From Candidatus Polarisedimenticolia bacterium (GTDB lineage Bacteria > Acidobacteriota > Polarisedimenticolia > Gp22-AA2): a stretch of DNA of 64,000 nucleotides. A program made the translations under genes and the position numbers. How positions within the stretch are numbered: the first letter of the stretch is position 1; each line of letters begins with the position of its first letter. The stretch covers positions 124,001-188,000 of the forward strand of contig DASYUH010000032.1 in assembly GCA_036001465.1 (NCBI GenBank), read 5' to 3'. The notes beneath the pieces are model-generated. The model saw only the letters and a list, made by a program, of their open reading frames with translations. It was not told the DNA's origin and made no database searches. Positions 1-64,000 of this stretch are shown here, piece by piece.

Positions 1-570
1 GCGCAGGGCCCGGTAGAGGAACCCGCGCGCCTTGCGCCAGTCGCGCTTCACGGTGCTCTCCGAGATCTCCAGCAGGCGCGCCGTCTCCTCCTCCGACAAC
101 CCGGCGAAATAGCGCATCTCGACCAGCCGCCCGAGCCGCTCGTCGAGTTTTTCGAGCTGCTCCAGCGCCTCGTGCACCGCCAGGACCTCGGTCGCGCTTT
201 GCGCCGCGGGCGCGTCGGACTCATTCATCGCGGTGTGCGCCACCCCGCCTCCCCTGCGGGCGGCGGCCTTGCGCCGGGCATGGTCCACGACGATTTGCCG
301 CATCGCGCGCGCCGCGGTGGCGAAGAAGTGGACCCGATCGGTCGGCGTGATTCGGTTGTGCCCGACCAGCTTGAGGTAGGCCTCGTGAACCAGCGCCGTC
401 GTATCGAGCGTCCGGTTTTTCCAGTCGCGACGAGCCTGGCGCCGGGCCAGCCTCCGCAGCTCCTCGTACACGATGGCGAAGAGCCGATCGAACGCGGACT
501 CGTCGCCGGCCCGCCAGGAGTTCAAGAGCCCGGTGATCTCGCCAGGGCTGGGATCGCGAGGTTCGCTCAA
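1..570 (-). CDS. ECF-type RNA polymerase sigma factor (TIGR02999-like), cut by the left edge
   Basis: Alternative sigma factor that directs core RNA polymerase to a dedicated regulon in the cytoplasm. About 190 codons are visible. Sigma region 2 is marked by HEAYLKLVG and MRQIVVDHARRK, and region 4 carries the helix-turn-helix EISESTVKRDWRKAR near the end, so only a few C-terminal codons are probably missing. The start is placed at TTG (570-568): an in-frame TAG lies 19 codons upstream, no ATG or GTG lies between, and GGAGAG sits just before the TTG. Members of this sigma group in Acidobacteriota often neighbour Ser/Thr kinases, which would lie outside the window. It is transcribed away from the phosphatase gene. 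Family call is firm; the regulon is unknown. Confidence 0.88.
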   Translation of the reverse strand, partial: MSEPRDPSPGEITGLLNSWRAGDESAFDRLFAIVYEELRRLARRQARRDWKNRTLDTTALVHEAYLKLVGHNRITPTDRVHFFATAARAMRQIVVDHARRKAAARRGGGVAHTAMNESDAPAAQSATEVLAVHEALEQLEKLDERLGRLVEMRYFAGLSEEETARLLEISESTVKRDWRKARGFLYRALR

Positions 571-927
571 CGGCTCTCCGGCCTGAAGAAGTCGGGGAAT
601 CTCCGATGAGCCGCGATCCTACCCCCATCCTGAGATCCGCAGCAAGATTCATGCGCTCTCCCCTCGCTTCCTCTTACGTGAAAACTTACGTGAAAACGGC
701 GATCCGGGGGCCAGCCGTCCATGCGGTCACCCACAGTCCACTCGGGATGACATTCCCGACCGTCCGCAAGGTCCCGTTCCGCTCCTGACCTGACCCCTGA
801 TCCGTTTCCTAAGAGCCTGAATGGCGGGGCCTTGAGTGCCGGAGCAGGACATTCGATGCTCCGTGGCACCACCCTTGCACACGGCAGCGGATCAGTTTGC
901 AACGACATCGTCAAGGAGGGGCCGCAG
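571..927. other. Intergenic region between divergent sigma factor and leader ORF/phosphatase
   Basis: No convincing gene is visible in these 357 bases. The stretch must hold the promoters for the divergent sigma factor and for the short ORF and phosphatase to the right, but I see no clear -35/-10 pair. Its one distinct element is a perfect 12-bp tandem repeat at 673-696. Confidence 0.5.
673..696. repeat. Perfect 12-bp tandem duplication in an intergenic region
   Basis: The unit CTTACGTGAAAA occurs twice head to tail with no spacer, about 100 bp upstream of the sigma factor start and 230 bp upstream of the 29-codon ORF. It is AT-richer than its surroundings. A pair of regulator binding sites is possible, and so is a simple slippage duplication. 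Only two units are present. Confidence 0.6.
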
Positions 928-1017
928 ATGAACAGCCTGCCGCGCAGGATTGCCGCGCGGGCGCTCTCACTGACGTGCATGTCCGTCACCGTCCCGGCGC
1001 GTGACGACTCAACCTGA
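928..1017 (+). CDS. Short 29-codon ORF with a strong ribosome binding site, possible leader peptide
   Basis: The ORF opens MNSLPRRIAARALSLTCMSV and stops at TGA 1015-1017. AAGGAGG lies at 913-919, nine bases before the ATG, which is one of the best Shine-Dalgarno matches in the window. The stop is 17 bases before the phosphatase ATG, so it fits a translated upstream leader of that gene. The residue order (basic start, then Leu/Ala/Val) could also be a tiny membrane-interacting peptide. No family is recognised. Initiation is well supported by sequence; a function is not. Confidence 0.4.
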   Translation: MNSLPRRIAARALSLTCMSVTVPARDDST

Positions 1018-1034
1018 CCTCACAGGGAGGAACG

Positions 1035-1847
1035 ATGGCAACCAACATGCACCTTGCCCCCGAAGTCGAGAGGCGCCCGGCGGGGACTGCCGGGCCTGTC
1101 GATGACATCTGGCTCGCCGCCTACACGCGCGGCGGGCCGATCGCACGCGGACTCCCCGCCCCCGACACGGAGGCGCCGGGGGTCGAGATCGGCTCGATCT
1201 CGCTGCCGGCCCAGGCGGGGGCGTGCGATGTTCACGACGTGTTCCGGCTCTCCGAGGACACGCTCGCCCTGGTCATCGCCGACACGTGGTGCGTCGGCGC
1301 GCCCCGGGGGGCCCTGAGCACCTTCACCCGATCGATGGTCCGCGACCTGTGTTCGATCAGCAGGTCGCCGGAGGAGGTGTTGACACGGCTCAGCCGGATG
1401 CTGCTCGATGCCCGGCTGGAAGCCCTCATCGTGACCCTGTTCCTGGGGTGGCTGGACCTGCGCGCCGGCCGCCTGCACCACGCCAACGCCGGCCACCCGC
1501 ACCCCCTCCGCGTGACCCTCGGGGGGGAGGTCCGATCGTTCGGCGAGGTGACGGGACCGAGCCTCGGGATCCAGGGCGTTCCCGTCCACACGGGCGGAAT
1601 CGTCACCTTCGAGCCCGGCGAGACCGCCGTTCTGTACACGGACGGGGTGGTCGAATCCCGGGGCGCCGCGCGGCGCTTCCTGGGGAACAAGGGGCTGGCG
1701 GACATTCTCATGGGCCACGCTGCCCGGCCGGCCGCGGCGATCTGCGATGCCGTCGCCCGGGAGATCACGCACGACTCATCCGGCCAGCGCGACGAGGATG
1801 CGACGCTCGTGGCCGTCCGCTGGGAGGGACCCGCGACCGCGTGCTAG
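1035..1847 (+). CDS. SpoIIE/RsbU-type PP2C-like protein phosphatase
   Basis: A 270-residue protein of the PPM/SpoIIE phosphatase fold, which in other bacteria dephosphorylates anti-sigma-factor antagonists or similar partners. Visible core motifs are ALVIADTWCVGAPRG (where active members read like V-A-D-V-S-G-K-G), NAGHPHPL, LYTDGVVESRG and DEDATLVAVR. No sensor, receiver or transmembrane segment precedes the catalytic core, so it is a stand-alone phosphatase. The ATG follows GGGAGG by seven bases. Odd point: the Asp-Val-Ser-Gly metal/loop motif is degenerate, so activity may be altered, although other Asp residues of the core remain. The divergent sigma factor upstream makes a role in sigma control plausible but unproven. 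Confidence 0.8.
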   Translation: MATNMHLAPEVERRPAGTAGPVDDIWLAAYTRGGPIARGLPAPDTEAPGVEIGSISLPAQAGACDVHDVFRLSEDTLALVIADTWCVGAPRGALSTFTRSMVRDLCSISRSPEEVLTRLSRMLLDARLEALIVTLFLGWLDLRAGRLHHANAGHPHPLRVTLGGEVRSFGEVTGPSLGIQGVPVHTGGIVTFEPGETAVLYTDGVVESRGAARRFLGNKGLADILMGHAARPAAAICDAVAREITHDSSGQRDEDATLVAVRWEGPATAC

Positions 1848-1872
1848 AAATCTGACCTGGGCGGGAGCGATG

Positions 1873-2160
1873 TCAGTGGTCGGTCTGCCGCGTCGGTGGA
1901 GCGCCTTCGGACGCCGCGGCGTCGAGGGCCTCGCTGAAGGCCTGCCGCGCCGCCCGGGCGGCGCGCGTGTAGGCGTCGTTCAGTCTGGGCGTCGCGCGGC
2001 TGACGCCGCGGACCGCATCCCGGGCCAGGCCCTTGAGCCTGCTACGGGTCTCGCGCCCCGACTGGGGAGCCGTCAGGAGGGCTACGGCGGCTCCGGTCAC
2101 CGCGCCGGCCAGGAAGGCCAGGAGCACGGTCGCGGGATCGGTCCTGTGGACTTCATTCAT
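1873..2160 (-). CDS. YtxH domain protein
   Basis: A 95-residue protein with one membrane segment near the N terminus (LLAFLAGAVTGAAVALLTAP) followed by a basic, Ala/Arg-rich amphipathic tail, the usual layout of YtxH-domain proteins. These are small envelope proteins found in stress-related operons of many bacteria, with no defined biochemical role. The start is set at ATG 2160 because homology begins at MNEVHRTD and it overlaps the stop of the upstream gene (2155-2153) by eight bases, suggesting translational coupling. It is the last gene of a two-gene unit convergent with the phosphatase. Confidence 0.8.
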   Translation of the reverse strand: MNEVHRTDPATVLLAFLAGAVTGAAVALLTAPQSGRETRSRLKGLARDAVRGVSRATPRLNDAYTRAARAARQAFSEALDAAASEGAPPTRQTDH

Positions 2161-2641
2161 GGCCGACTCGAGGGGCGTGATCCGCGCGAGTCGCCTGATC
2201 TCCGGCCGCCACGTCGGCGGCCCGCGCGTCGACGCTCGCGCTCTCGTCCTCCCGGCCGGGCGGGGATGCCGCCTCGACCTCGCCATCGCGTGCGAAAAGG
2301 GAGCGCAGCCCTGCCGCGATGGCGGGCCCGAGCGCTGCGCCCACCGTGGTCATGATGCGCAGCGAGGCCTGCGCCTGCTTGAGGGAACGCCCGAGCCCGG
2401 CCGCCGCATCGGTGAAGACCTGCAGCCCCTCGGCGTCCCGCTCGAGGCTCTTGCCGAGGCGATTGATCCGCGCCGCCGCCTCGCTGACTTCCTCGAGCGT
2501 GCGATCGAGCTTCGGCGCGGTCGACTCCAGGACATTCTCGGCGCTCCTGAGCGTGCGGCGCAGCTGCATGAGCACCGGGACTGCCGCGCCCACGAGGACG
2601 GCAAGCAGGACCACCGTGACGAGCTGCCAGGTCGCGATCAT
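2153..2641 (-). CDS. DUF948-like single-pass membrane protein
   Basis: A 162-residue protein. The N-terminal transmembrane helix LVTVVLLAVLVGAAVPVL is followed by a long helical segment with heptad-like spacing (LRRTLRSAENVLESTAPKLD, then VSEAAARINRLGKSLERDAE) and a disordered acidic tail. This matches DUF948-type proteins, often encoded next to YtxH genes as here. The ATG at 2641 is preceded by GAAGGGGG at a suitable distance and starts directly before the membrane helix. The coiled coil probably lies on one face of the cytoplasmic membrane as a scaffold. No catalytic residues are evident. It overlaps the YtxH gene and is co-transcribed with it. Confidence 0.72.
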   Translation of the reverse strand: MIATWQLVTVVLLAVLVGAAVPVLMQLRRTLRSAENVLESTAPKLDRTLEEVSEAAARINRLGKSLERDAEGLQVFTDAAAGLGRSLKQAQASLRIMTTVGAALGPAIAAGLRSLFARDGEVEAASPPGREDESASVDARAADVAAGDQATRADHAPRVGHE

Positions 2642-2803
2642 GGATGGCACCCCCTTCAGGCCGGCCGGCCCTGACGACCCCGGCTGCCTCGGAAGACGCG
2701 ACGAATGAGCGTAGGCGCTCATTTTAGCATGGGAGCCAGACCGGGCCGCCGGACCGCGGCGGCCTGGTCTCCAGGATGCCCGGGCTCCCCGGCCCGCTCT
2801 TTT

Positions 2804-3185
2804 TCAGGAGAGGAGCTCGGCCGGATCCCCGACCCGAAGCCGGCCGCCCTGCGCGATCCCGCAGTCGAGCGCGATGCGTCCGCCGAACTCCTCGACGATC
2901 CGCCTCAAGATGCCCGGATCCTGGTCCTGCGTGTCGGGGTCGTAGCACGTCGAAGCGCTCGACGGCGTCGAACCTCTTCAGGCGAGCGTCCGGCCCCGCC
3001 GCCCGCCGTACCTTCGCGGCGACCTCCTCCGAGGCCCGGGGCCGACCGTCGACGAGCGGCTCGCCGGCCGCGGCATCCCAGGTGCCGTGCAGGGCGAGCA
3101 GCCGCGGCGACGTGCGCGACGTCACCACGCGATCGGGGCCCTGATGGGCGCCGGAGATCGACTGTCCCGACTGCAATGATTTCAA
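2804..3185 (-). pseudogene. Decayed MOSC-domain protein gene
   Basis: Two stretches in different frames resemble one MOSC-family protein (molybdenum-cofactor sulfurase C-terminal type). The first, from about 3130 downwards, reads VVTSRTSPRLLALHGTWDAA and ends in ERFDVL. The second resumes in another frame with YDPDTQDQDPGILRRIVEEF and closes with GGRLRVGDPAELLS and TGA at 2806-2804. In intact relatives, as I remember the family, ERFDVLPLLVATDGA and some 50-60 further residues separate these blocks, and an N-terminal strand region precedes them. Both are missing here, so the gene has lost its start and an internal segment and is frameshifted at about 2950. It lies between two intact genes and is not expected to make a working protein. 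Confidence 0.75.
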
Positions 3186-3247
3186 CTGCCGCGCCCTGCT
3201 TGACTAAGCAGGCCCCGGCCGGCCTAGAATCGGCGCGAGATCCACCG

Positions 3248-5479
3248 ATGCACACCATGCAGCCTGGCAGGCCCGAATTGTCGTCGGACTGGCGATCGGA
3301 CCGCTCCGCGGCCGCTGGCAGCCTGCGCTCCGCGGGGGGCGGCCCGATCCGCCGCACCGCGTCCCGGTCCTGGCGCTCACGGACGGCCCCGCTGTGGATG
3401 GTTCTGGGACTGGGCCTGCCCGGGGGCGCACCTGCGTTCGCCGACGTCGAGGGCGTCGTGGCGACCGCCGGCGGGCAGCCGATCGCGGGAGCCGTGGTCG
3501 TCGACGCGGCCTCGGGCGCGCAGGCGGTGACCGATGCTCGCGGGCATTTCCGGCTGCGGGGCGTCGACCCGCCGGTCTCGGTGCACATCGTCGACCCGCG
3601 GTTCGAGACGCTCGTGGCGACGATCTCCGACGGGGCCGGGACCCCGCCGGTGCTCACCCTCACGCCCAAGCAGCAGGTCTACGAGAAAGTCATCGTGACG
3701 GCACGACCGGGGACCGAGGTCGTCGCGCCCCTGAGCAGCTCCGCCACGGCCGTGGAACGCGACGAGCTCGCGGCGCCGGCCGGCACGGTCGTCGACATGG
3801 CGACCTCGGCCGCCGGGGTGGCCGAGGCCGGCCAGGGGGGCCGCTTCCAGGCCTACTCGGTGCGCGGGGTGGCGGGGCAGCGTGTCTTCACGACCGTCTC
3901 GGGAATGCGCATCGTCACGGAGCGGCGCGCCGGGTCCACGGCGTCGTTCGTCGATCCGTCGCTCCTCGAATCGATCGAGGTGGTCCGCGGTCCCGGCTCC
4001 ACACTGTACGGCTCCGGGGCGCTCGGCGGCGTCGTCCAGGCGCTGCCGCGCAGGCTCGACGGGCTCGAGGCCGAGGCCGGCTACGGGACGCAGGGGGACG
4101 AGAAGAGCCTCTTCACCGGACGGGGCGGAGAGGGCTGGACGACCGCGATCGCAGGGCGCGATGCCGGCGACGGCGAGGACGGCGACGGGAATTTTCTGTT
4201 CAACCACTCCACGCAGTGGTCGGGCCTGCTGCGCAAGGAGTGGGAGCGGCCGTCGGGAACCTCGTTCGAGGTCGTGGCGATCCCCGCCCGGGCGCGCGAC
4301 ATCGCCAAGCCGAACACGCGTTATCCGGGTCGCATCACCCGGTACCCGGCGGAGGATCACCTTTTGCTCCGGTTCAACGCGCGACTGGCGGGCGGCTGGC
4401 GGCTGGGCACCTTCATCCATCCCAACGATCTGGAGACGGACAACCTCACGGCGACGAGCCGGAGCCTCGTGCGAAACGAAGCGTTCGACTGGGGCCTCGA
4501 TGCGCAGCGCGATGTCGCGCTCGGCGGCGCCTGGACGGCGCTCGCCGGATTCGACTACTTCGGTCGCGACGCGGTCACGGCGACCGAGGACGTGGAGGAT
4601 CTCTCGACCGGTGCCGTCACGCACACCCGCACGCTCGACGGGCGCGAGGGCCAGGCGTCCCTGTTCGGGACGGTCCGGAGCCCCATCGGGCGCCTGACCT
4701 TCGAAGCGGGCGCGCGCTTCACACGGATCGAACAGACGAACGAGGGGTCGTCCAGCGACGACGGCGCGGGCGCAGGCTTTCTCGGCGTGACCGTCCCGCT
4801 CGGGGCCGGATTCGAGCTGGCGGCGAATGCCGGCGGCGGCCTCCGTTTTCCGTCGCTCTCCGAGCGCTTCTTCACCGGCTCGACCGGCGCCGGTGGCATC
4901 GTCGCGAACGACGACCTCGAACCGGAGCGCTCGCTCTCGGGCGATCTCGGCCTGCGGTACTTCGGCACGCGGCTGTTCGTCGAGGTGTTCGGGTTCCGCA
5001 ATGAGATCGAGAAGTACATCGAGCAGATCGAGGTCCTGCCGGGAGTCGACACCTTCGTGAACCTGACGCGGGGCACGATCGACGGCTTCGATCTCGACGG
5101 GTGGTACGCCATCGGCAAGGGCTTCAAGCTGACCTGGTCCGCCTCCCGCATCAAGGGCGAGAGCGACTCGGGCGCACCGCTCGCCGACATACCGTCCGAC
5201 CGCGTGGCCCTGGGAGCGCACGTCCTCCGCGGCCGCTGGCGTGCCGGGGGCCGGATCGAGCATCGTTTCGACAAGACGGACCCGGGCCCGGGAGAGGTGG
5301 AGACCGACGGCACGCAGCTCGTGTCGGCCTCGTTCTCCTGCGACCTGCCGCAGGGACTGAGGCTACGAATCCACGCCACCAACCTGCTCGACCGGGCCTA
5401 TCTCCCCTCGGCCGACGACCTGGCGGCCCCCGGCCCCGGGAGATCCATGGGACTGTCGGTCGCCTGGGCCCATCGCTGA
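3248..5479 (+). CDS. TonB-dependent outer-membrane receptor
   Basis: A 743-residue receptor expected to import a ligand across the outer membrane using TonB energy. After a long basic N terminus and signal-like segment (MVLGLGLPGGAPAFA) comes a carboxypeptidase-regulatory-like beta domain (GVVATAGGQPIAGAVVVDAA). Next is a plug domain (YSVRGVAGQRVF, then SIEVVRGPGSTLYGSGALGG), then a beta-barrel with the typical late motifs LEPERSLSGDLGLRYF and NLLDRAYLPS. The N terminus is long: ATG 3248 precedes the hydrophobic stretch by about 50 residues, and ATG 3398, just before it, is an alternative start. The ligand is not evident, as no siderophore or vitamin genes are nearby. It is convergent with the FAD enzyme. 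Confidence 0.9.
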   Translation: MHTMQPGRPELSSDWRSDRSAAAGSLRSAGGGPIRRTASRSWRSRTAPLWMVLGLGLPGGAPAFADVEGVVATAGGQPIAGAVVVDAASGAQAVTDARGHFRLRGVDPPVSVHIVDPRFETLVATISDGAGTPPVLTLTPKQQVYEKVIVTARPGTEVVAPLSSSATAVERDELAAPAGTVVDMATSAAGVAEAGQGGRFQAYSVRGVAGQRVFTTVSGMRIVTERRAGSTASFVDPSLLESIEVVRGPGSTLYGSGALGGVVQALPRRLDGLEAEAGYGTQGDEKSLFTGRGGEGWTTAIAGRDAGDGEDGDGNFLFNHSTQWSGLLRKEWERPSGTSFEVVAIPARARDIAKPNTRYPGRITRYPAEDHLLLRFNARLAGGWRLGTFIHPNDLETDNLTATSRSLVRNEAFDWGLDAQRDVALGGAWTALAGFDYFGRDAVTATEDVEDLSTGAVTHTRTLDGREGQASLFGTVRSPIGRLTFEAGARFTRIEQTNEGSSSDDGAGAGFLGVTVPLGAGFELAANAGGGLRFPSLSERFFTGSTGAGGIVANDDLEPERSLSGDLGLRYFGTRLFVEVFGFRNEIEKYIEQIEVLPGVDTFVNLTRGTIDGFDLDGWYAIGKGFKLTWSASRIKGESDSGAPLADIPSDRVALGAHVLRGRWRAGGRIEHRFDKTDPGPGEVETDGTQLVSASFSCDLPQGLRLRIHATNLLDRAYLPSADDLAAPGPGRSMGLSVAWAHR

Positions 5480-5521
5480 TCCGGCGCGGCTCCGGTTCAT
5501 GATTCGGGGCGCCGGCACGGC

Positions 5522-7984
5522 TCAGTAATCGTAGATGTGCTCGACCTCGAACCCCCGTGCGGCGAGGTCCAGCACGATCGTGTGCAGCGATCGGACCGGC
5601 GCCCCGACCGCGATCCGCTTGTGCTGCGGGTCGGTGAGCACGGGCTTCTCGAACAGCAGGGTGCCCGCGGCCAGGTCGTAGCTCCATGACGCCGGAACCA
5701 CGCTGGTCAGCAGGATCTCGTCGTTGCCGGCGATCTCCTTGAAGGTGGCCCCCTTCCCGACCAGCCCTTCCACCGTGTCCCGGAACTCCTCGTAGCGCGG
5801 GAGCGACAGGAGCACTGAGCCGTCTTCGAATCTCTCGAGCGCCTTGACCCTGGCTTCCCCCTCGAGCGCCACGGGCGTCACGTTGCCTGCGAGCGCCAGC
5901 ACCTCGGTCTCGGCGTTTCCGTAGGCGGCCTTGCTGGCCACCTTGATCAGCGTGGCGTACTGCGCCTTGGCCAGGTACTCGGCGCTCAGGATGAGCTTGC
6001 GCTCCCATTTCCGGGCGATGTGGGGTCCGAAGAAGTCGGTTTCGGCCCACAGCTGTTTCAGAGGACGGACGAACGAGAACTCGTACCAGGGCTGGATCCG
6101 GATGAAATCGACGTAGTCCTGCGCCACGTCAGCCGCGAGGGAGTCTTCCTGGGTCATCGCATCGCCCGCGATCCGCTCCGTCAATCGTCCCAAGGTGTTC
6201 TCGTAGGCCCCCTTGATGCCGTTCTCGACCGTGTAGCTCGATCCGATGACCATCACCATGACGTGGTAACCCCAGTTGAACGGATACTTTCCCCGGGTGA
6301 TCCCGTAGATGTCCCGGTAACAGCCCCAGAACTGCCTGATCGAGCCGAAGTACGGGAAACGGCTCGCGGAGTTGTGCCTGAGGAACTGGGCGTATTCGCC
6401 GGGATAGTAGACGAGGAGCCATTCCGGAAAAGTCAGGTAGGTCTGCGCCTCATCGCGCTGGTACCCCGCGACGCGCTGCGTGGCGGCGGCGATGCGTTTC
6501 TCGACCTCCGGATCCGACGGCGCAACGGGTGGTGCCGGCCGGACCCCGGCCTTCGCGACGGGCTGCACGGGCCCGGGGTCGGCCCCGCGCCTGTAGTACG
6601 CGTCCCACAGCTTGTTGCGAAACTTGTTGGTCGGATCGAGCTTCGCCTTGAGCGCGAAGAACTGGTCGGCATGGGGATAGGCCGCGCGGAACTGCCGGTC
6701 GGTCGCGTGGATCTGGTATGGGAGGTAGTACGCGCCCCCGAGCGACGTGGCCGCGTCGATCAGCTCGCGGGTCCAGACGCCCACCGCCTGGCGTTCGGCG
6801 TCGCTCGTGCCCTGCTTGTAATAGAGCACAAAGGCGAACACCTCGGTCTTCGCCCAGGCGAGGAGGGTGCCGGGGTCCTGCGCGGCGTGGCGAATCGAGA
6901 CGTTGATCGTGTTGACATGGCGGCCGTTCAGAATCGCCGCCATGTCCCGGACGAACTCGTCGAGCCTGTCGACCGGCACGAAGTACTCCTGCAGCACGTA
7001 GGTCGAGGCCCTGCGCGAGACCGGCTCGAGCTCCCGGACGTTGTAGCTCGCTTCGTAGTTGCGCCATTCGACCCGCTCACCACGGAACACGATCGGATCG
7101 ATCACGTGCTGCCGGAGCGCTCGTCCGCCGGGCCATTCCGAGATCACGCGAAACGCCATGCGATCGACCCAGTAGCTGCGGTCCGCGGGCATCAGCCGGT
7201 CCGCGATCGTGACGGGCTTGTCGGTCTTCAGATACGAGGTGACGCGGACCGTGTCGAACGCCGGCGGATAGATGTCGGCGTTGTGGAAGATCACGTCGCC
7301 GTTGTCGCGGACCTTCTCGCGGAAAAAGGCGCGGTAGGCGCCGAGCGGCATGACCACGCTCTGGCGCTCGACCCGCACGTTGTCGGTGAGCGCGAGCGTG
7401 GCCTCCACGATCACGCCCAGCGCGCCGTAGCCGCCGATGGCGCCATAGAAGATTTCGGGGTTTTTCGCGGGGCTGGCCTCGACCAGCGTGCCGTCGGCGA
7501 GCACGATGCGGATGGACCGGACCGACAGCACCAGCGGCCCCTGACCGATGTACCGCCCGTGCACGTTGACGCTCAGGGACCCGCCGACGGTGAAGTTGGC
7601 GTAGCTCTGCATGATCCGCAGCGAGAGATCGTAGGGATCGATGTGCTCCTGGATCTTGCGCCAGGTGATGCCCGCCTGGACCGTGATCTCTTTCCGGTCC
7701 TTCGAGAACGCCATGACGTCGTCGAGCTGCCGCATGTCGATCTGCAGGGCGCGCTCGGTCGCCGTCTGTCCGCCCTGGCTGAAGCGCCCTCCGCCGATCG
7801 ACACCGGCCCGGGGTGCGACCGCACGGCGTCGACGATCTCGCCGATGGTTGTCGGCACGAGGACCCGGTCGACGACGATCGGGTTGATCCGGGTGACGTC
7901 GTTGACGATCGCGGTGTTGTGCGCGAACGCGGGGAACTGGACGGCGCACGCCGCGACCAGCAGGGCGAGCCACGGGTTACGCAA
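5522..7984 (-). CDS. Exported FAD-binding oxidoreductase of the VAO/ALO type with an extra C-terminal domain
   Basis: An 820-residue protein. The signal peptide (WLALLVAACAVQFPAFA) is followed by a PCMH-type FAD domain (PVSIGGGRFSQGGQTAT and NFTVGGSLSVNVHGRYIGQG) and a substrate domain like that of D-arabinono-1,4-lactone oxidases, ending near FFALKAKLDPTNKFRNKLWD at about residue 470. A second domain of roughly 320 residues follows (TYLTFPEWLLVYYPGEYAQF, KYPFNWGYHVMVMVIGSSYT). I cannot name it, and ordinary sugar-lactone oxidases lack it. The position that carries the covalently bound His in many relatives reads FSQGGQ, so FAD may be non-covalent. The start is TTG 7984, overlapping the upstream stop by eight bases. 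Substrate unknown; family call firm. Confidence 0.8.
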   Translation of the reverse strand: MRNPWLALLVAACAVQFPAFAHNTAIVNDVTRINPIVVDRVLVPTTIGEIVDAVRSHPGPVSIGGGRFSQGGQTATERALQIDMRQLDDVMAFSKDRKEITVQAGITWRKIQEHIDPYDLSLRIMQSYANFTVGGSLSVNVHGRYIGQGPLVLSVRSIRIVLADGTLVEASPAKNPEIFYGAIGGYGALGVIVEATLALTDNVRVERQSVVMPLGAYRAFFREKVRDNGDVIFHNADIYPPAFDTVRVTSYLKTDKPVTIADRLMPADRSYWVDRMAFRVISEWPGGRALRQHVIDPIVFRGERVEWRNYEASYNVRELEPVSRRASTYVLQEYFVPVDRLDEFVRDMAAILNGRHVNTINVSIRHAAQDPGTLLAWAKTEVFAFVLYYKQGTSDAERQAVGVWTRELIDAATSLGGAYYLPYQIHATDRQFRAAYPHADQFFALKAKLDPTNKFRNKLWDAYYRRGADPGPVQPVAKAGVRPAPPVAPSDPEVEKRIAAATQRVAGYQRDEAQTYLTFPEWLLVYYPGEYAQFLRHNSASRFPYFGSIRQFWGCYRDIYGITRGKYPFNWGYHVMVMVIGSSYTVENGIKGAYENTLGRLTERIAGDAMTQEDSLAADVAQDYVDFIRIQPWYEFSFVRPLKQLWAETDFFGPHIARKWERKLILSAEYLAKAQYATLIKVASKAAYGNAETEVLALAGNVTPVALEGEARVKALERFEDGSVLLSLPRYEEFRDTVEGLVGKGATFKEIAGNDEILLTSVVPASWSYDLAAGTLLFEKPVLTDPQHKRIAVGAPVRSLHTIVLDLAARGFEVEHIYDY

Positions 7985-8330
7985 ACAGCGACCCCACGCG
8001 ATACGCCATCATGATCCCGGCGAACACCAGGATCGACAACGCCAGGGCCCTGAGACCGCCGGCCCAACCGCGCGATCGGAGGAGGTACCAGGGCAGCGCC
8101 ACGACCGGGAGAACCAGCATGGCGATGCGAAGGACGATCGACGCCCTGTACGCGCGGTCGCGCGCGTCGATCCAGAACCAGGCGAACACCAGCGCCAGCG
8201 ACACGATGGCGTGGAGGGTCAGGAGCACGGAGCCGGCCTCCGGCCCGCGGGCCGGACCGTACTCCAGGCAGCCGAACGCCAGCGAGAGAACGGGGAGAAG
8301 GGCCAGGAGCTTCGTCTGTGTTCTCGCCAT
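7977..8330 (-). CDS. Small polytopic membrane protein
   Basis: A 117-residue protein with a signal or first helix (LLALLPVLSLAFGCLEYG) and about three further hydrophobic segments (LLTLHAIVSLALVFAWFW, ASIVLRIAMLVLPVVALP, LRALALSILVFAGIMMAY). I do not recognise a family. It is the middle gene of a tight three-gene unit: it starts three bases after the methyltransferase stop and overlaps the FAD enzyme start by eight bases. The arrangement suggests that it anchors or supplies electrons or substrate to the flanking exported enzymes, which is inference from context only. ATG 8330 is the only plausible start. Confidence 0.75.
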   Translation of the reverse strand: MARTQTKLLALLPVLSLAFGCLEYGPARGPEAGSVLLTLHAIVSLALVFAWFWIDARDRAYRASIVLRIAMLVLPVVALPWYLLRSRGWAGGLRALALSILVFAGIMMAYRVGSLFA

Positions 8331-8333
8331 CGA

Positions 8334-9278
8334 TCAGGCTTTGTCGAATCGCATCAGGGTGTTGCGGGTGGGATCTCCATCCTGCAGGAGCCGCCTGCCG
8401 TGGGGCCTGAATCCCGTCGCCTCCAGGATCTCCTGAAGCTGCTGCAGCGAGGTGAAGTTCCTGACCTCGGCGGCGTTCGTGCTCCAGGGCAGCTCCAGGC
8501 CACAGTTGAACACGTCGTGCGCCAGGGCGACGAAATGGACCATCGACGGATCGGCCGCGTCGTGGTCTCTCACGATCAGCGAGCCCCCGACCTTCAGGGC
8601 CTTGTGACAGGATTGGATGAAGCCGTCCCGCCGTTTCGGCGGGGCGTGGTGGAATCCGATGTAGACGGTCAGGACGTCGATGCCCCCTTCGGGAAGCCCC
8701 AGCGGCTCATAGGCCCCTAGTGGAAGGAAGCTCCCGACCTTGCTCAGGCGGCCGCGCTCCACGATGTCCCGCGGCTGGTACGACGGCTTGTCGGTGTGAA
8801 CGAAGACCGGCGCCTCGGCGAACTCGAGCCGGTCGCTCAGGCGATCGTAGTAGCGGCCGGTCGATCCGACCTCGGCGTAGCGGCCGAATCGCGTGCGCCC
8901 CTCGAGCAGGGCGACCGTCTGGTCGCACATGATCTCTTTCTGCCTGCGCAGCGCGGGAAGGGAGTAGCGGACCTCCCTCAGGAACGGCTTGATCGACGGG
9001 AGCTCGGCGAGGACCGCCTCGTAGATCTCCCGATCGGTGAGCTTCTCCCGGGTAATTCTCGCGATCAGCTCGTGAAAATCCTGCTCCGGATAGAGATGGA
9101 AGACGTTCTCCAGGAACAGGAAGAACTGCTCGCGGAGCCGCGGATCGAGATAGATGGCCCGGAAGTTGCCGTCCCCGGCGGCGAAGCCGAAGCGGGGGTA
9201 ACCGGCGGAGAAAGCCGCCATCGCCCCGGCGACAAGAAAGTGAAGCATCTCGCGCCGCGTCACGGGGGTCGCCCGCAT
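8334..9278 (-). CDS. Class I SAM-dependent methyltransferase-like protein with an N-terminal export-type signal
   Basis: A 314-residue protein. The N terminus carries a Tat-like twin arginine and hydrophobic run (TRREMLHFLVAGAMAAFSAG). The C-terminal half resembles a class I methyltransferase: AEVGSTGRYYDRL in the SAM-binding loop position, GIDVLTVYIGFHH as motif II-III, KALKVGGSLIVRDHD as the post-motif strand, and FTSLQQLQEILEATGF late in the fold. An exported methyltransferase is unusual because SAM is cytoplasmic, so either the signal anchors the protein facing inwards or the fold has another role. It is first in an operon with the small membrane protein (three-base gap) and the FAD oxidoreductase. 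GGGGGAG stands before ATG 9278. Substrate unknown. Confidence 0.72.
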   Translation of the reverse strand: MRATPVTRREMLHFLVAGAMAAFSAGYPRFGFAAGDGNFRAIYLDPRLREQFFLFLENVFHLYPEQDFHELIARITREKLTDREIYEAVLAELPSIKPFLREVRYSLPALRRQKEIMCDQTVALLEGRTRFGRYAEVGSTGRYYDRLSDRLEFAEAPVFVHTDKPSYQPRDIVERGRLSKVGSFLPLGAYEPLGLPEGGIDVLTVYIGFHHAPPKRRDGFIQSCHKALKVGGSLIVRDHDAADPSMVHFVALAHDVFNCGLELPWSTNAAEVRNFTSLQQLQEILEATGFRPHGRRLLQDGDPTRNTLMRFDKA

Positions 9279-9414
9279 GATTGGAATCTCCCCCTGGGCC
9301 GCTTCCCCTTACAATTGGCGAGAGATTACGCCTGTCCCGGCGGAGTTACAAGTCTCCGTCCCCAGGATTCCCGGCGGCGCAATCCTCCATTCCCCCCCGA
9401 TCAAGATTTCGCGG

Positions 9415-9442
9415 TTGACCCGGCAAGGGATGAGGGTACATT
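9415..9442 (+). promoter_or_regulatory. Candidate sigma-70 promoter for the FG-GAP protein gene
   Basis: TTGACC (9415-9420) and TACATT (9437-9442) are separated by 16 bp and lie about 75 bp before the ATG at 9518. This is the best -35/-10 pair in the 239-bp divergent region between the methyltransferase and FG-GAP genes. It rests on sequence match only. Confidence 0.45.
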
Positions 9443-9517
9443 TCCCGCAACAAGCACGCGCCGAAACGACGACAACCCGCAGCCGGACCGGGCGCGCCCG
9501 GCACATGAGGTGGAACG

Positions 9518-12493
9518 ATGGACCTCCCGACCAGAATGCCACTGCGCGCGAGCCTCGCAGCGGCCATCGGAGCCGCCCTGGCGCTCGTTGCCATGCCGGG
9601 CCACGCCGAGCCGCTCTTCCCCAATCCCCTGTCCCTCGCGGGGATCCGCGGAACGGACATCGTCGCCGCTGATTTCAACGGCGATGGCCGGATGGACCTG
9701 GCCGTGACCCAGGAGAACACTCTGGCGATCGCGGTGCTCCTGGGCAGCGGCCACGGAACGTTCGCCCGCCAGGTGCAGTACGAGGCCTACCCTCTCGATT
9801 CGATCACGGCGGGTGACCTCGACGAGGACGGCCACCTCGATCTCGTGAGCGGCGGGCCGAGCAGACTGATCGTTCTGCCAGGCCGGGGGGACGGTACCTT
9901 CGAAGAGGACCTGGATTACTTTGCCGGCATCCCGGTCGTCGATGTCCTGGTGGCGGACTTCAATGGCGATGGCCACCCCGACGTGGCGGGTGCCGCCCGG
10001 GGTGGAGTGTTCTGCCCCTCCTGCCCCGACGTCCCGGGCGATGTGGAGATCTTCCTGGGGCGCGGCGATGGAACGCTCGGCCCCCGGACCATCATCAAAG
10101 CGGGAGACCATCCGGCCGCGATCGGGGCGGCCGACCTGAACGGCGACGGCCGCGTCGACCTGGTCGCCGGCAACTCCTCCTCGAACGACGTTTCGGTCTT
10201 TCTCGGGCGCGGCGACGGGACCTTCGCCCCCGAGACGCGGGTTCCCGCCGGGCCGCGGCCGATCGCCCTGGCGGTGCGCGACCTGGACGGCGACGGGCGG
10301 TCCGACCTGGCGGTCGGCGACCAGGGTACCTATCCGGACAATCCGGGGGAAGTCACTCTGCTGCGCGGGTCGGGCGACGGGACGTTCGCCCCGATGGGCC
10401 ACATCGAGGTCGAGGGATACGTTCTCGATGTCGCGATCGGTGATTTCGACGCCGACACGCGCGGCGACCTGGCGCTGGTCATCGTCGGTCTCCCGTCCCT
10501 GTCGTATTCCAGCAGGAGCGAAATCGCGCTGTTCAACGGACTGGGGGACGGGCGCTTCGGCCCGCAGAGGAGCTTCGTCACCGCGAGCGGCACGGTCAGG
10601 CTCGCAGCGGCCGATTTCAACGGCAGCGGACGGGACGACGTCGCCATGACCGGGACGCCCAATCAGGACCTGTTCGGCCCGAACACAGGGCTCCTCCTCG
10701 ATCCAGGTAGCGGGCCGTTCGGCGCCCCGGTCGCGTTCGCCGCGGGCCGCGCCCGCTCCGCCATGTCCGGCGATTTCAACAGCGACGGTCGCGCCGACAT
10801 GGCGGTCGCCAACGGCGGCGGCTTCACCTGCCAGCCGACCTGCGGCAATGCCCACGGCGACGTGTCCATCCTTCTGGGCGTGGGTGACGGGTCCCTATCC
10901 CCCGGGTCCGCCTACCCGGTGGGGATCGACCCGTCCTCGATCGTGCGAGCCGATCTGGACGGCGACGGTCGCGCCGACCTGGCGATGGCCAACGAGGGCT
11001 CGGACGACCTGTCCATCCTGTTCGGGAGAGGTGACGGGACGTTCAGGCCCGAATCACGCCTGCCGGCCGGGACCGGGCCCGCGTCTCTGGCCGCCGCCGA
11101 TCTCAATGGCGACGGCGCCGTCGACCTCGCCGTGGCCAACCGGGGCCGTGGGGCCGCTGCGGGCGGCGTGTCGCTCCTGCTCGGAGGCGGAGCGGGCTCG
11201 TTCACGGCCGCGCCGCCTCTCTTCGCGGGCCCGTCCCCCTCCGCGATCGCGGCGGGCGATTTCGATGCGGACGGCCTGACGGACCTCCTCGTGGGAGAGA
11301 GCCAGGATCAGGAGTACTGGATGTTCCTCGGCGCCCGGGACGGCACGTTCCGACCGCCGGTGCGCTCCCCCGGCCCCGTAGGCTCCGCCAACGTGGCGGT
11401 GGCGGACTTCAACACCGATCGGAAGGGGGACCTGGCCGTCTTCAGCCCATTGGGAGACGTGTACATCTTGTACGGGCGGGCGAACGGCGCCCTGTCGCCG
11501 CCGACGGTCCTGCACTCGTACGAGGGAGCTTTCGTCACTCCTCCACCGGGCGGCGCGTCCGCGACGGCCCCTGCCCTCGCAGTGAGCGGCGAGGCCGGCC
11601 TCCCGGGTGTCGCCGCCGACTTGAACGGGGACGGCCGGGACGACGTGGCCTGCGTGTTCCCAAACGGCGGCCGAATCCATGTGTTCCTCAATCAGGGCGC
11701 CGACCATTTCCTGTCCCGCGGCCCGTTCTTCACAGGGGACGGACCCACGGCGGTTGCAGAAGCCGATTTCAATTCCGACGGGCTCGCGGATCTCGCCGTG
11801 GCGACCGCCTCGGGGAGCGGCTCGGTCCTGCTCAACAGCGGCTCGATGGACGCCGACGGCGACTCCGTCCCCGATCTCGAGGACAGCTGCCCGGACCTGC
11901 CGAACACCGAGCAAAGGGATGCGGACCGCGACGGGCTGGGCGACGCCTGCGACGACTGTCCGGCCGTGGCCGACCCGATCCAGCCCGACTTCGACCACGA
12001 CGGCCTGGGGGACGCATGCGACAACTGTCAAATCCGGGTGAACCAGGAGCAGGAGGACTCGGACGCGGACGGGCTCGGCGACGAGTGCGACAACTGCATC
12101 GGCCGGCCGAACCCGGGGCAGGAGGACTGCGACCACGACGGCATCGGTGATGCGTGCGACCCGTTTTCGTTCTGCAATGGATTGCCGGGCGAGGAGGCCG
12201 TCGTGGACCTCTTCATCAGCTTCTCGAACGAACTCGGCAAGGGGTCCGGGACTCTCACATGGGGGACCTCGATCGAGACCGACCTCGCCGGTTTCAACGT
12301 GATCGTCTATGACTCGCAGGGGAACAGAATCCAGCTGAACACCGTGACCATCCCTTGCGAGCAGTGCATCACGGGCGGCACCGCCTCGTACCTCTTCGTG
12401 CTCCCGAAGCACAAGAGCGGACGCAACGTGTACGTCGAGATGCTCCGCACGGGATTCCCTCCCCGGGTCTTCGGTCCGGCGGTGAAACGCTAG
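9518..12493 (+). CDS. Large secreted FG-GAP/VCBS repeat protein with thrombospondin type 3 repeats
   Basis: A 991-residue exported protein. A signal peptide (SLAAAIGAALALVAMPGHA) precedes about 14 FG-GAP/VCBS blades whose core reads like ADFNGDGRMDLAV, an integrin-like beta-propeller set with Ca2+-binding Asp loops. At residues about 775-890 follow thrombospondin type 3 repeats (DADRDGLGDACDDCP and similar), Ca2+-binding and Cys-rich. The last 97 residues form a separate domain (GSGTLTWGTSIETDLAGFNV, IPCEQCITGG, PKHKSGRNVYVEML) that is also found at the end of the kelch protein at 56411-59575. A surface adhesion or structural role is likely; no enzymatic motif is seen. It is probably monocistronic, with a candidate promoter at 9415-9442. 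Confidence 0.88.
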   Translation: MDLPTRMPLRASLAAAIGAALALVAMPGHAEPLFPNPLSLAGIRGTDIVAADFNGDGRMDLAVTQENTLAIAVLLGSGHGTFARQVQYEAYPLDSITAGDLDEDGHLDLVSGGPSRLIVLPGRGDGTFEEDLDYFAGIPVVDVLVADFNGDGHPDVAGAARGGVFCPSCPDVPGDVEIFLGRGDGTLGPRTIIKAGDHPAAIGAADLNGDGRVDLVAGNSSSNDVSVFLGRGDGTFAPETRVPAGPRPIALAVRDLDGDGRSDLAVGDQGTYPDNPGEVTLLRGSGDGTFAPMGHIEVEGYVLDVAIGDFDADTRGDLALVIVGLPSLSYSSRSEIALFNGLGDGRFGPQRSFVTASGTVRLAAADFNGSGRDDVAMTGTPNQDLFGPNTGLLLDPGSGPFGAPVAFAAGRARSAMSGDFNSDGRADMAVANGGGFTCQPTCGNAHGDVSILLGVGDGSLSPGSAYPVGIDPSSIVRADLDGDGRADLAMANEGSDDLSILFGRGDGTFRPESRLPAGTGPASLAAADLNGDGAVDLAVANRGRGAAAGGVSLLLGGGAGSFTAAPPLFAGPSPSAIAAGDFDADGLTDLLVGESQDQEYWMFLGARDGTFRPPVRSPGPVGSANVAVADFNTDRKGDLAVFSPLGDVYILYGRANGALSPPTVLHSYEGAFVTPPPGGASATAPALAVSGEAGLPGVAADLNGDGRDDVACVFPNGGRIHVFLNQGADHFLSRGPFFTGDGPTAVAEADFNSDGLADLAVATASGSGSVLLNSGSMDADGDSVPDLEDSCPDLPNTEQRDADRDGLGDACDDCPAVADPIQPDFDHDGLGDACDNCQIRVNQEQEDSDADGLGDECDNCIGRPNPGQEDCDHDGIGDACDPFSFCNGLPGEEAVVDLFISFSNELGKGSGTLTWGTSIETDLAGFNVIVYDSQGNRIQLNTVTIPCEQCITGGTASYLFVLPKHKSGRNVYVEMLRTGFPPRVFGPAVKR

Positions 12494-12851
12494 GCGCCGT
12501 GCCGCCGGACGTCACCTCGTCATCGTGCACGCGTTCAACGCCGCTCTCAGGTGCTGGGACGCGCCTGCCGTGCGCACGCGGTTCAGCCCCGGGTCCTTGA
12601 TCCGGCCCAGATGAGACCTGGGACCGGGGCGATCGACTCCATCAGAGGAACGCATCGGCGGCCCTCCGACCCGCAGCATGAAAAGAACAGGACAAAATGA
12701 CCCGCGGAAGCGCGATCCGGGCATCGCTCTTGCATCTCAAGGCACTGTCTGCGCCGTGGACCTCGAAAGGGCCCCTGAAACGTGGACGTCCGCGGCGAAG
12801 GACGGACGGTGAAACAGACTCGTGTACTGGATCAAGGACAGGAGGTGACAG
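12494..12851. other. Intergenic region, no recognisable gene
   Basis: These 358 bases separate the FG-GAP gene from the helical repeat protein gene. I find no protein family on either strand and no clear promoter. The only firm element is AGGAGGTGA at the right end, a near-perfect Shine-Dalgarno sequence for the ATG at 12852. Confidence 0.4.
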
Positions 12852-13454
12852 ATGGCCAAAGCGACTGCAAAACAACAGAATGTCGGGTTGATCGAGACGG
12901 TGAAGGACGGGATCGTGCACGGCATCGAGGGGACCGGGGACGTGACGGGCGCGATGGTCGACGTCGTCAGCAAGACCGTGGCGAAGACGATTCAGGGCAT
13001 CGGTGGCATCGCGACGTCCGTTGTGCGCGCGACGGCCGAAGTGGTCCAGGGCACCCTCCAGGCCGTCCTCGACGTGGGCGGCGATCTGGGATCGGCCGCG
13101 AAGGGGATCGTGCTGGGCGTGCTGCGGGGCTCCAGGGAGGCGGGCGCCGCGAACCTCCAGACGATCGGTCAGACCGCCGAGTCCGTGATCCGGACGACCG
13201 CGCGCATGTCCGGCGACCTGGCCGCGGCCGCGAAAGGGCTCGTCGCGGGCGCCATTCAGGGTGCCAAGGAGATCGGCCTGGACGTCACGCAAGCGGCCTC
13301 CGCCGCGGCGACAGGAGCCCTCAAGGCCGCCGGCGAAGTGGGCGCCGAGGCCGGCGAGACGGTGCGCAACGCCCTGACCGGCTCGATCTCCGGCGTCAAG
13401 ACGGTACTGAAGGAGCCGTTCAAGTCGGACCCATCGGACAAGGAACGAGCCTAG
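12852..13454 (+). CDS. Ala/Gly/Val-rich amphipathic-helix repeat protein of unknown function
   Basis: A 200-residue protein with no signal peptide and no cysteine. Almost the whole length is built of repeated 11- to 18-residue amphipathic segments separated by Gly (IEGTGDVTGAMVDVVSKTV, IQGIGGIATSVVRATAEVV, LRGSREAGAANLQTIGQTA, IQGAKEIGLDVTQAASAAA), ending in a charged tail. The pattern resembles LEA-like, phasin-like or lipid-surface-binding helices; I cannot assign a family. The very strong ribosome site AGGAGGTGA ends three bases before the ATG, which suggests high expression. It sits beside envelope and stress genes, compatible with desiccation or membrane protection, but that is conjecture. 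Confidence 0.72.
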   Translation: MAKATAKQQNVGLIETVKDGIVHGIEGTGDVTGAMVDVVSKTVAKTIQGIGGIATSVVRATAEVVQGTLQAVLDVGGDLGSAAKGIVLGVLRGSREAGAANLQTIGQTAESVIRTTARMSGDLAAAAKGLVAGAIQGAKEIGLDVTQAASAAATGALKAAGEVGAEAGETVRNALTGSISGVKTVLKEPFKSDPSDKERA

Positions 13455-13495
13455 CAGGGCCCGGCGTCGGAGCAACCTGGCCGGCCCGGCACCAT

Positions 13496-13810
13496 GATTC
13501 CGAGGTCAGTGAATGGAGCCTCGGGCTCCACAAGGTCTGGAAGGTGAACACGGCGCGGCCGTTCCTCGGAGGGGGCTTGACCTTCGTCGAGGCGCAGGCG
13601 GACGTCGAATCAGTCCTCGGCGACGCCGATGACAGCGACGACACGACCGGCGCCTACCTCGAGGGCGGGATCTTCTGGCGCCTGGGCACGATGTTCAATC
13701 TCGGCATCCACAGCCGGATCGTCGAGGCGACCGACGTCACCCTGTTCAACGTCGACGGCGACGCCGATTACTACCAGATCGGCGCCTTGATCGGCTTCGG
13801 GAAGAAGTAG
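13496..13810 (+). pseudogene. C-terminal remnant of an outer-membrane beta-barrel protein gene
   Basis: About 104 codons remain in frame up to TAG at 13808-13810, with alternating beta-strand texture: EWSLGLHKVWKV, RPFLGGGLTFVEAQADVES, GAYLEGGIFWRLGTMFNLGI and a closing strand YYQIGALIGFG. This looks like the last four or five strands of a small outer-membrane barrel. No start codon, signal peptide or ribosome site precedes it, and the homologous-looking part begins 42 bases after the stop of the helical protein gene, so the 5' part of the gene has been lost. I infer a deletion whose left edge lies at about 13455-13495. Confidence 0.65.
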
Positions 13811-13838
13811 GTCCGTCCGTCCGTTCCCGCCCACGCGC

Positions 13839-14966
13839 TCAGTCGCTTCCGAGCATTTCGGCGACGGGTGACAGCGCGTCATCGTGCGCGCAGTAGATCT
13901 TCAGCATCGCCAGCACCGGCACGGCGATGAGCAGGCCCACCGCCCCCCAGATCCAGGCGCCCGCCATCAGCGCGATCACGATGGCCGGAGGACTCAGGGA
14001 CATCTTTCGGCCCACGATGATCGGAGTGACGAACTGCCCCTCCAGCGTGGCCAGGGACAGGAACACGACGGGGACGAGCAGCGCCCCGGACAGCGTGTCG
14101 AAGGTCAGGATGGCGACGAGGGTCAGCACGATCAGGGTGACCGCGCTCCCCAGGTAGGGCACGAAATTCAGCACGGCGGCCACGACCCCCCACAGCACCG
14201 GATTGGGCATGCCGAGGAGCGACATCGCGACCGCCGTCGCGGCCCCCAATCCTGCGTTGATGCAGGCGACTGTGAAAAGGTAGCTGGAGATCTCCTGCTC
14301 GATCTCCGTGGCGAGCTTGACGACCTGGATCTTGACACGCAGGCGGGGCGAGATCCTCACCAGCTTGCGCAGGGACGCGTCGCCGAAAGCGAGAATGAAG
14401 TAGAGCAGGATGATCACCTCCACCGCGTGCAGCAGGGCCGCCCGCGTCGTTGCGACCACGCGCGCCGCGAGGGAGGGCTCCTTGACGGTCACCTCCGTCG
14501 GCGGCGTGTCGCCATCCACGCGGGTCATCTCCTCCACCGTGTCGGCCGCCAGCCGGGCCTCGATCATCGAGGCCTTCACGGTCCGCAGCCTTCTCTCGAT
14601 CTCGCGCATCGTCTCCGGAGCGCGTTCGATCCAGCTGGTGGCGGGGTCGGCCAGCGCGTACACTCCGAAACCCGTCGCGCCCGTGAAGGCGGCGACCACG
14701 ATCGCGGCGGCCAGGGGGTAGGGCAGGTGCAGCGTGCGCAGCCGCCGCACCATGGGGGCCAGCACGATGGCGAGCAGGCATGAAATCACCAGAGGCAGGA
14801 GCAGCGGGCGCGCGATCCGCAGCGCCTCGCCGATGGCGAACAGCAGCAGCACGCCCAGCGCCGCGCGCCCCGTCCGGCTGTGCCACCAGGGAACGGACGC
14901 GTAGACCTCCAGCGGGGATTCGACGCCCGTCGACCCGTTCTGTTCCGCTGCGGCCGAATCGCGCAT
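13839..14966 (-). CDS. AI-2E family transporter (TqsA/PerM-like)
   Basis: A 375-residue polytopic inner-membrane protein of the AI-2E transporter family, members of which export autoinducer-2, act as Na+/H+ antiporters or are uncharacterised. Visible are N-terminal helices (ALGVLLLFAIGEALRIARP, LLPLVISCLLAIVLAPMV), the central soluble region with charged helices, and the family's C-terminal signature region (NPVLWGVVAAVLNFVPYLGS, LEGQFVTPIIVGRKMSLSP). Length fits the family. The stop is 29 bases from the convergent remnant gene. The start at ATG 14966 leaves a hydrophilic N terminus of about 28 residues. The transported substrate cannot be read from sequence. Confidence 0.9.
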   Translation of the reverse strand: MRDSAAAEQNGSTGVESPLEVYASVPWWHSRTGRAALGVLLLFAIGEALRIARPLLLPLVISCLLAIVLAPMVRRLRTLHLPYPLAAAIVVAAFTGATGFGVYALADPATSWIERAPETMREIERRLRTVKASMIEARLAADTVEEMTRVDGDTPPTEVTVKEPSLAARVVATTRAALLHAVEVIILLYFILAFGDASLRKLVRISPRLRVKIQVVKLATEIEQEISSYLFTVACINAGLGAATAVAMSLLGMPNPVLWGVVAAVLNFVPYLGSAVTLIVLTLVAILTFDTLSGALLVPVVFLSLATLEGQFVTPIIVGRKMSLSPPAIVIALMAGAWIWGAVGLLIAVPVLAMLKIYCAHDDALSPVAEMLGSD

Positions 14967-15011
14967 GCGACCTCACCAGGGAGAGGATGACGACTGCGTC
15001 GGAGGATCGGA

Positions 15012-15503
15012 TCAGAACCTGATGCCGGCCCCCAGCACCGCCTGGGTGTCCTCGGAGACGACGACCTTCATCTGGCCGTACGGACGGACGTCCCCCTTCG
15101 TCGCACCGACACCGAACACCAGGTTCATGCCCGCGTCGGTCTGGTCGGCATTCCCCGCCACGTTCTGGTCCCTGAAGAGCATCGTCGGGCCGGCGCCGGC
15201 CCAGATCGTGTACGGCTGGCCGGTCGGGAAGTCGTAGCGAAAGTCGAGACTGAAGGCGGTCAGGCCTCCCTCCTCGACGAAGGCGTGCTCGATGTTGGGA
15301 TTGCCGGACCAGTGTTTCGTGCCGCCGAGCCCGAACAGCGCCTCGGCTCCGAGGAACGGCTCCTCGGCGTCGGTGTAGGCGCCACCCCGGATCCCGAAAT
15401 CGGGCCTCGCCAGGCTCGGGGAGATCGACAGGCACCCGGCGAGCGCGCACGCGCTGACGAACAGAAGGACTCGAACGACCCTATCCTCGCGAATCGGTTT
15501 CAC
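15012..15503 (-). CDS. Small outer-membrane beta-barrel protein
   Basis: A 163-residue exported protein. A signal sequence with a Cys at its end (VLLFVSACALAGCLS) is followed by alternating strands (FGIRGGAYTDAEEPFLGAEA, TAFSLDFRYDFPTG, YTIWAGAGPTMLFRD, MNLVFGVGATKGDVRPY) and a final strand ending AVLGAGIRF, with the terminal Phe typical of outer-membrane barrels. The start is GTG 15503, because GGAGG lies six bases upstream of it and seven codons upstream an ATG falls before that ribosome site. It may be transcribed together with the downstream AI-2E transporter gene. No binding partner is evident. Confidence 0.78.
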   Translation of the reverse strand: MKPIREDRVVRVLLFVSACALAGCLSISPSLARPDFGIRGGAYTDAEEPFLGAEALFGLGGTKHWSGNPNIEHAFVEEGGLTAFSLDFRYDFPTGQPYTIWAGAGPTMLFRDQNVAGNADQTDAGMNLVFGVGATKGDVRPYGQMKVVVSEDTQAVLGAGIRF

Positions 15504-15583
15504 CCTTCCCTCCTTGCGGTGCACGGACCATCCGCCGCTCGATGGACTGACGGGTTGCCCTCGGATCGAATGGATCGGCTGGA

Positions 15584-15910
15584 TCAGCCGTGAACCGTCA
15601 ACTCGTTCACGACTTCCCTGACGCTCTCGATGTCCTCGGCGACCATCACGGCGAGCTGGCGCTCCGCCTCGGTGCGGACCTCGCCTCGCAGCGTCACGAT
15701 GCCCCGGTTCGTGTCGACGTTGATGTCCGTCGCCGCGACGCCCGGCTTGAGGGCCAGCGCGATCTTGACCGATGCCGTGATCGAGGCGTCATGAATCGCG
15801 TCACCGGCCGTGCGAGACTGCTCCGCCGGCTGGTCCGTTCCTGCGCAACCCCAGGCCAGCACTCCGGCCAGTGCGAACGCCCCGAGCCAATAACCCAGAC
15901 GGCGATTCAT
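15584..15910 (-). CDS. BON-domain lipoprotein
   Basis: A 108-residue envelope protein with a lipoprotein-type signal (LGAFALAGVLAWGCAG) followed by a single BON domain (DASITASVKIALALKPGV, INVDTNRGIVTLRGEV, ESVREVVNELTVHG). BON domains bind phospholipid, and in OsmY-type proteins they protect the envelope under osmotic stress. AAAGGAGG precedes ATG 15910 by five bases. It is one of two BON proteins in this stretch; the other is at 19190-19738. Neighbours are an outer-membrane protein and an AI-2E permease, which fits an envelope-stress group. Confidence 0.88.
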   Translation of the reverse strand: MNRRLGYWLGAFALAGVLAWGCAGTDQPAEQSRTAGDAIHDASITASVKIALALKPGVAATDINVDTNRGIVTLRGEVRTEAERQLAVMVAEDIESVREVVNELTVHG

Positions 15911-16103
15911 CGATACCTCCTTTCGATGCATCTCAGTCGAACTCGTGGGATGGTGAGAGCAAGCACGATGCCAGGCGGCTCCTTGCAGACTTAAGCTCTG
16001 TGTTCGGAGCACTTGTCGGAGAGCCGGAGCTGTCAGGCCTGCCCTGAATGGATGCGAAACGCGTCCCCTCGGGGGGACAGAGGAGCGAGCCCGGCCCGGC
16101 GGG

Positions 16104-17000
16104 TCACGCCGACGAATCGCGCCTCGAGGTTCCTCTCCCCCAGAGCACGGCGACGTTCCCCGCGACGCAGAGCAGAATCCCGAGCGCCAGGGACATGTGC
16201 CAGCGCAGCCCCTCGAAGAAGGCGGACAACAGCAGGGCCACGATCGGGATGGCCACCGTGATGTAGCCCGCGCGATCGGCCCCGATGCGTCCGAGCAGCA
16301 CGAGGAAGGCTCCGAACGCCAGAATGGAACCGAACACGGCAAGGTAGGCCAGGGAGAGAAGGTAGCGCGGCGACCAGTCGAACAGGAACGGCTGGCGGGT
16401 GACGAGCGCGAACGCGGCCACGAACAGGGCGCCGTAGAGCATCCCGAAGGTGTTCATCTGAACCACCGGCAACCCGCGGCCATGGTTCCGGGACGCCACG
16501 ATGTTCCCCAGCGAGGCGGTGACCGCTCCCCCCAGCGCGAACAGGACGCCGAGCGTCGGATCCCCCTTGCCGGTGCCGCGGCCTATCTCCGGCAGGAACA
16601 CCAGCACGATCCCGCCGATCCCCAGAACGGCGCCCAGCATGGTGGGTCGTTTCAGGGGGGTGCCGAAGACGATCCGTGTCCCGACGATGTTCAAGACGAC
16701 CAGGAGGGAGAAGACGACCGCAACGAGCCCCGACGTGACCTCCGCCTCGGCGAGGTAGACGCACATGTAGTTGATGCCGAACAGCAGGAGGCCTTGCAAG
16801 GCCATCCAGAGATGCTCGCCCGCCGAAAACCGGAGTCGGAGGCCCTTGATGCGGGCCCAGGCGAGGAGGATCAGGCCCGCCAGGGCGAAACGGTAGGCCA
16901 CCGACACGACCGGAGGCACCGTCCCGAACTGGAAGGTGATCGCCAGCCAGGTGGAGCCCCAGATGAGGACCGATGTCAGGTAGAGACCGAGAGTGCTCAC
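16104..17000 (-). CDS. EamA/DMT family transporter
   Basis: A 298-residue inner-membrane transporter with ten predicted helices made of two EamA repeats (first near SVLIWGSTWLAITFQFG, second near GVLFALGGAVTASLGNIVAS). Drug/metabolite transporters of this kind export amino acids or other small metabolites. The start is GTG 17000, whose GTGA overlaps the TGA stop of the upstream marC-like gene by four bases, a classical coupled arrangement. Pairing with MarC, and the nearby threonine aldolase, hints at amino-acid export, but the substrate is not readable from sequence. Confidence 0.87.
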   Translation of the reverse strand: MSTLGLYLTSVLIWGSTWLAITFQFGTVPPVVSVAYRFALAGLILLAWARIKGLRLRFSAGEHLWMALQGLLLFGINYMCVYLAEAEVTSGLVAVVFSLLVVLNIVGTRIVFGTPLKRPTMLGAVLGIGGIVLVFLPEIGRGTGKGDPTLGVLFALGGAVTASLGNIVASRNHGRGLPVVQMNTFGMLYGALFVAAFALVTRQPFLFDWSPRYLLSLAYLAVFGSILAFGAFLVLLGRIGADRAGYITVAIPIVALLLSAFFEGLRWHMSLALGILLCVAGNVAVLWGRGTSRRDSSA

Positions 17001-17665
17001 ACGCCGTCCGAGCGGACCGCGTTCTGCGCGCCCTGGAGCTTCACATACCCGCCCTCGCGCAGCCCATCCAGGACGAATTGCACCGCCATCGTGGCGAGCA
17101 CCAGCCCCATGAGCCGACTGAGGACGTGGATGCCGGTCTTGCCGAGCACGCGCTGGAGAAGCGCCGAGTAGGTCAAGAGGACGTACGTGGCGATCCCCGT
17201 GAGAACGATGGCGACGTAGATCGGGACTGCGGAATCCCAGGAGGAGGTCGGCCGCATCAGCACCATGACGGTCGAGATGGCGCCGGGGCCTGCGAGCAGG
17301 GGGATCGCCAGCGGAGTGATCGAGATGTCCGTTTTCTCGATCCCCTCGCGGATTTCCTCGCTCCTCTCGCGGCTCGGCCTTTCGGCTCTCAGCATCTCCA
17401 GCGCGGTGAGGCCCAGCACGATGCCGCCGGCGATCCGGAACGCCGGAAGCGTCACGCCGAAGAGCCTCAGGATGAGCCCGCCGGCCGTCGCGAAGATGAC
17501 CAGGATGATGGTCGAGGCGACCGACGCCTTGAGCGCCATCGCGCGCCTTTTCCCGGGCGAATCGTCCGCCGTCATCGTGAGAAACGCGGGGATGGCCGCG
17601 AGCGGATCCACGATGAAGAAGATCGAGACGATGGGAATGAGCCAGCTGTCGACGAAGCTCGGCAT
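16997..17665 (-). CDS. MarC family integral membrane protein
   Basis: A 222-residue protein of the MarC (UPF0056) family with six predicted helices. Typical segments are IPIVSIFFIVDPLAAIPAFL near the N terminus, RIAGGIVLGLTALEML, and TPLAIPLLAGPGAISTVMVL. The family was once linked to antibiotic resistance, and its molecular role, possibly amino-acid export, is unsettled. It is the first gene of a two-gene unit with the EamA transporter (four-base overlap). ATG 17665 starts directly at the conserved MPSFVDSW segment. Confidence 0.88.
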   Translation of the reverse strand: MPSFVDSWLIPIVSIFFIVDPLAAIPAFLTMTADDSPGKRRAMALKASVASTIILVIFATAGGLILRLFGVTLPAFRIAGGIVLGLTALEMLRAERPSRERSEEIREGIEKTDISITPLAIPLLAGPGAISTVMVLMRPTSSWDSAVPIYVAIVLTGIATYVLLTYSALLQRVLGKTGIHVLSRLMGLVLATMAVQFVLDGLREGGYVKLQGAQNAVRSDGV

Positions 17666-17736
17666 GCAGGCGCGACTCTACCCGAAAGACCGCGGGCCGG
17701 CAACGGAAGCCCGGTTCCGCAGCCCGTTCGGACCGA

Positions 17737-18786
17737 TCAGGACGCTGGTGTGAAGACGGCGCGTGCGGCGGCGAGGGCCTGCTCCACCTGCGCGCCGCTG
17801 ACGTCGAGGTGGGTGACGGCCCGGATCGTGCGCGGACCCATGGCTCCCATCAGGATGCCCTGCGCGGCCAGCCGCTCCACCGCGGTGGGCGCGTCGAGCG
17901 CCCCCGTGACGTCGAAGTACACCAGGTTGGTCTCGACCGCGGCCGGATCGATGACGATCCCGGGAAGCGCGGACAGGCCCTCCGCGAGACGTCTGGCGTG
18001 CGCGTGATCCTCGGCCAGGCGATTCACGTGATGGCGCAGCGCATAGATGCCGCCGGCCGCGATGATGCCGGCCTGGCGCATGGCTCCGCCCATCTGCTGC
18101 TTCAGCCGCCAAGCCTCCGCGATGAACTCGCGCGAGCCGGCGAGAGCGGCGCCCACCGGCGCCCCCAGTCCCTTCGTGAAGTCGATCCAAGCAGAATCGA
18201 AGGGTTTTGCGAAGTCGCGTGCGGGGACCCCGCTCGCCACCACCGCGTTCATGAGGCGGGCGCCATCGAGGTGGGTGCGGAGACCATGCTCCCGCGCCAC
18301 GGCCGTCACCGCGCGCAGCCGCTCGAGCGGCCACACCGAGCCGCCCCCGAGGTTCGTGGTCTGCTCGACCCAGAGCAGCCGACTCCGAGGCATGTACCGG
18401 TTCTCGGGCCGGATGGCCGCTTTCACGGTGGCTTCGTCGAACTGGCCGCGCGGTCCCTCCAGGGCGCGAGCGTTGACGCCGGCCAGAGCCGCGGGCCCCC
18501 CCGCCTCGAAATGGAGGGGATGGGCGGTGGCGTGCGCGAGCATCTCATCGCCCGGGCGGCAGTGCACGCGCAGAGAAATCTCGTTGCACATGGTCCCCGA
18601 GGGCAGGAACACCGCCGCCTCCTTGCCCAGCAGCTCGGCCACCATCTCGACCAGAAGATTGACGGTGGGATCCTCGAGCTTCTGCTCGTCCCCGACCGCC
18701 GCCTCGCACATGAAGCGGCGCATCTCGGGCGTGGGACGCGTGACCGTATCGCTGTAGAGGTCGACCGCGATCGTGGAGGTCGTCAT
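17737..18786 (-). CDS. Low-specificity L-threonine aldolase (GntG-type PLP enzyme)
   Basis: A 349-residue fold-type I PLP enzyme that cleaves L-threonine or allo-threonine to glycine and acetaldehyde. Family marks are DLYSDTVTRPTPEMRRF at the N terminus, VNLLVEMVAELLGKEAAVFL, the Asp/Arg segment THLDGARLMNAVVASG, and the PLP-lysine motif DFTKGLGAPVG. Length and order match the family. The start is put at ATG 18786 (MTTSTIAVD), which fits the family N terminus; an upstream ATG would add nine residues. The MarC/EamA pair follows in the same direction after 71 bases and may be co-transcribed. Confidence 0.9.
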   Translation of the reverse strand: MTTSTIAVDLYSDTVTRPTPEMRRFMCEAAVGDEQKLEDPTVNLLVEMVAELLGKEAAVFLPSGTMCNEISLRVHCRPGDEMLAHATAHPLHFEAGGPAALAGVNARALEGPRGQFDEATVKAAIRPENRYMPRSRLLWVEQTTNLGGGSVWPLERLRAVTAVAREHGLRTHLDGARLMNAVVASGVPARDFAKPFDSAWIDFTKGLGAPVGAALAGSREFIAEAWRLKQQMGGAMRQAGIIAAGGIYALRHHVNRLAEDHAHARRLAEGLSALPGIVIDPAAVETNLVYFDVTGALDAPTAVERLAAQGILMGAMGPRTIRAVTHLDVSGAQVEQALAAARAVFTPAS

Positions 18787-18906
18787 GGCGCCCCATGCTA
18801 GCCGACGCCCCACGGCGCCCGCAACCCGGGCCGCTCCCCGTTCGGGGCCGATCCAGCGAGCCGCCCTCGGCCGGGGTTCGCCCTCCCGTCCGCGCGCGCT
18901 CCGGTC

Positions 18907-19185
18907 TCAGCCGCTCGTCCGGGGGCGCACCAGATGCAGCACCGTGACGAACAATGCGGCGCCGATGATCGACCAGACGATCGGGAACATCCTGTCGCCG
19001 ACGTGAAGCGGGAGAACTTCGCCGAGCCCGAGTGAGCGCGCCAGCCACGAACCGAACAGCGCGCCGACGAAGCCGAGCGCGATTGAAGTCAGGAAGCCCC
19101 GGTGCGAGTACCCGGCGATCGACTGGGCCAGGCTGCCGCAGATCCCCGCCACCAGGAGGAGAAGGAGAAAATCGAGCAGCGACAT
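18907..19185 (-). CDS. GlsB/YeaQ/YmgE-like stress-response membrane protein
   Basis: A 92-residue protein with three hydrophobic helices (LLDFLLLLLVAGICGSLAQS, ALGFVGALFGSWLAR, VWSIIGAALFVTVLHLV) and glycine-rich packing. This matches the small family once called transglycosylase-associated proteins (GlsB/YeaQ/YmgE), which are general stress membrane proteins of unknown mechanism. It starts four bases after the stop of the two-BON lipoprotein gene, so both are in one transcript, consistent with an envelope stress role. Confidence 0.78.
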   Translation of the reverse strand: MSLLDFLLLLLVAGICGSLAQSIAGYSHRGFLTSIALGFVGALFGSWLARSLGLGEVLPLHVGDRMFPIVWSIIGAALFVTVLHLVRPRTSG

Positions 19186-19189
19186 CCGC

Positions 19190-19738
19190 CTACCCTCTAC
19201 TGATGACCAGGTTGGGCTTGACGTCCCGGACGTGCTCCGTGGCGCGGGCGACCTCGACCGCGCGGTCCATCTGCTCCTGGCTGCCGACGCTTCCGGTCAG
19301 GAATACGACCCCCTCGCGAGTGTCGACGTCGATTTTCAGGCCCTTCACCTGCGGGTCCTCGAGGAGGCGGCTCTTGACCGCCGCGGTGATCACCGCATCG
19401 TCGATGTGCTCGCCTACGGTGCGGCCCGGTTCGGGCGCGTCTCCCGATGCGGCGCCGGTCTTCACGGCGAGCATGTCGACGACATTGTCGACGCCGCTCG
19501 TCGACCGGGCGATCTCGAGAGCTCGATCTTTCTCGGCCTGAGTGTCGAGATTGCCCGTCAGTGTCACGACCTTGTTCTGAGTGGACACTTCGATCTGCGA
19601 AGACTTCACGGTGGAGTCGACGGCCATGCTGGCCTTGATCTTCGCCGTGAGGACCGCATCGGGCTGCGCGCAGGAGAAGGTCAGGACCGCCAGAGCGAGG
19701 ACCGGCCACATGAATCTACGAAGCGTCATCGTCTTCAT
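19190..19738 (-). CDS. Lipoprotein with two BON domains (OsmY-like)
   Basis: A 182-residue envelope protein. The lipoprotein signal (MWPVLALAVLTFSCAQ) is followed by BON domain 1 (TAKIKASMAVDSTVKSSQIE, VVTLTGNLDTQ) and BON domain 2 (DDAVITAAVKSRLLEDPQVK, IDVDTREGVVFLTGSVGS), with a short linker rich in Pro/Gly. OsmY-type two-BON proteins protect the periplasm and outer membrane during osmotic stress and assist outer-membrane protein folding. GAAAGGAG precedes ATG 19738 by a normal distance. It forms an operon with the GlsB-like gene. Unlike soluble OsmY, it seems membrane anchored. Confidence 0.9.
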   Translation of the reverse strand: MKTMTLRRFMWPVLALAVLTFSCAQPDAVLTAKIKASMAVDSTVKSSQIEVSTQNKVVTLTGNLDTQAEKDRALEIARSTSGVDNVVDMLAVKTGAASGDAPEPGRTVGEHIDDAVITAAVKSRLLEDPQVKGLKIDVDTREGVVFLTGSVGSQEQMDRAVEVARATEHVRDVKPNLVISRG

Positions 19739-19904
19739 TTATGCTCCTTTCTGAAATCTGTCGCCTCCGTGTGACACGCGATCCATTCGGAACCGCCCGC
19801 CACGACGATTTCGACTGACATTCGACCTCGCGGCATAGACATTGCAACATCCATGCCCTCGAGCATGAAACAACCGCAGCAGATTCGGAATGGAGGTGAA
19901 TGCC

Positions 19905-20132
19905 ATGTCGCGAAAATCAAGTCGTCGAAAATATCCGCCCGAAGCCGCGCGCAAGGTCCAACGTGCGATGCACGAAATGAAGCGCGGCGGGTTGCGGTCA
20001 GGCAGATCTGGACGGACCGTCAGGCGGCGGGAACAGGCGATCGCGATCGGACTCTCGGAAGCGCGCCGCGCGGGAGCGAAGATCCCTGCCCCGCGTGCTC
20101 CGAACCGATCCCCCCGCGCCAGGAGAAGTTGA
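19905..20132 (+). CDS. Small basic DUF6496-like protein
   Basis: A 75-residue, strongly basic protein. Its centre matches the DUF6496 pattern: KVQRAMHEMKRGGLRSG followed by REQAIAIGLSEARRAGAKIP. The family is widespread, small and uncharacterised, and its basic helix-Gly-helix make-up suggests nucleic-acid binding. The start is ATG 19905 because GGAGGT lies seven bases upstream; the ATG at 19890 overlaps that ribosome site. It is transcribed divergently from the BON operon across a 166-bp gap and is followed 54 bases later by the cyanophycinase-like gene. Confidence 0.78.
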   Translation: MSRKSSRRKYPPEAARKVQRAMHEMKRGGLRSGRSGRTVRRREQAIAIGLSEARRAGAKIPAPRAPNRSPRARRS

Positions 20133-20186
20133 CGCGCCCCGGGCATTCCTGATTAACTCAGCGGACCTTACCAAAGGAGGTCCACC

Positions 20187-21221
20187 ATGCGCAACACGCC
20201 GCTTCACCCACTGGGCTTCATCGTCATCGCCTGCCTGTTCGTCCCGTCCCTCCAGGCCGCGCCGCGCCCCAAACCGGGATTCGAGGCCTTCATCGTCGGA
20301 AATCCCGCGGATGCTCCGGAGCCGTCGGGATTGAGCTCCGGGCTCGTTCTGATGGGGGGCGGCCTCGACGTGGACGAAGCGTACCAGTGGATGTGCCAGC
20401 GCGCCACGGGCGGCGATTTCGTGGTGATCCGCACCAGCGGGACGGACGCCTACAACCCGTACCTCCAGCAACTCTGTCCGCAGATGGATTCGATCGAAAC
20501 CATCATCATCACCACCACGACCGGCGCCAACTCCACCTACGTCAGGGATCACATCCACAACGCGGAGATCCTCTGGATCGCGGGCGGAGACCAGTCGACC
20601 TACACCGCCCTGTGGCGAGGCACGGCCGTGCAGACCGAGGTGAACTACCTCCTGAACACCAAGCAGGTTCCCGTGGGCGGGACGAGCGCGGGCCTCGCGG
20701 TGCTCAGCCAGTTCATCTACACGGGGGCCCTCGGCTCGGTGACCTCGAGCCAGGCGCTGGCGAATCCGTTCCATCGCTACGTCACGCTCGACCGCGACCT
20801 GTTCGATGTGGCGCTGGGGGCCGACAAGCTGTTCGATTCGCACTTCGTGACGCGAGATCGGATGGGGCGGACCATCGTCTTTTTGGCGCGCATCGTCGAC
20901 AACGGCTGGTCGGCGCAGCCTCGGGACATCGGCATCGACGAGCACACGGCGGTGCTCGTGATTCCGACCGGCATGGGCCCTACGGTCGGCACGGGCACCA
21001 TGGTCGGCACGGGCGCGGCGTACTTTCTGCAGGCGCCGGGCCCGGCGGAGGTCCTCGCGCCGAAGACCCCGCTGACCTATCACAACATCTCGGTCTACAA
21101 GGTCCCGCAGGGCGGCACGTTCAACCTGGTGGACTGGACCGGCACAGGCGGCGTCGCTTACACGCTCAACGTGGATGCAGGTGTACTGACATCGACCCAG
21201 GCCGGCGGCAACATCTATTGA
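20187..21221 (+). CDS. Exported cyanophycinase-like serine peptidase (family S51)
   Basis: A 344-residue protein of the class I glutamine amidotransferase-like peptidase S51 group. It has a signal peptide (FIVIACLFVPSLQAA), the strand-turn SSGLVLMGGGLDVDEAYQWM, IWIAGGDQSTYTALW-type region, the nucleophile elbow VGGTSAGLAVLSQF with the catalytic Ser, a following His/Arg segment DSHFVTRDRMGR, and IDEHTAVLV near the end. Cyanophycinases cut the storage polymer cyanophycin to Asp-Arg dipeptides; secreted relatives use external polymer. No cyanophycin synthetase is in the window, so extracellular scavenging fits better than storage turnover. AAAGGAGG precedes the ATG by six bases. Confidence 0.85.
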   Translation: MRNTPLHPLGFIVIACLFVPSLQAAPRPKPGFEAFIVGNPADAPEPSGLSSGLVLMGGGLDVDEAYQWMCQRATGGDFVVIRTSGTDAYNPYLQQLCPQMDSIETIIITTTTGANSTYVRDHIHNAEILWIAGGDQSTYTALWRGTAVQTEVNYLLNTKQVPVGGTSAGLAVLSQFIYTGALGSVTSSQALANPFHRYVTLDRDLFDVALGADKLFDSHFVTRDRMGRTIVFLARIVDNGWSAQPRDIGIDEHTAVLVIPTGMGPTVGTGTMVGTGAAYFLQAPGPAEVLAPKTPLTYHNISVYKVPQGGTFNLVDWTGTGGVAYTLNVDAGVLTSTQAGGNIY

Positions 21222-21332
21222 AAACAGCTCGAAAGGCATAGACCCGCCTCGACCTCTCTTCAGTTCAGGTTGGATGACGCGGGTGACCGGGCCGGGTATT
21301 CACGCCCGCCACCGCTGCGGCATAATCGTTCC

Positions 21333-22211
21333 ATGCCGTCGCATTCACCCTGGCGCGCTCCCAGGAGGCGTCCGCGAAGAAGGCGCGCGCCCTGGGTCCG
21401 GAGAACGACCGTCCGTCGCCTCGCGCGGTGGAGCCGGCGCCTGGTCCGGTCGGTACATCGCTCGATCGTGGCGCTGCAGTTCGCACCGCCTCTGGTCCGC
21501 GTCGTCGCGGGCGTGGTCGTCTTTCTGGCGGCGTGGGCGGTGGCCAATGCCGCGTACCAGGCGATCCTCAAGCCGACCGAGCTGTTCTTTCCGGTGAGCG
21601 GTGCGCTCGCCAAGACCCCCGCCGAGACCTGGCGGAGCTACGGGCCGCTCTTCTATGAGCACTCCACCGCCGTCATCACGCCTGCCTTCCTGGCCGCGCT
21701 CGCCCAGGTCGAAGGGTCGGGCAACCCCGTGGCGCGGACGTACTGGCGCTGGCGTCTGGCGCGGAATCCGTTCAAGGTGTACCAGCCGGCGTCGAGCGCG
21801 GTCGGCATGTACCAGATCACCGATGCGACCTTCAGCGAAGCGAAGCGTTACTGCATCCACGACCACGTGGTGGTCGAGGATGGCCCCTGGCTCGACCTGT
21901 CGTCCTGCTGGTTCAATGCCCTTTACACCCGCGTCGTGCCGAGCCACGCCATCGAGATGACGTCCGCCCTTCTGGATCGCAGCGTCGCGAGCGCCATCGG
22001 GCGTCATCGGGTCGCCGCCGCCACGCCCGAGCGCCAGCAGGACCTGGCCGCCGTGATCCACCTGTGCGGGCCGGGGGTCGGCGATGCCTATGCGGCGCGC
22101 GGCTTCCGTCCAGCCGCCCACCAGCGATGCGGCGACCACGACGTCGGCGCTTACCTCGGGCGGGTCAACGCGATGAAGCGGCGGTTCGCCCGCATGGGAG
22201 CGGCCGGCTAG
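21333..22211 (+). CDS. Membrane-anchored lytic transglycosylase-like (SLT) protein
   Basis: A 292-residue protein with a very Arg-rich N terminus, one transmembrane helix (VRVVAGVVVFLAAWAVANAA) and a lysozyme-like SLT domain: LAALAQVEGSGNPVAR with the probable catalytic Glu, and SAVGMYQITDATFSEAKRYC as the Gly-Tyr-Gln segment. It would cut peptidoglycan glycan strands on the periplasmic side, for turnover or insertion of envelope machines. The start is placed at ATG 21333, just before the basic stretch; an ATG 63 bases upstream lacks support. The three-Cys pattern (YCIHD, SSCWF, HLCGPG) suggests disulfides. It probably stands alone. Confidence 0.8.
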   Translation: MPSHSPWRAPRRRPRRRRAPWVRRTTVRRLARWSRRLVRSVHRSIVALQFAPPLVRVVAGVVVFLAAWAVANAAYQAILKPTELFFPVSGALAKTPAETWRSYGPLFYEHSTAVITPAFLAALAQVEGSGNPVARTYWRWRLARNPFKVYQPASSAVGMYQITDATFSEAKRYCIHDHVVVEDGPWLDLSSCWFNALYTRVVPSHAIEMTSALLDRSVASAIGRHRVAAATPERQQDLAAVIHLCGPGVGDAYAARGFRPAAHQRCGDHDVGAYLGRVNAMKRRFARMGAAG

Positions 22212-22392
22212 AGCGGAACGATCCGGCGGGGGGCCGGCGGGCGCTGCATGGCTTTTGCGTGCCCGGCTCCGGGGCCGCCTGCAGCAGGCGCGACGCAGAC
22301 CGCGCCTGGCGCAACCTCCTCGCCCTGTACAAAGCGGCCTTGTGATCGGCGGCTCGGAGCCTATAATTCCCGGACTCTGGGGGCCCAACGTG

Positions 22393-25300
22393 ATGCGACG
22401 GATTCGAGGCGTGCTCGTAGCTCTTGCGCTCGCGCTTGCCGCGCAGTCTGCCGGCACAACCGTTGCGCAGCCGATTCCCGAGACGATGTATCAGGGATTG
22501 CGCTGGCGCATGATCGGCCCGTTCCGCGGCGGGCGCAACCGCGCGGTCGCCGGCGTCCCGAGCCGGCCCGGCGTCTTCTACACGGGCGCGGTGAACGGCG
22601 GGGTCTGGAAGACCGACGACTACGGCCACACCTGGCGGCCGATCTTCGACGCCCAGCCGACCCAGTCGATCGGCGACATCGCGGTCGCTCCATCCGACCC
22701 GAGCATCGTCTACGTCGCCTCGGGGGAAGGGCTGCGCCGCCCGGACCTGTCGGTCGGAAACGGCATTTATCGATCGACCGACGCCGGCCTGACCTGGACC
22801 TATCTCAACGCCTTGCGCGACGGCCAGCAGATTCCCCAGCTGGCGATCCATCCGGACGATCCCGATCGGCTCTTCGCGGCCGTCCTGGGACATCCTTACG
22901 GGCCCAACGAGGAGCGCGGCATCTTCCGCTCGACCGACGGCGGCCGGAGCTGGACGAAGGTGCTGTACGTCGACGCGAACACCGGCGGGTACGACGTCGC
23001 CATCGATCCCTCGCGCCCCGGCATCGTGTATGCCACCCTCTTTGAATCGCGCCTGGCGCCGTGGGAAGACGGCAACCTGTACGGCGCCAAGGGGGGCGTC
23101 TTCAAGTCGACCGACGGCGGGGACACCTGGCGCCGGCTGACCAACGGACTCCCGGACAACCTCCTGCAGGCCAACATCGCGATCGCCCGCAGCCAGCCGA
23201 AGCGCCTCTATCTCACGTTCTCGACGACCGTGCCGAGCGAGTACGGCACCAACAAGGGGATGGGGTTCTACCGGTCGGACGACCGCGGCGAGAGCTGGAC
23301 CAAGGCGACCGACGACCCCCGTTCCGCGATGAAGATCGGCGGCGGCGATCTGCCCATCGCCGAGGTCGATCCGGCCGACCCGGACGTCGTGTACAGCTGC
23401 GGCATCGTCCTGGGAAAATCCAGCGACGGCGGCACGACCTGGTCGAGCTTCAAGGGAGCGCCGGGCGGCGACGACTACCAGAACCTGTGGATCAACCCGG
23501 GCAACCACGACATCATGCTGCTCGCCTCCGATCAAGGCACGGTGGTCACGGTCAACGGGGGCAGGACGTGGAGCTCGTGGTACAACCAGCCCACCGCGCA
23601 GCTGTACCACGCGATCACCACCAGCGAGTGGCCGTACAAGGTGTGCGGCGGCCAGCAGGAGAGCGGCTCCGTCTGCATCACCAGCCGGGGCAACGACGGA
23701 TTCATCTCGAATCGCGACTGGCACCCGGTGAACGTGATCGAGTACGGATACGTCGCGCCCGATCCGCTGAATCCCGACATCATCTTCGGCGCCGGCCGCA
23801 CCACCGTCACCCGGTACGACTGGAAGACCGGGCAGACCCGGAACATCACGCCGCTGCCGGTCAAGGGGGACTACCGCGCCGAGCGCACCGAGCCGCTGGT
23901 CTTCTCTCCGATCGACAAGCGCACGCTCTATTACGCGACCAACGTCCTGTTCCGGACGACCGACTACGGAGAAACCTGGAAGATCATCTCCCCCGACCTG
24001 TCGCATCCGAGCCCGGGCATCCCTCCCGGAGTCGGCGGCATGGCCGACGGCGACAAGGCCGCCGCCAGGAAGCGCGGCGCCATCTACTCCGTCGCGCCGT
24101 CGTTCAAGGCCATCAACACCATCTGGGCGGGGAGCGACGACGGCCGAATCTGGATCACGCGAAACGGCGGCGGGAGCTGGAAGGACATCACCCCTCCCGG
24201 GGTGAAGCCGTGGAACAAGGTCACCCAGATCGAGGCCTCGCACTTCGACGACCACACCGCGTACGCCTCGGTCAGCGGCTTCCGCGTCGACGACCTCGCG
24301 CCGCGCATCTACCGCACCCGCGACGGCGGGCGCACCTGGCAGCTCATCGTCGAGGGCCTCGACCCCTCGCCGGTGAACACCGTTCGGGAGGATCCCGTCC
24401 GGAAGGGGCTGCTCTTTGCCGGCACCGAAACCGGCGTCTGGGTCTCGTTCGACGACGGCGGCCGGTGGCAGCCGCTGCAGCTCAACCTGCCGCACAGCTC
24501 GATGCGCGATCTCTGGATCCACGACAGCGACCTGATCGTCGCAACCCACGGCCGTTCGTTCTGGATCCTCGACGACATCTCGCCGCTGCGCCAGGCCACG
24601 GCCGCCGCGGCGGGCAGTGACCTGCTGTTCGCTCCGGCGGCCGCAATCCGCGCCCCGCAGTCGACCTACGCCGAGACGCCGATCCCACCCGACGAGCCGC
24701 TGGCGCAGAATCCGCCCAGCGGCGCGGTGATCGACTATTACCTCGCCCGGCCGGCGTCCGGTGCCGTGATGATCGACATTCTCGACGACACCGGGAAAAT
24801 CCTTCGCACCTTCGCGGGCGATGATCCGCCGGAGCTGTCGCCCGAGGAGCTCAGGAAGCAGCTGATCCCTCCGTCCTGGGCGCGCGGGCCCGGGAACCCG
24901 GAGACCTCGGCCGGCATGCACCGCTTCGTGTGGGACCTGCATTACGAAAAGCCCGTGTCGGTGACGCACGAGTACCCGATCACGGCGGTGCCGGGCGACA
25001 CCCCGCGCCATCCCCTCGGCCCGGTGGCGGTCCCGGGCCGGTACACCGTGCGGCTCACGGCCGGCGGCCGGTCGCACAGGGCGCCGCTCATCGTGAAGCT
25101 CGATCCACGCGTGAAGACCTCACAAGCCGGACTCCAACGGATGTTCGCGCTGCAGAAGAGGCTGGCAAGTCTCGTGGATCGCAGCTCGCGGGCGATCCTG
25201 CAGGCGAGGTCGCTGCAGGAGCAGGCGGCCAGGCTCGAGCCGAAGGGCGTCCTCGCCGAGGCGCTCAAGGCGTTCACTTCGCAGGCGTCGACGGCGCTCG

Positions 25301-25596
25301 AGGGACCGGAGAATCCGCCGGCGGGCGTACCGAAGCCGATCGGCCTGAACAGCGTGAACGACGACGCGTACTCGGTCTACGGCATCGTCAGTCAGGTCGA
25401 CGCGGCGCCGACCGCAGCCCAGCTTGCCGCGACGGCAAGGATCGAGCGTGACCTCCCGGCGGCCCTCGGTGTCTGGGAGAGGATCCTGAAGACCGACCTC
25501 CCGGCGCTCAACTCCGATTTGAGGCAGGCGGGGCTGCGCGAGCTCGATCCGGCGCAGGGTCCCCGGGACGGCGAAAACCAGCGGAACGAGGAGTAG
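22393..25596 (+). CDS. Exported sortilin/VPS10-like BNR-repeat propeller protein
   Basis: A 1,067-residue exported protein. A signal peptide (VLVALALALAAQSAGTTVAQ) leads into a long series of BNR/sialidase-like blades with Asp-box motifs (STDAGLTWTYL, STDGGRSWTKV, TDYGETWKI, TRDGGRTWQL), the architecture of the VPS10/sortilin-like glycosidase-fold proteins abundant in Acidobacteriota and Gemmatimonadota. Residues beyond about 770 form a non-propeller tail with beta domains and a helical segment (LQARSLQEQAARLEPKG). No glycosidase catalytic set is evident, so it may bind rather than cut. It is convergent with the S9A peptidase gene, 21 bases between stops; both handle exported proteins or peptides. 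Confidence 0.84.
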   Translation: MRRIRGVLVALALALAAQSAGTTVAQPIPETMYQGLRWRMIGPFRGGRNRAVAGVPSRPGVFYTGAVNGGVWKTDDYGHTWRPIFDAQPTQSIGDIAVAPSDPSIVYVASGEGLRRPDLSVGNGIYRSTDAGLTWTYLNALRDGQQIPQLAIHPDDPDRLFAAVLGHPYGPNEERGIFRSTDGGRSWTKVLYVDANTGGYDVAIDPSRPGIVYATLFESRLAPWEDGNLYGAKGGVFKSTDGGDTWRRLTNGLPDNLLQANIAIARSQPKRLYLTFSTTVPSEYGTNKGMGFYRSDDRGESWTKATDDPRSAMKIGGGDLPIAEVDPADPDVVYSCGIVLGKSSDGGTTWSSFKGAPGGDDYQNLWINPGNHDIMLLASDQGTVVTVNGGRTWSSWYNQPTAQLYHAITTSEWPYKVCGGQQESGSVCITSRGNDGFISNRDWHPVNVIEYGYVAPDPLNPDIIFGAGRTTVTRYDWKTGQTRNITPLPVKGDYRAERTEPLVFSPIDKRTLYYATNVLFRTTDYGETWKIISPDLSHPSPGIPPGVGGMADGDKAAARKRGAIYSVAPSFKAINTIWAGSDDGRIWITRNGGGSWKDITPPGVKPWNKVTQIEASHFDDHTAYASVSGFRVDDLAPRIYRTRDGGRTWQLIVEGLDPSPVNTVREDPVRKGLLFAGTETGVWVSFDDGGRWQPLQLNLPHSSMRDLWIHDSDLIVATHGRSFWILDDISPLRQATAAAAGSDLLFAPAAAIRAPQSTYAETPIPPDEPLAQNPPSGAVIDYYLARPASGAVMIDILDDTGKILRTFAGDDPPELSPEELRKQLIPPSWARGPGNPETSAGMHRFVWDLHYEKPVSVTHEYPITAVPGDTPRHPLGPVAVPGRYTVRLTAGGRSHRAPLIVKLDPRVKTSQAGLQRMFALQKRLASLVDRSSRAILQARSLQEQAARLEPKGVLAEALKAFTSQASTALEGPENPPAGVPKPIGLNSVNDDAYSVYGIVSQVDAAPTAAQLAATARIERDLPAALGVWERILKTDLPALNSDLRQAGLRELDPAQGPRDGENQRNEE

Positions 25597-25617
25597 CTCA
25601 TCCCCTGTCCCCGGGCG

Positions 25618-27756
25618 TCAGCCGCGCACCCCGAGCAGGTTCAGCAGGAAGGCGTACTCCTCGGCGGTCTCCTTGAGGCTCTCGAATCGCCCCGAACGGC
25701 CTCCGTGCCCGGCCGACATGTTGATCTTGAACAGCAGCGGATTCCCGTCGGTCTTCGTGGCGCGCAGCTTCGCGACCCATTTGGCCGGCTCGAAATACTG
25801 CACCTGCGAATCGTTCAGCCCGGTGGTCACGTAGAGCGCCGGGTACCGCTTCGCGCGGACATTGTCGTACGGCGAGTACGACCGGATGTAGTCGTAGTAC
25901 TTCTTCTCCTTCGGGTTCCCCCACTCGTCGAATTCGTTCGACGTGAGCGGGATCGTCTCGTCGAGCATGGTCGTCACGGCGTCGACGAACGGGACGTGCG
26001 CGACGATGGCGCGGTACTTCTCTCCGCCCATGTTGGCCACGGCGCCCATCAGGAGGCCGCCCGCGCTGCCGCCCATGGCGAAGACCTTGTCGGGGGCGGC
26101 GTACTTCTCGCGCACCAGGAAATCGGTCACGTCGATGAAGTCGGTGAAGCTGTTCATCTTGTGCAGCAGGCGGCCGTCGTCGTACCAGGCGCGCCCCATC
26201 TCCTGGCCGCCGCGGATGTGGGCGAGGGCGTAGACGAAGCCGCGGTCGAGAAGCGAGACCGCCGCGATCTCGAACGCAGGGTCGGACGAGGCCCCGTACG
26301 CCCCGTACGCGGTCTGGTACATCGGCGACCGGCCGTCACGCTTGAACCCTTTGCGGTAGGCGAGCGACACGGGAACCTTCGTGCCGTCACGCGCCGTGGC
26401 CCAGACCCGCTCGGTGGCGTAGTTCGCCGGATCGTATCCGCCCAGGACCGGCTGCCGCTTCAGGAGTCGCCGCTCACCCGTGCGCATGTTCATCTCGAAC
26501 GTGCTGTCCGGCGTGATGAGCGAGGAATGGGCGTAGCGCAGCATGTCGGTCCCCTGCTCGGGGTTGATCGACAGATCGTCGGCGCTTGCCGCCTCGTCGG
26601 AGGGGATGACGGTCGACTTGTCGAGGCTCGTCCACTGGCGCACGCGCAGTCGCAGCAGCCCTTCGCTGCGCTCGTTGATCACCAGGTAGTCGCGGAACAG
26701 CGCGAAATTCTCGATGAAGACCCCCCGGTCGTACGGCAGCAGCTGGCGCCATTCACCCGCCACGCCGGTCTCGAGGTCGGCGGCGGTCATCATCCGGTAG
26801 TCGGGGGCGTCGAGGTTGGTGCGGATGATCCAGCGGCCGGCGATGTGGTCCGCCTGGTACAGGTGGTCGGTCCGGCGTTTCGCCAGCGGGCGGGGGGCCG
26901 ACCCCGGGTCGTCGGCGTCGATCACCTGCGTTTCGGTCGCGACGGTGCTCCGGAGCCGGATCAGGATGTAGCGCTCGTCGCCCGACTTGTCGATGGCCAG
27001 GTAGAAGCTGTGATCCGCCTCTTCGTAGACCACCGGATCGTCCTTCGGATCGCTTCCGAGGACGTGCCGCCTGACCCGCGTCGAGAGCAGCGTCACCGGA
27101 TCGTTCTCGACGTAGAACACGGTCCGATTGTCGTTCGCCCAGGCGACTCCGTTGCCCAGCCCGGAAATCCGTTCCGGCCTGTCCTGCCCGCTGGCGATCT
27201 CCCGGATGCGCAGCGTGTACTGCCGCCGGCCGGCGACGTCCTCGAGAAACGCCAGCAGGTCCTGCTTCGGGCTGACCACCCGGCGTCCCAGCTGGTAGAA
27301 CGACTTCCCCCCGGCCTCGCGGTTGGCGTCGACGAGGAGCTGCTCGCGATCCGAGTCGATCGGCCGGCGCGCCTGGATCGGATACTCCTTCCCGGTCTCG
27401 AAACGGGTGTAGTAGACATAGTCCTTGTACTTGTACGGGACGCTGCTGTCGTCCTGCTTCAGCCGGCCGATGATCTCCTTCGACAGTGTCTCGGTGAGCG
27501 AGCGGTAGGGAGCGGTCCCGGCCTCGTAGTAGGCGTTCTCGGCCTTGAGGTAGTCGAGCACCTCAGGCTTCGAGCGGGTGTCGTCGCGCAGCCAGTAGTA
27601 CGGGTCGTCACGCGTGCCGTTGGGCGACGCGATCGCGTGCGGCCTCCTGTCGGCGACCGGCGGCCGGACCTCCGCCGCCGGGTGCGTGTCGCGCGCCAGG
27701 GCCGGCGCCGCCAGGGCGAGCGCGGCGATGAGGGGGATCGACAGTCTCAGTTTCAC
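25618..27756 (-). CDS. Exported prolyl oligopeptidase family protein (S9A, oligopeptidase B-like)
   Basis: A 712-residue serine peptidase. A signal peptide (LIAALALAAPALA) is followed by a seven-bladed propeller starting with DDPYYWLRDDTRSKPEV and then the alpha/beta-hydrolase domain: KVFAMGGSAGGLLMGAVANM with the nucleophile Ser, AYGASSDPAFEIAAVSLLDR, LNDSQVQYFEPAKWVAKLR with the Asp, and MSAGHGGRSGRFESLKE with the His. Oligopeptidases of this family cut short peptides after basic residues or proline. The start is GTG 27756, preceded by GGAAAGGAGAGG; a longer reading through upstream DNA has no ribosome site. It probably degrades peptides in the periplasm. Confidence 0.92.
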   Translation of the reverse strand: MKLRLSIPLIAALALAAPALARDTHPAAEVRPPVADRRPHAIASPNGTRDDPYYWLRDDTRSKPEVLDYLKAENAYYEAGTAPYRSLTETLSKEIIGRLKQDDSSVPYKYKDYVYYTRFETGKEYPIQARRPIDSDREQLLVDANREAGGKSFYQLGRRVVSPKQDLLAFLEDVAGRRQYTLRIREIASGQDRPERISGLGNGVAWANDNRTVFYVENDPVTLLSTRVRRHVLGSDPKDDPVVYEEADHSFYLAIDKSGDERYILIRLRSTVATETQVIDADDPGSAPRPLAKRRTDHLYQADHIAGRWIIRTNLDAPDYRMMTAADLETGVAGEWRQLLPYDRGVFIENFALFRDYLVINERSEGLLRLRVRQWTSLDKSTVIPSDEAASADDLSINPEQGTDMLRYAHSSLITPDSTFEMNMRTGERRLLKRQPVLGGYDPANYATERVWATARDGTKVPVSLAYRKGFKRDGRSPMYQTAYGAYGASSDPAFEIAAVSLLDRGFVYALAHIRGGQEMGRAWYDDGRLLHKMNSFTDFIDVTDFLVREKYAAPDKVFAMGGSAGGLLMGAVANMGGEKYRAIVAHVPFVDAVTTMLDETIPLTSNEFDEWGNPKEKKYYDYIRSYSPYDNVRAKRYPALYVTTGLNDSQVQYFEPAKWVAKLRATKTDGNPLLFKINMSAGHGGRSGRFESLKETAEEYAFLLNLLGVRG

Positions 27757-27898
27757 GAGTCCTCTCCTTTCCGAACGCTCCAGGGTCGGGGAGCGCGATC
27801 CTAGATCGGCCCGAACCCGTCGTGCAATGCGTCGGCCGACGCGGGTGTCCTGCGGCGGGTCCCGGCGCCGGGGTCTCACCCAGCCTGGTCCCCCCGGG

Positions 27899-27910
27899 TG
27901 ACCGGTCACT
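27899..27910. promoter_or_regulatory. 12-bp perfect palindrome between divergent peptidase and kinase genes
   Basis: GTGACCGGTCAC is a perfect two-fold palindrome about 140 bp before the peptidase start and 110 bp before the kinase start. Its place in a divergent promoter region makes a dimeric-regulator site possible. A palindrome of this length can occur by chance in GC-rich DNA. Confidence 0.3.
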
Positions 27911-28020
27911 GCGACGCCGAGAGCGCCGAGGCCTGCATGCGGGGGAATCGAGCCGGGCGGGCTCGCGCGCGATTGACCGGCAGCACCGCTTCGACGAATA
28001 ATCCTCGCACGACACGGCCC

Positions 28021-30867
28021 ATGTCCAACATCGACCTGGAGCAATGGCGACGTCTGTCGCCGATCCTCGATGCCGCGCTCGAGCTGCCACCCGAGCGCAG
28101 GAGCGCCTATCTCGACGCGGCCTGCGCCGGGGACACCCGCCTCCGCGCCGCGGTGGAGGCGTTGCTGCATACCGCGGATCGCACGACGGGCTTCCTCGAC
28201 CGGCCGGCCAACGTGCCCACCTCGCTCCTCCCCGGGCGATCCCCCGAGGGAGGGAGGTTGGAGCATGCCGACGGTCGGGGCACGGTCGCGCTGCCGCCGC
28301 TTCGTGACGTCGAACGGTTCCTCCCGGGCTCGATCGTCGGCGGGCGCTACCGCATCGTTTCGCTGCTCGGACGCGGCGGCATGGGTGAGGTCTACCGGGC
28401 CGATGACCTGAAGCTCGGACAGCCTGTCGCCCTCAAGTTTCTTCCTCCTTCTCTGGAGCGGGACACGAACCGTGTGGAGCGGTTGCTGCGCGAGGTGCGC
28501 ACGGCGCGCCAGATCGCGCATCCGAACGTCTGCCACGTGTGGGATGTCGGCGAGCACGACGGGGCCCACTTCCTGTCCATGGAGTATGTGGACGGCGAGG
28601 CGCTGGCGTCGCTCTTGATACGCATCGGGCGACTGCCACGCGAAAAGGCCCTCGATGTCGCGCGGCAGATCTGCGCGGGCCTCGCGGCGGCGCACGACCT
28701 GGGCGTCGTCCATCGCGACCTGAAGCCGGCGAACGTGATGATCGACGGCCGTGGACGGGTGCGCATCGCCGACTTCGGTCTTGCCGGCCTGGCAGACGAG
28801 ATTCACGGGCTCGAGATCCGCGCCGGAACGCCTGGTTACATGGCGCCCGAGCAGCTGGACGGTCACGAGGTCACCGTCCGCAGCGACGTCTATGTTCTCG
28901 GGCTGGTGTTGTACGAATTGTTCACGGGGAGGCGCGCTTTCCAGGCCCGGACGATCGCGGAGCTGCGCCGCCTCCAGGAGGAATCGTCTCCAGCCAGCCC
29001 AGGACAGCTCGTCGATGGGCTCGACCCGGTGGTCGAGCGCGCCATCCTGAGATGCCTGGAGCGGGATCCGAACCGGCGACCCGCATCGGCGCGCGCCGTT
29101 GCCACGGCCCTCCCGGGAGGCGATCCGCTCGAGGCCGCGCTCGCTGCCGGGGAGACCCCCTCACCGGAGCTGGTCGCGGCCTCGGGGCCGCGCGGGGCGC
29201 TGTCATCCCGCTCGGTTCTCGCTCTCGGCACGGCGTGGCTTGCCGCCCTCGCCCTGGTCCTCGGTGCGGCTGGCAAGACCTCAATCCTTGGTCGCATGCC
29301 CTTCCCCCAATCTGCCGAGGCACTCAGCGCGCATGCCCGCGAGACTCTCGAGTCGCTGGGCTACCCTGGGCGTCCTGCCGATTCGGCCCGGGGCATCGTG
29401 ACGAACTTCACATACCTCCACTGGCTTCAGACGCGCGGCGCCCAGCCCGATCGGTGGGCGGCGCTCGCGGCTCCGGGGAGCCTCGGAATGTTCTTCTGGT
29501 ATCGCGAGTCGGCCGGATACCTCGTTCCGCAGAACCCGGACGGGATCCCCGACCCTCTCGGTGATCCCCCGTTCCAGCCGGGGGACATCCGGCTGTGGAC
29601 CGATCTGCGCGGACGGCTCCGCTTCCTCGAGGCGTTCCCCCCGGAGGCCGAATTTTCCAGGAACGGGGGCTCCGAACCGAACTGGATCCCGCTGCTCTCG
29701 GCGGCCGGACTGGCGGAGGCGGACCTGACGCCCGTGCCTCCCACCCGCATCCCCAGGGTCGGATTCGACGTCCGCGCGGCGTGGTCGGGCACCTTGCACG
29801 ACGCGGGCGACGTCCCCGTCCGCTTCGAAGCGGCTGCCTGGCGGGGGAAACCGGTTTACTTCGAATGCATCTTTCCCTTCGATCCCTACTGGTCGGCCAC
29901 CGGTCCGGAACGGCCCCAGGTCGGCAATCGCCTGTTCACGGCGCTGTGGACGGCGTGGATCCTCATCGTTCTCGCCTTCGGTGGCTTTCTCGTCCTGCGC
30001 AACCTGCGTCTCGGCCGGGCCGATCGACGCGGCGCGTTTCACCTCGCCGCCTTCGTCTTCCTGGCGCATGGCCTCTGGTGGGTTCTCGGCGCCCACCACG
30101 TCCCCGTTTTGTACTCGGAGCTGACTCTTGTCGCGATCGCGGTCGGCCGAAGTCTCTGCGCCGCCGCGGTCATCTGGTGTCTCTACGTTGCCCTCGAGCC
30201 CGCCGTCCGCCGCCTGTGGCCGCGGGGCCACGTTGGATGGAGCCGCCTCCTCGCGGGGCGCTTCCGGGATCCCCTCGTCGGGCACGATCTCCTGATCGGG
30301 TCGCTGTCGGGCCTCATCTGCACGATCCTCTGGAGCCAGCTCCCCATGCTCCTCCCCGGATGGCTCGGGGTGGATTCGACGACGCTCCCCCTGTCGTTTC
30401 CCGGCCCCGGATTCTACGGACCGCCCTCCGAAACGCTTCTGGGCGGCCGCTTCGTCGTGGCGGGACTGCTGCCGGCCGTCCTGACCGCGATCTACGCCAC
30501 CCTCGCCGTGTGGGTCCTGGTCCTGGCGTTCCGGGTCGTCCTGCGGAAAAACGCCTTGGTGGTCATCGCCTTCGTTGCCTTCTGGACCGTGCTGGGATGG
30601 CCCGCGGAGTTCAGTGGCTATGCGTGGACCGGCCTGGCCTGCGGGTTCGCCGGCGCGGCGCTGGTGACCGCGACCTACCTGCGCTTTGGACTGCTCGCGA
30701 CCGCGGCAGGTTGCATGACCACGATGCTCTATCATTTCTTCCCGATGACCACGGACGCTTCAGCTCCCTATTTCGGCACCGGGCTCGTCGGCATTCTCGT
30801 GACCGCCGGCCTCGCGGTCTACGGCGCCGTCACTTCACTCGGCGGACGGCGACTCTTCGTTGCGTGA
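28021..30867 (+). CDS. Membrane Ser/Thr protein kinase with large polytopic C-terminal domain
   Basis: A 948-residue Hanks-type kinase. Residues 1-60 are the acidobacterial leader (LEQWRRLSPILDAALELPPE). The kinase domain spans about 105-370: LGRGGMGEVYRADD (Gly loop), VALKFLPPSLERD (Lys), VVHRDLKPANVMI (catalytic Asp), IADFGLAGLAD and GTPGYMAPEQLDGHEV, so all key residues are present. After one transmembrane helix comes an external segment of about 230 residues (residues about 425-640), then some eight further helices (WTAWILIVLAFGGFLVLRNL to the end), unlike the usual propeller or TPR tails. A sensory or transport-coupled role is likely. The start is at ATG 28021 where the family N terminus begins. 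Confidence 0.88.
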   Translation: MSNIDLEQWRRLSPILDAALELPPERRSAYLDAACAGDTRLRAAVEALLHTADRTTGFLDRPANVPTSLLPGRSPEGGRLEHADGRGTVALPPLRDVERFLPGSIVGGRYRIVSLLGRGGMGEVYRADDLKLGQPVALKFLPPSLERDTNRVERLLREVRTARQIAHPNVCHVWDVGEHDGAHFLSMEYVDGEALASLLIRIGRLPREKALDVARQICAGLAAAHDLGVVHRDLKPANVMIDGRGRVRIADFGLAGLADEIHGLEIRAGTPGYMAPEQLDGHEVTVRSDVYVLGLVLYELFTGRRAFQARTIAELRRLQEESSPASPGQLVDGLDPVVERAILRCLERDPNRRPASARAVATALPGGDPLEAALAAGETPSPELVAASGPRGALSSRSVLALGTAWLAALALVLGAAGKTSILGRMPFPQSAEALSAHARETLESLGYPGRPADSARGIVTNFTYLHWLQTRGAQPDRWAALAAPGSLGMFFWYRESAGYLVPQNPDGIPDPLGDPPFQPGDIRLWTDLRGRLRFLEAFPPEAEFSRNGGSEPNWIPLLSAAGLAEADLTPVPPTRIPRVGFDVRAAWSGTLHDAGDVPVRFEAAAWRGKPVYFECIFPFDPYWSATGPERPQVGNRLFTALWTAWILIVLAFGGFLVLRNLRLGRADRRGAFHLAAFVFLAHGLWWVLGAHHVPVLYSELTLVAIAVGRSLCAAAVIWCLYVALEPAVRRLWPRGHVGWSRLLAGRFRDPLVGHDLLIGSLSGLICTILWSQLPMLLPGWLGVDSTTLPLSFPGPGFYGPPSETLLGGRFVVAGLLPAVLTAIYATLAVWVLVLAFRVVLRKNALVVIAFVAFWTVLGWPAEFSGYAWTGLACGFAGAALVTATYLRFGLLATAAGCMTTMLYHFFPMTTDASAPYFGTGLVGILVTAGLAVYGAVTSLGGRRLFVA

Positions 30868-30954
30868 GTCCTCCGCTGACCGTCGAGACATCCGGCCCCC
30901 GCCCGCGCAGCGCCTTTTCGACAACTGCCACGCGATGTCGTGCGGTGCCGTGCT

Positions 30955-33396
30955 CTATTCTGCCCGCAATGCTTCGGTGGGGTTGATTCGCGAGGCGTGC
31001 CTCGCGGGGAGGTAGCAGGCGACCTGGGCGATGGCGATGAGCAGGACGGTGGCGCCAATCAGGACGGACACGCTGCTCGTCTGCATGCCGGGGAAGGCCG
31101 CCGCGATCAGCCTGGATGTGCCGAAGGCGCCCAGCAGGCCGATGGCGGAGCCGATGATCGCGAGCTTCGCCCCGGAAGTGAGCACGAGACGGGTGATGTC
31201 TCCGGCTTGCGCCCCCAGAGCGAGGCGGATGCCGAATTCCCCGGTGCGCTGCGCCACGGTGCGCGCGATGACGCCGTAGACGCCCAGGGAGGCCAGGCCG
31301 AGCCCGAGCACGGCCAGCGCGGACAGCAGGCTCCCGAGGACCCCCAGCTGGTAGTTGGCCCGGACGATCGTGGCTTCGGCGGGCTGGACCTTGCGCACCG
31401 GCAGGTCCGCGTCGAGCGCCATCATCGTGGTGCGGATACCGGCGACGAGGGTGGCCGGCGCGATTCCGGCGGTGCGGACGGCGACCTCGTTGAGGGGCCT
31501 GGGTTCCTGGGCCATGGGTTGGTAGAGCTGGTAGGTGGTCACGGTGTTTCGATCGGGATAGACCGATTGGACGTCGCCGACGACGCCGACGATCTCCCCC
31601 CATTCGATGGTTGTGCCGCCGGCCTGGGCGATGCGTCGACCGAGGGGATTCTCGTCACCAAAGAGCCCGCGGGCCATGGCCTGGTTGATGATGAAGACTC
31701 TCGGGGAGGCGAGCACGTCGCCGGCGTTGAAGGCGCGCCCGTCGAGCAGGCGGGTGCCGACGGTTTCGAAATAGTGGGGACTGACGCCGTTGATGAGCGC
31801 GGCGGGCTCACGGCCCGGCTCGGGAGTCTCGCGACCTGCGACCAGGTACCTGCGGGGCTCGGACAGACCGAAGAAGGGCATCGAGTAGGAGAAGCTGGCG
31901 GATGCGACGCCGGGCAACGCTTCGAGACGCTCCAGGGCGATGCGCTGGAAGTCCGTGATGTCCTTGTCGCCCGGGTAGGTCGTGGCCGGGAGGACCATGG
32001 TGCCGGTGACGAGGTGGTCGCATTCCCAACCGTATCGACGGTTGTTCAACTCGTGGAGTCCGCGCACGAAGAGCGAGGCCCCCGCGAGCAGGACCATGGC
32101 GAGGGCGAACTGGCCGACGATGAGGACGTTGCGGAAGCGTCGGTGGCCGCGATCTCCCGTGGTGCCGCGCGATCCGCTCTTGAGAGTGCTGTTGAGATCG
32201 AGCCGGAGGGCGAAGAGCGCGGGGGCCACGCCGAAGCCCAGGGCCGTCAACAGACAGGCGACGAACGCCCAGCCGAGGACGTGCCAGTCGAACGTGAGAA
32301 TCACGCCGACGCCATTGTCCCCTGCGCTGGCGACCGAGATCCAGTCGAAGGTCCACATGGCCATGAGGATGGCGCACAGGCCGCCCGCGAAGGCCAGGAG
32401 GAGGGACTCGACGACCAGGGGGCGCACCATCTGAGAGCGCGAGGCGCCGAGGGCGGAGCGCACGGCGAACTCGCGAGCGCGGGCCATGGTACGGGCGAGA
32501 AGCAGGTTCGCCAGATTGGAGCAGGCGATGAGCAGCACGAAACCCGAGAGGCCGATCAGCATGACGACGATGTCCTGGCCATACTTGGGCAGAAACGTCT
32601 CGTCGATCGGGACGGCGCGCCAGGTGCCTTCGGCGTTCGCGGCCGGGAAGTCGGCGGCAAGGCGGCGGCCGAAGCTCTCGATGAAGACTTCGGCCTGCGC
32701 CCGGCTGAGGGCGGCGGAGCGAAGCCCGACGAGGCGGAGCCACGTGGCGTTGCGGTCGCGGGCTTCCTTTTCGTCGAGACCCAGCGGCCGGAAGACATCG
32801 ACCCAATTCAGATGGCGCCAGTCGCTGAAGTTGGCGGGGAGCACGCCGACGATCTCGTGGGGCTCGCCGTCGATGCGGACCGTGCGGCCGAGGATCTGAC
32901 TGTCACGCCCGAATCGATCCTGCCAGTAGCGGTGGCTGATGACGAGGACGCGGTGATTGCCCAGGATTTCTTCGTCGGGACGGAAGCCCCGGCCGAGTTG
33001 AGGCTTGGTGCCAAGGGTGGAGAAAAGATTGGCGGTGATGCGCAGGCCTTCGGCCGTCTCGGGCGGTTTGCCGGGTTCGGAGAGGCTCATGTCCCAAGCG
33101 GCGTAGGCGGCGATGTCCCCGTAGCCGTTCACCTGGGACTTCAGCTCGAGGTAGTCGGCCGGCGAGATACCGCCGCGGGGATTCTGGGGAGTGGCGCGAT
33201 AGATGCGGTCCAGTCGCTCTCTGTCGGGATAGGGCGCCGGGCGCAGCAGGTATCCATTGAGTATGCTGAACATCGACGTGTTCGCACCGATGCCGAGTCC
33301 GAGCGTGATGATGGCGATGAGGGTGAAGCCGGGAGAGCGACGCAGCGACTTGATCGCGAAGCGGATATCACGAAGAATGGCGAGTCCGGCGCTCAC
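30955..33396 (-). CDS. ABC transporter permease of the ADOP (acidobacterial duplicated orphan permease) type
   Basis: An 813-residue permease made of two MacB-like halves. The N terminus DIRFAIKSLRRSPGFTLIAI with LGLGIGANTSMFSILNGYLL is the ADOP signature. Each half has a periplasmic MacB-PCD domain (for example FRPDEEILGNHRVLVISHRY with FGRDSQILGRTVRIDGEPHE) followed by three FtsX-like helices (LIGLSGFVLLIACSNLANLL and LGSLLSALAVLGLGLASLGV), ending NPTEALRAE. Such permeases lack a linked ATPase, as here, and are thought to export macrolide-like compounds or peptides. The start is GTG 33396 because CGGAGGAC lies five to six bases upstream. No partner membrane-fusion gene is nearby. Confidence 0.92.
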   Translation of the reverse strand: MSAGLAILRDIRFAIKSLRRSPGFTLIAIITLGLGIGANTSMFSILNGYLLRPAPYPDRERLDRIYRATPQNPRGGISPADYLELKSQVNGYGDIAAYAAWDMSLSEPGKPPETAEGLRITANLFSTLGTKPQLGRGFRPDEEILGNHRVLVISHRYWQDRFGRDSQILGRTVRIDGEPHEIVGVLPANFSDWRHLNWVDVFRPLGLDEKEARDRNATWLRLVGLRSAALSRAQAEVFIESFGRRLAADFPAANAEGTWRAVPIDETFLPKYGQDIVVMLIGLSGFVLLIACSNLANLLLARTMARAREFAVRSALGASRSQMVRPLVVESLLLAFAGGLCAILMAMWTFDWISVASAGDNGVGVILTFDWHVLGWAFVACLLTALGFGVAPALFALRLDLNSTLKSGSRGTTGDRGHRRFRNVLIVGQFALAMVLLAGASLFVRGLHELNNRRYGWECDHLVTGTMVLPATTYPGDKDITDFQRIALERLEALPGVASASFSYSMPFFGLSEPRRYLVAGRETPEPGREPAALINGVSPHYFETVGTRLLDGRAFNAGDVLASPRVFIINQAMARGLFGDENPLGRRIAQAGGTTIEWGEIVGVVGDVQSVYPDRNTVTTYQLYQPMAQEPRPLNEVAVRTAGIAPATLVAGIRTTMMALDADLPVRKVQPAEATIVRANYQLGVLGSLLSALAVLGLGLASLGVYGVIARTVAQRTGEFGIRLALGAQAGDITRLVLTSGAKLAIIGSAIGLLGAFGTSRLIAAAFPGMQTSSVSVLIGATVLLIAIAQVACYLPARHASRINPTEALRAE

Positions 33397-33647
33397 GATA
33401 CGTCCTCCGTGTGGTGCCCTGTCCACCAGCCTGTAGGATGGTTCCTGCCAGTCAGCTTCGCTTTTGTGTAAGCAGGTATCGTGCCAGGGTCTGGCGCCGG
33501 CTCCATCGCCCTAGGTGTCAAGGCGTTGTGCCCGGGCCCGGCGCCCATGACGGCAGACGCCTGTCCGCTCCCGACACCCCGCGATCCCAGAATCGGGACT
33601 CGGCGTCAGGCCGGGAGATACGTGTCTCAGGGTGCGGCCATCGCAGG

Positions 33648-33986
33648 TCACAACGACGCGTCAGCGTCGGGTGAGATTGGGGCGGAGGAATCCGGCTCGA
33701 CGCCCGCCGGTGCCCCCGCCTGCGGTCGCTCGATCTCCGCAAGGTGGCGCAGGCCTAGAGTGATCGCTTCCTGATAGGAGTCACACAACGCCAGCCGGCC
33801 GGGTCGGTTCTCCCGGCCGGCGCGCTCGATCACTTCGCGCGGCTGGCGCAGGAGACCGCCGAGGACCACGAAAATGCCGGCCTCACGCAGACGCTCGACG
33901 GCCGATTCGAGATTCACCCGGCCGGTGGCGTCCATGACCGGCACGGCGCGCACGTCGAGCACCACGACCTTGACGTTCTTGCGCAA
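33648..33986 (-). pseudogene. STAS-domain remnant of a SulP-type anion transporter gene
   Basis: About 112 codons in frame encode the end of a STAS domain: VKVVVLDVRAVPVMDATG, ESAVERLREAGIFVVLGGLL, REVIERAGRENR and YQEAITLGLRHLAEIE. In SulP sulfate/bicarbonate transporters this domain follows 10-12 helices, none of which remain. Reading upstream, homology stops at about 33986 and an in-frame TGA lies two codons before. At the same base the oppositely oriented IorB remnant begins. I infer that a rearrangement joined the two and removed the SulP 5' part. A free-standing STAS protein from the TTG at 33986 is possible but has no ribosome site. Confidence 0.65.
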
Positions 33987-34678
33987 CGTTCAACGCCATC
34001 TGCTTCGTCGTGCAGTCGTTCATCGACGAGCTGGCGGGCGCCGCGGGCGTGGACCCTTTCCGCTTCCGGCTGGCGATGCTCGACGCGCCGTCGGCGCGTC
34101 CCCCGGACGTGGAGGACCCGCTGGACAAGTTCGACCCGAGGCGCATGCGGCGTCTACGAAGCCGTCGCCGCCAAGTCGGGGTGGGGCTCCCGCGCGCCGG
34201 CGAAGGCGACCGCTCCGGGGAAACGAACCGCGCTCGGGATCGGCGGGCACTTCTGCCATTACGGCTACTCGGCCGTGGTGGCGGAGGTCGGCGTGGACGC
34301 CAAGAACATGGTGCGGGTGAGCAAGGTCTGGTCGGTCAACGACATCGGGCGTCCGATCATCAACCCGAGCGGCGCCGTCCAGCAGGTCCAGGGCTCGGTG
34401 ATCGACGGCCTGAGTCACCTGATGAACTACGAGATCACCTTCGAGCGCGGCCGCGCCGTGCAGAGCAACCTGCACGAGTACACGCCGCTGCGCATGGCCG
34501 AGACGCCGGCCGCGATCGACGTTCAGTTCCTCGAGACCGACCACGCGCCGAGGGGCCTCGGCGAGCCGGCCCTGCCACCGGTCCTGCCCGCGGTCGCCAA
34601 CGCCATCTTCACGGCGACCGGCCAGCGCGTGCGCGCCCTGCCGCTCTCGAAAGTCTCTCCTGGGCGGCGGGAGCGTAG
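33986..34678 (+). pseudogene. C-terminal remnant of an IorB-like aldehyde/isoquinoline oxidoreductase large subunit gene
   Basis: The fragment resembles the end of molybdopterin-binding subunits of the isoquinoline 1-oxidoreductase (IorB) type. Frame one gives TFNAICFVVQSFIDELAGAA and DPLDKFDPRRM. At about 34148 the reading shifts, and the next frame gives VYEAVAAKSGWGSRAPAKAT, KVWSVNDIGRPIINPSGAVQ, GSVIDGLSHLMNYEITFERG and GLGEPALPPVLPAVANAIF. Near the end LPLSK is followed by what looks like a two-base CT slippage that moves the original SWAAGA-stop into another frame (TAG 34676-34678). It has lost its 5' part and has two frameshifts, so it is dead. No small (2Fe-2S) subunit gene remains nearby. 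Confidence 0.78.
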
Positions 34679-34732
34679 CCGGCCGCCAGTCCCTCAGATG
34701 CAGGCGGCTCGGAACATTGAGCTTGAGCGATC

Positions 34733-34827
34733 GTGATGGGAGACATGGTCCTGCTGGAAGACCAGGTCAACGCGGTGATGAGCACGGCGCTCGACAACGG
34801 CCTCGAGGTCACGGCACTTCACAATCA
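34733..34827 (+). pseudogene. Short remnant of a DUF1259-domain gene
   Basis: About 32 codons, GDMVLLEDQVNAVMSTALDN then GLEVTALHNH, match the conserved segment of DUF1259 (LppY/LpqO-like) proteins, in which the His-Asn-His motif is followed by many further residues. Here the match stops at HNH, exactly at the stop codon of the convergent AbiEii-like gene (34825-34827). In-frame stops precede it. It is a third gene fragment abutting the SulP and IorB remnants. Confidence 0.55.
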
Positions 34828-35610
34828 CGAATCCGCGATCCGCGGCAATACGCCGCCGGGGCGGCCGAAATGCAGGACGGAATCGGCCGCCTCGCGCGGG
34901 TCCACGAAATTGCGCCGCGAGGCGCTGTAGTAGAGGCAGCCGATCTCCTCGGGGGGGCGCGATGCGACGAAACCCTCCACGGAGTCGAGCGCCTCGAGCC
35001 ACTCCTGCTTCAGCGACCGGAGGTCGATCGGCGTCGCCAGATCGAGGCGCGCCAGGTCCTCCTCGCGAACCCGCCCGCGCCTCCGCAGCAGGTCCAGGAG
35101 GGACAGCGGCGTGAAGCCGGGGTCCTTGCCGCACGCCGCCCAGCACAGGGCGCCCAGCGCCAGCACCCTGCGGTGCAGATGAACTGCGTCCAGAACGTCG
35201 CGGGCTTCGTCCCGACCGGCCAGCGCGAGGACCTTGTTGACGGCGAGATCGACGGGGTGGAGCACGAAACCGACCCGCTCGTCGCGTTGGGTCGGCATGA
35301 ACCGCCAGGCTGAGTCGCGAGCCCACTCGACCTTGGTGGCGTTCCCGCCCTGGCTTACGACGGCGCGGACGTAGCCGGCCTGATTGAGATCGACGTCGAC
35401 AGTGAACTTGTGACGCTCGAGCAGAGCGCGATCGGCGGCGAACGCCTCCGCGACGCGCGCCTCCGTGTCGTGAAAGTAGTCGAGATCGCGGCTGAAGCGC
35501 GTCGTGTTCGGCTCGATCAGAATCGCTGCCCCGCCTGCCAGGTACGAATCGAACGTCCGATTCCCGGACAGCAACCGGGCCACGACTGCCTGATAATCGG
35601 TCAGCGGCAC
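34825..35610 (-). CDS. AbiEii/AbiGii-type nucleotidyltransferase (toxin-like)
   Basis: A 261-residue cytoplasmic protein of the AbiEii-like nucleotidyltransferase group, whose members are toxins of type IV-like toxin-antitoxin or phage-abortive systems and transfer nucleotides to tRNA or protein. Key signs are YLAGGAAILIEPNTTRFSRD followed by LDYF, giving the GG and S-x-D-L-D nucleotidyltransferase core, and the later DLAVNKVLALAGRDEARD helix with Lys/Asp. It is open end to end. The start is GTG 35610, overlapping the last ten bases of the 88-codon upstream gene, so translation is probably coupled. It is intact amid gene remnants, which fits an addiction module. Toxicity is inference from family. 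Confidence 0.8.
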   Translation of the reverse strand: MPLTDYQAVVARLLSGNRTFDSYLAGGAAILIEPNTTRFSRDLDYFHDTEARVAEAFAADRALLERHKFTVDVDLNQAGYVRAVVSQGGNATKVEWARDSAWRFMPTQRDERVGFVLHPVDLAVNKVLALAGRDEARDVLDAVHLHRRVLALGALCWAACGKDPGFTPLSLLDLLRRRGRVREEDLARLDLATPIDLRSLKQEWLEALDSVEGFVASRPPEEIGCLYYSASRRNFVDPREAADSVLHFGRPGGVLPRIADS

Positions 35611-35867
35611 AGTCGGCTCGCCACTTCCCAGGCGTCACGGCCGCCGTGCCGGCGGAGCTGGTCGGCCACCCAGGCGACGTCGGACGGTCGGATCTCGTAG
35701 TCGGGATCGAACGACCAGAAGCACCTGGCGTGGAATCGCCGGTAGGCTCGGCGCGCTTCACGCACGCGGACCATTTGCCGGGCCATGCCGGGATCCAGAA
35801 CCCGGCGGCTCTTTCGGCCGCCCCGCCGTCCGATCTCCGAGAGATAGTCCCTTACCTTGCGTTCCAT
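35601..35867 (-). CDS. Small partner protein of the AbiEii-like gene (putative antitoxin)
   Basis: An 88-residue basic protein: IGRRGGRKSRRVLDPGMARQ then REARRAYRRFHARCFWSFDP and DVAWVADQLRRHGGRDAWEV. Similar small proteins often precede AbiEii-type nucleotidyltransferases, but they are not the classical AbiEi fold and I cannot name a Pfam family. The Arg/Gly-rich N terminus could bind DNA. It is first in the operon, overlaps the nucleotidyltransferase by ten bases, and lies a few bases downstream of a promoter filled with two inverted repeats, as expected of an autoregulating antitoxin. The antitoxin role is inferred from order and promoter layout. Confidence 0.68.
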   Translation of the reverse strand: MERKVRDYLSEIGRRGGRKSRRVLDPGMARQMVRVREARRAYRRFHARCFWSFDPDYEIRPSDVAWVADQLRRHGGRDAWEVASRLCR

Positions 35868-35869
35868 GG

Positions 35870-35905
35870 CTATGTAATCATAGTCGGCTTACGATGTAAG
35901 TGCAA
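35870..35905 (-). promoter_or_regulatory. Promoter with two overlapping inverted repeats for the AbiEii-like pair
   Basis: On the minus strand TTGCAC (35905-35900) and TATGAT (35882-35877) are exactly 17 bp apart. The -10 matches five of six consensus bases, the -35 only three. A perfect inverted repeat CTTAC-GAT-GTAAG (35888-35900) fills the spacer, and a second, CTATG-TAAT-CATAG (35870-35883), covers the -10. The -10 ends nine bases before the ATG at 35867, so the transcript would be leaderless or nearly so. The layout fits repression by the operon's own product. Confidence 0.6.
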
Positions 35906-36027
35906 TATCCAAAAATGAATTCGGCGACATAATGCCTCCAGCATTGGGAGGGTCCTAACGTGGTACGGGCGAGCCGCAGTCCTGCACGCGTTGACCACCA
36001 GCGCCTCTCGGCGCCGCGGCCGCGGGC

Positions 36028-36372
36028 TCAGCGCTTCCCTTTGCTCAGACGCAGGAGGGTCACGGCGATCCGCTAAGCCTGGCTCGGAAGCGTCCTGAGG
36101 TCGGCGGTCTCGTTCGGGTGTGACCGCCGTCCCCCATCAGGCCGATGCCGTCGAGCGCCATGTCCACGAGCCCCTCGGTGAACGAGACGTCCGCCCGCTC
36201 GGTGGCGTCGATGAGATCCCGCCGGGCGAGAGTCAGGGGCGCGCCCGAGTCCTCCTCGTCTCCAATCAGAATCGCCACGAGCGACAGCCGGTCGAGGGCC
36301 CCCGCCCCGCGCAGGGTCTGGAGGGCCAGGAGCATCACCACGTCCCCCTTCATGTCGATGATGCCCGCCCGA
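36028..36372 (-). pseudogene. Decayed M20-type peptidase gene
   Basis: Remnant of a zinc carboxypeptidase/acetylornithine-deacetylase-like gene. The first block AGIIDMKGDVVMLLALQTLR, GALDRLSLVAILIGDEEDSG and RRDLIDATERADV carries metal-site residues (Asp, Glu-Glu-Asp). It then jumps directly to the C-terminal block FTEGLVDMALDGIGLMGDGG, a frameshift follows at about 36115, then NETADLRTLPSQA, an in-frame TAG (36075-36073) where relatives have Lys, and RIAVTLLRLSKGKR with the natural TGA at 36030-36028. Lesions are therefore a missing 5' half, an internal deletion, a frameshift and a nonsense codon. Its 5' edge is fused to the hydrogenase-like small subunit gene. Confidence 0.75.
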
Positions 36373-37114
36373 GCAGTCGCGGCAGCCCGTCCAGTATGCC
36401 GAGCGGGTGTGGCGGGCAGCCGGGGACGAACAGATCGACCGGAACGACCCCCGCGGCACCGTCGAGCTGCTCCGGATGGCCGGCGTACGGCCCGCCGGAG
36501 ATGGCGCAGGCCCCGACGGCGATCACCAGGCGCGGCCCAGGGACGGCCTCCCAGGTCTTGCGCAGGGCGTGCTCCATGTTGCGGGTGACCGGGCCGGTGA
36601 TGAGCAGGCCGTCGGCGTGGCGCGGCGAGGCGACGAACTGGATGCCGAAGCGGCCGAGATCGAAGACGATCGTGTTCAGGACGTTGACCTCGACCTCGCA
36701 CCCGTTGCAGCCGCCGGCGCTGACCACGCGCAGACGGAGGGACCTGCCGAAGAGCCGCCGCGACTCGTCGCCGAGCGCCGCCGCCAGCCGCGGGCCGTCG
36801 CCGCCGAGGACGAGATCGTCGCGGCGGCGCGCCGCCATCCGGGGATCGTTGGTGAAGCGCACCGCGCCGTCCGGGCAGGCAGCCTCGCACTCGCCGCAGA
36901 ACAGGCAGCGGCCGAGATCCAGCCGCAGCCCCTCGGGGCCGCTGGAGAGCGCCCCCGTGGGGCACGCGGCGACGCACTCCGCGCATCCCGAACGGCATTT
37001 CTCCGGCTGCAGGACCGGCAGCCCGCGCAGCCGCTCGGGGAGCGCCGGAAGCGGGCCCGGATACGGGACCGTGCGGTGCCCCTGGCGCGCGCGCACCAGC
37101 CACGATTTCAGCAT
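36350..37114 (-). CDS. Group 4 hydrogenase-like/NuoB-like small subunit with 2[4Fe-4S] ferredoxin domain (HyfI-like)
   Basis: A 254-residue electron-transfer subunit. Residues 35-95 hold two ferredoxin clusters (CRSGCAECVAACP and CLFCGECEAACP). Residues about 125-245 form the NuoB/HycG-like domain with all four cluster ligands: GGCNGCEVEVN, VGACAISGGPY and PGCPPHPLGIL. In group-4 hydrogenases and related Ehr complexes this subunit passes electrons to or from the large subunit. The last codons (after LPRLLGRA) run into the neighbouring M20 remnant in another frame, so the native C terminus has been replaced by a few foreign residues. It starts 22 bases after the large-subunit stop. Without membrane subunits nearby it may be non-functional. 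Confidence 0.82.
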   Translation of the reverse strand: MLKSWLVRARQGHRTVPYPGPLPALPERLRGLPVLQPEKCRSGCAECVAACPTGALSSGPEGLRLDLGRCLFCGECEAACPDGAVRFTNDPRMAARRRDDLVLGGDGPRLAAALGDESRRLFGRSLRLRVVSAGGCNGCEVEVNVLNTIVFDLGRFGIQFVASPRHADGLLITGPVTRNMEHALRKTWEAVPGPRLVIAVGACAISGGPYAGHPEQLDGAAGVVPVDLFVPGCPPHPLGILDGLPRLLGRASST

Positions 37115-37136
37115 GCCGGGCCGCCGGCGCCGCGGC

Positions 37137-38609
37137 TCACAGGTCGTGACCGCAGCAGGAGAGATTGAAGCTCTTGTTGCACAGCGGAAAATCGGAGATC
37201 GGCTGATCGCGCATCGCCGCGGCGAGACCGCTCCAGTTGTGGAACGAGGGATCGACGACCTTGTAGAGGCGGAACCGGCCGGTGTCGTCCGTGAGGGCGG
37301 TGTGGCAGATCTCCCCGCGCCATCCCTCGACGAGCGACACCGCGAGACTCCCGGGGGCGAGGCCGGCGGCCGCGGTGCGGATCGGGCCCGGCGGAAGAGC
37401 CGCCAGGCGCGCGCACAGCCAGGCGATGGAGCGCTGGACTTCGAGCCATCGCACCCAGGCCCGCGCCCGGACGTCGCCGGAGGCGGCCGCGGCGATCTCG
37501 ATCGGATGCTCGCGCCAGATTCCGGACGGGAACGAGGTCCGCGCGTCTCGTCCGATCCCGCAGGCGCGCGCCGCCGGGCCGACCAGCCCGAGCGCCTCGC
37601 AGGTCCCGGGGCCGACGGCGCCGGTCTCCTCGAAGCGCGCCCGCACGGTCGCGGTGCCCCACAGAAGCGACGTGGCGTCGGCGGCCTCGTCGAGAGCCGT
37701 GAGGGCCAAGGGTATCAGTGCCGCCGCCTGCTCCGCGCCCAGGTCGAAGGCCACCCCGCCGGGCCGCACCAGCCCGCGGCCGAGCCGGCTGCCGCACAGT
37801 TCCGCCGTCAGGTTCAGGAAATCCCCGCGCAGCCGTCCGCAGAACGCCGCCGCCGGCAGGTAGCCCACGTCCCCCGCCAGCGCCCCGAGGTCTCCCACGT
37901 GGTTGGTCGCGCGCTCGAGCTCGAGCGCCACGCCGCGCAGCGCCTCGGCGCGCGGCGGCGGAGAGGAACCCGACAGCGCCTCGACGACAAGGGAGTAGGC
38001 CCAGGCGTGACCGATGGACGTGTCCCCGGCCAGCGTCTCGATGAGGTGGATCGTGCGCGCGTCGGGCCCGCCGGCGAGCGCCCGCTCGACGCCGCGATGC
38101 TGGTAGCCGAGGGCGATCTCGAGGAACAGCACGCGCTCTCCGTGGCACTGGAAACGAAAGTGTCCCGGCTCGATGATCCCGGCGTGCACCGGGCCGACCG
38201 CGACTTCGTGGACCTCGTCGCCGTCCACCCTGAAGAAGTCCGGCGTGCCCGGAGCCGCCCCTGCCCCGAGGAACCGGACCGGCTTGAGCCAGGGGTGCCC
38301 CTCCGGGACGACGGCAAAACGCTCGGCGATCTCCCGCTCGAAGAGGTGCGCCTGCGGGCACTCGGGGGTGAGCGCCCGGTAGCCGCCGCGGATCGGCTCC
38401 GAGCGGGCCGCCGAGAGACGATGGTCGCGATCGCTCCCGAGGATCGCCAGGAGACCGGTCCCGTCGCCGTCGGGGAAGCCCGGCAGGGACAGAATCCTCT
38501 GGCCCGATCCGACGGCGTCGAGGACGACGCGCCGGAACCGATCGACGGGCAGCGGGGGCACATCGGCCAGCGGCAGCGTCCCCGAGGGCGGGATCGCGGT
38601 CACGGACAT
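37137..38609 (-). CDS. NuoC/NuoD-fused large subunit of an energy-converting hydrogenase-related complex (HyfG/HycE-like)
   Basis: A 490-residue protein with an N-terminal NuoC-like part (ECPQAHLFEREIAERFAVVP) and a NuoD-like part (FLEIALGYQHRGVERALAGG, LELERATNHVGDLGALAGDV, LVEGWRGEICHTALTDDTGR, then DPSFHNWSGLAAAM). True NiFe hydrogenases bind the metal with two Cys-x-x-Cys motifs. Here the first site reads TLAGDTSIGHAW with no Cys, and the last reads FPLCNKSFNLSCCGHDL, so the NiFe centre is absent. This resembles the HycE-like protein of the mycobacterial Rv0081-Rv0087 cluster and other Ehr complexes. GGGAGG precedes ATG 38609 by six bases. The upstream membrane-arm genes of such operons are missing. 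Confidence 0.82.
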   Translation of the reverse strand: MSVTAIPPSGTLPLADVPPLPVDRFRRVVLDAVGSGQRILSLPGFPDGDGTGLLAILGSDRDHRLSAARSEPIRGGYRALTPECPQAHLFEREIAERFAVVPEGHPWLKPVRFLGAGAAPGTPDFFRVDGDEVHEVAVGPVHAGIIEPGHFRFQCHGERVLFLEIALGYQHRGVERALAGGPDARTIHLIETLAGDTSIGHAWAYSLVVEALSGSSPPPRAEALRGVALELERATNHVGDLGALAGDVGYLPAAAFCGRLRGDFLNLTAELCGSRLGRGLVRPGGVAFDLGAEQAAALIPLALTALDEAADATSLLWGTATVRARFEETGAVGPGTCEALGLVGPAARACGIGRDARTSFPSGIWREHPIEIAAAASGDVRARAWVRWLEVQRSIAWLCARLAALPPGPIRTAAAGLAPGSLAVSLVEGWRGEICHTALTDDTGRFRLYKVVDPSFHNWSGLAAAMRDQPISDFPLCNKSFNLSCCGHDL

Positions 38610-38931
38610 CGCGCGCCTCCCATCAGGCCCCTCCGACCAGAAGCGCCGCCTCGCGCAGCAGGGCGTCCCGACCATCTACCGGGACGATCTGCAGGCGCGC
38701 TGAGATAGGGATGGTGGAGTCTCGCGCCCGGGGAATGATTCGAGCGTCTGGAACTTCATCGCGATGGCCGGTTCCTATATCGGGGTGAGGCCGGACTGAG
38801 CCCGAATGCACCTCCCGGTATCCCCGCCTCCCGAGTCCGTCTCGGGCGTTTTCCGCCCCGGAACCGAGGAATCGACCTGATACCTGGGCGACCCCGTCAC
38901 GGCGCATCCTTCACGCCGAGGAGGACGCCCC
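38610..38931. other. Intergenic region with a possible 3' remnant of an upstream operon gene
   Basis: These 322 bases separate the hydrogenase-like operon from the small secreted protein gene. Directly before the large-subunit start, the minus strand reads RLQIVPVDGRDALLREAALL and a TGA 11 codons before the ATG, in a position where hyf-type operons carry a membrane-subunit gene. The piece (about 38623-38706) is too short to identify. Upstream of it I see nothing coding. The right end carries GGAGG for the gene at 38932. Confidence 0.35.
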
Positions 38932-39438
38932 GTGATGAGAATGCGCAAGGGTTCAGGAAAACGAGTACTGGCATGGCTCGGCGCTCATGCACTTCTGTCG
39001 CTGATCTCGCTGTCGTGGGTGTCGGCGCAGGTGCCGCCGTTCAGCGCCGTCCCTTCGAGCGGGATGCGCGTCGAGGAGAACGATCTTTCGGTCGTCTATA
39101 CGGGGGTGTGGCTGCCGCAGCGCCGCTCCGACTTGAGCGGCGGCTCGATCGTGGAGTCCGCGTATCCGATGAGCACCGCCAGTCTCACCTTCAATGGCAC
39201 GGGAATCCGCTGGATCGGCTACACGGCGGTCTGGGGCGGGATCGCGGAGGTCTATATGGACGGCGCGCTGAGGGCGACGGTCGATACGTACGCTCCGTCG
39301 GAACAGGCCCAGGCCGTGATCTACACGGCCACCGGCCTCGCCGCAGGCGCTCACACGATCACCATCAGGGTCACGGGCACATGGAACCCTGACGGTACCA
39401 GCGCCTGGGTCGTCGTGGACGCCTTCGACGTGATGTAG
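38932..39438 (+). CDS. Small secreted beta-sandwich protein of unknown function
   Basis: A 168-residue exported protein with an N-terminal signal (LGAHALLSLISLSWVSAQ) and one beta-rich domain: SVVYTGVWLPQRRSDLSGG, STASLTFNGTGIRWIGYTAV, GIAEVYMDGALRATVDTYA and ATGLAAGAHTITIRVTGTWN. The same type of domain occurs as a repeat or C-terminal module in many secreted bacterial proteins and looks like a galactose-binding/jelly-roll fold that may bind polysaccharide. The GTG at 38932 is seven bases after GGAGG; the next codon, ATG 38935, is an equally acceptable start. The gene stands alone, convergent with the dehydratase. Confidence 0.75.
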   Translation: MMRMRKGSGKRVLAWLGAHALLSLISLSWVSAQVPPFSAVPSSGMRVEENDLSVVYTGVWLPQRRSDLSGGSIVESAYPMSTASLTFNGTGIRWIGYTAVWGGIAEVYMDGALRATVDTYAPSEQAQAVIYTATGLAAGAHTITIRVTGTWNPDGTSAWVVVDAFDVM

Positions 39439-39493
39439 ACAGCCGCCTCGACACTCCGTCAGAGCGAATCGGCCGTGGCGAGCTCGCGCGAGA

Positions 39494-40477
39494 TCAGGCC
39501 GTCGGCGCCTTCTCGCCCGCCCCGATCAGCTCCGCGAACTTGCCCAGGTCGATGTTGCCGCCGGAGACGATGGCGACGATCGGCCCCTGCCCGGCCTTCC
39601 CGGTCAGCGCGGCCGCGAGCGGCAGGGCGCCGGCTCCCTCGGAGATGACGCGCGTCTTTTCGGCCAAAAGGCGCATGGCGCGGCGGGTCGCGTCGAGGCT
39701 GACCACGATGGAGCCGTCGACGAGCGATGACATCCGCCGCCACATGCGCGGGAACATGCTCTTGCCGCCGGCGCCGTCGACGAACGAGGGCTCCCAGGCC
39801 TTGAACACCTGGGGGGAGCCGGCCGCGAACGACGCGGCCGCGGGGGCGGCGGTTTCCGGCTCGGCGCCCCAGATCCGCACCTCCGGCTTGAGCGCCTTGA
39901 CGGCGCTGGCGACGCCGGTGATGAGCCCGCCGCCGCCGATGGCGGCGATCACCGCCGCCGTGTCGGGGGCGTCCTCCAGGATCTCGAGGCCCATGGTCGC
40001 GTGCCCGGCAATGAAATCGTGGTCGTCGAAGGGATGCACGAAGGTCCCCTCGACTCCGGGGTAAGCCCGCTCGTCGAGCGCCTGCCACGCGACCTCGTAC
40101 GGCACCAGCACGAGGCGCGCGCCGAGCGCTCTCATCCGCTCGATCTTCGCGGCGGGGGCGGTCTCGATGGCGACGACCGTGCACGGTACGCCGGCCTGCC
40201 GCGCCGCGTAGGCGACCCCCTGTCCGGCGTTGCCGGCGCTGATGGTCCAGACGCCCTTCCTCCGCTCGGACTCCGGGAGCATCGCCACGGCATTGGCCGC
40301 CCCGCGCAGCTTGTAGGCATTGATCGGCTGGAGGTTCTCGAGCTTCAGCCGGATGTCGGGCTGCCCCGGCCCCAGCTCCAGACGTAGAAGTGGAGTGCGG
40401 ACGATCGTCCTGGCGATGCGCTCGCGCGCCTGGCGGATCTCGTCGAGCGCGATGGGACGGACTTCAGGAATCAGCAT
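39494..40477 (-). CDS. PLP-dependent threonine dehydratase/serine racemase-like enzyme
   Basis: A 327-residue fold-type II PLP enzyme. The lysine motif is KLENLQPINAYKLRGAANAV (the second Lys forms the Schiff base), followed by TISAGNAGQGVAYAARQAG, the glycine loop VIAAIGGGGLITGVASAV that holds the PLP phosphate, and GPIVAIVSGGNIDLGKF near the end. It lacks the C-terminal ACT-like domain of biosynthetic IlvA, so a catabolic threonine/serine dehydratase or serine racemase is likely. Family substitution of the usual Ser-Phe-Lys by Ala-Tyr-Lys may alter specificity. It starts at ATG 40477. A threonine aldolase is encoded at 17737-18786, but not in the same operon. Confidence 0.88.
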   Translation of the reverse strand: MLIPEVRPIALDEIRQARERIARTIVRTPLLRLELGPGQPDIRLKLENLQPINAYKLRGAANAVAMLPESERRKGVWTISAGNAGQGVAYAARQAGVPCTVVAIETAPAAKIERMRALGARLVLVPYEVAWQALDERAYPGVEGTFVHPFDDHDFIAGHATMGLEILEDAPDTAAVIAAIGGGGLITGVASAVKALKPEVRIWGAEPETAAPAAASFAAGSPQVFKAWEPSFVDGAGGKSMFPRMWRRMSSLVDGSIVVSLDATRRAMRLLAEKTRVISEGAGALPLAAALTGKAGQGPIVAIVSGGNIDLGKFAELIGAGEKAPTA

Positions 40478-40574
40478 GTGTGGCTCCCGGGTTCGCTCGT
40501 GCGTCCCTTATCCTACCTTGTGCGTCACCGCCAAGCGAGGCTGTCTTACACTGTCAGTCTCCGCCGCCGGGCGG

Positions 40575-42620
40575 TCAGCGGAGCGGCGCGCCCGGCGCCG
40601 GGCCGGTCGAAGGCCCCCGGCGCGCGCTGGCCAGGAGCGCGGCGAACGCCGGATCACTCCGATAGCGGTCGAAGTCCTCGACCTCTCCGATCCAATCCCT
40701 GGTCTTCTCGTCCTTCGCCAGCGAGGCCTCCAGCAGGGCGAACGCCTCGGCCCTCCGGCCGGAGCGCGCCTCGACGCGGGCGAGGCAGAAATCAAACCAC
40801 GCAAGGCCGGGGAACTCCTTTCGGGCGGCGAGTGCCGCCTGCCGCGCCGCGTCGAGATCGCCCCCCCGGATCAACGACACGACATGGGGGGAACGCACCT
40901 CGAACCTGTCGGGGAGGATCGCGGCCAGCCTGCCGAACTCCCGTGCCGCCTCGAGATACTTCTCCTGCCGGAACATCGACTCGGCGAGGTCGATGCGCGC
41001 CTCGTTCAGATCGGGAGCGATCCGCACCGCCTCGCGCGCCTCCCGCTCGGCCTCCTCCGGCCGTCCGAGGCGCAGCAGAATGCTGGCGGCGTTGACCCGC
41101 GGCTTGACGAACTGGGGGTCAGACTGGAAAGCCTTGCGGTAGTGGGACAGCGCCTCCTCGAGCGCCTCCCTGTCGTCCCGGACCAGCATCAGCGCCGCCG
41201 CGGTGTAGGCCTGCAACTGGGGGCTGCGGTCGTCGATGGCGAGAGCGCGTCGCAGGCTCTTCAAGGCGGTCGCCGCGTCGCCGAGGTCGAGCCGGGTGAG
41301 CCCGAGATTGAAATGCGCCAGAGCATAGTTCGGGAAGCGCCGGGTCCAGGCCCTGAACAGAGGCTCTTCGGCCCGCCAGATCAACGCCTCCCGGGCGGCG
41401 GCGAGGCCGAGAACGACGACGACCGCGCCGGCGACCCATCCGCGTATCGGGATCCTCGCCGCACGGCCGTGTGCCGACGGCTCCGATCCGGCTCGTGCCC
41501 GGCTCACGGTCCGCTCGGCGATCTCGCCAGTGACCAAGCACAGGCCGATGAGCGGTAGGTACAGGAAGTTCTGGGCGTAGAGCGAGTTGATCGGCCGGAG
41601 CAGGTTGGAGGCGGGCAGGAAGCTCCCGAGGGCGAACGCCGCCGGCAGCGCCAGCCGATCGCGCCGCCACCAGAGGACGAGCACCGCGGCGACCCAGACG
41701 AGCAAGGCCGTGGCCGCCAGCACCACTCCCGCCGTCACCTGCGGCGGGGAGGCGCTCGGGGCGTAGTCGTGCGGATCGGCGAACCGGAGCGGGAACACCA
41801 AATAGAGCACGTAGCGCCCGCTCAGCGCGAGCGCCGCGATCACGCGCGACGACCAGGGCATCCCGGCGAGCGGGTTGACCAGCTGCTCGATCGACGGCAG
41901 GCCGATGCCGTTGATCCGGCGCGCCACAAGGTAAATGCCGAGAGCGCCGACCGAGGCGGCAAGGCCGAGACAGCGGACCGACCGCGGCGGCGGCGCCCGG
42001 CCCTCGATCCGCGACACGGGAGGCCGCAGCACCGCCATGACCACGATCCCAAGGAAGGCGGCCGCCGATTCCTTGCAGAGCAGCGCTCCGAGGAAGCACG
42101 CTCCGGTCAGCAGCATCCCTCCCCGCTGCCAGCCGCCATCCCGCGTCGTCCAGGCGATCCAGGCGAGGAGGATGAAGATCGCCGGGAGCAGGTCGACCCG
42201 CGCCACCACCGAGCCGACCGGCCAGGCGCCGACCGGGTGGACCGCGAACAGGGCGGCGGAGAGACCCGCGGCGAAGCCCGAAAGAGGCAGCCGCCGTGCC
42301 AGCAGGAGCACGAGAGCGGCGTTGCCGGCGTGCAGCAGGACGTTGAAGGCGTGGAATCCCGCCGGCCCCCATCCGAAGAGGCGGCCGTTGAGGGCCAGGG
42401 AGGCGACGACGATCGGACGATAGAAGCCGGCGCCGAACGGCGTGCCGTACCAGAAATGATGCGTGAAGGCGGTCAGGGCGCTCCAAGGTTCCAGAAGGAA
42501 CCGGTTCTGGACCACGAGCCACTGGTCGTCGAAGACGAAGCCGAAGGAGAGGGTGTGAACGTACACCGCCGCCGCCAGTAGCGCTACGGCGGCGTAGGGA
42601 ACCCAGCGGGGCTCGCGCAT
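40575..42620 (-). CDS. TMTC-like polytopic membrane protein with C-terminal TPR repeats
   Basis: A 681-residue protein. Residues 1-440 contain about ten helices with a GT-C glycosyltransferase pattern: the first loop has FVFDDQWLVVQN with a paired Asp typical of the lipid-phosphosugar-using catalytic site, then FYRPIVVASLALN and VARVDLLPAIFILLAW. Residues 440-670 are tetratricopeptide repeats (YALAHFNLGLTRLDLGDAAT, PQFVKPRVNAASILLRLGRP). This resembles TMTC O-mannosyltransferase-like proteins of animals and bacteria. It may glycosylate exported proteins, with the TPR part on the outer face, which is inference from family. It ends 97 bases before the dehydratase start and could be co-transcribed with it. 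Confidence 0.85.
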   Translation of the reverse strand: MREPRWVPYAAVALLAAAVYVHTLSFGFVFDDQWLVVQNRFLLEPWSALTAFTHHFWYGTPFGAGFYRPIVVASLALNGRLFGWGPAGFHAFNVLLHAGNAALVLLLARRLPLSGFAAGLSAALFAVHPVGAWPVGSVVARVDLLPAIFILLAWIAWTTRDGGWQRGGMLLTGACFLGALLCKESAAAFLGIVVMAVLRPPVSRIEGRAPPPRSVRCLGLAASVGALGIYLVARRINGIGLPSIEQLVNPLAGMPWSSRVIAALALSGRYVLYLVFPLRFADPHDYAPSASPPQVTAGVVLAATALLVWVAAVLVLWWRRDRLALPAAFALGSFLPASNLLRPINSLYAQNFLYLPLIGLCLVTGEIAERTVSRARAGSEPSAHGRAARIPIRGWVAGAVVVVLGLAAAREALIWRAEEPLFRAWTRRFPNYALAHFNLGLTRLDLGDAATALKSLRRALAIDDRSPQLQAYTAAALMLVRDDREALEEALSHYRKAFQSDPQFVKPRVNAASILLRLGRPEEAEREAREAVRIAPDLNEARIDLAESMFRQEKYLEAAREFGRLAAILPDRFEVRSPHVVSLIRGGDLDAARQAALAARKEFPGLAWFDFCLARVEARSGRRAEAFALLEASLAKDEKTRDWIGEVEDFDRYRSDPAFAALLASARRGPSTGPAPGAPLR

Positions 42621-42690
42621 AGCGCGCTGGAGTATATATGGCGCCGGCGGCTGAGGTATCGGACTTCAATACCTGCACGGAACCGTAAGC

Positions 42691-43386
42691 ATGCCCTCTG
42701 AAAATGCCGAAAGCCTGACGATCGATCTCCAGGACGGCCGGACCGTCTCCGGGCTTCTGCTGATGCCGCGCCAGCCGCTCGCCTGCCTGGCGCTCTCCCA
42801 TGGAGCGGGCGCCGGCATGACTCACCCCTTCCTCTCGGCCTTCGCCGCCGGGCTAGCCGAGCGAAGGATCGCCACGCTGCGCTATCAGTTCCCCTACATG
42901 GAGCGAGGCTCGAGGCGGCCGGATCCGCCCAAGCTCGCCCAGGCGACCGTCCGCGCCGCCCTCGTCCTGGCGCGGCGCCTTGTCCCGCGGATCCCGCTCT
43001 TTGCGGGAGGCAAGTCGTTCGGTGGCCGCATGACCTCCCAGGCGCAGGCCGAATCGCCGCTGCCCGGCGTCCGCGGTCTCGTCTTCCTGGGGTTTCCCTT
43101 GCATCCACCCGGACGTCCATCGGACGAGCGTGGCCGGCATCTCTTCGACGTGCAGGTCCCGATGCTCTTCCTGCAGGGAACGCGTGACGATTTCGGGAGC
43201 CTGCCTCTGCTGCGGCCCCTGATCGAGCGGCTCGGCGCGCGCGCGACGCTCGAGGCCGTCGCAGACGCGGATCACTCCTTCCACGTTCCCGCCCGAACCG
43301 GACGCAGCAACGAAGAGGTCTTCACCGGGATGCTGGAGAGGCTGGTCGCCTGGATGGAGACCGTCGATAAGAGCACGCAACCATGA
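42691..43386 (+). CDS. Alpha/beta-hydrolase of the KANL3/Tex30 type
   Basis: A 231-residue cytoplasmic hydrolase. Fold markers are CLALSHGAGAGMTHPFL (oxyanion-loop His-Gly), LRYQFPYMERGSRRPDPP, the nucleophile elbow FAGGKSFGGRMTSQA (Ser in Gly-x-Ser-x-Gly), VPMLFLQGTRDDFGS with the Asp, and VADADHSFHVPARTG with the catalytic His. The bacterial members are uncharacterised esterases or thioesterases. There is no lid domain and no signal peptide. It is divergent from the TMTC-like gene across 70 bases. The C terminus overlaps no other intact gene. Confidence 0.87.
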   Translation: MPSENAESLTIDLQDGRTVSGLLLMPRQPLACLALSHGAGAGMTHPFLSAFAAGLAERRIATLRYQFPYMERGSRRPDPPKLAQATVRAALVLARRLVPRIPLFAGGKSFGGRMTSQAQAESPLPGVRGLVFLGFPLHPPGRPSDERGRHLFDVQVPMLFLQGTRDDFGSLPLLRPLIERLGARATLEAVADADHSFHVPARTGRSNEEVFTGMLERLVAWMETVDKSTQP

Positions 43387-43469
43387 AAGCCAGCTCGTCG
43401 CGGTAGACCTCGGCCGTCCGGCGCCGCGCCTGGCGTGGCCCACGCCAAGTGGCACTTCGTTGGGCACCG

Positions 43470-43803
43470 CGGCGACTCGCCTCGAATCGGGGGACCACGC
43501 GAACGCATCGTCCACCGAGGAATCTCTGACCTCGGTGAGGCGGACCGCGGCGGGCAGGGTGGTTTCTCCCGGCCGGGGGACCGGGATGATCCAGAGGCTC
43601 GCCGAGGTGGATCGGTCGTTCCCCACGATGTGGAACTCGGGAGTCTCGGGCAGGAGCTCCCGGCGCTCCACCATCTCCCCCGCGGCAAAGGCGATCCGTG
43701 TTCCGTCGGGCGCCCACTTGAAGCCATCGACGCCGTTCGGCGCACTGGTGAGGCGGGTCACCGCTCCGCCGGCCGTGGAGACCATGTGCGCCGGGTTGGC
43801 ACG
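43470..43803 (-). pseudogene. Remnant of a WD40-like/TolB-type propeller protein (perhaps S9 peptidase N-terminal domain)
   Basis: One frame reads AHMVSTAGGAVTRLTSAPNG, VDGFKWAPDGTRIAFAAGEM, TSASLWIIPVPRPGETTLPA and DAFAWSPDSRRVA. These are two blades of the Trp-(A/S)-Pro-Asp-Gly PD40 propeller common to TolB and to the N-terminal half of S9 peptidases. No start, signal or further blades exist. Downstream of SRRVA the frame loses its pattern before reaching the alpha/beta hydrolase gene, which lies on the other strand. It is a broken internal gene fragment. Confidence 0.6.
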
Positions 43804-43812
43804 TCTGCAACC

Positions 43813-44319
43813 ATGTGGATTGGGAGAACAACTTCGGCGCGGTGCAACCGAGCTCCGTTGCTCCCGCACGAGAATCCCGACGGGCCCGCGGACGACGTTC
43901 CGGCCACATGGCTGAGCACCGCGTGGCAGGGAACCCCCGTCGGCCAGAGCGATTACCTGTTCTTGGAGATACAGCCGATAGGGACTCCACCCGTTCGGTA
44001 CTGTTTTTCTGGAGCTGGCTCGATTGTGTCCAACTACCTCGAGTACTCGCAGACAGGCGGATCCTTCTTCGATGGCAGCTCCCAGAAATGGTCGAGGAGT
44101 GCGGGAAGTGCCTGGAGTGACTGCCCGTTTGCGCTTACGCACAGATATGGATTCATGTGCTCGAATGCCGGTTCCTGGTGCATCAACGTCGAGGTCAACA
44201 TCACCTTCTTGGGCATTGCGCCCGCCATGGACGGCTCGGGAGAGATCATTTTTGCCTCCTCCCCCACCACCCTCCGGTTGCGCGTCGCTCCGGCCCACCT
44301 GAGCGCCTGCGGTTTCTGA
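43813..44319 (+). CDS. Possible fragmentary secreted-type protein of unknown family
   Basis: From about 43870 the frame has convincing protein texture and lower GC than its neighbours: SDYLFLEIQPIGTPPVRYCF, IVSNYLEYSQTGGSFFDGSS, SAWSDCPFALTHRYGFMCSN, SWCINVEVNITFLGIAP and a stop after LSACGF. The first 20 codons after ATG 43813 look non-coding, and another frame is more protein-like there (DWENNFGAVQPSSVAP), so a frameshift near 43865 is likely. Four Cys and aromatic-rich strands suggest an extracellular beta domain. There is no ribosome site and no signal peptide. It is probably the 3' part of a lost gene. Confidence 0.35.
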   Translation: MWIGRTTSARCNRAPLLPHENPDGPADDVPATWLSTAWQGTPVGQSDYLFLEIQPIGTPPVRYCFSGAGSIVSNYLEYSQTGGSFFDGSSQKWSRSAGSAWSDCPFALTHRYGFMCSNAGSWCINVEVNITFLGIAPAMDGSGEIIFASSPTTLRLRVAPAHLSACGF

Positions 44320-44627
44320 ATTCGTCGCAGCCTATTCCCACCCGATCGTGTCGGGCCGATTGGTCACGTGCGCAGCCACCTCGGCTGCTCTCGCCGGCCG
44401 CCACGCGATCTCAAGGCTGATAAGGCGCGCTGACCACCGTCGTCGATAGGGCCGACGTCGCGGCCAACATGACCGACAACCTGTCCGGGGTGGACACCGT
44501 CGTGTTCGACGGAGTCCATGGACACCTTCGGGCTGAAGACACTCAAGAAGCACTGACACCGAACGTCCCGCGCAACGAGGAAGGACGGCTCGCCTGAGCC
44601 GGTTCTTTTCGCACAGGAGAAAACTGC
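44320..44627. other. Non-coding stretch, no recognisable gene
   Basis: About 300 bases after the fragmentary frame show no recognisable protein on either strand. Short frames around 44420-44600 have some codon texture but match nothing I know. The promoter of the ECF sigma factor follows immediately. Confidence 0.4.
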
Positions 44628-44656
44628 TTGACGATGCTGCGCGCGCCGCGTATTTT
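44628..44656 (+). promoter_or_regulatory. Candidate sigma-70 promoter of the ECF sigma factor gene
   Basis: TTGACG (44628-44633) and TATTTT (44651-44656) are separated by exactly 17 bp, five and four of six bases matching the consensus respectively. It lies about 180 bp before the ATG at 44836, leaving a long 5' leader that holds the inverted repeat at 44669-44711. Confidence 0.5.
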
Positions 44657-44668
44657 GTCGCCACCCGG

Positions 44669-44711
44669 CGTTGTCCGCGTGGGAATCGATCCCATCGGTT
44701 GTCGGACAACG
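44669..44711. repeat. Nested inverted repeat in the leader of the ECF sigma gene
   Basis: CGTTGTCCG (44669-44677) is repeated in inverse as CGGACAACG (44703-44711), a perfect 9-bp pair. Inside it lies a second pair, TGGGA/TCCCA, around ATCGA. It starts 13 bases after the candidate -10 box, so it could be an operator or an RNA hairpin in the leader. Confidence 0.5.
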
Positions 44712-44835
44712 GGTCTGACTCAAAGCACCTTCACGAAACGCGCGGCGCCTTTCGATCAAGAGGCGGCACACCCGGGCATCGTCTTTTGCCCCTCCCCATC
44801 GCCAGGCGGGCTGGTCGCTCGTCCACGGGTGGACC

Positions 44836-45462
44836 ATGCCCACGTGTGCCGATCCGTCAAGAGACAACCTCATCCAAACCGGCCTGAAGCGCGGCGATCC
44901 CGCTGCCGTCCGAGTCGTCCTGAGGTGGATTCGCTCGATTCTCGCTTTGCCCCGGTATACCCGTCTCCGCTCGGAAAAAGAAGACATGGAACAGGAGGTG
45001 ATGCTGCGGATTCTCGATTCCCTTCGCCGCGAGCATTTCGATCCTTCGCGCGATCTGCGCGTTTACATCCAGGCCATCACCATGTACACGGCCCGGCAGA
45101 CACTGTCGCGCAAGTCGTCGCTGCAGGGCCGCCCTCAAGACGCGGGGGCTCTCCTCGATCGGGCTGTCGGTGAGCCCACCGTGACCTTGCAAACGGTGAG
45201 GCTCGCGCTCCAGGGGATGTCCCCCGCGTGCAGGGACCTGATCCGATATTTCTATTTTGAGGAGCATAGTTACGGCGAGATCGCCCGCATTCTCGACATC
45301 CCGATTGGCACGGTGAAATCTCGCCTGTCGCGATGCCGTCTCGAGATGCGGCGGGCGATCACGGCCGCATCGTACGGTCTCCGCACGCAGGACCGGCGCG
45401 CGACTCCAAAGCGCACGGCGGTCACGCTCGGGACGCGCCACGTTCCGCTGCGACGGCATTGA
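44836..45462 (+). CDS. ECF-family RNA polymerase sigma factor of the Cys-rich peptide cluster
   Basis: A 208-residue sigma factor. Region 2 spans about residues 40-95 (RSEKEDMEQEVMLRILDSLR, RDLRVYIQAITMYTARQTLS). Region 4 is at about 120-180 (LQGMSPACRDLIRYFYFEEH, YGEIARILDIPIGTVKSRLS), with the canonical Gly-Thr-Val-Lys-Ser-Arg recognition helix. It lacks a SnoaL-type C-terminal extension; the last 25 residues are basic and probably disordered. No anti-sigma gene adjoins it. Downstream in the same direction are the Cys-rich peptide, redoxin protein and aminopropyltransferase-like genes, so it may drive that group. ATG 44836 has only a weak GGGTGGA upstream. Confidence 0.85.
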   Translation: MPTCADPSRDNLIQTGLKRGDPAAVRVVLRWIRSILALPRYTRLRSEKEDMEQEVMLRILDSLRREHFDPSRDLRVYIQAITMYTARQTLSRKSSLQGRPQDAGALLDRAVGEPTVTLQTVRLALQGMSPACRDLIRYFYFEEHSYGEIARILDIPIGTVKSRLSRCRLEMRRAITAASYGLRTQDRRATPKRTAVTLGTRHVPLRRH

Positions 45463-45781
45463 CCGAATGACAAGGGAACCTTTTCCGACTGCTCGACAAT
45501 TGTTCTATTAGAAACACAGGATTCGTTCTCGCCCTCCCCGCATCTTCGGGCGCCCTGAAGGTGTGTCTCGGAGTGAAGACGGACCGTGAAATTGCCGGCG
45601 CAAGCCATTTATGAAGTCCAGACAGGCGCAATCGACCGCCTCTCCTGCGAGGCGGAGCGGGGACCGGACGGCTGCCGGCTCGCCGAATGTCCCGGGCCGG
45701 CGCGATCCCCTCCGTCGAGGTCGGCGACCTCCCGATGACGCTCTTTTTTTCTCCTAACACCTGCTCCGAGGAGGATAAACG
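45463..45781. other. Leader region of the Cys-rich peptide gene
   Basis: These 319 bases hold no gene. Two perfect small hairpins are visible: CCGCCTC/GAGGCGG at 45636-45655 and GAGGTC-GGC-GACCTC at 45717-45731. A run of seven T follows at 45744-45750. The stem-to-T distance of 12 bases is too long for a standard intrinsic terminator, but a regulatory leader is possible. GAGGAGGA at about 45769-45776 is a strong ribosome site for ATG 45782. I see no clear sigma-70 promoter, so an ECF-type promoter may be used. Confidence 0.45.
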
Positions 45782-46057
45782 ATGAGGAAGGCCCCAATCG
45801 TGTTAAGCCTGTTAGTTGCAGCCATCGGGGTTTTGGTCATGGTCAACGTGGCGACGGATACCACCGCCATTACCGCCAACGCCAACCGTGACGCCTCGGA
45901 TCCCTTCGTGACTCTTTCCGAGTTCGATACCTCGTTCAACCAGGCAGCCTGTACCAGGTGTAAGGCCACGATCCCGTGCGGGGAGACGTGTGAGAACCAG
46001 CCTCCGTGCAAGTGTAAGACGTGCAACGGCTCCTTCGACTGCTGGCGTCCTAACTGA
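45782..46057 (+). CDS. Short exported cysteine-rich peptide, unknown family
   Basis: A 91-residue precursor. Residues 4-29 form a signal peptide or membrane anchor (IVLSLLVAAIGVLVMVNVA). Residues 30-55 are a hydrophilic linker (DPFVTLSEFDTSFNQ). The last 35 residues carry eight Cys at 57, 60, 66, 70, 76, 78, 81 and 87: CTRCKATIPCGETC, then PPCKCKTCNGSFDCW. The even Cys number suits disulfides outside the cell or a metal-binding knuckle. The strong ribosome site, long leader and the hairpin just after the stop suggest high, separately tuned expression. The tripartite layout resembles a ribosomally made, modified or secreted peptide. I recognise no family; function unknown. Confidence 0.78.
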   Translation: MRKAPIVLSLLVAAIGVLVMVNVATDTTAITANANRDASDPFVTLSEFDTSFNQAACTRCKATIPCGETCENQPPCKCKTCNGSFDCWRPN

Positions 46058-46078
46058 AGGCGATTTTCGCACTTCGAC

Positions 46079-46114
46079 GAACCTGGGGACGGCCTTCCGG
46101 CCGTCCCCAGGTTC
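46079..46114 (+). terminator. Perfect 16-bp hairpin after the Cys-rich peptide gene
   Basis: Arms 46079-46094 and 46099-46114 are perfectly complementary around a TTCC loop; the core is GGGGACGGCC/GGCCGTCCCC. It begins 22 bases after the peptide stop and is followed by a poor T tract (CTCGGG), so it may act as a partial terminator or an mRNA 3' stabiliser, lowering expression of the genes downstream. Confidence 0.7.
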
Positions 46115-46136
46115 TCGGGAGGCTTTCACGTTTAGC

Positions 46137-47420
46137 TTGGCGCTGTCCCAACTCGGGCGCGGAACGATCCTCGTCGGGCTGACAACCCTCAGCATGTGCG
46201 CCCCGGGCTGCGTGGACCGCGAAGTCGGCCAGTACCGCTTTCACCGCGCTGTCGTGAATCTCGAATACGCCGCGGTCGGCATGAAGCCCGTCGAGCACGC
46301 CGTCCTGCACGATCGTGTCGGCCAGGACGGTGAGCTCTGGTCTGGCACGATCATGCGACGCCTCTCCGGCGATAGTCGCACCGACAGCCGCCATTACCTC
46401 CCGTTCCTGGCGCGATACACGCAAGGCCTGGCGCAGCAGGCGTGGTGGGATTCGGATCTCGACGGCAGCCTGGAGGATGAACACCCGGTCAACCTGACGG
46501 CCTACCGCTCCCCCGCCGGCGCCCGGTCGTTTCTCGCCGAATTCCATTGGCGTACCGGTCCCACCGGCGATGAACATGACATCCATCAGATGGTGCGCGT
46601 CGTCCTCGAGCCGCGCATCGCGATCGACACCAATCCCGTCTATCGCGTCCAGACGGTCTATGGAATGGTCGGTCGGGTCTACCTCGACGGTCGCCGCTGC
46701 CGGGCGGTTCTCTTCGACGGCAATGGCGACGGTTTGTACACGCACGATCCCCTCGACGGCATGTTCGTCGATCTGGATGGTGATCGGCATTTGAGCATCG
46801 ATCCATTCTCCCCGGAGTTCGGCTCATTCTCGTCCCAGTTTTCGATGGGCCACTATGTCTACGAAGCGACCGCCATCGATCCCGAGGGACGCGCCCTGAC
46901 GCTCAGGCGTCTCGATCTGGCACACGCAGTGCGACCGCCGATCGTAGGCGAGCTGGCGCCGGACGCGCCGTTCGAGGATGAGACCGGGCGCCGGACATTC
47001 CTCGACGACTATCGTGGCCGCCCCGTCGTGATCTATTTCTTCGCCATGTGGTGCGGCCAGGCGACGTCCAAAATAGGCGCCCTCAAGAGCCTGTACGCCC
47101 AGTACCGATCATCCGGTCTCGAGATCCTGATGGTTTCGTTCGACGCGGATCGCGCCGCCCTCGACACATTCCTGGCCGAGCATGCGATCACGTGGCCGAC
47201 ATCGTTCTCGGGCAAAGTACTCTGGAACGATCCGCTGGGACGCGCCTATAAGGTCCGGTATCCAGGCATCTTTTTCTTGATCGATACGAAGGGACGGCTG
47301 CACGGACAATACGAGGACACTCCGAAACTGGCAGACGCGGTCGCCGACGTCATCGAGCACAGGCCGGATGACGCTGTTCGCACCTTGACCCGCGCGTCGC
47401 CTCCGGATGGAGTCGACTGA
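46137..47420 (+). CDS. Envelope protein with C-terminal redoxin (TlpA/AhpC-like) domain
   Basis: About 427 residues. After a short hydrophobic N terminus with Cys residues (LVGLTTLSMCAPGC, possibly a lipoprotein signal), residues about 25-255 form a beta-rich domain with an EF-hand-like Asp loop (DGNGDGLYTHDPLDG, VDLDGDRHLSIDPF). The C-terminal 150 residues are a thioredoxin-fold redoxin: VIYFFAMWCGQATSKIG, LEILMVSFDADRAALDTFLA and YPGIFFLIDTKGRLHGQYED. The usual Trp-Cys-x-x-Cys is Trp-Cys-Gly-Gln-Ala, so only one redox Cys remains, and classical disulfide exchange is unlikely. The start is uncertain: TTG 46137 is chosen because it precedes the hydrophobic stretch, and ATG 46194 is an alternative. 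Confidence 0.72.
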   Translation: MALSQLGRGTILVGLTTLSMCAPGCVDREVGQYRFHRAVVNLEYAAVGMKPVEHAVLHDRVGQDGELWSGTIMRRLSGDSRTDSRHYLPFLARYTQGLAQQAWWDSDLDGSLEDEHPVNLTAYRSPAGARSFLAEFHWRTGPTGDEHDIHQMVRVVLEPRIAIDTNPVYRVQTVYGMVGRVYLDGRRCRAVLFDGNGDGLYTHDPLDGMFVDLDGDRHLSIDPFSPEFGSFSSQFSMGHYVYEATAIDPEGRALTLRRLDLAHAVRPPIVGELAPDAPFEDETGRRTFLDDYRGRPVVIYFFAMWCGQATSKIGALKSLYAQYRSSGLEILMVSFDADRAALDTFLAEHAITWPTSFSGKVLWNDPLGRAYKVRYPGIFFLIDTKGRLHGQYEDTPKLADAVADVIEHRPDDAVRTLTRASPPDGVD

Positions 47421-47455
47421 GTCCCTTCGCCGTCTACATTCCTGCGGACGAGTTG

Positions 47456-50400
47456 ATGAGCCTCCCGATCCAACAGCATCCGCTACAGGCGGCCCCGCCT
47501 GCGCCGACTCGCCTCGTTTCGATCTGCCTCTTCTTGTCGGGAGCGAGCGGGCTGATTTATGAGGTGTCATGGGCGCGCGCTCTCGAGCTGCTGTTCGGCT
47601 CGACGACATACGCGGTGGCAACGGTCCTCGCCGCTTTCATGGGGGGACTCGCGCTCGGCTCCTGGTGGATGGGAGCGCGCGCACACACATTCGTCCGGCT
47701 CGGACCCCTGGGACTCTACGCGGCGCTCGAAACGGCGCTTGCCGTCGTCGCGTCGTGCGTGCCCGTTCTCTTGAAGGCGCAGGGGGCGCTCGTGCGGACG
47801 CTTCCGCAATGGATTGGCGATTCGTTCGTCGCGACGAGCGCCGTGCGTCTCGTGCTCTGCTTTCTGCTGCTCCTTCTGCCCACGGCCCTGATGGGGGCCA
47901 CGCTTCCAGCGATCAGCAACCTCGTCGCACGCCGAGGAGAGGCGACCGGTCGCAGTGTCGGCGTGCTCTATGCCATCAATACGCTCGGCGGGGTGATGGG
48001 ATGCGCGGCGGCCGGTCTGCTGCTACTGCCCCGATTCGGCCTCCTGCGCACGCAGCTCGTGGCGGTGGGCATCAATCTCGGTGTCGGGTGTGTCGCCTTC
48101 TTGATGATGCGCCGGGGCCGGCGCTCAGCGAGCCTGCCCATGGGCCAGGCAGAGATGCGTGTCGACGATGTCGGAGCCGCGGCCACTTCGGTCGCCGACG
48201 GCCGGGGCGTGCGTGCGATCACGGGGCTGTCGATCGCCGCGTATGCGCTCTCTGGCCTCACCGCCATAGTGTACGAGGTGGCGTGGAACAGGCTGCTCGT
48301 CCTCGTGCTCGGATCTTCGACCTATGCGTACACCATCATGCTCGCCACCTTTCTCCTCGGACTGGGCGTGGGCGGCTGGATCGGGGCCCGCGTGCTGCAA
48401 CCGGGCGTCACGCCGCTGGTCGCCATCGGCCTCTGCCAGACCGTGGTGGCGATCTCCACGTGGGCAAGCCTGTTTCTGGTGGATGAGCTCCCCTTTTTCT
48501 ATGTCGTGGCGCTCGGCCACCTGCCCCCCTCCCCGCACGGCGTACTGGGAGTCCAATGGGGACTCGCCGCCGTGCTGATGGTGCTGCCGACGATGGGCCT
48601 GGGCGCCATGTTCCCGGCCATCGTCGGCGCTCTCGATCCCGAAGGCCTGCGCGCCTCTCGCACGGTCGGCCGGGCCATCGCCTGGAATACCTTGGGAGCC
48701 ATCCTCGGGTCGATCGCCGCCGGCTTCTGGCTGGTCCCCAGGCTCGGCACCGGCCCGACACTCCGTTCCGGAATTCTCGTCAACGCGATCGTGGCGATGA
48801 TCGTGTTCGTCGCGGCGCGGAGCGAGGCGGGGCCCGCGCTGCGTTTCGCCACGACACTGGCCCTGCTTGTCTTTGCCGCGAACGTGATGATCCTTGCGCC
48901 GCGCTGGCGTCCCGACATCCTGTCGAGCGGCGTGTTTCGTTACGCCAAGGAGTACCTTGGCCTGGATCGCGCCGCTTTTCGCCAGAAGGCTCGCACGCAC
49001 GCCGGCGATATCCTGATGTTCGAAGAGGGCCTCACGTGCACCGTCCAGGTCATCCGCACGACGCCGCTGCTCGCGCTGCAGATCAACGGCAAGCCCGACG
49101 CATCGGTGCCGTCCGGCCTGACCGATCCGTATGCGCGGACGATTCCCGCGGTTCTCGGGGATCTGCCGACGCAAGTGCTTATGGCTCACCTTCCTCTTAT
49201 GCTCGCGAAAACATCCGACCGCGTGTTGGTAGTCGGCCTGGGAAGCGGAGTGACGCTCGGTTCGGTGCTGAAGCACCCCGTACGGCACGTCGAGTGCATC
49301 GAGATCGAGGACGCGGTCGTGCGGGCGAGCCGTTTCTTCGATGCCCAAAGCGGATCGCCCCTTCTCGATCCACGGGTGCATCTCGTGCTGAACGATGCGA
49401 GGACCAGACTGGCGCTTCCGGGACCGGCTTTCGACGTCATCATTTCGGAACCCTCGAATCCGTGGACCGCCGGATCCGCATCGCTTTTTACCACCGATTT
49501 CTTCTCCATCGCTCGACGGCGGCTGAGCCCCGGAGGTGTGTTCGGCCAGTGGGTGCAGCTCTACGAGCTGGACGCCAAGGACCTCCTGACCCTGCTCCGC
49601 AGCTTCATCGCCGTTTTCCCGCACGCGCAGTTGTTTCGCGTAGGCGGCGACGCCATCATTCTCGGTAGCGACCGATCCTTTTCACTCGACATGCGCCGGA
49701 TACTCGTACGCGCCGGATCCGCGGTGCGCGCCGATCTCGCACGCGTCGGCGTCGACGGCCCCGAAGACATCGTGGCCCGTTGGTGGAACGGCGGCGAAGC
49801 GCTTCGCCGCGCAATACCGTCGGGCGATCTCAACACGGACGACAACATGCTGATTGAGTTCGTGGCGCCTCTGCGGGTGCTGGCGCGCGGGGTATCGGGC
49901 GCGAGCCTCGCCGACCCGGGGGCGCTGTTCCCGGACGGCGCGCACGCACTGGCCGAACACCTCCTCCTGGGCGATGCGGACAACAGGGAGCGTGCCGCCG
50001 TCTGGGCACGCATCGCCGCGGCACGTCTGGCGCTGCGCGACACCGACACGGCCCTCGCGTTCGCCGAGCGCTCGTTGGACGTCGAGGACACGGCCGCGGG
50101 GTGGCGCGTTTACGGCGACGCTTTGCGTGCCGCCGGACGGCCGGACGAGGCCCTGAACCGCTGGGAGGTCGCGGCGCGTCTGTATCCCACCGATGCGGGC
50201 CTGCAACGCGCTCTGGCGAACCTTTTCGAAGAGCGCGCGGACTGGCCGGCTCTGCGGCATCGCGCCGTTGAGCTGGCGAGGCTCGATCCATCGGACCGTC
50301 ACGCCCAATATCTTTTTGGGAAGGCCCTGCACCATCTCGGCGATAATCGTGGAGCATTGGAGGCGTTGAAGCCGCTTTGCGGATCCGCCGAGTCTTCGGG

Positions 50401-51064
50401 GACGAATCCGCCGGTCGATCCCTGCTCCGGCGATGATCCTGCCAATCCGGATCTCGGTCTGCTGTTCGGCTCGGTGTCGATCGGAAACGCCCTGTACGAC
50501 CAGGCGGTCGACTCGCTTCGATCCTACTTGCGCAACAAACCGTCAGACAAAGAGGCACGCGCTCTGCTCGTGGACGCTCTTCGCAGGCTGGGCCGCCTCG
50601 ACGAGGCCGAGGTCGAGTCCCGGCGACTCGTGCCCGACGCCTCGGAGAGGGCCACGGCCGCGCTTCTGGCCGGGAAGGAAGCCTGGCGGGCCGGCGATCT
50701 CGCTCAGACCCGCGACCGCGTCGAGGAGGCGTGGCAATTCAACCCCGAGGACGACTCGGTCGCCTTCACACTGGCCCGGATTCGGGCACGGTCCGGGGAC
50801 GTCGATGGCGCGATCGCCGCCGTCGAGCAGTTCCTCACGATGCAGGCGGACCATCCATGGGCCGTCGGCTATCTCGGCCAGTTGCTCGAGGAGACCGGCC
50901 ACGTCGACGCGGCGCGGCTGATGGCGACACGCTATCGGAGTCTGATGGGTGACGATTGGCAGCCCGTCGACCGCGACGCCGCTCCGTTGCCGCAGCGTGT
51001 GCCAAGTCTCGGCGTTTCTCGACCGCAATCCGATCCCCCGCCCGCTTCCCTCTCCCAGCGTTGA
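47456..51064 (+). CDS. Fused polytopic membrane/spermidine synthase-like protein with TPR tail
   Basis: A 1,202-residue protein. Residues 20-500 contain two sets of membrane helices, each opening with Leu-Ser-Gly-Ala-Ser-Gly-Leu-Ile-Tyr-Glu-Val-like signatures (FLSGASGLIYEVSWARALEL and YALSGLTAIVYEVAWNRLLV). Residues about 520-780 are a spermidine-synthase-like Rossmann domain: RVLVVGLGSGVTLGSVLKH, CIEIEDAVVRASRFFDAQ, and FDVIISEPSNPWTAGSASLF in the aminopropyl-acceptor region. Residues 830-1180 are TPR repeats. Fused spermidine synthases of this kind are common but unexplained; they may modify a membrane-side or exported substrate. It follows the redoxin gene after 35 bases. The start is ATG 47456; an adjacent TTG at 47453 is possible. 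Confidence 0.86.
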   Translation: MSLPIQQHPLQAAPPAPTRLVSICLFLSGASGLIYEVSWARALELLFGSTTYAVATVLAAFMGGLALGSWWMGARAHTFVRLGPLGLYAALETALAVVASCVPVLLKAQGALVRTLPQWIGDSFVATSAVRLVLCFLLLLLPTALMGATLPAISNLVARRGEATGRSVGVLYAINTLGGVMGCAAAGLLLLPRFGLLRTQLVAVGINLGVGCVAFLMMRRGRRSASLPMGQAEMRVDDVGAAATSVADGRGVRAITGLSIAAYALSGLTAIVYEVAWNRLLVLVLGSSTYAYTIMLATFLLGLGVGGWIGARVLQPGVTPLVAIGLCQTVVAISTWASLFLVDELPFFYVVALGHLPPSPHGVLGVQWGLAAVLMVLPTMGLGAMFPAIVGALDPEGLRASRTVGRAIAWNTLGAILGSIAAGFWLVPRLGTGPTLRSGILVNAIVAMIVFVAARSEAGPALRFATTLALLVFAANVMILAPRWRPDILSSGVFRYAKEYLGLDRAAFRQKARTHAGDILMFEEGLTCTVQVIRTTPLLALQINGKPDASVPSGLTDPYARTIPAVLGDLPTQVLMAHLPLMLAKTSDRVLVVGLGSGVTLGSVLKHPVRHVECIEIEDAVVRASRFFDAQSGSPLLDPRVHLVLNDARTRLALPGPAFDVIISEPSNPWTAGSASLFTTDFFSIARRRLSPGGVFGQWVQLYELDAKDLLTLLRSFIAVFPHAQLFRVGGDAIILGSDRSFSLDMRRILVRAGSAVRADLARVGVDGPEDIVARWWNGGEALRRAIPSGDLNTDDNMLIEFVAPLRVLARGVSGASLADPGALFPDGAHALAEHLLLGDADNRERAAVWARIAAARLALRDTDTALAFAERSLDVEDTAAGWRVYGDALRAAGRPDEALNRWEVAARLYPTDAGLQRALANLFEERADWPALRHRAVELARLDPSDRHAQYLFGKALHHLGDNRGALEALKPLCGSAESSGTNPPVDPCSGDDPANPDLGLLFGSVSIGNALYDQAVDSLRSYLRNKPSDKEARALLVDALRRLGRLDEAEVESRRLVPDASERATAALLAGKEAWRAGDLAQTRDRVEEAWQFNPEDDSVAFTLARIRARSGDVDGAIAAVEQFLTMQADHPWAVGYLGQLLEETGHVDAARLMATRYRSLMGDDWQPVDRDAAPLPQRVPSLGVSRPQSDPPPASLSQR

Positions 51065-51272
51065 CCCCAGCCCGTTCAATTTCGTTATCAAGATTCGGGC
51101 GAGCTCGAGGAGGCATTCGAATCCTTCGAGACCACTCTGGCCCACGAGCGAACGGGTCCGACTCATGGTCCTCCCAGGTGATCCGGCATGGAGGGCGCAA
51201 TCCTCGAGCGCTCCCGCCGGGCAGCAGCCCCTGGTGCCGGAGTTCACCGCGCGCTGCGGGCGCGGCCGCGAA

Positions 51273-51731
51273 TCAGCGGGAGAGGGGAAGGTTGACTCGG
51301 AAGGGGTAGCGATATTCCCGGACCCCGCCGCCCGACGCGAACTCTCTGAGGACGAGCCGGTGGTCGCCGGGTTCCGTGAAGCGGGAGGCCGGAATGCCGA
51401 CCCTCCCGCCTCCCAGGTCGTCCAGAAGAAGCGGCCCGCGCTCGACCCTCATCAGCACATCGTCGGCGGGCCCCCGGACCTCGACCTCGTAGATGGCGCC
51501 CGGACTGGGCGGCACCAGGAAGGAGAGCCTCACTTCCTGCAGCCCGGCGGATGGAGAAGGCGCGGGGATGATGACGACTCCCCGAGCGGAGCCCGACCCG
51601 AGATCCAGATCGAGGACCCCCGATCCTGACGGGAGGCTGCCGGGCCTCGGGTGATCGGCACCCGTCCGAAAACACAAGTAACCCACGGTGCCGGCCGCAA
51701 TGAGGACGGCGGTCGCCAGAGACACGACCAT
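51273..51731 (-). CDS. Single-pass membrane protein of unknown function
   Basis: About 152 residues: an N-terminal transmembrane helix (VSLATAVLIAAGTVGYLCF) and an exported beta-rich domain (GVVIIPAPSPSAGLQEVRLS, GAIYEVEVRGPADDVLMR, GDHRLVLREFASGGGVREYR). No family recognised. The frame stays open upstream of ATG 51731 through a Pro-rich stretch back to the TAG of the MerR/TPR gene (51830-51828) but has no start codon except CTG there, so a longer N terminus is possible. It follows the MerR/TPR gene in the same direction and may be co-transcribed with it; the pairing hints at an envelope sensor, but this is weak. Confidence 0.6.
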   Translation of the reverse strand: MVVSLATAVLIAAGTVGYLCFRTGADHPRPGSLPSGSGVLDLDLGSGSARGVVIIPAPSPSAGLQEVRLSFLVPPSPGAIYEVEVRGPADDVLMRVERGPLLLDDLGGGRVGIPASRFTEPGDHRLVLREFASGGGVREYRYPFRVNLPLSR

Positions 51732-51827
51732 CACGGGAGGACGGGGCTTCCCGTGCGGGGAGGATGGGGCAGGTTCCGCCGGACCCGGCGCTCCGGGATC
51801 CGGGTCGAGGCAGGTCGTGGTCGTCAG

Positions 51828-52652
51828 CTACTCCGACTTGGACGTCGCGGTCAGCCTGAGATACGTCGCCATGTGCTGGATGGCGTCCTTCGGTCTGCCA
51901 AGTCGCTCACACAGCAGGGCAAGGTTGAAATGACAGTCCGCAAAGCGCGGATTCTCCCGCAGCGCCGCCCGATACGCCTCCATCGCTTCGTTCTTCCGCC
52001 CCAAGTCGCCGAGAAGGACGCCCAGGTCGTAGAGCAGCACCGGGTCGCTGCCGTTCAGCTGAATGGCGTCGCGATAGACGCCCTCGGCCCTGTCGAAACG
52101 CCCCATCTCGTGGAGCAGACATCCCAGATTGATGCAGGCCTTGAGGAGCCCGGGGTCCAGCACCATGGCGCGCTCGTACGCCTGGACGGCGGCCTCCGGG
52201 TCCTGCGTCTCCAGGGCGACTCCCCGGTCGAACCAGTCTTGTGCGCCCGTCGGCGCCTCCGCGCCCTGCCGCTCGAGGACGCTCAGGGAGCCTCCGGCAG
52301 CGTCGCCCTCGAAGCCGAGCAGGTACTGCCCCGACTCGGCCCGCCAGCGGCGGGCCCCTTCCCTGACCACGACGCCATCGGCCTCCGCTGAGATGTTCAA
52401 TCCGGAAAGAGGCATGGAATCGGGAAGGCGGCGCCGCAGCTCCTTCACCGAACGCGTGATGCGTTTGAGCGGGACTTTGGCCGCGGCGAGCGCCTGGGCC
52501 GTGCGAAGGACGATCAGATCCTGGAACGAGAACCGCCAGGCGTTGCGCGGCCCGCGCGCGGGTGACACGAACCCGGCCTCGACGAGCGATCGGATCCTGC
52601 TGCGCGGGAGGTGAACGAGCCTCTCGACGTCGCGCGCGCTGTACGGGTGCAT
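51828..52652 (-). CDS. MerR-type helix-turn-helix protein with TPR repeats
   Basis: A 274-residue cytoplasmic protein. Residues 1-75 form a MerR-like winged helix (YSARDVERLVHLPRSRIRSL, VSPARGPRNAWRFSFQDLIV, AQALAAAKVPLKRITRSVKE). A short linker domain follows, then three to four tetratricopeptide repeats (PGLLKACINLGCLLHEMGRF, DPVLLYDLGVLLGDLGRKNE, RFADCHFNLALLCERLGRPK). This MerR-TPR layout is frequent in Acidobacteriota and is presumably a regulator whose TPR part binds a partner. It lies 18 bases after the ku gene stop on the same strand and may be co-regulated with NHEJ genes. Confidence 0.82.
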   Translation of the reverse strand: MHPYSARDVERLVHLPRSRIRSLVEAGFVSPARGPRNAWRFSFQDLIVLRTAQALAAAKVPLKRITRSVKELRRRLPDSMPLSGLNISAEADGVVVREGARRWRAESGQYLLGFEGDAAGGSLSVLERQGAEAPTGAQDWFDRGVALETQDPEAAVQAYERAMVLDPGLLKACINLGCLLHEMGRFDRAEGVYRDAIQLNGSDPVLLYDLGVLLGDLGRKNEAMEAYRAALRENPRFADCHFNLALLCERLGRPKDAIQHMATYLRLTATSKSE

Positions 52653-52670
52653 GACGGGCCGGGCCCTCCC

Positions 52671-53540
52671 CTACTTCTTGGCGGTCTTCTTCGCGGGAGC
52701 CTCGCTCTCCTGGGCGCGCTTGGGCGGCTTGCGTTCCTCGGCCTGGGGCTGCCGCGCCTTCGCGGAGGCCTTCTTCTCCAGGCTGGCGCGCAGCGCCTCC
52801 ATGAGGTCGATGACCTGCGCGCCGCCCTCGGGCGCCTCGGCCATGGTGATCTCCTGCCCCTCTACCTTCTTCTGGATCGCCGCCTCGATGCGCGTGCGCA
52901 CCTCGTCGACGTACGGGGCGGGGTCGAAGGCCTCGGACGACTGCTGCTCGATCAGCTGCTGCGCCAGCTTGAGCTCGGCGTCCTTCACCTCGCCCTTGGG
53001 AATCTCGATCTCCTGGAGCGACCTCACCTCGCCGGCGTAAAGCAGCTGCTGCATGACCAGGCCGTCCGCCACCGGGCGGATCATCACGATGTACTGCTTG
53101 CCGCGCGCCCCCCAGCGTCCGATGGCGCAGCGCTTCGACTCGCGCAGCGCCCTGGCGAAGAGCGCGTACGGCTTCGCCCCGCCCTTGTCGGGCGCGAGGT
53201 AATAGGCCTTGTCGAAGTGCACCGGGTCGATCGAGGCGATCGGGACGAACTCGGCGATCTCGGCGCTGTGCGTCCCCGCCTCCTCCACGGCCTTCAGCTC
53301 CTCGGGAGAGAACATCACGTACTGGTCCTTGGCGAACTCGTACCCCTTCACCATGTCCTCGCGCGGGACCACCACCTCTTCCTTGGCGCAGAGGTACTGC
53401 TGCTTCAGCCGCGACCCGCATCCCTTGTGCAGGAGATTGAAAGAGATCGCGTGGCTCGCCTCCGTGGCGGAGAAGAGCTTCACCGGAATCGAAACGAGTC
53501 CAAAGGAGACGGTCAGCGACGCGATGGCCCGTGGTGCCAT
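52671..53540 (-). CDS. ku: Ku DNA-end-binding protein
   Basis: A 289-residue bacterial Ku, the homodimeric ring that loads on double-strand ends and recruits LigD for non-homologous end joining. Family segments: ASLTVSFGLVSIPVKLFSAT at the N terminus, LHKGCGSRLKQQYLCAKEE, VKGYEFAKDQYVMFSPEELK, HFDKAYYLAPDKGGAKPYAL, and LMEALRASLEKK before a Lys/Pro-rich tail (KPPKRAQESEAPAKKTAKK) that is typically needed for DNA threading or ligase stimulation. It lies 13 bases downstream of ligD in the same operon. ATG 53540 begins at the conserved MAPRAIASL. Confidence 0.96.
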   Translation of the reverse strand: MAPRAIASLTVSFGLVSIPVKLFSATEASHAISFNLLHKGCGSRLKQQYLCAKEEVVVPREDMVKGYEFAKDQYVMFSPEELKAVEEAGTHSAEIAEFVPIASIDPVHFDKAYYLAPDKGGAKPYALFARALRESKRCAIGRWGARGKQYIVMIRPVADGLVMQQLLYAGEVRSLQEIEIPKGEVKDAELKLAQQLIEQQSSEAFDPAPYVDEVRTRIEAAIQKKVEGQEITMAEAPEGGAQVIDLMEALRASLEKKASAKARQPQAEERKPPKRAQESEAPAKKTAKK

Positions 53541-53553
53541 TCTTCCCTCCGGC

Positions 53554-56328
53554 TCAAGTCGTGCGGTTCAGCAGACGCTCCAGATCCTGCTTGCTCTTCA
53601 GCGCGTCCCGCCAGCGATCGCCGGTTTCCGCCAGGCGCTCGGCGGCGTTGGCGATCCGGAAGTCGAGCGGGTGCGCGCCCGCGAGCTCGTCCCACGTCAG
53701 CGGCATCGACACCGGGGCGCCGGCGGCGCCGCGTGGCGAATAGGCCACGTTCAGCGTCTTGCCGCGGACGTTCATATTGTAGTCCAGGAAGATCTTCCCG
53801 GTGCGCTTCGGCACGCTCCACTCCATCGTGATGTCCTTCGGGTGCTTGCGCATCAGGTGCCGCCCGACCAGCTCGCAGACCTCGCGGGCCTTGTCGAACC
53901 CGAGCGTGCGCCGGATCGGCACGAAGACGTGCAGCCCCGTCTTCCCCGAGGTCTTGACGATCGCCTCGAGCGACATGCTCTGAAGCAGCTCGCGCAGCCT
54001 GAACGCCACTTCCTTCCCCTTCTCGAACGCCGCCGTGTTCAGCTCCGGCTCGTCGCCGGGCGCTTCCTTGCCTGAATATATGTAGGGGTCGAGGTCGAAA
54101 ACAAGGTAGTCGGGACAGTCCAGCACCGAGGCCTCCAGGGCCTCGAGCGACGAGGCGTATTCGGTGCCCCGGCCCTGGGCGTCCGGCCCCGGCCTGGCGC
54201 GCGAATGCCAGACGTGGAATTCGAGCGTCCCCAGCTGGGCCAGCCACAGGAGCGTCGGCAGGTTGTTGCACAGGAGATAGTCGTGCTTCTCGTCCTTGTG
54301 CTCGGAGAAGACGGTGATCGTCTCGACGAACTCCGGCCGCTCCTGGTCCCAGTGCTTCTGGAAGAAGCGGTGCCCCTGGATCCCCTCCGGCATGCGGATC
54401 ATGGTCAGCGGGCGGTCTGCGAGGTGCCTCAGGATGTGCGGCGACACCTGCGCCAGATAGCGCAGCAGGTCGCGCTTGGTCATCGCCGGCTGCTGCAGCG
54501 CCTGATCGGCGGGCCAGTAGACCTTGTCGAGATGCGTGAGGCGGATGCGGTGCGGCCCGACGACGAGCGGGAAGTCCTTCCTGCTGCTCGCGAGCTGCGC
54601 CACGATCCGGTCGATCTCGTCCGTCGCCCCCTCGCCCGCTGCCTTGGACCCTGCGGGACCCGCCTGCGCCCCGGAGGCCGCAGCCCCCGACACCCGGGCC
54701 CCTCGCACGTCCCGCGCTTTCACGTCCTTCGCCTTCAGGTCGTCGCGCAGGCGCAGGAAGACCGGCGCGCGCAGGTGGCCGTCCTTGGTCCATGAGTGGA
54801 ACTTGACCTCGGCCACCACCTTCGGCTCCACCCAGGTGGTCGGCTTCGGCAGGTCGGGCTTTTCGTCGAACGGGCAGGTCTTCCGCTCGAGCGGCTCGAG
54901 CCTGGCCTTCACCTGTGCCACGGAGCGCTCGTCGAAGCCCGATCCGACGTGCGACGCGAAGCGGAGTTTCTTCTTGTCCCAGTACCCGACGAGGATCGCC
55001 CCGAGCGACGCGCGCGATCCCTTCCCGCGCGTGTAGCCTCCGATGACGAAGTCCGCGCTGCGCGTCGGCTTCACCTTCAGCCACGACCCCGAGCGCCTGC
55101 CCGCCTCGTAGCGGCTCTCCTTGCGCTTGCCGATGACCCCTTCGAAGCCGCTCTGAAGCGCCGCTTCGTGCAGGGCGATGCCGTCGTCGGAGGCGTGCAC
55201 CAGCTGCACGCGCGGCGTGGGCAGGAGACACTGCGAGAGATAGCGCCGCCGATCGCGGTACGGCGCCTTGCGCAGGTCGACGCCGGCGAAATAGAGCAGA
55301 TCGAAGCAAAACAGCACGACCGGCACGCTCTGCTCCGCCGCCTTCAGCTCGGCCGCGGTCTTCAGCTGGGCGCGGTTCTGCAGCGCGTTGAAGGAGGGCC
55401 TGCCGGCGGCATCGAACGCCACGATCTCGCCGTCCAGGATCATGCGCCCCGCCGCCTGCTTCACCAGCTCTTCGACCAGTCCCGGAAATGTCGGCGCCAG
55501 CTCCAGCCCGCGGCGCGAGCGCAGCCTCACCTCCTTGCCGTCGAGGAAGGCGAGCACCCGGTAGCCGTCGAGCTTCGGCTCCCACATCCAGTCGGGATGG
55601 CTGAACGCCGCCTCGCCGATCTCGGCGTGCATCGGCTCGAGCTTCTCAGGCATCGGCTCGATGTCGCCCATGGGAACGAGCCGGGTCGCCGGAATGCGGT
55701 GCGCCGGCACGACCTTCATCTCTTCGACCGCGGCGCCCGAGAGCACCGAGCGGTTCCGTTCCGTGACGTCGCCGGCAGCCGAGCCGGCCGTCGTGGCGAA
55801 CCTGTCCCTGTGCTTGATCAGCAGCCAGTTCTTCGGGTCCTTGGTGCGCACCAGCGCGAACGAGCCCTTCACCTTCTCACCGCGCAGGGTGACGCTCAGC
55901 TTCCCCTTCCCGATCCCTTCCCTCGTGCGCTTCTCCGCCTGCTCACGGGCGTCGAACCAGGTCCCCCCCTCGTCCGGCGAGTAGACGCCGCAGTCCCAGA
56001 CGATCACCTCTCCCGCCCCGTACTGGCCGGGGGGTATGATCCCCTCGAACGACGCATAATCGTAGGGATGATCCTCGACCTGGACCGCGAGGCGCTTCTC
56101 ACCCGGGTCGAGCGACGGCCCCTTGGGGCAGGCCCAGGATTTCAGGACGCCGTCGCACTCGAGCCGCACGTCATAATGAAGCTGCCGGGCCGCATGCTTC
56201 TGGATCACGAAGAGGAGCGGCCCGCTCCGCTGGGCCACCGCAGGCGGCGGCTCGGGCGTGGCGTCGAAAGCCCGCTTGGAGGCGTACTCGTCGAGCGGCG
56301 AGGTCCCGGGAGTGGAGGGCGGCTTCAC
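53554..56328 (-). CDS. ligD: ATP-dependent DNA ligase D (phosphoesterase-ligase-polymerase)
   Basis: A 924-residue multifunctional NHEJ ligase. The 3'-phosphoesterase is at about residues 35-165 (FVIQKHAARQLHYDVRLE with His45, His51 and Asp53; VEDHPYDYASFEG with His87). The ligase is at about 225-530 with adenylation Lys252 in EPKLDGYR, IGKRKESRYEAGRRSGSWLK and DFVIGGYTRGKGSRASLGAI. The AEP-type polymerase is at about 590-900 (LVFDLDPYIYSGKEAPG with the metal Asp pair, AIVKTSGKTGLHVFVPIRRT, VAYSPRGAAGAPVSMPLTWD). Domain order is PE-LIG-POL, as in several non-Pseudomonas bacteria. It is first in the ligD-ku operon. A DUF72 5' remnant begins three bases upstream on the other strand. Confidence 0.95.
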   Translation of the reverse strand: MKPPSTPGTSPLDEYASKRAFDATPEPPPAVAQRSGPLLFVIQKHAARQLHYDVRLECDGVLKSWACPKGPSLDPGEKRLAVQVEDHPYDYASFEGIIPPGQYGAGEVIVWDCGVYSPDEGGTWFDAREQAEKRTREGIGKGKLSVTLRGEKVKGSFALVRTKDPKNWLLIKHRDRFATTAGSAAGDVTERNRSVLSGAAVEEMKVVPAHRIPATRLVPMGDIEPMPEKLEPMHAEIGEAAFSHPDWMWEPKLDGYRVLAFLDGKEVRLRSRRGLELAPTFPGLVEELVKQAAGRMILDGEIVAFDAAGRPSFNALQNRAQLKTAAELKAAEQSVPVVLFCFDLLYFAGVDLRKAPYRDRRRYLSQCLLPTPRVQLVHASDDGIALHEAALQSGFEGVIGKRKESRYEAGRRSGSWLKVKPTRSADFVIGGYTRGKGSRASLGAILVGYWDKKKLRFASHVGSGFDERSVAQVKARLEPLERKTCPFDEKPDLPKPTTWVEPKVVAEVKFHSWTKDGHLRAPVFLRLRDDLKAKDVKARDVRGARVSGAAASGAQAGPAGSKAAGEGATDEIDRIVAQLASSRKDFPLVVGPHRIRLTHLDKVYWPADQALQQPAMTKRDLLRYLAQVSPHILRHLADRPLTMIRMPEGIQGHRFFQKHWDQERPEFVETITVFSEHKDEKHDYLLCNNLPTLLWLAQLGTLEFHVWHSRARPGPDAQGRGTEYASSLEALEASVLDCPDYLVFDLDPYIYSGKEAPGDEPELNTAAFEKGKEVAFRLRELLQSMSLEAIVKTSGKTGLHVFVPIRRTLGFDKAREVCELVGRHLMRKHPKDITMEWSVPKRTGKIFLDYNMNVRGKTLNVAYSPRGAAGAPVSMPLTWDELAGAHPLDFRIANAAERLAETGDRWRDALKSKQDLERLLNRTT

Positions 56329-56330
56329 GC

Positions 56331-56390
56331 ATGCGAATGCTAGCAGGAACGAGCGGCCATTCCTACAAGGAGTGGGGGGGGCCTTCTCCG
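56331..56390 (+). pseudogene. 5' remnant of a DUF72 gene, divergent from ligD
   Basis: ATG at 56331 opens MRMLAGTSGHSYKEWGGPS, which matches the first residues of the intact DUF72 protein encoded at 59689 (EILTGTSGYSYKEWVGPF). After about 17 codons the match ends in a run of G, with a likely one-base frameshift, just before the stop region of the kelch gene (56411). At DNA level 12 and 16 bases are identical on both sides of a three-base difference. It appears to be the original ligD-divergent DUF72 start, cut off from its body. Confidence 0.7.
56345..56376 (+). repeat. Direct repeat, left copy, flanking the kelch gene
   Basis: A 32-bp block (AGGAACGAGCGG, four variable bases, TCCTACAAGGAGTGGG) is repeated in the same orientation at 59703-59734. 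It lies inside the DUF72 remnant. The two copies bracket a 3.3-kb segment with the kelch protein gene. Confidence 0.75.
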
Positions 56391-56410
56391 CACACGCGGC
56401 TTCGCGAGCG

Positions 56411-59400
56411 TCAGGGTGTGCAGTCCTTCTCCGCCGGCCCGAAGGCCTCTATCCTCCCGTCCAGGTGGAGCATCTCGATGAACACATCGCGGCCGCTCTT
56501 GTGTTTCGGCACGAACGACAGGTAGAGATGCCCGTTCCCCGTGATGCATTCCTCGCACGGGATCACGCCGGTGTTCAACTGGATGCGATCCCCCTGGTTG
56601 TCGATGGTCACGACGTTGAAGCCTTCGAGATCTGTCTCGAAATTGGTCCTCCAGGTCACCGTTCCCGACCCTCTGCCGTAAGGGCTCGTGAAAGTGATGC
56701 ACGCCGCGACGACCTTTTCGGTGCACTCGGTCACGCCCGGAAGAGTGGGGCAGGGGTCGCATGCGTCCCCCGCGCCATCCTGATCCGTATCGAGCTGATC
56801 GGGGTTCGCCACCAAGGGGCAGTTGTCGTGGAGATCGTCGACTCCGTCTCCGTCTGCGTCGACGACGCAGGAGGCCTCCACGCAGGTGCAGTAGAGACCG
56901 CCGGTCTTCAGCGCGGCGAGACCGGACCCGCCCCAGATCAGCACGCCGGAGCCGGTGAACACCGCCGAGTGGCTGGAGCGGGCTTCCGGCGCAAGCGCCG
57001 TGGTCGTCGGTTGCCAGGAGTCGGTGTCGGGGTCGTAGCGCCCCCCGGTGTTCGTCTTGAGAGGATTCTGCAGGACCCCGCCCCAGACGACCATCCCCGC
57101 GTTCGTCCATGAGGCCGTGTGACTGTATCGGGGAATCGGTGCTCCGACGGTCGAGGTCGGCTGCCATGTATCGGTGAGTGAATCGTACTGCCCACCCGTG
57201 CTCAGGGGAGGGAACCCAAGCGCGCCGTCTCCGGTGCCGCCCCAGACGATCATCCTGTCCCCCGTCCAGACGGCGGAGTGGAGGATCCGACTGGCCGGTG
57301 CGTTGACCGTGGAGGTCGCACTCCAGGTGTTCAGTACTGGGTCGTAGAGTCCCCCCGTATCCGTATACCCGGTAGAATTTGGATTGCCTCCCCAGACAAT
57401 CATCTCCGTGCCGGTCCAGACCGCCGTGTGAAGGTATCGAGCGCTCGGAGCACCGGCGGTCGACATCGGCAACCAGACGTCGGTGTTAGGATCGTACTGG
57501 GCACCCGTGCTGACGGGGAACAGGCTGGCATCCTGGCCGCCCCAGATCATCATCCGCGATCCCGTCCAGACGGCCGAATGGTAGCCGCGGCCGATCGGAG
57601 CGCCCGTGGTGGACGTCGGGGCCCAGCTATCGGAGACCGGATCGTAACGACCGCCCAGATTGGATGCGAAGGTGGTACCCGAGATCCCGCCCCAGACGAT
57701 CATTCGGCTTCCCGTCCAGACGCTCGTCGTCCCGCCGTAGGTCGGAGGGGCATTGGTGGTCGAAGTCGGCGTCCAGGCGTCGACGACCGGGTCGTATCGT
57801 CCGCCGGTTGTATCTCCCGACTGAACGCCGCCGTAGACGATCAGCAGACTGCCGGTCCAGACTGCCACGTGGCCGCTTCTCGCAGCCGGAACGAATCGCG
57901 CGGACGTCGGCGTCCACGAGTCGGCCGCCGGGTCGTACCTTCCTCCATCAACCGAATCCCCTCCCCACACGATCATCTGCTGTCCGGTCCAGACGGCGGC
58001 GTGATAGTTGCGCGGCGTGGGGGCGCTGGTGTTCGATGTGTCGGACCAGCTGTCGGCGATCGGATCGTATCGACCGCCGGTGCCCAGCCTGTTCGTCCCG
58101 TCCCAGCCGCCCCAGACCACCATCTGGCCACCGGTCCACACGGCGGTGTGCTGCGCCCGGCCCGCGGGCGCGCCGGAGATACTCATGAGAGTCCAAGTGT
58201 CACTCTGCGGATCGTAGCGTCCGCCCGTATCGGCGTACTGAAACGTGCTGGAATCGAATCCGCCCCAGACGATCATCTCGCTGCCGGTCCAGACGGCGCT
58301 GTGGAAGGACCGGCGCGGCGTCGGGGCGTTGAGGGTCGATGTCGGGGTCCAGGCATCGCTGACGGGGTCGTAGCGGCCACCGGTGTTGGTGCCGGCGCCG
58401 CCCCAAACGATCATGGAGGAGCCGGTCCAGACCGCGGTGTGCTCGCTCCGGATCGTCGGGGCGCCGATCATCGATGTGGGGGTCCACGTGTCGGTGCTCG
58501 GGTTGTAGCGCGCCCCGTTGTTGTAATACGTCGTGGTAATGTTCTGGCAGCTGAATCCGCTGAGGATCACCGAGTATCCGCCCCAGATGATCATCTCGCT
58601 GCCGGTCCAGACAGCCGTGTGGTCGTGCCGGCGGGACGGTGCGCCGAGGCCGGAGATCGGCGCCCAGGTGTCCGCGACCGGGTCGTACCGCGCGCCATCC
58701 CCCAGCTCGCAGGTAGGACAACCGCAGGTGCCTGTCGTCGCTCCTCCCCAGACGATCATCGCGCCGCCGGTCCAGACCGCCGTGTGCCCGGTGCGGGCGT
58801 GAGGCGCCCCCTGGGTCGTCGTCGGAAGCCAGATATCGGTCGTCGGGTCGTAGCGGGATCCTGTGGCCACACCCGACCCCCCGCCGCCGCCCCAGACGAT
58901 CATCTGGCTGCCTGTCCAGACCGCCGCGGGGCGCGTCCGCGGGTCCGGCGTCGAGTTCGCCAGCGAGCCGTTGGCCCAGGAATCGTCCGAAAGACATGTC
59001 GTCCCGACGGAGTCGGGCTGCGGCATCGCGAGCGCGCACGATTCCGCCGTGGTGCCCACGGATCGATCATCGAGCTGATCGGCGACACCGCTCCACCACT
59101 CGTCCCAGCCTGGCTTCCTGTCGGCGCGCGCATCGCGGAAGCGTCGATCCTGCTCGTAGAGGCCCCGCGACAAACGCTCCACGAGCGTCGCGCGGGCCAC
59201 CGTCTCCTGGAACAGCACAGGATTGGAGCCGAGCGCGGCGTAGATCTCGCCGAGGCGGCCGGGCAGCCGGCTGTCACGGGCGATGCGCTCCGCTTCGTCG
59301 TGCAGCATCTCCGCCGTCACGGGCGTGTTCCAGAACCTCTCGAGGGCGAGCGACAGCTTGAGAGTTCGTCTCACTTTGGACTCGAGCAGGACGTCGGGCA

Positions 59401-59575
59401 CTGCCTCGGCGAAGGGGCGGCTCGCGCCGATCTGGTGCGAGTAGTAGACGCTCTCCACGATGCGTTGCGCGGCGAGGCGCTCGGCGAAGGTCAAATCGGC
59501 CCTGCGGGGGACGGCCGATACCGTTGACAGCGCGACGAGGATGGTCAGGCAGACCACGAGGCGGCGAGTCTTCAT
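56411..59575 (-). CDS. Large exported kelch-repeat protein with SurA-like N terminus and thrombospondin type 3 repeats
   Basis: A 1,054-residue exported protein. Signal peptide ([16 protein letters not shown]). Residues about 25-165 are helical and resemble the N-terminal chaperone region of SurA-type proteins ([40 protein letters not shown]). Some 14 kelch blades follow, each with [13 protein letters not shown] and [13 protein letters not shown]; at least two full propellers are possible. Residues about 905-950 are thrombospondin type 3 repeats ([30 protein letters not shown]). The last 100 residues share a domain with the FG-GAP protein at 9518-12493 ([23 protein letters not shown]). AAGGGAGG precedes ATG 59575. 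It interrupts a DNA-repair gene group. Confidence 0.88.
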
Positions 59576-59688
59576 TCAAGGCCTCCCTTCGGATGGAGCG
59601 CGGTCTCGCCTTATCCTTTATATGTCCCGCCTCCGGGGACCTGTCAACCTGAAATGCAAGGCGAAAGGAGCGGCGGTATGCTATCCAC

Positions 59689-60393
59689 GTGGAAATCCTC
59701 ACAGGAACGAGCGGGTACTCCTACAAGGAGTGGGTCGGTCCCTTCTATCCGGAGAAGACGCCGGCGTCCGCCATGCTGCGCTTCTACGCCGAGCGCCTCC
59801 CCACCGTCGAGATCAACAACACCTTCTACCGGATGCCGGACCCGACTCTCCTCGAACGCTGGGCCCAGGAGGTGCCCAAGACGTTCGCCTTCACGCTCAA
59901 GGCGCCGCAGCGCATCACCCACATGAAGCGCCTGAAGGGGGTCGAATCCGACGTGGCCGAGTTCACCCGGCGCGCCGCCGTCCTCGGCGACCGGCTCGGC
60001 ATGCTCCTCTTCCAGCTGCCGCCGTCCCTGAGGAAGGACCTTCCCCGCTTGCGCGATCTTCTCGGCGCGCTGCCGCCCGAGAGGCGAGTCGCGGTGGAGT
60101 TCCGTCACGATTCCTGGCAGGACGACGAGGTCTACGAGACACTGCGCGCGCGCGGCGCGGCACTCTGCGTCACCGACAACGACGAGGACGGCGCGTCTCC
60201 GTTCGTCTGCACCTCGGATTACGCGTACCTGCGCCTGAGGCGGACCCAGTACACCGAAGGCGACCTGCGCGCCTGGGCCGACCGCCTGAGGGCGCAGCCC
60301 CTGGCCCGCGCCTACGTCTATTTCAAGCACGAGGACGAAGCCCTCGCCCCGCGGTTCGCTCAACAGCTCGACGAGCTGTGGTCCGGGCGATGA
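59689..60393 (+). CDS. DUF72 (YecE-like) protein
   Basis: A 234-residue protein of the DUF72 family, a TIM-barrel-like fold of unknown activity. Family marks: GTSGYSYKEWVGPFYPEKTP at the start, ERLPTVEINNTFYRMPDP, FAFTLKAPQRITHMKRL, DRLGMLLFQLPPSLRKDL, RVAVEFRHDSWQDDEVYETL and ARAYVYFKHEDEALAP. DUF72 genes commonly lie beside ligD or nuclease-helicase genes. Here the stop TGA overlaps the ATG of the nuclease-helicase by four bases, so they are translationally coupled. The start codon is GTG 59689; no good ribosome site precedes it. Confidence 0.9.
   Translation: MEILTGTSGYSYKEWVGPFYPEKTPASAMLRFYAERLPTVEINNTFYRMPDPTLLERWAQEVPKTFAFTLKAPQRITHMKRLKGVESDVAEFTRRAAVLGDRLGMLLFQLPPSLRKDLPRLRDLLGALPPERRVAVEFRHDSWQDDEVYETLRARGAALCVTDNDEDGASPFVCTSDYAYLRLRRTQYTEGDLRAWADRLRAQPLARAYVYFKHEDEALAPRFAQQLDELWSGR
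59703..59734 (+). repeat. Direct repeat, right copy, flanking the kelch gene
   Basis: Partner of the block at 56345-56376, located within the 5' end of the intact DUF72 gene. Blocks of 12 and 16 bases are identical between the copies, separated by four partly different bases. Confidence 0.75.
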
Positions 60394-63300
60394 GACAGGC
60401 CGGCGACTCTCTGCGGCTCAGCGCCACCGATCTGGCGAATCATCTCGCCTGCCATCACCTGAGCCAGCTCAACCTGGCGGCGGCCCGCGGTGAGCGGCGA
60501 CCGCCGGACTGGTTCTCTCCCGACGCCGCGATCCTTCGCCAGCGCGGGGACGAGCACGAGCAGGCCTTCCTGCGCCACCTCGAAGGGCAGGGCCTGCGGA
60601 TCGCCAGGCCGGCCGAGGCCGGGGCCCCGGCAGCCGACGGGTCCGACGAGGACAAGGCCTTCGAGCGGACGCTCTCGGCGATGCGCGAGGGGGCCGACGT
60701 GATCGTGCAGGCGACGCTCCTCGACGGGCGCTGGTTTGGACGGGCCGACGTGCTGCGCAAAGTGCCGCGCGCGAGCCGTCTCGGGGGCTGGTCCTACGAA
60801 GTCTGGGACACGAAGCTGGCCCTCGAGACCAAGGGGGGCTCGGTCCTCCAGATCTGCCTCTACTCGGACCTGCTCGAGATCATCCAGGGCGTGCGGCCGG
60901 AGAAGATGTACATCGTGCCGCCGCGCGACGACTTCAAGCCCGATGAGTATCGCGTCGACGACTTCATGGCCTATTACCGCCTGGTGCGCCGACGCCTCGA
61001 GGCCGCGGTCCGCCCGGCCCTGTCGATCTCGACCTACCCCGATCCTGTGCCCCACTGCGACATCTGCCGCTGGTGGCCGGTCTGCGACGCCCAGCGGCGC
61101 AAGGACGACCACCTGGGTTTCGTGGCCGGGATCAGCAGGCTGCAGACCCGCGAGCTCCAGGTGCGCCGTGTGACGACGCTCGAGGCGCTGGCCTCGGAGC
61201 CCCTGCCGCTCGCCTGGAAGCCGACCCGGGGGGCGGTCGAATCATACGCGCGGGTGCGCGAGCAGGCCCGCGTGCAGCGCGACGGGCGGAACGCCGGCCG
61301 GGCGCTGTACGAGCTCCTGCCGCTCCAGCCTGGACGGGGGCTCGAGCGGCTCCCCGCCCCCTCGCCGGGGGACGTCTTCTTCGACCTCGAAGGGGATCCC
61401 TTCGTCGGCCAGTCGGGGCGCGAGTACCTGTTCGGCTGGGCCGTCGAGGACCGCCCGGGAAACCCGGAGTACCGTTGTCTCTGGGCGCTCGATCCGGCCG
61501 CGGAGCGCCTGGCGTTCGAGACGTTCATCGACTTCGTCATGGAACGCTGGGCGCGGCATCCGGATCTCCACATCCACCACTTCGCGCCCTACGAGCCGGC
61601 GGCGATCAAGCGCCTGATGGGGCGCTACGCGACGCGCGAGAACGAGGTCGACCGGATGCTGCGCGCCGGGCTGTTCGTCGATCTCCACGCGGTCGTCAGG
61701 CAGGCGCTCCGGGCGAGCGTCGAGGAGTACTCGATCAAGAAGCTCGAGGCGCTCTACGGCTTCGAGCGCGCGGCCGCTCTCGACGACGCCGGCGTGAACC
61801 TGCGCATCGTACAGCGCGCCCTCGAGCTGGAAGAGCCGGACGCGGTCGGCGACGGCGTCCGGAAGGTCGTCGCCACCTACAACCGCGACGACTGCCTGTC
61901 CGCCCTGCGCCTGGACCGCTGGCTCGAGGAGGTGCGGGCCGGCCTGGAGGCGAAGGGGACGCCCATCCCGCGGCCCCCGATCGGCGAGGGCCTGCCGAGC
62001 GACGCGGTCGCCGACCGGGATCAAAAGGTCCGCGAGGTCATGGGCTCGCTCCTCGAAGGCGTGCCGCTCGAGCGTGCCGGGCGCTCCGACGAGCAGCAGG
62101 CGCGGTGGCTCCTGGCCTACATGCTCGAGTGGCACCGGCGCGAGGACAAGGCGACCTGGTGGGAGTTCTTCCGCCTGCGCGAGCTGTCCGACGAGGCCCT
62201 GCTCGACGAGAAGGCGGCGATCTCGGGGCTCGAGTACGTCGGGCGCGTCGTGGGCGAGGGTGGAGCGGCGAACCGGTACCGCTTCCCGCTGCAGGAGACC
62301 AGCATCCGCGAGGGGGACACCCTGAAGGTCCCGCTCCCGCACGATCAGGAGTTCGGCGAGGTCGTCGCGATCGACCTGGCGGCCCGGACCATCGACGTCA
62401 AGAAGCGCGGCGCCGCGGCCCACCTGCATCCGGCCAGCGTCTTTGCTCATGAATACGTCCGCACGCACGAGCAGGCCGCCTCCCTGCTCCGCCTCGGCCG
62501 GTGGATCCTCGAGAACGGCATCGACGCCACCGGCCCGCATCGCGCCGCGCGCGATCTCCTGCTGGGGCGCCCGCCGCGGATCGTCGGCCATGCGGGCGGT
62601 TCCCTGCGCCGCGCGGACGAGACCGGCATCGGCGCGGCGCGCCGGCTCGTCGCGAGGCTCGGGCACGGCACGCTCGCGATTCAGGGGCCTCCCGGGACCG
62701 GCAAGACGTACACGGGGGCCCGGATGATCTGCGATCTCGTGCGGGCCGGAAAGAAGGTCGGCGTCTGCGCCACGAGCCACAAGGTGATCCGCAACCTGCT
62801 CGACGAGGTCGTTCGGGCCGGGAAGGAGGCAGGCGTCTCGCCGCGCTGCTATCACAAGGTGCCGCAGATGACCCGTGGACCCGCCGGCGACATCGCCGAG
62901 GTCACCGACAACGCCCGCGCCCTGCGCGCCGTGAGCACGGGCGCAGCCCGGGCGCTCGGCGGGACCGCCTGGCTCTGGTCGCGCGAGGAGTTCTTCGAGA
63001 CCGTGGACATCCTGTTCGTCGACGAGGCCGGCCAGATGTCCCTCGCCAACGTCCTGGCGATCGCCCAGTGCGCCGGCTCCCTGGTCCTGCTGGGCGATCC
63101 CCGCCAGCTCGACCAGCCGCTCCAGGGCACTCACCCCGAAGGAACCGACGTCTCCGCCCTCGAGCACCTGCTCCAGGGCAAGAAGACGATCTCCGAGGAC
63201 CGCGGCCTCTTCCTCGAAGAGACCTGGCGCCTGCACCCCTCGATCTGCGCCCTCACGTCGGAGCTGTTCTACGACGGCCGCCTGAAGCCGCACGCGGGCC

Positions 63301-63848
63301 TCGAGCGCCAGTCCATCCTGGGCCCGGTGCCGATCGCCGGCGCCGGCCTCTGGTTCCTTCCCGTCGCGCACGACGGCAACCAGAGCTCGAGCCCCGAGGA
63401 GGTGACCGCCGTCGCCGCGCTCGTCGAGCGCCTGACCGCCCGCGACGTGCGCTGGCGGAAGCAGGACGGGACCGAGCATCCCCTGCGGCTCGAGGACATC
63501 CTGGTCATCGCCCCTTACAATGCCCAGGTCGCCGACCTGAGCGCCCGCCTGCCGCGGGACGCGCGGGTCGGCACCGTCGACCGGTTCCAGGGGCAGGAGG
63601 CGCCGGTGGTCATCTATTCCATGACGACGTCGACCCCCGCCGACGCCCCGCGCGGCATGGAGTTCCTCTACAGCCTCAACCGCTTCAACGTCGCCACGTC
63701 CCGCGCCCGCTGCGCCTGTGTCGTCGCCGGAAACCCGCGGTTGTTCGAGCCCGAGTGCAAGACTCCTAAGGAGATGCAGCTCGCCAACGCCTGCTGCCGC
63801 TATCTCGAGCTGGCGCAGGAGCTGAAGGGCGAGGAGGTCCGCCGCTGA
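60390..63848 (+). CDS. TM0106-type RecB-like nuclease fused to a predicted exonuclease and Dna2/UPF1-like SF1 helicase
   Basis: A 1,152-residue nuclease-helicase. Residues 1-240 are a Cas4/RecB-like PD-(D/E)xK domain (AILRQRGDEHEQAFLRHLEG, SYEVWDTKLALETKG) with Cys residues CDICRWWPVCD that may ligate an Fe-S cluster. Residues about 320-520 are an RNase H-like 3'-5' exonuclease (GDVFFDLEGDPFVG with the Asp/Glu pair, VVATYNRDDCLSALRLD). Residues about 750-1140 are the helicase: IQGPPGTGKTYTGARM (Walker A), ILFVDEAGQMSLANVL (Walker B), LLGDPRQLDQPLQG, VGTVDRFQGQEAPVVIYSMT and FNVATSRARCACVVAGN. All motor motifs are intact. The likely role is end processing in repair. ATG 60390 overlaps the DUF72 stop. 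Confidence 0.92.
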   Translation: MRQAGDSLRLSATDLANHLACHHLSQLNLAAARGERRPPDWFSPDAAILRQRGDEHEQAFLRHLEGQGLRIARPAEAGAPAADGSDEDKAFERTLSAMREGADVIVQATLLDGRWFGRADVLRKVPRASRLGGWSYEVWDTKLALETKGGSVLQICLYSDLLEIIQGVRPEKMYIVPPRDDFKPDEYRVDDFMAYYRLVRRRLEAAVRPALSISTYPDPVPHCDICRWWPVCDAQRRKDDHLGFVAGISRLQTRELQVRRVTTLEALASEPLPLAWKPTRGAVESYARVREQARVQRDGRNAGRALYELLPLQPGRGLERLPAPSPGDVFFDLEGDPFVGQSGREYLFGWAVEDRPGNPEYRCLWALDPAAERLAFETFIDFVMERWARHPDLHIHHFAPYEPAAIKRLMGRYATRENEVDRMLRAGLFVDLHAVVRQALRASVEEYSIKKLEALYGFERAAALDDAGVNLRIVQRALELEEPDAVGDGVRKVVATYNRDDCLSALRLDRWLEEVRAGLEAKGTPIPRPPIGEGLPSDAVADRDQKVREVMGSLLEGVPLERAGRSDEQQARWLLAYMLEWHRREDKATWWEFFRLRELSDEALLDEKAAISGLEYVGRVVGEGGAANRYRFPLQETSIREGDTLKVPLPHDQEFGEVVAIDLAARTIDVKKRGAAAHLHPASVFAHEYVRTHEQAASLLRLGRWILENGIDATGPHRAARDLLLGRPPRIVGHAGGSLRRADETGIGAARRLVARLGHGTLAIQGPPGTGKTYTGARMICDLVRAGKKVGVCATSHKVIRNLLDEVVRAGKEAGVSPRCYHKVPQMTRGPAGDIAEVTDNARALRAVSTGAARALGGTAWLWSREEFFETVDILFVDEAGQMSLANVLAIAQCAGSLVLLGDPRQLDQPLQGTHPEGTDVSALEHLLQGKKTISEDRGLFLEETWRLHPSICALTSELFYDGRLKPHAGLERQSILGPVPIAGAGLWFLPVAHDGNQSSSPEEVTAVAALVERLTARDVRWRKQDGTEHPLRLEDILVIAPYNAQVADLSARLPRDARVGTVDRFQGQEAPVVIYSMTTSTPADAPRGMEFLYSLNRFNVATSRARCACVVAGNPRLFEPECKTPKEMQLANACCRYLELAQELKGEEVRR

Positions 63849-64000
63849 TGCCCCATCTCTTCGAGCCTGCCCCGACCGGTCGCGCCAAGTGCCGCGGCTG
63901 CGGACGGCCCATCGCAAAGGGGGAGCTGCGCTTCGGCGAGCGGATCCCGAACCCCTTCGCCGAGGGGGAGACCACGCTCTGGTTCCATCCCCTCTGCGCC
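63847..64000 (+). CDS. Protein with PARP-type zinc finger, cut by the right edge
   Basis: Only the first 51 residues are visible. They match the PARP-type zinc finger that senses DNA nicks: GRAKCRGCGRPIAKGELRFG, then WFHPLCA, giving the Cys-x2-Cys ... His-x2-Cys ligands and the basic Gly-Glu-Leu-Arg-Phe-Gly strand. In eukaryotic PARP1 and ligase III this finger recognises strand breaks. The ATG overlaps the stop of the nuclease-helicase gene (TGATG), so it belongs to that operon. What follows the finger is outside the window. Confidence 0.75.

Follow-up and report, generated by a model that had tools for sequence, protein, structure and literature searches.

An orphaned pair of Ehr-type large and small subunit genes in a Candidatus Polarisedimenticolia genome, probably the remnant of a decaying operon

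Energy-converting-hydrogenase-related (Ehr) complexes are described, in the passages of three papers that deal with them, as relatives of the group 4 or Ech hydrogenases (PMC6349859, PMC7894505, PMC10284858), and two of these passages state that they are related to the group 4 enzymes and lack Ni/Fe-binding residues (PMC6349859, PMC10284858). The Ehr of Geobacter sulfurreducens (GSU0739-0745; EhrA, EhrC, EhrL, EhrS) is presented, in the passage devoted to it, as having NuoL-like and HyfE-like membrane subunits together with a large and a small subunit (PMC7894505), and where function is touched upon it is called unknown or never investigated (PMC7894505, PMC10284858). The genes analysed here lie in a stretch of 64,000 nucleotides from a Candidatus Polarisedimenticolia bacterium (the window, by which we mean the whole of that stretch), and encode a large subunit, L, and a small subunit, S, of the same type, a likeness to the G. 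sulfurreducens complex that is drawn from this description. A Geobacteraceae locus among our comparison sequences (L117, 57% identity in L) carries the full set of genes, whereas in the window just L, S and the tail of F are left. Relative to formate hydrogenlyase (7z0s), the CGIC and CxxC cysteines of HycE are replaced in the Ehr family, and the window protein joins ferredoxin and small subunit in a single chain, unlike HycF and HycG. NuoD, NuoB and NuoI of complex I, which have no NiFe site, belong to the same protein superfamilies as L and S but to a separate family, and the membrane-bound hydrogenase Mbh carries a NiFe site, unlike the window L. Ehr complexes are reportedly also covered by Marreiros et al. 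in 2013.

The pair and the gene fragments near it are placed in the window as follows:

33992..34655, plus strand: truncated, frameshifted C-terminal fragment of a molybdopterin oxidoreductase gene (context, outside the Ehr operon)
36031..36368, minus strand: M20-family peptidase pseudogene abutting S, with three lesions
36350..37114, minus strand: S, EhrS-type small subunit, a ferredoxin domain plus a NuoB/HycG-like domain, 12 Fe-S cysteines kept
37137..38609, minus strand: L, EhrL-type large subunit, NuoD/HycE-like, an intact 490-codon ORF without NiFe ligands
38623..38670, minus strand: remnant of a hyfF-like membrane subunit gene, its last ~13-15 codons plus stop, RDALLREAALLVGGA

The L frame is fully open on the minus strand from its ATG at 38609 to a stop that ends at 37137. 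Its product of 490 residues matches the Complex1_49kDa family (PF00346, 99.9 bits), with a weak 30-kDa-like part at the N-terminus, and its nearest solved structures are HycE of formate hydrogenlyase (7z0s_E, E 2e-37) and, in second place, Mbh (6cfw), identifying it as a homologue of the group 4 hydrogenase and NuoD large subunits. In an alignment of L with HycE, AGDT (within the motif TLAGDTSIGH) takes the place of the CGIC of the first metal site and the C-terminal CxxC has no counterpart, the protein ending instead in FPLCNKSFNLSCCGHDL. By this alignment and by the column counts given below, L is without the NiFe-binding cysteines and has neither of the two CxxC ligand motifs of a group 4 [NiFe] hydrogenase. 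A first-pass annotation, made earlier from the letters of this stretch, had reported the same two absences. The genome likewise gives no match to HypD (PF01924), and NiFe maturation is therefore not expected.

S is a fully open frame encoding 254 residues, in which an N-terminal 2x[4Fe-4S] ferredoxin domain is fused with a NuoB/HycG-like domain (Pfam matches to Fer4 domains and to Oxidored_q6, the latter at 103.6 bits). The best solved match of the NuoB-like domain is MbhJ (6cfw_J), followed by HycG (7z0s_G), and the ferredoxin part matches HycF (7z0s_F). All 12 Fe-S cysteines are present, including the NuoB-like ligands C136, C139, C203 and C233, and at every one of these columns 78 or more of the 81-83 relatives compared, after sequences outside 220-330 aa had been dropped, also have Cys; one of the 50 highly conserved columns is altered in the window. 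The coordinates and open frames given by the first-pass annotation for both genes, and its statement that S keeps every Fe-S ligand, thus agree with what we find. Judged from these alignments, L and S are members of the Ehr family at the protein level and not a complete Ehr complex.

We compared the pair with 94 related loci, 14 from relatives and 80 kept of at least 515 found when GTDB 220 was scanned with one genome for each species, with species overlap possible between the two sets; the 80 kept relatives belong to many phyla, among them Planctomycetota, Verrucomicrobiota, Myxococcota and Acidobacteriota. Across the 93 other L sequences, 86 have Ala in place of the first Cys, almost all have A/S and T/S at the CGIC positions, and SFNLSYCGHDL at the C-terminus hardly varies. 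The near-invariance of this motif across the family rules out ligand loss as a sign of decay, and the missing NiFe ligands are a fixed trait of the whole Ehr family. The first-pass annotation had put the missing ligands and the missing membrane arm under one heading; both losses are real, but the first is family-wide and only the second is special here. Substitutions peculiar to the window (listed with L054 and L049 left out) strike one otherwise invariant Tyr and one invariant Ala, the Tyr being that of the C-terminal NLSYCGHDL motif of L, which is Tyr in 93/93 other sequences and is replaced by Cys in the window. In all, two of 115 highly conserved L columns are altered; 76 of the 93 sequences change fewer.

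Upstream of L, nothing remains of E, C, B and R, and F has lost all but its tail. The open frame there ends in RDALLREAALLVGGA and a stop, resembling the F C-termini of relatives (for example APLENLLREAARFLENPR and a stop in L076). Thirteen residues align to the HyfF-like C-terminus, the best match among 1358 six-frame segments of the window; taken alone, this short match carries little statistical weight (E 0.23 over all segments), and we ascribe it to F because of its position, strand and stop-to-start spacing. The possible last piece of a preceding gene noticed in the first-pass annotation corresponds to this HyfF-like tail, which lies on the strand and at the very spot where F should end. 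At the other end, S stays in line with the family as far as LLGR; the four residues that follow, and the stop, coincide with the beginning of M20 peptidase homology in another frame, and these final four codons and stop (36350-36364) probably derive from the adjoining M20-peptidase fragment. The M20 pseudogene lacks ~155-175 N-terminal residues, carries an internal deletion of ~180 residues and is frameshifted, and a search of 4 other genomes of the genus gave no match to it. We considered a single insertion of the Ehr fragment into an M20 gene and rejected it, as no N-terminal M20 half lies upstream of the F remnant; there are also no convincing repeats at the junctions of the fragment. Some 1.7 kb beyond the 3' end of S lies the molybdopterin oxidoreductase fragment, an intact 896-aa paralogue of which is found elsewhere on the same contig (locus L189). 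The stretch around the L-S pair is, in short, a small gene graveyard. The 441 bases around the L start contain no match to a sigma-70-type promoter.

Two further observations concern this neighbourhood. The molybdopterin oxidoreductase fragment (33992-34655, plus strand) has a stretch of 79% identical DNA within the same contig. Between the two pseudogenes lies an AbiEii-like nucleotidyltransferase ORF (34825-35867, minus strand, E 1e-4), the start of which is overlapped by an 88-aa ORF, and the two together resemble a type IV toxin-antitoxin pair.

The membrane arm is missing next to the pair and, as far as searched, from the genome as a whole. No arm genes occur in the window or in the searched flanks (12 kb and 19 kb), and membrane subunits of the HyfB/F, HyfC and HyfE type are not encoded with L and S. 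Genome-wide searches with PF00361 and PF00146 gave five and two hits, all of them (5/5 and 2/2) on contigs C44 and C90, the complex I contigs, on which the two nuoD genes are found as well. These searches lead us to reject an arm at another place in the genome, and the check for orphan hyf-like genes that the first-pass annotation had proposed, which yielded no B-, C- or F-type gene outside those contigs, bears out its claim that the arm is absent. The assembly searched likewise shows no full operon beside the pair.

Such an arrangement is exceptional in the family. Of the listed loci, 71 have 5.2 kb or more of sequence ahead of L, and 70 of them place the arm genes B, C and F directly upstream of it on the same strand; S follows L in 87 of the 88 listed loci with enough downstream DNA, the window included. 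Among 396 sampled genomes of the phylum, 50 besides that of the window gave matches of at least 45% identity, and F adjoins L in 47/47 acidobacterial orthologues whose upstream DNA was examined, a count that leaves out G275 and G133, where the contig edge intervenes, and G149. Arm loss is thus peculiar to the window copy, a rare event seen once among the Acidobacteriota examined.

The wider comparison also showed some diversity in Ehr operons. A gene for an HTH_17 plus PTS EIIA type-2 protein lies upstream of L in 56 of the 71 listed loci with at least 5.2 kb upstream (L047:6869-7543 is an example, upstream of B), and this EIIA-type protein could be a regulator linked to Ehr; PTS_EIIA_2 is absent from the window's genome. 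Some operons have tandem HyfB-like genes (B-B-C-E-F-L-S; L071, L083, L085, L090, L093, L101, L118, L127, L138, L145 and others), suggesting a variable number of antiporter modules. A different Ehr subfamily, with 41-43% identity in L, occurs in G001, G002, G005 and G006 of the same genus or family and in G008 of the same order (L057-L061). It shows no S-type gene directly after L and has a small-subunit-like gene before B where the upstream DNA allows (L057, L059, L061). The window's genome is without this second subfamily. On contig C233 of G100 (L185), fragments of an L and S pair from another Ehr subfamily are spread over several reading frames and look like a decayed copy.

The same-genus genome G003 has an operon of the window's type (E-F-L-S) on a short contig, in which a deletion of ~148 nt has thrown L out of frame. 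Comparison of the window with G003 gave dN/dS values (Nei-Gojobori) of 0.30 for S and 0.30-0.36 for L, against 0.23-0.28 for nuoD and nuoH (0.23 and 0.28, respectively) and 0.29 for macB between the same two genomes. The first-pass annotation had held that a dN/dS near one would speak against its proposal; the value of ~0.3 with this nearest relative is not of that kind. The dS of L and S (0.8-1.0) exceeds that of the other genes (0.33-0.45), and for this reason the two L-S copies may not be simple vertical orthologues. At three conservation thresholds, changes found only in the window or only in G003 numbered 21 vs 21, 13 vs 6 and 2 vs 2 in L, and 7 vs 9, 4 vs 6 and 2 vs 2 in S, with no significant difference in these relative-rate counts. 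By end-branch length the window ranks 90 of 94 for L, which is long, and 65 of 84 for S, and its L/S rate ratio is ordinary, near the median. Relaxed selection therefore leaves no clear signal in dN/dS, relative rates or the L/S ratio, and is at most hinted at in the window pair. The dN/dS of ~0.3 reflects mostly the time before the arm was lost, and together with the normal relative rate it makes the loss look recent; the lack of more than a hint of relaxation fits a recent loss and equally leaves room for a retained function. An empty site could not be demonstrated by synteny within the genus, matches to the surrounding 19.5 kb being scattered over many contigs.

These results are best explained if the L-S pair is a recently orphaned, decaying remnant of an Ehr operon, a case of ordinary gene decay rather than a new enzyme, a reading to which we assign a probability of roughly 0.77. 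The absent arm, the truncation junctions, the pseudogenes and the G003 copy, which is also broken, lend good support to the dying Ehr-type complex that the first-pass annotation had offered as one of two possibilities. The ancestral operon would have had the order [R]-B-C-E-F-L-S, of which the pair would be the surviving electron-transfer end. A deletion or rearrangement would have taken away all that preceded the final 13-15 codons of F, while the end of S would have been clipped at a second junction, with the M20-peptidase pseudogene. Where relatives have the whole complex, S presumably takes up electrons at its three [4Fe-4S] clusters and passes them to the metal-free pocket of L, after which the antiporter-like B and F would move ions, a scheme suggested by homology with complex I and the group 4 hydrogenases. 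A copy without B, C, E and F would be unable to couple electron flow to ion transport, and the window pair is most likely non-functional or barely functional, its ORFs not yet broken. Intact ORFs, few changed conserved columns and selection tests that as yet show no relaxation speak against the remnant reading.

These same features could point to a soluble Fe-S module with a new role, the other possibility raised in the first-pass annotation, which we regard as unlikely. L and S would then form a cytoplasmic electron-transfer dimer that pumps no ions, with electrons passing from the ferredoxin domain to the L pocket, and would serve another oxidoreductase or act as a redox sensor. Both ORFs are indeed intact, with 12/12 Fe-S cysteines and 113/115 conserved L columns kept and a long-term dN/dS of ~0.3. 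However, its neighbours are truncated genes, with no partner enzyme alongside, S has probably lost its original terminus and no promoter was matched. Related armless L-S pairs would also be expected to recur, and no armless clade was found, leaving the proposal without positive support. The only other L-S pair without an arm among the 71 listed loci, L079, is not sister to the window sequence, and its genome carries an orthologous-type R-B-B-C-E-F on another contig, which ends inside F, so that its arm exists and possibly acts in trans; an armless lineage is therefore rejected.

Marginally less probable again is an artefact of assembly or of an incomplete genome, in which the arm would in reality adjoin the pair or lie on an unassembled contig, the F-tail junction being a chimeric join. 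The genome is a 4.58-Mb draft in 114 contigs, and in G100 a comparable separation of L-S from the arm coincides with a contig end inside F. The window pair, however, lies well inside a contig of 260,912 bases, in a genome rated 100% complete with 0.64% contamination, and the junctions are odd on both sides, and one mis-join does not explain the internal lesions of the M20 pseudogene. We give very little credence to the idea that the pair replaces NuoB, NuoD and NuoI by docking on the membrane arm of either complex I set, since, despite the homology of L and S to these subunits and the two complex I clusters in the genome, L is only ~27-29% identical to the genome's own NuoD proteins, a dedicated Ehr arm is retained even in relatives that have complex I, and no positive evidence favours docking.

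A decaying Ehr remnant thus remains our preferred reading, and its main value is to separate two losses that appear joined at this locus: the loss of the NiFe ligands is fixed in the Ehr family and the loss of the arm is rare. If the pair were expressed and functional, it would offer a simple soluble protein with which to ask for the substrate or electron acceptor of Ehr, and if the soluble dimer were true, complex I would have in it a natural 'peripheral-arm-only' relative, one that could reveal what the metal-free Ehr pocket does without a membrane. As it stands, the main lesson is one of caution over taking orphan complex I-like subunits for new enzymes.

Follow-up and report, generated by a model that had tools for sequence, protein, structure and literature searches.

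A gene for an exported, Cys-rich mini-protein and a gene for a ResA/TlpA-like envelope redoxin form a two-gene module in the 64-kb stretch of DNA analyzed here (the window). The two adjoin each other on the same strand in all four loci found to encode the N-terminal domain of this redoxin (the window, L030, L038 and L043), and the adjacency is kept although gene order differs, the redoxin coming first in L030. Because they are adjacent in all four loci, in two phyla, the peptide and the redoxin are functionally linked and probably work as a pair. Adjacency is the evidence for this link, and the chemistry that we propose for it is action of the redoxin on the cysteines of the peptide. The module is rare, with four loci known, and the searches of this analysis found no earlier description of it.

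Four genes on one strand of the window

ORFs for a sigma factor, a peptide, a redoxin and a synthase follow one another on the + strand at 44836–51064, as a preliminary description of this DNA had reported. Domain calls, made with Pfam and NCBIfam profiles and their cut-offs, confirmed its sigma, redoxin, spermidine-synthase-like and TPR domains, and the 91-residue precursor with a signal and an eight-Cys core is also present. The features are as follows.

44836–45462, + strand: ECF sigma factor (TIGR02937, 59.5 bits against a cut-off of 42.9)
45768–45774, + strand: consensus Shine-Dalgarno sequence gaggagg of the peptide gene (read from the sequence)
45782–46057, + strand: exported Cys-rich peptide precursor, 91 aa (ORF, alignment to homologues, export/Cys filter)
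46079–46114, + strand: stem-loop between the peptide and redoxin genes, 16-bp stem and 4-nt loop (folding against background)
46137–47420, + strand: envelope redoxin, 427 aa, probable TTG start, export-type N-terminus (PF00578, 51.4 against 26)
46230–46931, + strand: N-terminal domain of the redoxin, without a Pfam family (profile searches, motifs)
47049–47066, + strand: active-site region of the redoxin, WCGQAT, with a single Cys (alignment of four redoxins)
47453–51064, + strand: fused MFS/spermidine synthase with a TPR tail, 1203 aa (NF037959, 110 bits against 40; PF01564; TPR repeats)

Two further regions flank these genes. On the − strand at 43270–43800, a frame resembles part of a TolB/WD40-type repeat protein (for example FKWAPDGTRIAF and FAWSPDSRRVAA) and is perhaps a decayed gene beside the block. 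At 52671–56328, also on the − strand, two adjacent Ku- and LigD-like genes of bacterial end-joining repair were recognized by eye and are ordinary.

Recurrent pairing of peptide and redoxin

The redoxin search of 41 related genomes returned a single homologue of nearly full length, with 45% identity, from a different genus of the same family (L030), where a gene for an exported 8-Cys peptide lies directly downstream of the redoxin. The remaining two loci were found with a profile of the redoxin N-terminal domain, which is free of peptide information. One is in a contig titled Candidatus Eisenbacteria (VBOR01000111.1; L038), where the peptide gene ends 15 nt upstream of the redoxin frame, and the other turned up among 47 searched genomes of the Eisenbacteria phylum (L043), where the peptide stop and the redoxin start overlap as ATGA. 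The preliminary description had named recurrent pairing of the peptide with redoxin and fused spermidine synthase genes across genomes as support for its system, and the window and these three loci, in two phyla, provide it for the redoxin. The peptide homologues are listed below.

L030, 6723–7058, − strand: exported peptide, 111 aa, 8 Cys
L038, 4475–4789, same strand as the adjoining redoxin: peptide homologue, Eisenbacteria phylum
L043, 443–757, same strand as the adjoining redoxin: peptide homologue, Eisenbacteria phylum

Matches to the N-terminal domain came from 2 of the 47 genomes searched in the Eisenbacteria phylum and from 2 of 396 sampled acidobacterial genomes, a search that scored the best 7 candidates per genome and may miss distant members. 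Viral contigs and 40 genomes of two further acidobacterial classes gave no match, and the plasmid search gave ResA only. This patchy spread over two phyla would fit horizontal transfer; apart from the window, the genomes concerned are metagenome assemblies.

The peptide family

The window precursor is composed of a signal-like hydrophobic N-terminus, a pro-region, a DPF motif (residues 40–42) and the eight-Cys core (residues 57–87). Alignment of the four peptides shows a common layout of signal-like N-terminus, DP[FY] before the core, GxxC, CxC and a core of 6–8 Cys. The core spacings are 2-5-3-5-1-2-5 in the window, as first described, and 2-6-8-6-1-2-5, 6-8-6-1-6 and 3-4-9-7-1-1-9 in the others. 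The 6-Cys member apparently lacks Cys 1 and Cys 7 of the 8-Cys pattern together, which suggests, without proving it, that these two pair as a disulfide.

The peptide has no Pfam or NCBIfam match above cut-off and no match among solved structures, and a single-sequence search of 60 related genomes and GTDB contigs returned no relative beyond the window. Within the class, the peptide profile matched only the two known peptides significantly; four weaker matches (E 0.03–1) were inspected and none was convincing as a relative. The AlphaFold model of the peptide (mean pLDDT 49.6) is too poor for use or for disulfide pairing. A possible likeness to Bacteroidales NVEALA peptides was dropped, as there was no Pfam match to such a family and no literature match for the term.

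A filter for exported Cys-rich ORFs (45–160 aa, hydrophobic basic N-terminus, at least 5 Cys) passed a single ORF in the 64-kb window, the peptide, and one in each of the three other loci. In control DNA it passed 3 unique ORFs per about 400 kb, a rate that is approximate because some control loci were picked by weak peptide-profile matches and the control set partly overlaps. Two other ORFs were recorded. An exported protein with the Cys-rich stretch CTDRICGGCDGQCSRHGHVATHKGGHCAC matches the peptide profile weakly and has no adjacent redoxin (L078:5662–6069, − strand; G010:C145), and the control scan alone gave an ORF of 86 aa that has several Cys and a signal-like N-terminus (L051:1889–2149, + strand; G001:C56).

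The redoxin and its active site

The redoxin most likely starts at TTG 46137, which gives a hydrophobic N-terminus; a longer GTG frame runs into the peptide gene. Profile comparison identifies its C-terminal domain as a thioredoxin-like domain of the ResA/TlpA type (E 7e-19 against ResA chains), and a Foldseek search with a model of moderate confidence (mean pLDDT 67.5) gives a ResA/TlpA-like fold. The redoxin domain of the envelope protein in the preliminary description is confirmed; the active site, WCGQAT, has one Cys and lacks CxxC. In both acidobacterial redoxins (window and L030, the latter WCGNFT) the second active-site Cys is replaced, leaving the pattern WCGxxT, while the CxxC is present in L038 (WCGSC) and L043 (WCPRC).

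The N-terminal domain has no Pfam match above noise, and its invariant Asp/Gly motifs are similar to calcium-binding loops. The class also includes TlpA-like proteins that share the architecture of the redoxin (L031 and L034), with a profile–profile E of 1e-31 over 314 columns that include part of the N-terminal domain. These proteins, however, have no exported Cys-rich peptide nearby and are missed by the N-terminal domain profile. Since such relatives without a peptide exist, the peptide-linked redoxins look like a subfamily.

A stem-loop after the peptide gene

All four loci have a strong stem-loop, no more than about 90 nt from the stop codon of the peptide gene. Ranked against random windows of the same DNA, its stability is exceeded or equaled in 0/250, 1/250, 2/250 and 5/250 cases; in the window itself z is −5.2 and none of 250 background windows is as stable. 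In L030 a T-run follows the stem-loop, which resembles an intrinsic terminator. The L043 stem-loop falls inside the start of the redoxin gene, as does that of L038 if translation begins at the first start codon. We infer a transcript-level role, including an effect on the expression ratio: the stem-loop would yield more peptide than redoxin transcript, which would fit a substrate and its catalyst.

Proposed action of the redoxin on the peptide

With a redoxin carrying a subfamily-specific domain beside a Cys-rich peptide in every locus found, the most plausible reading of the redoxin is an enzyme that acts on the peptide. The pair may well be an envelope module, in which a dedicated TlpA/ResA-like redoxin acts on the cysteines of an exported mini-protein. 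Both proteins have export-type N-termini, so they would leave the cytoplasm and meet outside it. There the redoxin would promote oxidative folding, isomerization or resolution of the 3–4 core disulfides, its N-terminal domain may hold the peptide, and the product would be a disulfide-stabilized secreted peptide. Such action is proposed by analogy to PedC and BdbB of bacteriocin operons, and its direction is a proposal too. Against thiol/disulfide action, thiol-disulfide oxidoreductase activity normally requires the CxxC, which is missing from two of the four redoxins, and the single-Cys active site of the window redoxin could instead favor isomerization or a role as redox partner. The four loci have no transporter, protease or immunity gene in common.

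It is unlikely that the peptide is itself a redox partner, with its thiol cluster reducing or resolving a redoxin that would then be an envelope peroxidase or thiol reductase. In favor of this reading, the acidobacterial redoxins, with their one active-site Cys, accompany peptides with CxxC and CxCxxC, and the Eisenbacteria redoxins, which have CxxC, accompany peptides without it. However, the four sequences represent at most two independent lineages and the correlation may be phylogenetic; moreover, the redoxin resembles TlpA/ResA more than it does peroxiredoxins. Somewhat more doubtful is a split catalyst, in which a redoxin minus its resolving Cys would use the co-encoded exported mini-protein as resolving or reducing partner, making the two a new envelope redox couple.

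Equally doubtful is that the peptide is a metallothionein-like, metal-binding envelope protein whose thiols are kept reduced by the redoxin for metal loading. The peptide does contain clustered CxC and CxxC motifs, and proteins of the TlpA/ResA fold class are known that maintain thiols in the reduced state so that metal or haem can be inserted. Metallothioneins, however, are normally cytoplasmic, and no metal transporter or regulator was recognized beside the four loci. The 6-Cys homologue, too, lacks two Cys together, as expected if one disulfide was lost.

The sigma factor and the spermidine-synthase-like protein

The preliminary description had placed all four genes in one system, with the sigma factor in control and the synthase-like membrane protein modifying, exporting or sensing the peptide. 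We consider this improbable by a wide measure. The genes do share a strand, redoxin and synthase are 32 nt apart, and GC3 is 0.75–0.79 in all four against a window median of 0.87; GC falls to 0.62–0.64 at 44–48 kb of the window. As GC3 is low in each of them, the four may be one acquired island (44000–51064) whose genes arrived together. Joint acquisition is compatible with a shared function without showing one. However, the sigma and synthase genes are absent near the pair in all three other loci, and the pair is absent near their closest relatives.

The window sigma factor has an ECF sigma domain. Its gene lies 320 nt from the peptide gene, and the promoter assigned to it at 44628 is a single match against 1.0 in shuffles, a chance level and hence no evidence. 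Sigma relatives at 37–43% identity are followed in four of six loci (L085, L087, L089 and L090) by genes for anti-sigma-like, zinc-finger-like HxxxCxxC proteins and have no Cys-rich peptide nearby. No ORF for an adjacent anti-sigma factor follows 45462 in the window. In favor of the four-gene system, a more distant sigma factor in G005 (32%) lies beside a divergent gene for an exported 12-Cys peptide, a single case. This 107-aa peptide (L092:6491–6814, + strand; G005:C160) ends in CDCTSCGNP and may belong to a broader set of exported Cys-rich peptides in this family. The contig of the window also contains a paralogue of the sigma factor with an in-frame TGA in the match (G000:C32:197949–198503), a possible pseudogene or frame artefact.

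The synthase scores as a fused MFS/spermidine synthase by NF037959, and we judge its gene to lie outside the module. Such proteins are encoded by 11 of the 13 genomes searched, frequently with several copies per genome, and the closest relatives (49–51% identity) adjoin neither peptide nor redoxin. The only PADLOC match was that of the synthase domain to the mad2 model. Together, the sigma factor and the synthase look like unrelated neighbors of the pair. Of the downstream proteins that were to mature, export or sense the peptide, the redoxin has its link supported, over four loci, and the synthase-like protein does not. Homologues of the peptide without these neighbors, named beforehand as grounds for refutation, overturn the four-gene system and leave the two-gene system standing.

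Chance adjacency of a spurious small ORF is most improbable: although single-sequence searching gave no relative of this short peptide, the control rate places one passing ORF within 1.5 kb in about 2% of loci, making three more ~1e-5, and the pair is found in four of four loci with good ribosome-binding sites and alignable cores.

Comparison with known systems

The pair adds an exported Cys-rich peptide family without a Pfam match but with a built-in clue to its chemistry, in lineages known here mainly from metagenome-assembled genomes. Two genes are few enough for a direct test in a laboratory host, and what looked like a cluster of four genes should be cut back before others build on it.

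As in bacteriocin operons, an exported Cys-containing peptide is encoded beside an exported redoxin; a dedicated exporter and immunity gene, in contrast, were not recognized beside the pair in the four loci. PedC raises pediocin potency and has been proposed to form the pediocin disulfides (PMC4919988), and BdbB forms those of sublancin (PMC6391423). The pediocin PA-1 operon likewise encodes a short Cys-containing exported peptide with a secreted thioredoxin-fold protein, PedC (PMC4919988). However, PedC has CxxC, and pediocin, a 4-Cys peptide, comes with an ABC exporter and an immunity gene; the window pair has neither of these genes, its peptide has a Sec-type N-terminus and its redoxin an extra N-terminal domain. 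In the operon for sublancin 168 (BdbA/BdbB), too, a thiol-disulfide oxidoreductase is encoded with its peptide (PMC6391423), but this bacteriocin is glycosylated and has a dedicated transporter and glycosyltransferase, neither of which is present at the window pair. The ResA/TlpA oxidoreductases share the C-terminal redoxin domain by profile and predicted fold. Unlike them, the acidobacterial members are without the second active-site Cys, and the window redoxin has its extra N-terminal domain.
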